Origin: Pseudomonadota bacterium
Lineage (GTDB): Bacteria; Pseudomonadota; Alphaproteobacteria; Rhizobiales; Hyphomicrobiaceae
Reading direction: 5' to 3'
DNA length: 10,498 nucleotides
Assembly: GCA_003242645.1 (NCBI GenBank)
Contig: QGVC01000103.1
Location: 1-10,498, forward strand
The position numbers and the translations under genes were made by a program. Shown piece after piece: positions 1 through 10,498 of the stretch; the stretch's first letter is position 1, and each line of letters begins with the position of its first letter. A model generated the notes under the pieces. It did not search any database. It was not told the origin of the DNA and saw only the letters and a list, made by a program, of their open reading frames with translations.

Positions 1-32
1 GATCAATGCCCCCTTGGTGGTCCGGGCGGGGG

Positions 33-48
33 CCCGGGCGCGCCCGGG
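33..48. repeat. 16-bp perfect GC-only palindrome
   Basis: The sequence CCCGGGCGCGCCCGGG reads identically on both strands. It is followed by more G residues and not by a T-run, so it is not a standard intrinsic terminator. It could belong to the end region of a gene left of the window or be a by-product of very GC-rich DNA. Confidence 0.6.
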
Positions 49-74
49 GGGCCGTTCCGGATGGGCTCCGGCCA

Positions 75-90
75 CCCGGCCCTTGCCGGG
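75..90 (+). terminator. Possible terminator hairpin of an upstream gene
   Basis: CCCGGC and GCCGGG form a perfect 6-bp stem around the tetraloop CCTT. Only GTTACCTCTT follows, so there is no real U-tract. It may end a transcript that enters from the left. The call is weak because short GC stems are frequent in this composition. Confidence 0.25.
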
Positions 91-355
91 GTTACCTCTT
101 GAAGAGAGGCGGCCGCAATGATGTGGGGGCTCGGTGCTGCATCGGGCCGGACCATCAGGCACCTTGTGGACTGGGTCAAGGTCTGCTGGCGCCGCTGCGG
201 CTTAGCGGGAGCTGCTGCTCGCGGTCACGATCGACCTGGTCCGCTGCTCCAGCATGAGGTGGCTAAGATCGAAGTGTGTGAAGCGTGCCCGTCCGAACAG
301 GTGTAAAGTTGGCGCGGGTAATCAGGCTAGGCTGGCGGTTCTAATGGAGGCGACG

Positions 356-730
356 ATGCAGGCAGGTCCCCAGATGGAAATTCCGGAGCAGATCCGCGAG
401 ATGGCAGAACGGAACGTCGAGCAGGCGCGGGCTGCCTACAATCAGTTCCTGGACATGGCCCGGCAGGTTCAGGAGCTCGTGAACAAGTCGTCAGGGGCCA
501 TGGCGGAGTCGGTGGCGGAGATCCAAGCGCGTGCGCTGCGCTTTGCCGAGGAGAACGCAGAGGCAGGCTTCGAATTCGCCAGCGAGCTGGCGCGGGCCAA
601 GGATTTGAAGGAGTACCTCGAGATTCAGAGCCGCCATTCTCAGAAGCAGATGGACATATACGCCCGGCAGGCGGAGGAGCTTGGCCGCATGCTCAGCGAG
701 CTTGCCCAGAAGTCCCAGAACAAGCGCTGA
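356..730 (+). CDS. Phasin family protein
   Basis: This 124-residue protein matches the short phasins of Hyphomicrobiales (phasin_2 type), which coat polyhydroxyalkanoate granules and influence their number and size. Visible hallmarks are the N-terminal PEQIREMAERNVEQAR stretch (about residues 9-24), an almost wholly alpha-helical amphipathic composition, and the conserved-looking helix around residues 70-115 with DLKEYLEIQS and YARQAEELG. There is no signal peptide, membrane segment or proline-rich tail. I chose ATG 356 because GGAGG at 346-350 lies five bases upstream. An in-frame ATG at 344 has no such site, and the frame is open back to 254 without family-like sequence. The gene stands alone, upstream of tRNA-His, with no polymer synthase or depolymerase gene in view. 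Small size and helical bias make granule binding an inference from family similarity. Confidence 0.85.
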   Translation: MQAGPQMEIPEQIREMAERNVEQARAAYNQFLDMARQVQELVNKSSGAMAESVAEIQARALRFAEENAEAGFEFASELARAKDLKEYLEIQSRHSQKQMDIYARQAEELGRMLSELAQKSQNKR

Positions 731-807
731 GAGGCCGGCCGCAGCCCGGTCCTGCCGTGCCGGGGGCAGACACCTTGGCGCAGCTGCCCGGATGGGCTAT
801 TTAAGTC

Positions 808-836
808 TTGACGTCAGCGCCGCAGTGTCGCTTTTT
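808..836 (+). promoter_or_regulatory. Probable housekeeping promoter of the tRNA-His gene
   Basis: CTTGACG (the -35 core TTGACG at 808-813) is followed after 17 bases by CTTTTT at 831-836. This resembles alphaproteobacterial housekeeping promoters of the CTTGAC-N17-CTATAT kind, with a relaxed -10. Transcription would start near 842-844, about 14 bases before the mature tRNA 5' end, which is a usual leader length. Confidence 0.6.
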
Positions 837-856
837 GCGCCTGCGCCCACGCAAGC

Positions 857-933
857 GCCGCCTTAGCTCAGTTGGTTAGAGCACCAGATTGTGGATCTGG
901 GGGTCCCTGGTTCGAATCCAGGAGGCGGTACCA
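857..933 (+). tRNA. tRNA-His (anticodon GUG), CCA encoded
   Basis: All cloverleaf arms can be drawn. The acceptor is GCCGCCT (857-863) against AGGCGGT (923-929). The D-stem is GCTC/GAGC. The anticodon stem is CCAGA/TCTGG with loop TTGTGGA (anticodon 891-893), and the T-stem is CCTGG/CCAGG with loop TTCGAAT. The discriminator is A930 and CCA is encoded at 931-933. The base before the 5' end is C, so G-1 is not encoded, and the first pair is a G1:U72 wobble. Lack of G-1 with U72 and A73 is the known tRNA-His pattern of many Alphaproteobacteria, whose histidyl-tRNA synthetase reads these positions instead of G-1. The gene is intact and has foreign-looking DNA directly downstream. Confidence 0.97.
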
Positions 934-978
934 TCTCCTCAGTCGCGCTGCTCTTGCAGCCTTGTCCCTTCACCGATA

Positions 979-1002
979 CCTTGAGCGGCAAAATGCTCAG
1001 GG
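979..1002 (+). promoter_or_regulatory. Hairpin overlapping the ribosome binding site of the cassette's first gene
   Basis: CCTTGAGC (979-986) can pair with GCTCAGGG (995-1002), one pair being a wobble, around the 8-base loop GGCAAAAT. The 3' arm includes most of the AGGGGG ribosome binding site (999-1004) that precedes the GTG start at 1009. Folding would hide this site. It could equally be a dyad operator in DNA. Confidence 0.4.
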
Positions 1003-1008
1003 GGCGGT

Positions 1009-1815
1009 GTGATTAACTCACTAAGTGCTAACGATCTCGCCGAGCAGATACTCTCGTTATTGCCAGAAGACGGCGCGCCGGTTGGTCACCGTGTCATTCG
1101 TACCATGCTGGCTCGCCGACTGGAGTGTCGTATCGATCCGAACCTGTACTTCGAGGCAGTAGACCAACTAACGAAGGCGGGAATTATTGGTCGAGCGCGT
1201 GGGCGCGGTGGGAGCATTTTCTTAGCGGGAGCAACCGACGAGGTTGTCTCGCTTTCCCCGCCAGAACCTGCTGGGGCATGGAACGAAGCGCGTCTTATGG
1301 CGCCGCTGAAGCATTATCTCGAAAATTATTTCGGCCAGTCTCTCGACCTTCCCCCAGGATCCACGTGCATTGTCGCGGACACCTCTTCAAGAGGGCCAAA
1401 GAATGGACAGTGGGCGCGACCGGACTTCATATTTATCAGCATCATGCGTTTCCAGCTTCTACCGGGACGGCAGGTTGACGTGCATTCATTCGAACTGAAA
1501 GCTGAAGCCGGCGGCACCGTTCAGGCGGTCCACGAAGCTTTGGCACAAACGCGCTTCACCAACTTCGGACACCTCGTTTGGCATGTTCCATTCAATTCGA
1601 AAGCGGAAGCGAGGCTTCCCGAGATCGTCAACCAGTGCGAGAGGCATGGGATCGGCTTGCTCATTATTCGAGATCCGAACGATTATCAAACGTGGGAGAC
1701 GCTCGTCGATCCAACTCCGAAGAATACCAGTCCCGCGACGATAGATGCATTTCTCTTGTCGCGCCTCTCGGCTGAGCAACAAAACGAGTTAAGTAAAGCA
1801 ATTACGGAGCGTTAG
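1009..1815 (+). CDS. Winged-helix and PD-(D/E)XK nuclease-like protein
   Basis: I do not recognise this 268-residue protein as a named family. The N-terminal part (residues 8-75) looks like a winged-helix domain: predicted helices, then TKAGIIGRARGRGGSIFLA, a typical recognition-helix end and beta-wing. Residues 95-225 read like a PD-(D/E)XK nuclease core: a helix with Glu102/Glu105, then RPDFIF with Asp139, then SFELKAE with Glu162-x-Lys164. The helix EALAQTRF (177-184) and the strand HLVWHVP (188-194) follow. The order and spacing fit metal-dependent DNA cleavage, though activity is inferred. The start is GTG 1009, after AGGGGG at 999-1004; no ATG is available nearby. The ParA gene begins two bases after the stop. 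Possible roles are a restriction-like effector of a defence module or a DNA-processing protein of a mobile element. It has no methyltransferase neighbour. Confidence 0.6.
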   Translation: MINSLSANDLAEQILSLLPEDGAPVGHRVIRTMLARRLECRIDPNLYFEAVDQLTKAGIIGRARGRGGSIFLAGATDEVVSLSPPEPAGAWNEARLMAPLKHYLENYFGQSLDLPPGSTCIVADTSSRGPKNGQWARPDFIFISIMRFQLLPGRQVDVHSFELKAEAGGTVQAVHEALAQTRFTNFGHLVWHVPFNSKAEARLPEIVNQCERHGIGLLIIRDPNDYQTWETLVDPTPKNTSPATIDAFLLSRLSAEQQNELSKAITER

Positions 1816-1817
1816 TC

Positions 1818-2696
1818 TTGCCTGGTAGTATAATCGCAGTTGTGAATATGAAGGGCGGGGTTGGAAAGACAACAACAGTCGTAAGCCTTAGTGAAACATT
1901 AGCCGCTTTGGACGGCGAACCCGTCCTTGTGATTGACGTCGATGCTCAGGCGAGCGCCTCATATTGCCTCGCCGGGGATGAGGTTCTGACCAAGCTTATC
2001 AGGGAAGACCGTACTGTAGACGCATATTTTGAAGCGGCACTCCTGTATGGGCCACGCAAATCTATGACTGAGCTAATCTGCAATCAGGTTAGCGACGTAA
2101 CCCACAGGGGCGAAAACTTAAACCTTTCTCTTCTTGCATCGTCTTCCGAACTGCGCATCACGGAACGGGAAATAATACACAAACTCACAGAGAGGGGGTT
2201 TAGTCTTAATGCAATCGAAGGCCAAACGGAACGGCTGCTGCGCAAGGACCTTAATGAGCTTCGAGATTGCTACAAATACATTATTATAGATTGTGCTCCC
2301 GGCATCTCTGCGTTCACCGCGGCGGCGATAAGGGTAGCTGATCTAGTCGTTGTTCCTACTATTCCCGATTTCCTTTCTCATCTTGGGTTAACGGCTTTCG
2401 TAAAAAGAGTAATTCGCGAGAACCGTCCGCAGAACGATCATCGACTTCCTCGTGTTCTGATAACCAAGAAGCGACCAACAGTCCAGCACAACGAATATCT
2501 TCGATTGATGCGGGAGATGGCGGCAAGGCCGGGGTCTGAATTCTACGTGCTCAATACAGTGGTTCCGGAAACGGCTGCCCTTCCCCGGGCGTTGGAGCTA
2601 ATTGGCGAATATCCAACTTATGGACAAAAGTATCCCCCACCTCTCGCGGGTTTGTTGAGAGATTTGGCGGAAGAATTGAAAGAGGCACTGACATGA
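1818..2696 (+). CDS. ParA-family P-loop ATPase
   Basis: This 292-residue protein is a deviant-Walker ParA/MinD-type ATPase. The motif KGGVGKTT (residues 12-19) carries the signature Lys12 and the P-loop Lys17. VLVIDVDAQAS (36-46) is the Walker A' region, and YIIIDCAPG (154-162) contains Walker B Asp158. VVVPTIPDFLSHLGL (177-191) is the usual following segment. Such proteins dimerise on ATP, bind DNA non-specifically and move or position plasmids, chromosomes or protein cargo. It lacks the N-terminal helix-turn-helix extension of plasmid P1-type ParA and starts directly with the first beta strand. TTG 1818 is the start because GGAG (1806-1809) lies eight bases upstream and any later start would remove strand 1. 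It overlaps the next gene by ATGA, so the two are probably translationally coupled. No ParB with a recognisable domain is present. Confidence 0.88.
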   Translation: MPGSIIAVVNMKGGVGKTTTVVSLSETLAALDGEPVLVIDVDAQASASYCLAGDEVLTKLIREDRTVDAYFEAALLYGPRKSMTELICNQVSDVTHRGENLNLSLLASSSELRITEREIIHKLTERGFSLNAIEGQTERLLRKDLNELRDCYKYIIIDCAPGISAFTAAAIRVADLVVVPTIPDFLSHLGLTAFVKRVIRENRPQNDHRLPRVLITKKRPTVQHNEYLRLMREMAARPGSEFYVLNTVVPETAALPRALELIGEYPTYGQKYPPPLAGLLRDLAEELKEALT

Positions 2697-3169
2697 GCAC
2701 TACGCTAAATAGCGCCGAAGTTCTCCGGGCGATTGGAAGTAATCCAGATGCTTTTCCGGACGCAAAGGCTGAAATAGAGAAGGCGGCACTGGCTATTGTG
2801 AGTGCACAGCTGAAGGCTAGGAGTATCGATCTGGACAAACTTTCTACGGTCGCGAAGGTGTTGGGCTTGGACACTCTGGGGTTAGTGCTAGAGAGTTTGC
2901 CTGATAAGACAGTAGCGACCCTCACGAAGAAAATAGATCCACATCATCCTGAAGCAAAAAATGCTAGCGCAATCTGGCAGCGCAAACATCTGTGTGCTCT
3001 CGCTGCTGGAGATGCGAAACCATCCGAAAAGCCAGAGAGGAAGGCCGGTCCAAAGAAGGCGACCACTGGAAAGACTGGAGGGGCGAAAAGGAAGAGCGGT
3101 GCCGCATTTAATGAGGAAAACTTTTGGCCAACCTCAATGTCGGCGGTGGGAAGTCGCAAACAGCGGTGA
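2693..3169 (+). CDS. Small protein with lysine-rich tail, partner of ParA
   Basis: I cannot assign this 158-residue protein to a named family. Residues 5-105 look like a compact helical domain (EVLRAIGSN, KAEIEKAALAIVSAQLK, LDKLSTVAKVLGLD, DKTVATLTKKIDP). Residues 107-136 form a low-complexity tail rich in Lys, Pro, Gly and Ala (GPKKATTGKTGGAKRK), like basic tails that bind nucleic acid. The ATG lies inside the stop region of the ParA gene (ATGA, 2693-2696), which argues for coupled translation and a joint function. It could be a centromere-binding or adaptor protein that tethers ParA to DNA; this is an inference from context. The last dozen codons lie in DNA whose composition already resembles the core chromosome, so the native C-terminus may have been altered where the cassette joins the host sequence. 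Confidence 0.65.
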   Translation: MSTTLNSAEVLRAIGSNPDAFPDAKAEIEKAALAIVSAQLKARSIDLDKLSTVAKVLGLDTLGLVLESLPDKTVATLTKKIDPHHPEAKNASAIWQRKHLCALAAGDAKPSEKPERKAGPKKATTGKTGGAKRKSGAAFNEENFWPTSMSAVGSRKQR

Positions 3170-3203
3170 AGGCGCAGGCCGCCTGCCGGTCCTTTCCGGA
3201 TGG

Positions 3204-3223
3204 GCATGGAATTCTTGCCATGC
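3204..3223. terminator. Possible shared hairpin between convergent genes
   Basis: GCATGG and CCATGC form a 6-bp stem around an 8-base loop, in the 87-bp gap between the stop codons of the cassette's last gene and the M3 peptidase gene. It could act on both strands. No T-run flanks it on either side, so the call is tentative. Confidence 0.3.
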
Positions 3224-3256
3224 GTCGGCGAGTGGCGTGGTGGGGCAAGGCGGCTT

Positions 3257-5125
3257 CTAGACAAGTCGATCCAACGCCTCCAGCTCATCGATCATCCGCT
3301 CAATGACGTTCAGGCCCTTGTGCCAGAACTCGGGCTCGCGGGCGTCGAGGCCGAACGGGGCGAGTAGCTCCGAGTGGTGCTTGGAGCCGCCGGCTCTCAG
3401 CATGTCGAGGTATTTCTCAACGAACCTTGGATGAGCCTCCTCGTAAAGGGCGTAAAGCGAGTTCACGAGGCAATCGCCGAACGCGTACGCATAAACGTAG
3501 AACGGTGAGTGGATGAAGTGCGGGATATAGGTCCAGAAGACCTCGTAGCCTGGTTTCAGCTCGATGCCTGGCCCGAGGCTTTCGGCCTGCACCTCCATCC
3601 AAATCTCGTTGATCCGATCGGGCGTAAGCTCGCCCTGGCGCCGCTCTTCATGCACCTTGCGCTCGAACGTGTAGAACGCGATCTGCCGAACAACCGTGTT
3701 CAGCATATCCTCGACCTTCGAGGCCATCAGGGCCTTGCGCTCGCGCGGGTCCTTGGCGTCGGCGAGCAAAGCGCGGAAGGTCAACATCTCGCCGAAAACC
3801 GAGGCCGTTTCGGCCAGTGTCAGCGGAGTTTGGGAGAGCAATGGCCCAAGGGGCGCCGCAAGGACCTGATGCACACCGTGACCGAGCTCATGCGCCAAGG
3901 TCATCACGTCGCGCGGCTTGCCCTGGTAGTTCAGCAGCACGTAGGGGTGAACGGACGGCACCGTTGGATGCGAAAAGGCGCCCGGTGATTTGCCGGCCCG
4001 CACCGGCGCGTCGATCCAATTCTTGTCGAAGAACCGGCGGGCGATATCGGCCATTTCCGGCGAAAAATCCCGGTAAGCCTTAAGCACGATCTCCTGCGCC
4101 TCGGGCCACGGCACGATGCGCTCCGGCTTTTCCGGTAGCGGCGCATTCCGGTCCCAGTGCGCCAGCCGGTCTTTCCCGAGCCAACGCGCTTTTAGTTTGT
4201 AATAGCGGTGGGAAAGCTTCGGGTAGCTCGCGCGCACTGCGGAAACCATCGCATCGACGACTGGACCTTCGACCCGATTTGCCAGATGCCGGGAGTCAGC
4301 AACGTCCTTGAATTTCCGCCAGCGGTCGGAAATTTCCTTGTCCTTGGCGAGCGTGTTTGTAATCAGAGTGAAGAGACGAAGGTTTTCCTTGAAAACTTTC
4401 GCCAGCGCTTCGGCAGCGGCCCGGCGGCGTCCCTCGTCAGCGTGCGAGAGCAAATTAAGCGTCGGCTCGAGCGGCAGTGGCTCCGGCTCGCCTTCGACCG
4501 GAAAGCGTAGCGCTGCCATTGTTTCGTTGAATAAGCGATTCCAGGCACCGCGTGATGTCTGAGCCTTCTCGTGAAATAGCTGCTCCAGTTGCTCATCGAG
4601 CTGGTGGGGTTTTTCCTTGCGCAGATCGTCGAACCAAGGCTTGTAGCGCGCCAGATCGGGATGCTTGAGGGCTTCGGCCAGGTCCGCATCCTCGATCTTG
4701 TTGAGCTCTAGCTCGAAGAAAATGAGGTCGTTTGAGATATTCGTGAGCCGCTCGCTGGTATCGCCATAGAACTTGGCGCGCGCGGGGTCTGACTGATCGG
4801 CGGCGTAGAGCAGGCCCGCGTATGAGCCCAGCCGGCCCATGAGATCGGCGAGCTGCTCGTACTCCTTCACGGCCTGGGCGAGCTTTGCGCCGTCCCGCCC
4901 CATGGCGACGAGTTGGCCCTGGTAGGTCTGCTTGAACCGCTTGGCCTGGGCGGCAGCAGCGGCGAAGTCCCGCTCGACTTCCGGGGAGTCGGGAGATGGA
5001 TAGAGATCGGTGAGATCCCATTCCGGCATGGGGCCGAGGTCGACGCTGGGGCTCGCGGAGGATGCAGCGCCGGCCTGTGCCATGCACATCGGCTGCTTGA
5101 TGACCTTGGTCTGCTCGGCGGTCAT
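3257..5125 (-). CDS. pepF: M3B family oligoendopeptidase (PepF-like)
   Basis: This 622-residue zinc metallopeptidase would cleave short peptides, probably in the cytoplasm because no signal peptide is seen. The M3 zinc site is complete: HELGH at residues 412-416 (zinc ligands His412 and His416, catalytic Glu413), and the third ligand is probably Glu439 in TLAETAS. The oligoendopeptidase F subfamily is indicated by the length (about 600), the entry motif WDLTDLYPSPDSP (36-48), WIDAPVRAGKSPGAFS (370-385) upstream of the zinc motif, and HSPFYVYAYAFGD (539-551) after it. ATG 5125 is preceded on the minus strand by GGGAG with suitable spacing. The gene converges on the accessory cassette and diverges from the response regulator gene, so it is likely monocistronic. 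Proposed roles in this family are peptide turnover and, in some bacteria, signal-peptide degradation; the substrate here is unknown. Codon use matches the core genes. Confidence 0.93.
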   Translation of the reverse strand: MTAEQTKVIKQPMCMAQAGAASSASPSVDLGPMPEWDLTDLYPSPDSPEVERDFAAAAAQAKRFKQTYQGQLVAMGRDGAKLAQAVKEYEQLADLMGRLGSYAGLLYAADQSDPARAKFYGDTSERLTNISNDLIFFELELNKIEDADLAEALKHPDLARYKPWFDDLRKEKPHQLDEQLEQLFHEKAQTSRGAWNRLFNETMAALRFPVEGEPEPLPLEPTLNLLSHADEGRRRAAAEALAKVFKENLRLFTLITNTLAKDKEISDRWRKFKDVADSRHLANRVEGPVVDAMVSAVRASYPKLSHRYYKLKARWLGKDRLAHWDRNAPLPEKPERIVPWPEAQEIVLKAYRDFSPEMADIARRFFDKNWIDAPVRAGKSPGAFSHPTVPSVHPYVLLNYQGKPRDVMTLAHELGHGVHQVLAAPLGPLLSQTPLTLAETASVFGEMLTFRALLADAKDPRERKALMASKVEDMLNTVVRQIAFYTFERKVHEERRQGELTPDRINEIWMEVQAESLGPGIELKPGYEVFWTYIPHFIHSPFYVYAYAFGDCLVNSLYALYEEAHPRFVEKYLDMLRAGGSKHHSELLAPFGLDAREPEFWHKGLNVIERMIDELEALDRLV

Positions 5126-5365
5126 TCAGGATCTCCCGTCAATTCTGTTCTGCGCGTTCTGCACGCCTGGGGCATGGCGCCTAATGTGCGGGCCAATGGC
5201 GTCGGGTTCAAGCAACGCTCAGGCAAGCCCACAGCCCCGAGTTGGTTCCGAAGGCAACCGCTTGTTTACGGATACCGTGCTCTTGTGCCGGGAGAGATGG
5301 GCTGAGCATGTGGGCATCCGCGTGCCAGCCGATGTGTTGCGTTGCGTATTGAGTTCGAGTTGATC

Positions 5366-6868
5366 ATGGCAAAGCGCGTGTTGATCGTCGATGACGATCC
5401 GGCCCAACGCCGTATTCTGGAAGAGTGCGTCAAGAAGTTTGGCTTCGAAGCTCGGACTGCCGCCTCGGGGGATGAAGCCCTGCATATCCTGACCGGCCCC
5501 GAGAAGGACGACATCGCCCTGGTCCTCCTCGATCTGGTAATGCCTGGCCTCGACGGCATGGCGGTGCTGCAGCAACTTCACGGCAGACCAAGCGCGCCGC
5601 CGGTCATCGTCCAAACGGCGCACGGCTCTATCGATGGTGCCGTTGCTGCCATCCGCGCAGGTGCGGTGGACTTCATCGTCAAGCCGATCAGCCCCGAACG
5701 GCTGGAAGTGTCGATAAACACTGCGCTCAAGCTGCGTGCGCTGACCGGCGAAGTCACGAGACTGAGACGAAAGAGCGAGGGGACCCTCACGTTCGACGAT
5801 CTCATTGCCGGCAAGGCGATGGAGCGAGTGGTCTCGCTCGGCCGGCGGGCTGCCCGTTCCAATATCCCGGTGCTCATCGAAGGAGAATCGGGTGTCGGCA
5901 AGGAGCTCATCGCCCGGGCTATTCAGGGCGAAAGCGACCGTGCCGGCAAGCCGTTCGTCACGGTGAATTGCGGCGCAATCCCGGAGAATCTCGTCGAGAG
6001 CATCCTTTTCGGTCACGAGAAGGGATCGTTCACGGGCGCGGTCGAGAAACGCATCGGCAAGTTCCAGGAGGCCGATGGCGGCACACTGTTCCTTGACGAG
6101 GTGGGCGAGCTGCCGCTCGAAGCCCAGGTGAAGCTCTTGCGCGCCCTCCAGGATGGAGAGATCGATCCCGTTGGTGCGAAGCGGCCGGTGAAGGTCAACA
6201 TCCGGCTGATCTCGGCGACCAACCGCGACATGATCGAGCTGGTGAAATCCGGCCGGTTCCGGGAGGACCTGTTCTACCGCCTCAACGTATTCCCCATTTG
6301 GGTGCCGCCGCTGCGTGAGCGGCTCGATGATGTGCCCGAGCTTGCCTACCATTTCCTGGCGAGGTTCGCGGCTGAGGAGGGCAAGAACGTCACCTCCATC
6401 AGCGAGCAGGCGATGCAGTTGCTCATGCGCTATTCCTGGCCTGGAAACGTCCGCCAGCTGGAGAACGCGATCTTCCGTGCCGTGGTGCTCGCGGACGGTC
6501 CTGAGCTGACGGTCGCGGAGTTCCCGCAGATCGCGATGCACGTCGAAGGCTTCGCTCCGGAAGTGCCGCCTGCGCCGCCTCCCAAGGAGCCCAAGGTTTA
6601 CACTGGACCCGCCATGATCGGCGCCGATGATCAGGTGCCGCGCACGATCGAGCTGAAGCAGTCGGACGGCGCCAAGTCGATCGGCATACCGGCGGTGACC
6701 GATACAGGCGATGTTCGCTCACTGGTCGATGTCGAGGCGGACATGATCCGGCTGGCCCTGGGCCGCTATCGCGGGCATATGTCTGAAGTTGCACGCCGGC
6801 TGGGAATCGGGCGTTCGACGCTCTACCGGAAGATGCAGGAATACGGGCTGAACCCCCGTCCTCATTGA
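5366..6868 (+). CDS. Sigma-54-dependent response regulator, NtrC/DctD type
   Basis: This 500-residue regulator has three domains. The receiver domain (about 4-120) has the acidic pocket Asp9-Asp10, phospho-acceptor Asp56 in LVLLDLVMPG, Thr84 and Lys106. The AAA+ sigma-54 interaction domain (about 144-385) has Walker A GESGVGKE (173-180), the loop GSFTGA (220-225), Walker B TLFLDE (240-245), and RFREDLFYRL plus WPGNVRQLEN further on. A Fis-type helix-turn-helix (about 455-495) contains EVARRLGIGRSTLYRKMQ. A proline-rich linker of some 60 residues separates the last two. The sigma-54 contact loop is GSFTGA rather than GAFTGA, which keeps the FTGA core. I chose ATG 5366 because residue 3 onward is the first receiver strand; a TTG at 5342 would add eight residues. 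The ribosome binding site is weak. No histidine kinase is adjacent. The next gene, 168 bp downstream on the same strand, encodes an L,D-transpeptidase. Confidence 0.92.
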   Translation: MAKRVLIVDDDPAQRRILEECVKKFGFEARTAASGDEALHILTGPEKDDIALVLLDLVMPGLDGMAVLQQLHGRPSAPPVIVQTAHGSIDGAVAAIRAGAVDFIVKPISPERLEVSINTALKLRALTGEVTRLRRKSEGTLTFDDLIAGKAMERVVSLGRRAARSNIPVLIEGESGVGKELIARAIQGESDRAGKPFVTVNCGAIPENLVESILFGHEKGSFTGAVEKRIGKFQEADGGTLFLDEVGELPLEAQVKLLRALQDGEIDPVGAKRPVKVNIRLISATNRDMIELVKSGRFREDLFYRLNVFPIWVPPLRERLDDVPELAYHFLARFAAEEGKNVTSISEQAMQLLMRYSWPGNVRQLENAIFRAVVLADGPELTVAEFPQIAMHVEGFAPEVPPAPPPKEPKVYTGPAMIGADDQVPRTIELKQSDGAKSIGIPAVTDTGDVRSLVDVEADMIRLALGRYRGHMSEVARRLGIGRSTLYRKMQEYGLNPRPH

Positions 6869-6987
6869 GGTGAGAGATCACGTTTTGTTTAGCATCGCGA
6901 AGGGCCATTGAACGGAGCGTCTGTCTTTCCGGTCACAGTTCCGACAAAAGAAGATTCTCAGGAAAGATCAGGCGTGTAACTGTTGCT

Positions 6988-7021
6988 GGCTGAGCCGAAG
7001 CAAGGTACGTACGGCTCAGCC
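6988..7021 (+). promoter_or_regulatory. 10-bp leader hairpin just before the L,D-transpeptidase ribosome binding site
   Basis: GGCTGAGCCG (6988-6997) and CGGCTCAGCC (7012-7021) are perfect inverted repeats around a 14-base loop. The loop, with the first base of the right arm, contains the small palindrome GTACGTAC (7005-7012). The GGAGG of the downstream gene begins only four bases after the stem. Without a T-run it is not a standard terminator of the upstream regulator gene. It could be a translation-controlling RNA structure, an mRNA stabiliser or a dyad operator. Confidence 0.55.
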
Positions 7022-7036
7022 GCATGGAGGACCCTG

Positions 7037-9091
7037 ATGCGACCTGCTTGGACCCTGCTCTCCGGACTGGCGCTGTCCGCCGTCTTGACAAGTGCAGCAT
7101 TCGCGACGGCGGAGCCGGAGCGCAGCGAAGCAGGCGAGGTCGGCGCGCCAGCTGTGGCGGCGCCGGTGAGCGGTGCAACTGACGCAGTTTCAGCTGAGCA
7201 GGCTGAAGAGGCGCCGAAAGCTGAAGGGCCGGCTACAGCGGCGGTCGAGCCGCGCGAAAGTGAAGCTGCTGGCCATTCACCTGAGCCGGAGACGGACGAC
7301 CCGGCCACGAGCGACACGGCGAGTGGGTTCGAGGATCCCGAGTCTCAGTCGGAGCCAACAGGCCTGGCGCTCGAGCCTGAGTCTGAAAATCCGGCCACGC
7401 CGGAGGAAGCCGTAGCCGATCCAGGCCTTGACACGGCTCCTGAGCAGGAAGCAGCGGAGGCCGCCGAGCCGGTCGGTGACGAGCCAGCTCAATCGGAGGC
7501 CGCTGAACTCGACTCGGGAAAGATCGTATCTGAGCAGTCTGGTACTGCCCCGGAGCCGGAGGCGGCCTCGACCTCAAGCACGGCGGAAGCAGTTGAGCCG
7601 CTGCCGACGGTGAGCAAGTTCGAGGCTGAAATTCTGCGGCACATCTCCGAGGCGAAAGGCTTGAAAGCCGAGGACCGTGATGCTCTGACGGCTTTCTATC
7701 AAGGTCGCGGCGATAATCTGCTCTGGATTGAGGGCGGGAAATTCAACACCCGCGCTGAAACGGCGATAGCTGAAATCCAGCGCGCCGACGATTGGGGTCT
7801 CGAAGCGTCTGCATTCGAGCTGCCTTCGGCGCCTCAGTCAGATGATCCAGCCCAGGTCGCGAAAGCCGAGCTTCAGCTGTCGCTCGCTGTGCTGAAGTAT
7901 GCCAATCACGCACGCGGTGGGCGCATGGATCCGCGGCAGCTTTCGAATTACATCGATCGCGAGCCGCCTCTGCTGCCCCCTTCTGACGTTCTAGCGGGAA
8001 TTGCTCGGGCGGATGCGGCCGATGCCTATTTGCGGGGCTTGCATCCAAAACATCCGCAGTTCGAGAAGCTTCGCCAAGCCTACCTGGACATCAAGCACCA
8101 GCGGCTACCGGTTGAGGAAGCCGAAGCGGACGTTGCTCCCGATGCCAAAGCGCGCAAGGCGAAGCGCGGGAATCGGGACACGAACGAAGCGAAGCTGCGC
8201 AAGATCCTCCACAATATGGAGCAATGGCGTTGGATGCCGGAGGATCTCGGCCAGTTCTACGTTTGGGCGAACATTCCCGAGTTCACGCTTCGGGTCGTGC
8301 AAAATGGCAAGATGATCCATTCGGAGCGTCTGATCGTCGGCAAGCCGGATACGCAAACGCCGATTTTCTCAGACGAGATGGAGACGATCGTCTTCCACCC
8401 GTACTGGGCGGTGCCGAACAGCATCAAGGTCAAGGAGATCCTGCCGGGGTTGATCCGCGGCACCAACATTCTCGAGCGGAATAATCTGCGGATACAGTAT
8501 CGCGGCCGCGACATCGATCCATGGAGCGTCGACTGGCGGCGGACGGATATTCGCAATTTCCACGTCTACCAGCCACCGGGCTCTGGCAACGTGCTCGGCG
8601 TGGTCAAGTTCTTGTTCCCGAACAAGCACGCCGTGTACATGCATGATACCCCGACAAAGCACCTTTTCGCGAGGCCGCAGCGCATGTTCAGCCACGGCTG
8701 TATGCGCGTCCGCGATCCCTTGAAGTTCGCCGAAATTCTGCTCGCCTATGACAAGGGCTGGGATCGCAGCCAAGTGGAATGGCTGGTCCGGCGTGGTCCG
8801 CGCGACAATCATGTCAAATTGGACAAGAAGATTCCCGTCCACATCACCTATTTTACCGCCTGGGTTGATGATGACGGGAAGCTGAAGACGGTGGCCGACG
8901 TCTACGGGCACGAGGAGCTGATCCAAATGGGCCTGGAAGGCAAGGCGCATCTCATCGCCCGCAAGAAGGAGGATTTGGGCGCCATTCGAGCGGAGGTTGT
9001 CAGCCGTCTCGCCGAGACGTCCCCGACCTGGACATATCCTTCGTCTTCTTCACGTCAGCCGGATTGGGTGCGCCGCGTGTTCGGCCACTGA
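7037..9091 (+). CDS. L,D-transpeptidase, YcbB/LdtD-like, with acidic spacer
   Basis: This exported enzyme of 684 residues should form 3-3 (meso-diaminopimelate) cross-links in peptidoglycan. Residues 1-24 are a signal peptide (basic start, hydrophobic core, Ala-rich end, likely cleavage at AFA or ATA). Residues 25-188 are an unusual Glu/Ala/Pro-rich spacer with about 40 acidic and only four basic residues. The scaffold region follows from about 192 (EILRHISEAKGL, RGDNLLWIEGG). The YkuD catalytic domain spans about 405-570, with MHDTP (His536) and FSHGCMRV, where Cys555 is the nucleophile and His553 its neighbour. This arrangement matches LdtD/YcbB, including the insertion between NGKMIHS and the active site. 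ATG 7037 has GGAGG at 7026-7030 and restores a clean signal peptide; a longer frame from 6983 would place the leader hairpin inside the gene. A strong hairpin follows the stop. YcbB-like enzymes act in the periplasm and tolerate penicillins. Confidence 0.93.
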   Translation: MRPAWTLLSGLALSAVLTSAAFATAEPERSEAGEVGAPAVAAPVSGATDAVSAEQAEEAPKAEGPATAAVEPRESEAAGHSPEPETDDPATSDTASGFEDPESQSEPTGLALEPESENPATPEEAVADPGLDTAPEQEAAEAAEPVGDEPAQSEAAELDSGKIVSEQSGTAPEPEAASTSSTAEAVEPLPTVSKFEAEILRHISEAKGLKAEDRDALTAFYQGRGDNLLWIEGGKFNTRAETAIAEIQRADDWGLEASAFELPSAPQSDDPAQVAKAELQLSLAVLKYANHARGGRMDPRQLSNYIDREPPLLPPSDVLAGIARADAADAYLRGLHPKHPQFEKLRQAYLDIKHQRLPVEEAEADVAPDAKARKAKRGNRDTNEAKLRKILHNMEQWRWMPEDLGQFYVWANIPEFTLRVVQNGKMIHSERLIVGKPDTQTPIFSDEMETIVFHPYWAVPNSIKVKEILPGLIRGTNILERNNLRIQYRGRDIDPWSVDWRRTDIRNFHVYQPPGSGNVLGVVKFLFPNKHAVYMHDTPTKHLFARPQRMFSHGCMRVRDPLKFAEILLAYDKGWDRSQVEWLVRRGPRDNHVKLDKKIPVHITYFTAWVDDDGKLKTVADVYGHEELIQMGLEGKAHLIARKKEDLGAIRAEVVSRLAETSPTWTYPSSSSRQPDWVRRVFGH

Positions 9092-9124
9092 GGCAGTCCG
9101 AGACTTCAAGTTATCTTCACTTTG

Positions 9125-9157
9125 GCAGCCCCGTGCGTTTCTCGTGCACGGGGCTGC
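9125..9157 (+). terminator. Strong hairpin behind the L,D-transpeptidase gene
   Basis: GCAGCCCCGTGC (9125-9136) pairs perfectly over 12 bp with GCACGGGGCTGC (9146-9157) around a 9-base loop. It starts 33 bases after the stop codon, the usual place for a terminator. Only a short TTT run (9163-9165) follows, so termination may be inefficient or factor-assisted. Confidence 0.75.
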
Positions 9158-9264
9158 TGCCATTTGGGAATCCGATGACAAAGTCCGCAGTCTGATGGAG
9201 CTAATCCCTCCGTCTGCCTCTTTATCGCCCGACTGACGTTCTAAGAGACGCTTTGCGGGGAGCC

Positions 9265-9279
9265 TTAACGGGAGGTTAA
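9265..9279. promoter_or_regulatory. CtrA-type binding site TTAA-N7-TTAA
   Basis: TTAACGGGAGGTTAAC contains two TTAA half-sites separated by exactly seven bases, which is the CtrA consensus of Alphaproteobacteria. I found no other such pair in the window. It lies about 100 bp upstream of the DUF882 gene start. GCTAAA at 9295-9300, about 15 bases downstream, partly resembles an alphaproteobacterial -10 element. CtrA control is inferred from the motif only. Confidence 0.6.
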
Positions 9280-9289
9280 CAATCCAGCG

Positions 9290-9299
9290 TTAGCGCTAA
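9290..9299. repeat. 10-bp perfect palindrome near the CtrA-type box
   Basis: TTAGCGCTAA is identical on both strands and lies ten bases after the second TTAA. It overlaps the possible -10 element, a position suited to an operator. Its short length makes chance a real possibility. Confidence 0.35.
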
Positions 9300-9380
9300 A
9301 GACCTGCTACGGTCCGCTCCAAATCAAAGCACATCGCGGCACTCAAGGCAGGCAGCGTTCGGTCAGGGGTGGGGCTAGTC

Positions 9381-10498
9381 TTGTCAACGCGTAAGCTGAG
9401 TCTCCTCGCCGGTGTCGTCGTGGCGGCACTTGTTGCCGTTCATTGGACCGCCCGGCTCCAGGCGGAATCCTCGCAGACTCGGACGATCTCGCTCTACAAC
9501 ATCCATACCAAGGAAACCCTAACAGTCGAGTACAAGAAGGACGGCAAGTACGTCCCGGCCGCGATGGAGCAGATCAACTGGATCCTGCGGGATTGGCGCA
9601 AGAACGAAGTCACCCGCATGGACCCCGAGCTCATCGATCTGCTTTGGGAGATGCATGCGGAGCTTGGCTCCAAGGAGCCCATCCACATCATCTCAGGCTA
9701 CCGCTCGCGCTCCACGAACGAAATGTTGCGCAAGACGCGCGGTGGGCAGGCCTCGCAGAGCCGGCATATCCTGGGCAAGGCAGCCGATGTCCATTTCCCT
9801 GATGTGCCGATCCGCCGTCTTCGGTACTCCGCATTGGTTCGCGAACGCGGCGGCGTCGGCTACTACCCAACATCGGCAATTCCGTTCGTGCACGTCGACA
9901 CCGACCGCGTGCGGTCCTGGCCACGCCTGCCGCGCCACGAGCTGGCGCTGCTGTTCCCCGACGGGCGCACGAAGCACATTCCCGCAGACGGCAAGCCGCT
10001 GACACCTGCGGACGTGCATATTGCAAAGACGAAGCACGTCGAGCTTGCCCAACAGATCGCTGCATATCACGAGCTGAGACGAGGAGTCGGCCGGCGCACA
10101 CAAATCGCCAGTGCCTGGACGAGTGGTTCTCCGCAGACCCCGCCCACATCCGGTCCGCAGCGCATCGCTTCGGCCGCGCCATCCCGACCACACCCCACTC
10201 TAGCTGCATTGGACCCAGCGCCCGCGCCGAAGCTTCTCGTCGGTCCTCAACCTGCGCGCCGGCCAGCGATCGCGAGCCGGCCCTCGGATGAGGACCGTAT
10301 GAAGCTGATGCAACTCGCGTCGCTCGCTAGCCTTGATGCCGAGTCACCGCGCCTCCTCCAGGCATCCTTCGGGCCCGAACAGCCGCCGTCCTCGGCGCAA
10401 GATCTCACGACATCGCTGCCCGTTACACGAAATGCGGGAGAAGCGCAGTTGGCTGCTCTCGCTTCACAGGCCGACTCGGAGCCGAAATCGCGGCTCAA
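9381..10498 (+). CDS. DUF882/YcbK-like peptidase (M15-like), 3' end outside the window
   Basis: At least 372 residues are encoded, and the frame is still open at the right edge. Residues 5-21 are a hydrophobic signal or anchor (KLSLLAGVVVAALVAV). The DUF882 domain spans about 35-182: TISLYNIHTKE, then ISGYRSRSTNEMLR (104-117), SRHILGKAADVHF (127-139) and FVHVDTDRVRSW (169-180). His129, Asp136 and His171 are in the positions of the zinc ligands of the VanY/DacX-type M15 peptidases, so cleavage of peptidoglycan peptides outside the cytoplasm is likely. From about 235 onward the sequence is a Pro/Ala/Ser-rich tail of unknown role. TTG 9381 is chosen because GGGG (9371-9374) lies six bases upstream; an in-frame GTG at 9369 is the alternative, and no ATG exists before the domain. 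A CtrA-type box precedes it. It shares strand and pathway with the L,D-transpeptidase but is probably transcribed separately. Confidence 0.88.
   Translation, partial: MSTRKLSLLAGVVVAALVAVHWTARLQAESSQTRTISLYNIHTKETLTVEYKKDGKYVPAAMEQINWILRDWRKNEVTRMDPELIDLLWEMHAELGSKEPIHIISGYRSRSTNEMLRKTRGGQASQSRHILGKAADVHFPDVPIRRLRYSALVRERGGVGYYPTSAIPFVHVDTDRVRSWPRLPRHELALLFPDGRTKHIPADGKPLTPADVHIAKTKHVELAQQIAAYHELRRGVGRRTQIASAWTSGSPQTPPTSGPQRIASAAPSRPHPTLAALDPAPAPKLLVGPQPARRPAIASRPSDEDRMKLMQLASLASLDAESPRLLQASFGPEQPPSSAQDLTTSLPVTRNAGEAQLAALASQADSEPKSRL

Follow-up and report, generated by a model that had tools for sequence, protein, structure and literature searches.

What function unites a nuclease, a ParA-type ATPase and a small protein with a basic tail when their genes form one compact cassette of about 2.2 kb? 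The question is raised by the window, the whole stretch of 10,498 nucleotides that was analysed, in which a sequence-only reading had pointed to three closely spaced plus-strand genes of lower G+C content than both flanks, behind an intact tRNA gene. These observations hold: genes 1 and 2 are separated by a 2-base gap, genes 2 and 3 are joined by an ATGA overlap, the G+C content per 500-base step is 0.48-0.56 within the cassette versus about 0.58-0.66 on the flanks, and an intact tRNA-His gene lies upstream. The features are as follows:

857-933: intact tRNA-His gene
1009-1815, + strand: gene 1, GTG start, 268 aa (ORF call, homologues, structure model, fold matches)
1009-1236, + strand: predicted winged-helix domain, residues 1-76 of gene 1
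1276-1806, + strand: predicted PD-(D/E)XK nuclease domain, about residues 90-266 of gene 1
1423-1500, + strand: predicted catalytic stretch D139 ... E162-x-K164, invariant in nuclease alignments
1818-2696, + strand: gene 2, TTG start, 292 aa, ParA-type ATPase (AAA_31, conserved Walker residues)
1851-1871, + strand: deviant Walker A motif KGGVGKT of gene 2, with signature lysine K12, plus K17
2693-3169, + strand: gene 3, ATG start, 158 aa, homologues keep the same position
2711-3007, + strand: residues 7-105 of gene 3, a helical core in which six helices are predicted; pLDDT in ten-residue steps about 80-92
3008-3166, + strand: basic tail of gene 3, 53 residues, net charge +8

The neighbors of the cassette are a phasin gene upstream and, downstream, genes for an M3 peptidase, a sigma-54 response regulator, an L,D-transpeptidase and an M15-type peptidase. 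The L,D-transpeptidase (window 6983-9091) carries a long acidic low-complexity stretch past its N-terminus and is otherwise ordinary. The tRNA, noted directly in front of the cassette in the sequence-only reading, has no counterpart elsewhere: ARAGORN found no tRNA gene near the cassette at any of 17 related loci (3.9-16.8 kb of DNA per locus), and the 3' end of the tRNA-His is not repeated within the window. The tRNA is thus an incidental neighbor and not a part of the cassette, and tRNA-directed integration was rejected on the same observations.

Domain architecture of the three proteins

Based on its structure model (mean pLDDT 89.4), gene 1 is a winged helix fused to a predicted PD-(D/E)XK nuclease. 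The model has a restriction-endonuclease-like fold and matches the nuclease folds of PaqCI, AF2093 (2ph7) and MspJI/AspBHI, proteins with which gene 1 has the fold in common but which differ from it in their partners; no PDB sequence match was better than E 0.21. Its homologues number 440 at E 1e-3, 120 of them listed, and the predicted catalytic residues D139, E162 and K164 are invariant in 30/30 close and 15/15 divergent rows of the alignments, in agreement with the nuclease assignment made from the sequence alone.

The ParA assignment of gene 2 is likewise borne out, by a match to AAA_31 (E 1e-31) and by the full set of ParA/MinD ATPase features, namely the deviant Walker A motif, the signature lysine and the switch and Walker B aspartates. 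In the ParA alignment K17, D40, D42 and D158 are invariant in 13/13 rows and the signature lysine K12 is present in 12/13; the ParA of locus L009 has a threonine at the K12 position and thus lacks this lysine. Gene 2 shares the deviant Walker A and the AAA_31 domain with partition ParAs and McdA-type positioning ATPases, but differs from them in scoring only 86.1 bits on the NCBIfam ParA_partition equivalog (cut-off 180), in having a partner that is not recognisably ParB and in being coupled to a nuclease. Among the three proteins it alone matches PHROG, and its PADLOC match, to PDC-M28B (E 8e-6), is limited to about 40 residues of the Walker region. In four of five module genomes the module ParA is the sole match of its own profile at E 1e-30, and the fifth has one extra.

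A ParA tree places 24 module ParAs on one side of a branch and 10 plasmid ParAs (chosen among 30 listed of 726 records) on the other, with support 96/90; L039, whose ParA is cut by the contig end, was left out. The ParAs of the close modules do not form one clade in the best tree, and a constrained tree that unites them is not rejected (p 0.554). Four ParAs of distant modules (L041-L044) lie nearer to the plasmid ParAs than those of the close modules do (90/97).

Up to E 1 the third protein matches nothing in Pfam, PHROG or PADLOC. It matches no ParB family of the kind that would supply a ParABS partner and has no clear PDB match, and NCBIfam gave only one chance-level row (E 0.078). Its model has a mean pLDDT of 75.7, and the tail is predicted to be disordered at least from residue 124 (pLDDT <50 for residues 124-158). 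The small protein with a basic tail that had been noticed in the window is a general feature, as the tails are net positive in 19/19 modules. The small protein of L009 (L009:9213-9932) is 239 aa long and by eye contains a second copy of part of the core.

A conserved alphaproteobacterial module

One pattern-based scan of GTDB genomes with a nuclease alignment yielded 17 loci (L001-L017), 16 of them labelled as Hyphomicrobiales groups and one as Rhodobacteraceae. ParA is the next gene after the nuclease in all 17, and all three genes are intact and in the same order in 16, the exception being the broken L017, so that the co-occurrence across genera that the sequence-only reading had asked about was indeed found. 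The small gene was located by tblastn in 14 of the 17 loci and by position in L005 and L013. Across the window and L001-L016 the start of the small gene overlaps the stop of ParA in 17/17 cases, and that of ParA overlaps the stop of the nuclease in 13/17, with gaps of 2 bases in the window and L001, 14 in L009 and >50 in L015; for L008 the ParA start was chosen by us. The G+C content of the cassette is below that of both flanks in 14 of the 17 loci, in some by a small margin; it is not lower than both in L007 and L015, and L016 is without a right flank. Genome searches added two more full modules, L128 and L137. The three genes thus constitute a conserved module across different alphaproteobacterial genera, beyond what chance would give.

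Within these groups the module is sparse. Profile matches were obtained in 10/397 genomes of one order, 6/199 and 11/149 genomes of two families and 2/16 genomes of one genus, several of them being distant, short or confined to the winged helix; full-length close matches (E <1e-100) occur in 2, 3 and 7 genomes of the order and the two family sets, respectively. The weak nuclease matches G484, G544, G631 (second match), G797 and G1110 lie outside the set of loci that were compared with their flanks.

More distant nuclease relatives (about 26-35% identity; six loci, L039-L044) still precede a ParA. A third small gene follows the ParA in L040, L041 and L044, none was seen behind the ParA in L042 and L043, and the contig of L039 ends in ParA; when compared with the small family by hhalign, the third genes of L040 and L041 score a probability of just 1.2. 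In a nuclease tree of 48 rows, a fork with support 84/89 holds 26 rows, 25 of which have a ParA, and none of the 22 rows outside it is ParA-linked. The sole unlinked row within the fork is L038, with an aberrant C-terminus. The tree needs two changes of the ParA label versus a mean of 16.3 after shuffling (0/500 shuffles as low), although its long branches make some placements uncertain. It leaves out L075 (interrupted frame), L085 (short), L017 (broken), L140 (a remnant) and the repeats L027 (match figures as L001), L129 (identical to L003) and L138 (same place as L013). Around 20 more distant nuclease relatives (L074-L093, with the stretches of L076, L084, L087 and L089 cut by contig ends) no ORF matched the ParA profile at E 1e-3; a link to ParA general to the whole nuclease family was therefore rejected, and the link is confined to one clade of nucleases.

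Decayed copies were also encountered: L017 (L017:1070-2400) has a disrupted ParA and small gene, L140 (L140:6986-7162) is a nuclease remnant of 58 aa, and L038 (L038:7929-8843) is a lone nuclease with the aberrant end mentioned above.

Exchange and joint divergence of ParA and the small protein

In one genus, two metagenome genomes (L005 and L006) carry modules that differ in a localized manner. Their DNA matches by blastn at 92.9% over positions 1-5977 of L005, a stretch spanning the flank upstream, the nuclease gene and the first part of ParA; a second match, at 93.4%, runs from position 7260 onward. The nuclease proteins are 95.9% identical, whereas overall identity is 51% for ParA and 41% for the small protein. 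Of the first 54 ParA residues 53 are identical, after which identity drops, so that the exchanged part begins somewhere within residues 55-68; in L005 it ends about 50 bases past the stop of the small gene. Judging from these sequences, ParA from about residue 55 and the small gene appear to have been replaced as one block in this pair while the nuclease was kept. By analogy, the part of the window that would correspond to the replaced block is:

1980-3169, + strand: ParA from residue 55 on, together with all of gene 3

As these are assembled contigs, a simple chimera was considered as the source of the difference; it does not fit, because the two contigs agree in their flanks on either side of the block. 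L005 and L006 are sisters in the nuclease tree (100/100), and in the ParA tree L006 groups with L011 of Xanthobacter whereas L005 does not, with weak support (62/99).

ParA and the small protein also diverge together in the module at large. In partial Mantel comparisons of 19 modules, with the broken L017 left out and host kinship uncontrolled, the correlation of ParA and small protein given the nuclease is 0.64 (0/2000 permutations as high), that of nuclease and ParA given the small protein is 0.41 (0/2000), and that of nuclease and small protein given ParA is 0.05 (669/2000); the picture is unchanged without L006 or without L005, L006 and L128. A second kind of mosaic is present in two pairs in which ParA is more alike than the nuclease and the small protein: L007/L008 (ParA 80%, nuclease 64%, small protein 60%) and L015/L016 (78%, 66% and 66%), from a pairwise identity set that likewise leaves out L017 and still contained the duplicate L129. 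Hence, ParA can also move separately from the small gene.

Genomic context

The chromosomal neighbors differ between loci. Of ten flanking proteins scanned at seven other loci, most look like housekeeping products (among them CTP synthase, carbamoyltransferase, HPr kinase and an FtsH-type peptidase), and none of the ten matched PADLOC at 1e-5. The cassettes of L010 and L128 occupy one common site, in a genus in which all 16 genomes retain at least part of the flank DNA, G1283 and G1285 only a third of it. Of the 14 cassette-free genomes 12 were compared, and in all 12 the two flanks lie 27 bases to 1.84 kb apart and the cassette is unmatched; in L128 about 2.6 kb of other DNA separates the flank on the ftsH side from the cassette. 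In this Rhodopseudomonas-like genus the stretch behind ftsH (named by eye; L128:3896-8961, L160-L171) is a variable spot that holds the cassette, ordinary-looking genes (also named by eye) or almost nothing.

Among 72,556 plasmid records the nuclease has only two partial distant matches and no close relative, and phages gave no match; in IMG/VR five pattern matches were obtained, none confirmed. With PHROG matching ParA only, a phage or viral gene set was rejected as the identity of the cassette. Within window positions 700-3400 the only repeats are two direct ones and an imperfect inverted one, each of 14 bases, and none of them marks the ends of the cassette on both sides.

The winged helix also occurs outside the module. 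On its own it is matched at the N-terminal end of larger proteins, about 1045-1100 aa long; of four such proteins, the three that were scanned (those of L045, L141 and L142) are type III-like N6/N4 DNA methylases, the one in L045 adjoining a ResIII gene. These winged-helix proteins, 1045-1086 aa in length, are at L045:8001-11225, L141:4735-7995, L142:5998-9246 and L143:3998-7135. A ParA-less relative of the nuclease, L130 (L130:4868-11622), has a ResIII gene on one side and a type III methyltransferase gene on the other. Another ParA-less member of the family, L078 (L078:4863-8892), overlaps the end of a type I R-like gene. As no recognisable restriction gene lies next to the other ParA-less relatives, this neighborhood is a tendency and not a rule.

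The N-terminal winged helix, matched by the module profiles, is thus common to the cassette and the type III restriction-modification loci L045, L141 and L142; unlike these, the window cassette has neither a methyltransferase nor a ResIII helicase among its ORFs and Pfam matches, and so does not contain the methyltransferase and helicase subunits that a type I or III restriction-modification operon requires. McrBC-like systems combine an NTP-driven switch with a nuclease subunit, and the cassette likewise does so, with ParA in place of a McrB-type NTPase and with ParA and the small protein as its replaced half; systems of an McrBC-like NTPase and a PD-(D/E)XK subunit are mentioned in PMC11037411. 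That paper also describes winged helices that, when fused to nucleases, can read 6-methyladenine or DNA modification, as in the type IV 6mA-dependent winged-helix fusion endonucleases FcyTI and Psp4BI. These also join a winged helix and a PD-(D/E)XK domain in one protein, but in the cassette the winged helix is N-terminal and the nuclease is tied to ParA and the small protein; the term ParA is absent from the main text of PMC11037411. In light of the winged helix in restriction genes and of 6-methyladenine reading, the cassette would most likely belong in DNA restriction.

PADLOC 2.0.0 (library of 2023) contains no named defence system that matches the cassette, and the nuclease and the small protein have 0 matches there. 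More generally, we found no family or named system that combines ParA and a nuclease in one conserved cassette in Pfam, PADLOC 2023, NCBIfam or PHROG, and none of the papers listed for the subject describes one. The sequence-only reading was therefore right in placing the cassette outside both the known partition loci, gene 2 falling below the partition cut-off, and the named defence systems; against defence catalogues later than PADLOC 2023 it could prove to be a variant of an ATPase-nuclease restriction system.

Alternative explanations

The main alternative offered by the sequence-only reading, a decayed plasmid maintenance module, and its relative, a domesticated partition locus, would account for a ParA family member, for the G+C content below both flanks in the window and at 14/17 loci, and for the ParAs of L041-L044, which lie nearer to those of plasmids than the close-module ParAs do. 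We nevertheless consider it very improbable, as the split of 24 module ParAs from 10 plasmid ParAs, the near absence of the nuclease from plasmids and the three intact ORFs in 16/17 loci already contradict it; furthermore, ParB or RepB is annotated beside the plasmid ParA in four of eight stretches compared (two of the eight being without annotation), whereas gene 3 matches no ParB family. Mobility or homing, in which the nuclease would cut target DNA for insertion of the cassette while the other two proteins help to select the target, is highly unlikely. It would suit the differing chromosomal neighbors, the sites without a cassette and the annotated site-specific integrase that adjoins the distant ParA-less relative L018 on a plasmid; yet in the window no repeats bound the cassette on both sides, the winged-helix relatives sit in restriction operons, and the shared site of L010 and L128 fits ordinary recombination.

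Alternatively, the cassette might be a selfish module akin to toxin-antitoxin systems, in which ParA and the small protein act as a cognate restraint, not a target reader, on a host-toxic nuclease and the cassette thereby maintains itself in genomes. Its compactness, its sparse occurrence and absence from related sites, and the joint divergence of ParA and the small protein would all agree with this. If the restraint fits the nuclease directly, however, replacement of both beside a nearly unchanged nuclease should free the toxin, an objection that fails if the contact sits in roughly the first 54 residues of ParA, which were kept. Known toxin-antitoxin pairs are, to our knowledge, unlike a set of three genes with a ParA, and we regard this explanation as unlikely. 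Nucleoid positioning or housekeeping DNA processing is a further candidate: ParA family ATPases position many cargos, and ParA and its partner might, as McdAB does with carboxysomes, position along the chromosome a nuclease that repairs or processes DNA. The basic tails of 19/19 small proteins recall the N-terminal lysines of McdB that matter for McdA binding (PMC12204374). This reading is distinctly unlikely too, as both the very patchy presence noted above (down to 2/16 genomes of one genus), unlike that of a housekeeping function, and the block replacement of ParA and the small gene in L005/L006 speak against it.

A proposed DNA-interference module

The conserved cassette and its replaced ParA-partner half point to an undescribed DNA-interference system. 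We propose that it is a chromosomal, restriction-like module of three proteins in which the nuclease is constant and the ParA-partner unit exchangeable, a reading to which we give an even chance. Gene 1 would be the constant effector, its winged helix contacting DNA and the fused PD-(D/E)XK domain cutting it. As expected from its family, ParA would bind DNA as an ATP dimer and serve as a switch. Gene 3 would be the cognate partner, whose core and flexible basic tail might dock on ParA and set its ATPase cycle; the tail is a candidate for the ParA contact, comparable to the lysines in the first 20 residues of McdB that matter for McdA binding (PMC12204374). ParA and gene 3 together would form a recognition or licensing half that decides when or where the nuclease cuts and that could be exchanged between strains while the nuclease is kept. 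Such replacement would be possible because ParA is proposed to contact both other proteins, perhaps meeting the nuclease through the kept first part of its sequence.

The evidence for this DNA-interference reading is the composition of the cassette, its conserved operon, the catalytic and Walker residues, one block exchange, the coupled divergence and the patchy presence, with cassette-free sites; the winged helix and the block exchange go beyond what the sequence-only reading had noticed. From these we infer the cutting of invader DNA, the contact between ParA and its partner and the role of the two as a recognition unit. On the other side, the flanks are mostly housekeeping-like and not defence islands, with 0/10 proteins matching PADLOC, and no mark that separates self from non-self is visible, the window module being without a methyltransferase. 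The exchange comes from one pair of metagenome assemblies, and ParA but not the small protein is alike in L007/L008 and L015/L016. The lost signature lysine of the L009 ParA, the distant members that do not all have a third gene, the low hhalign probability of L040 and L041 and the lack of a clear PDB match for the small protein also count against the reading. On the sequence evidence a defence role is plausible. In a more ambitious version, which is improbable but worth stating, the module would be a programmable anti-invader system: the ParA switch and its cognate partner would be the exchangeable recognition unit for the constant nuclease, perhaps reading complexes that invading plasmids or phages form for partition or replication, and strains would retarget it through exchange of this two-protein block.

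ParA ATPases are known for moving DNA and organelles. If our proposal is true, a ParA-nuclease cassette with a replaceable half would represent a new kind of switch in bacterial DNA defence or control, and it would open a new way to examine what keeps ParA-partner pairs specific.
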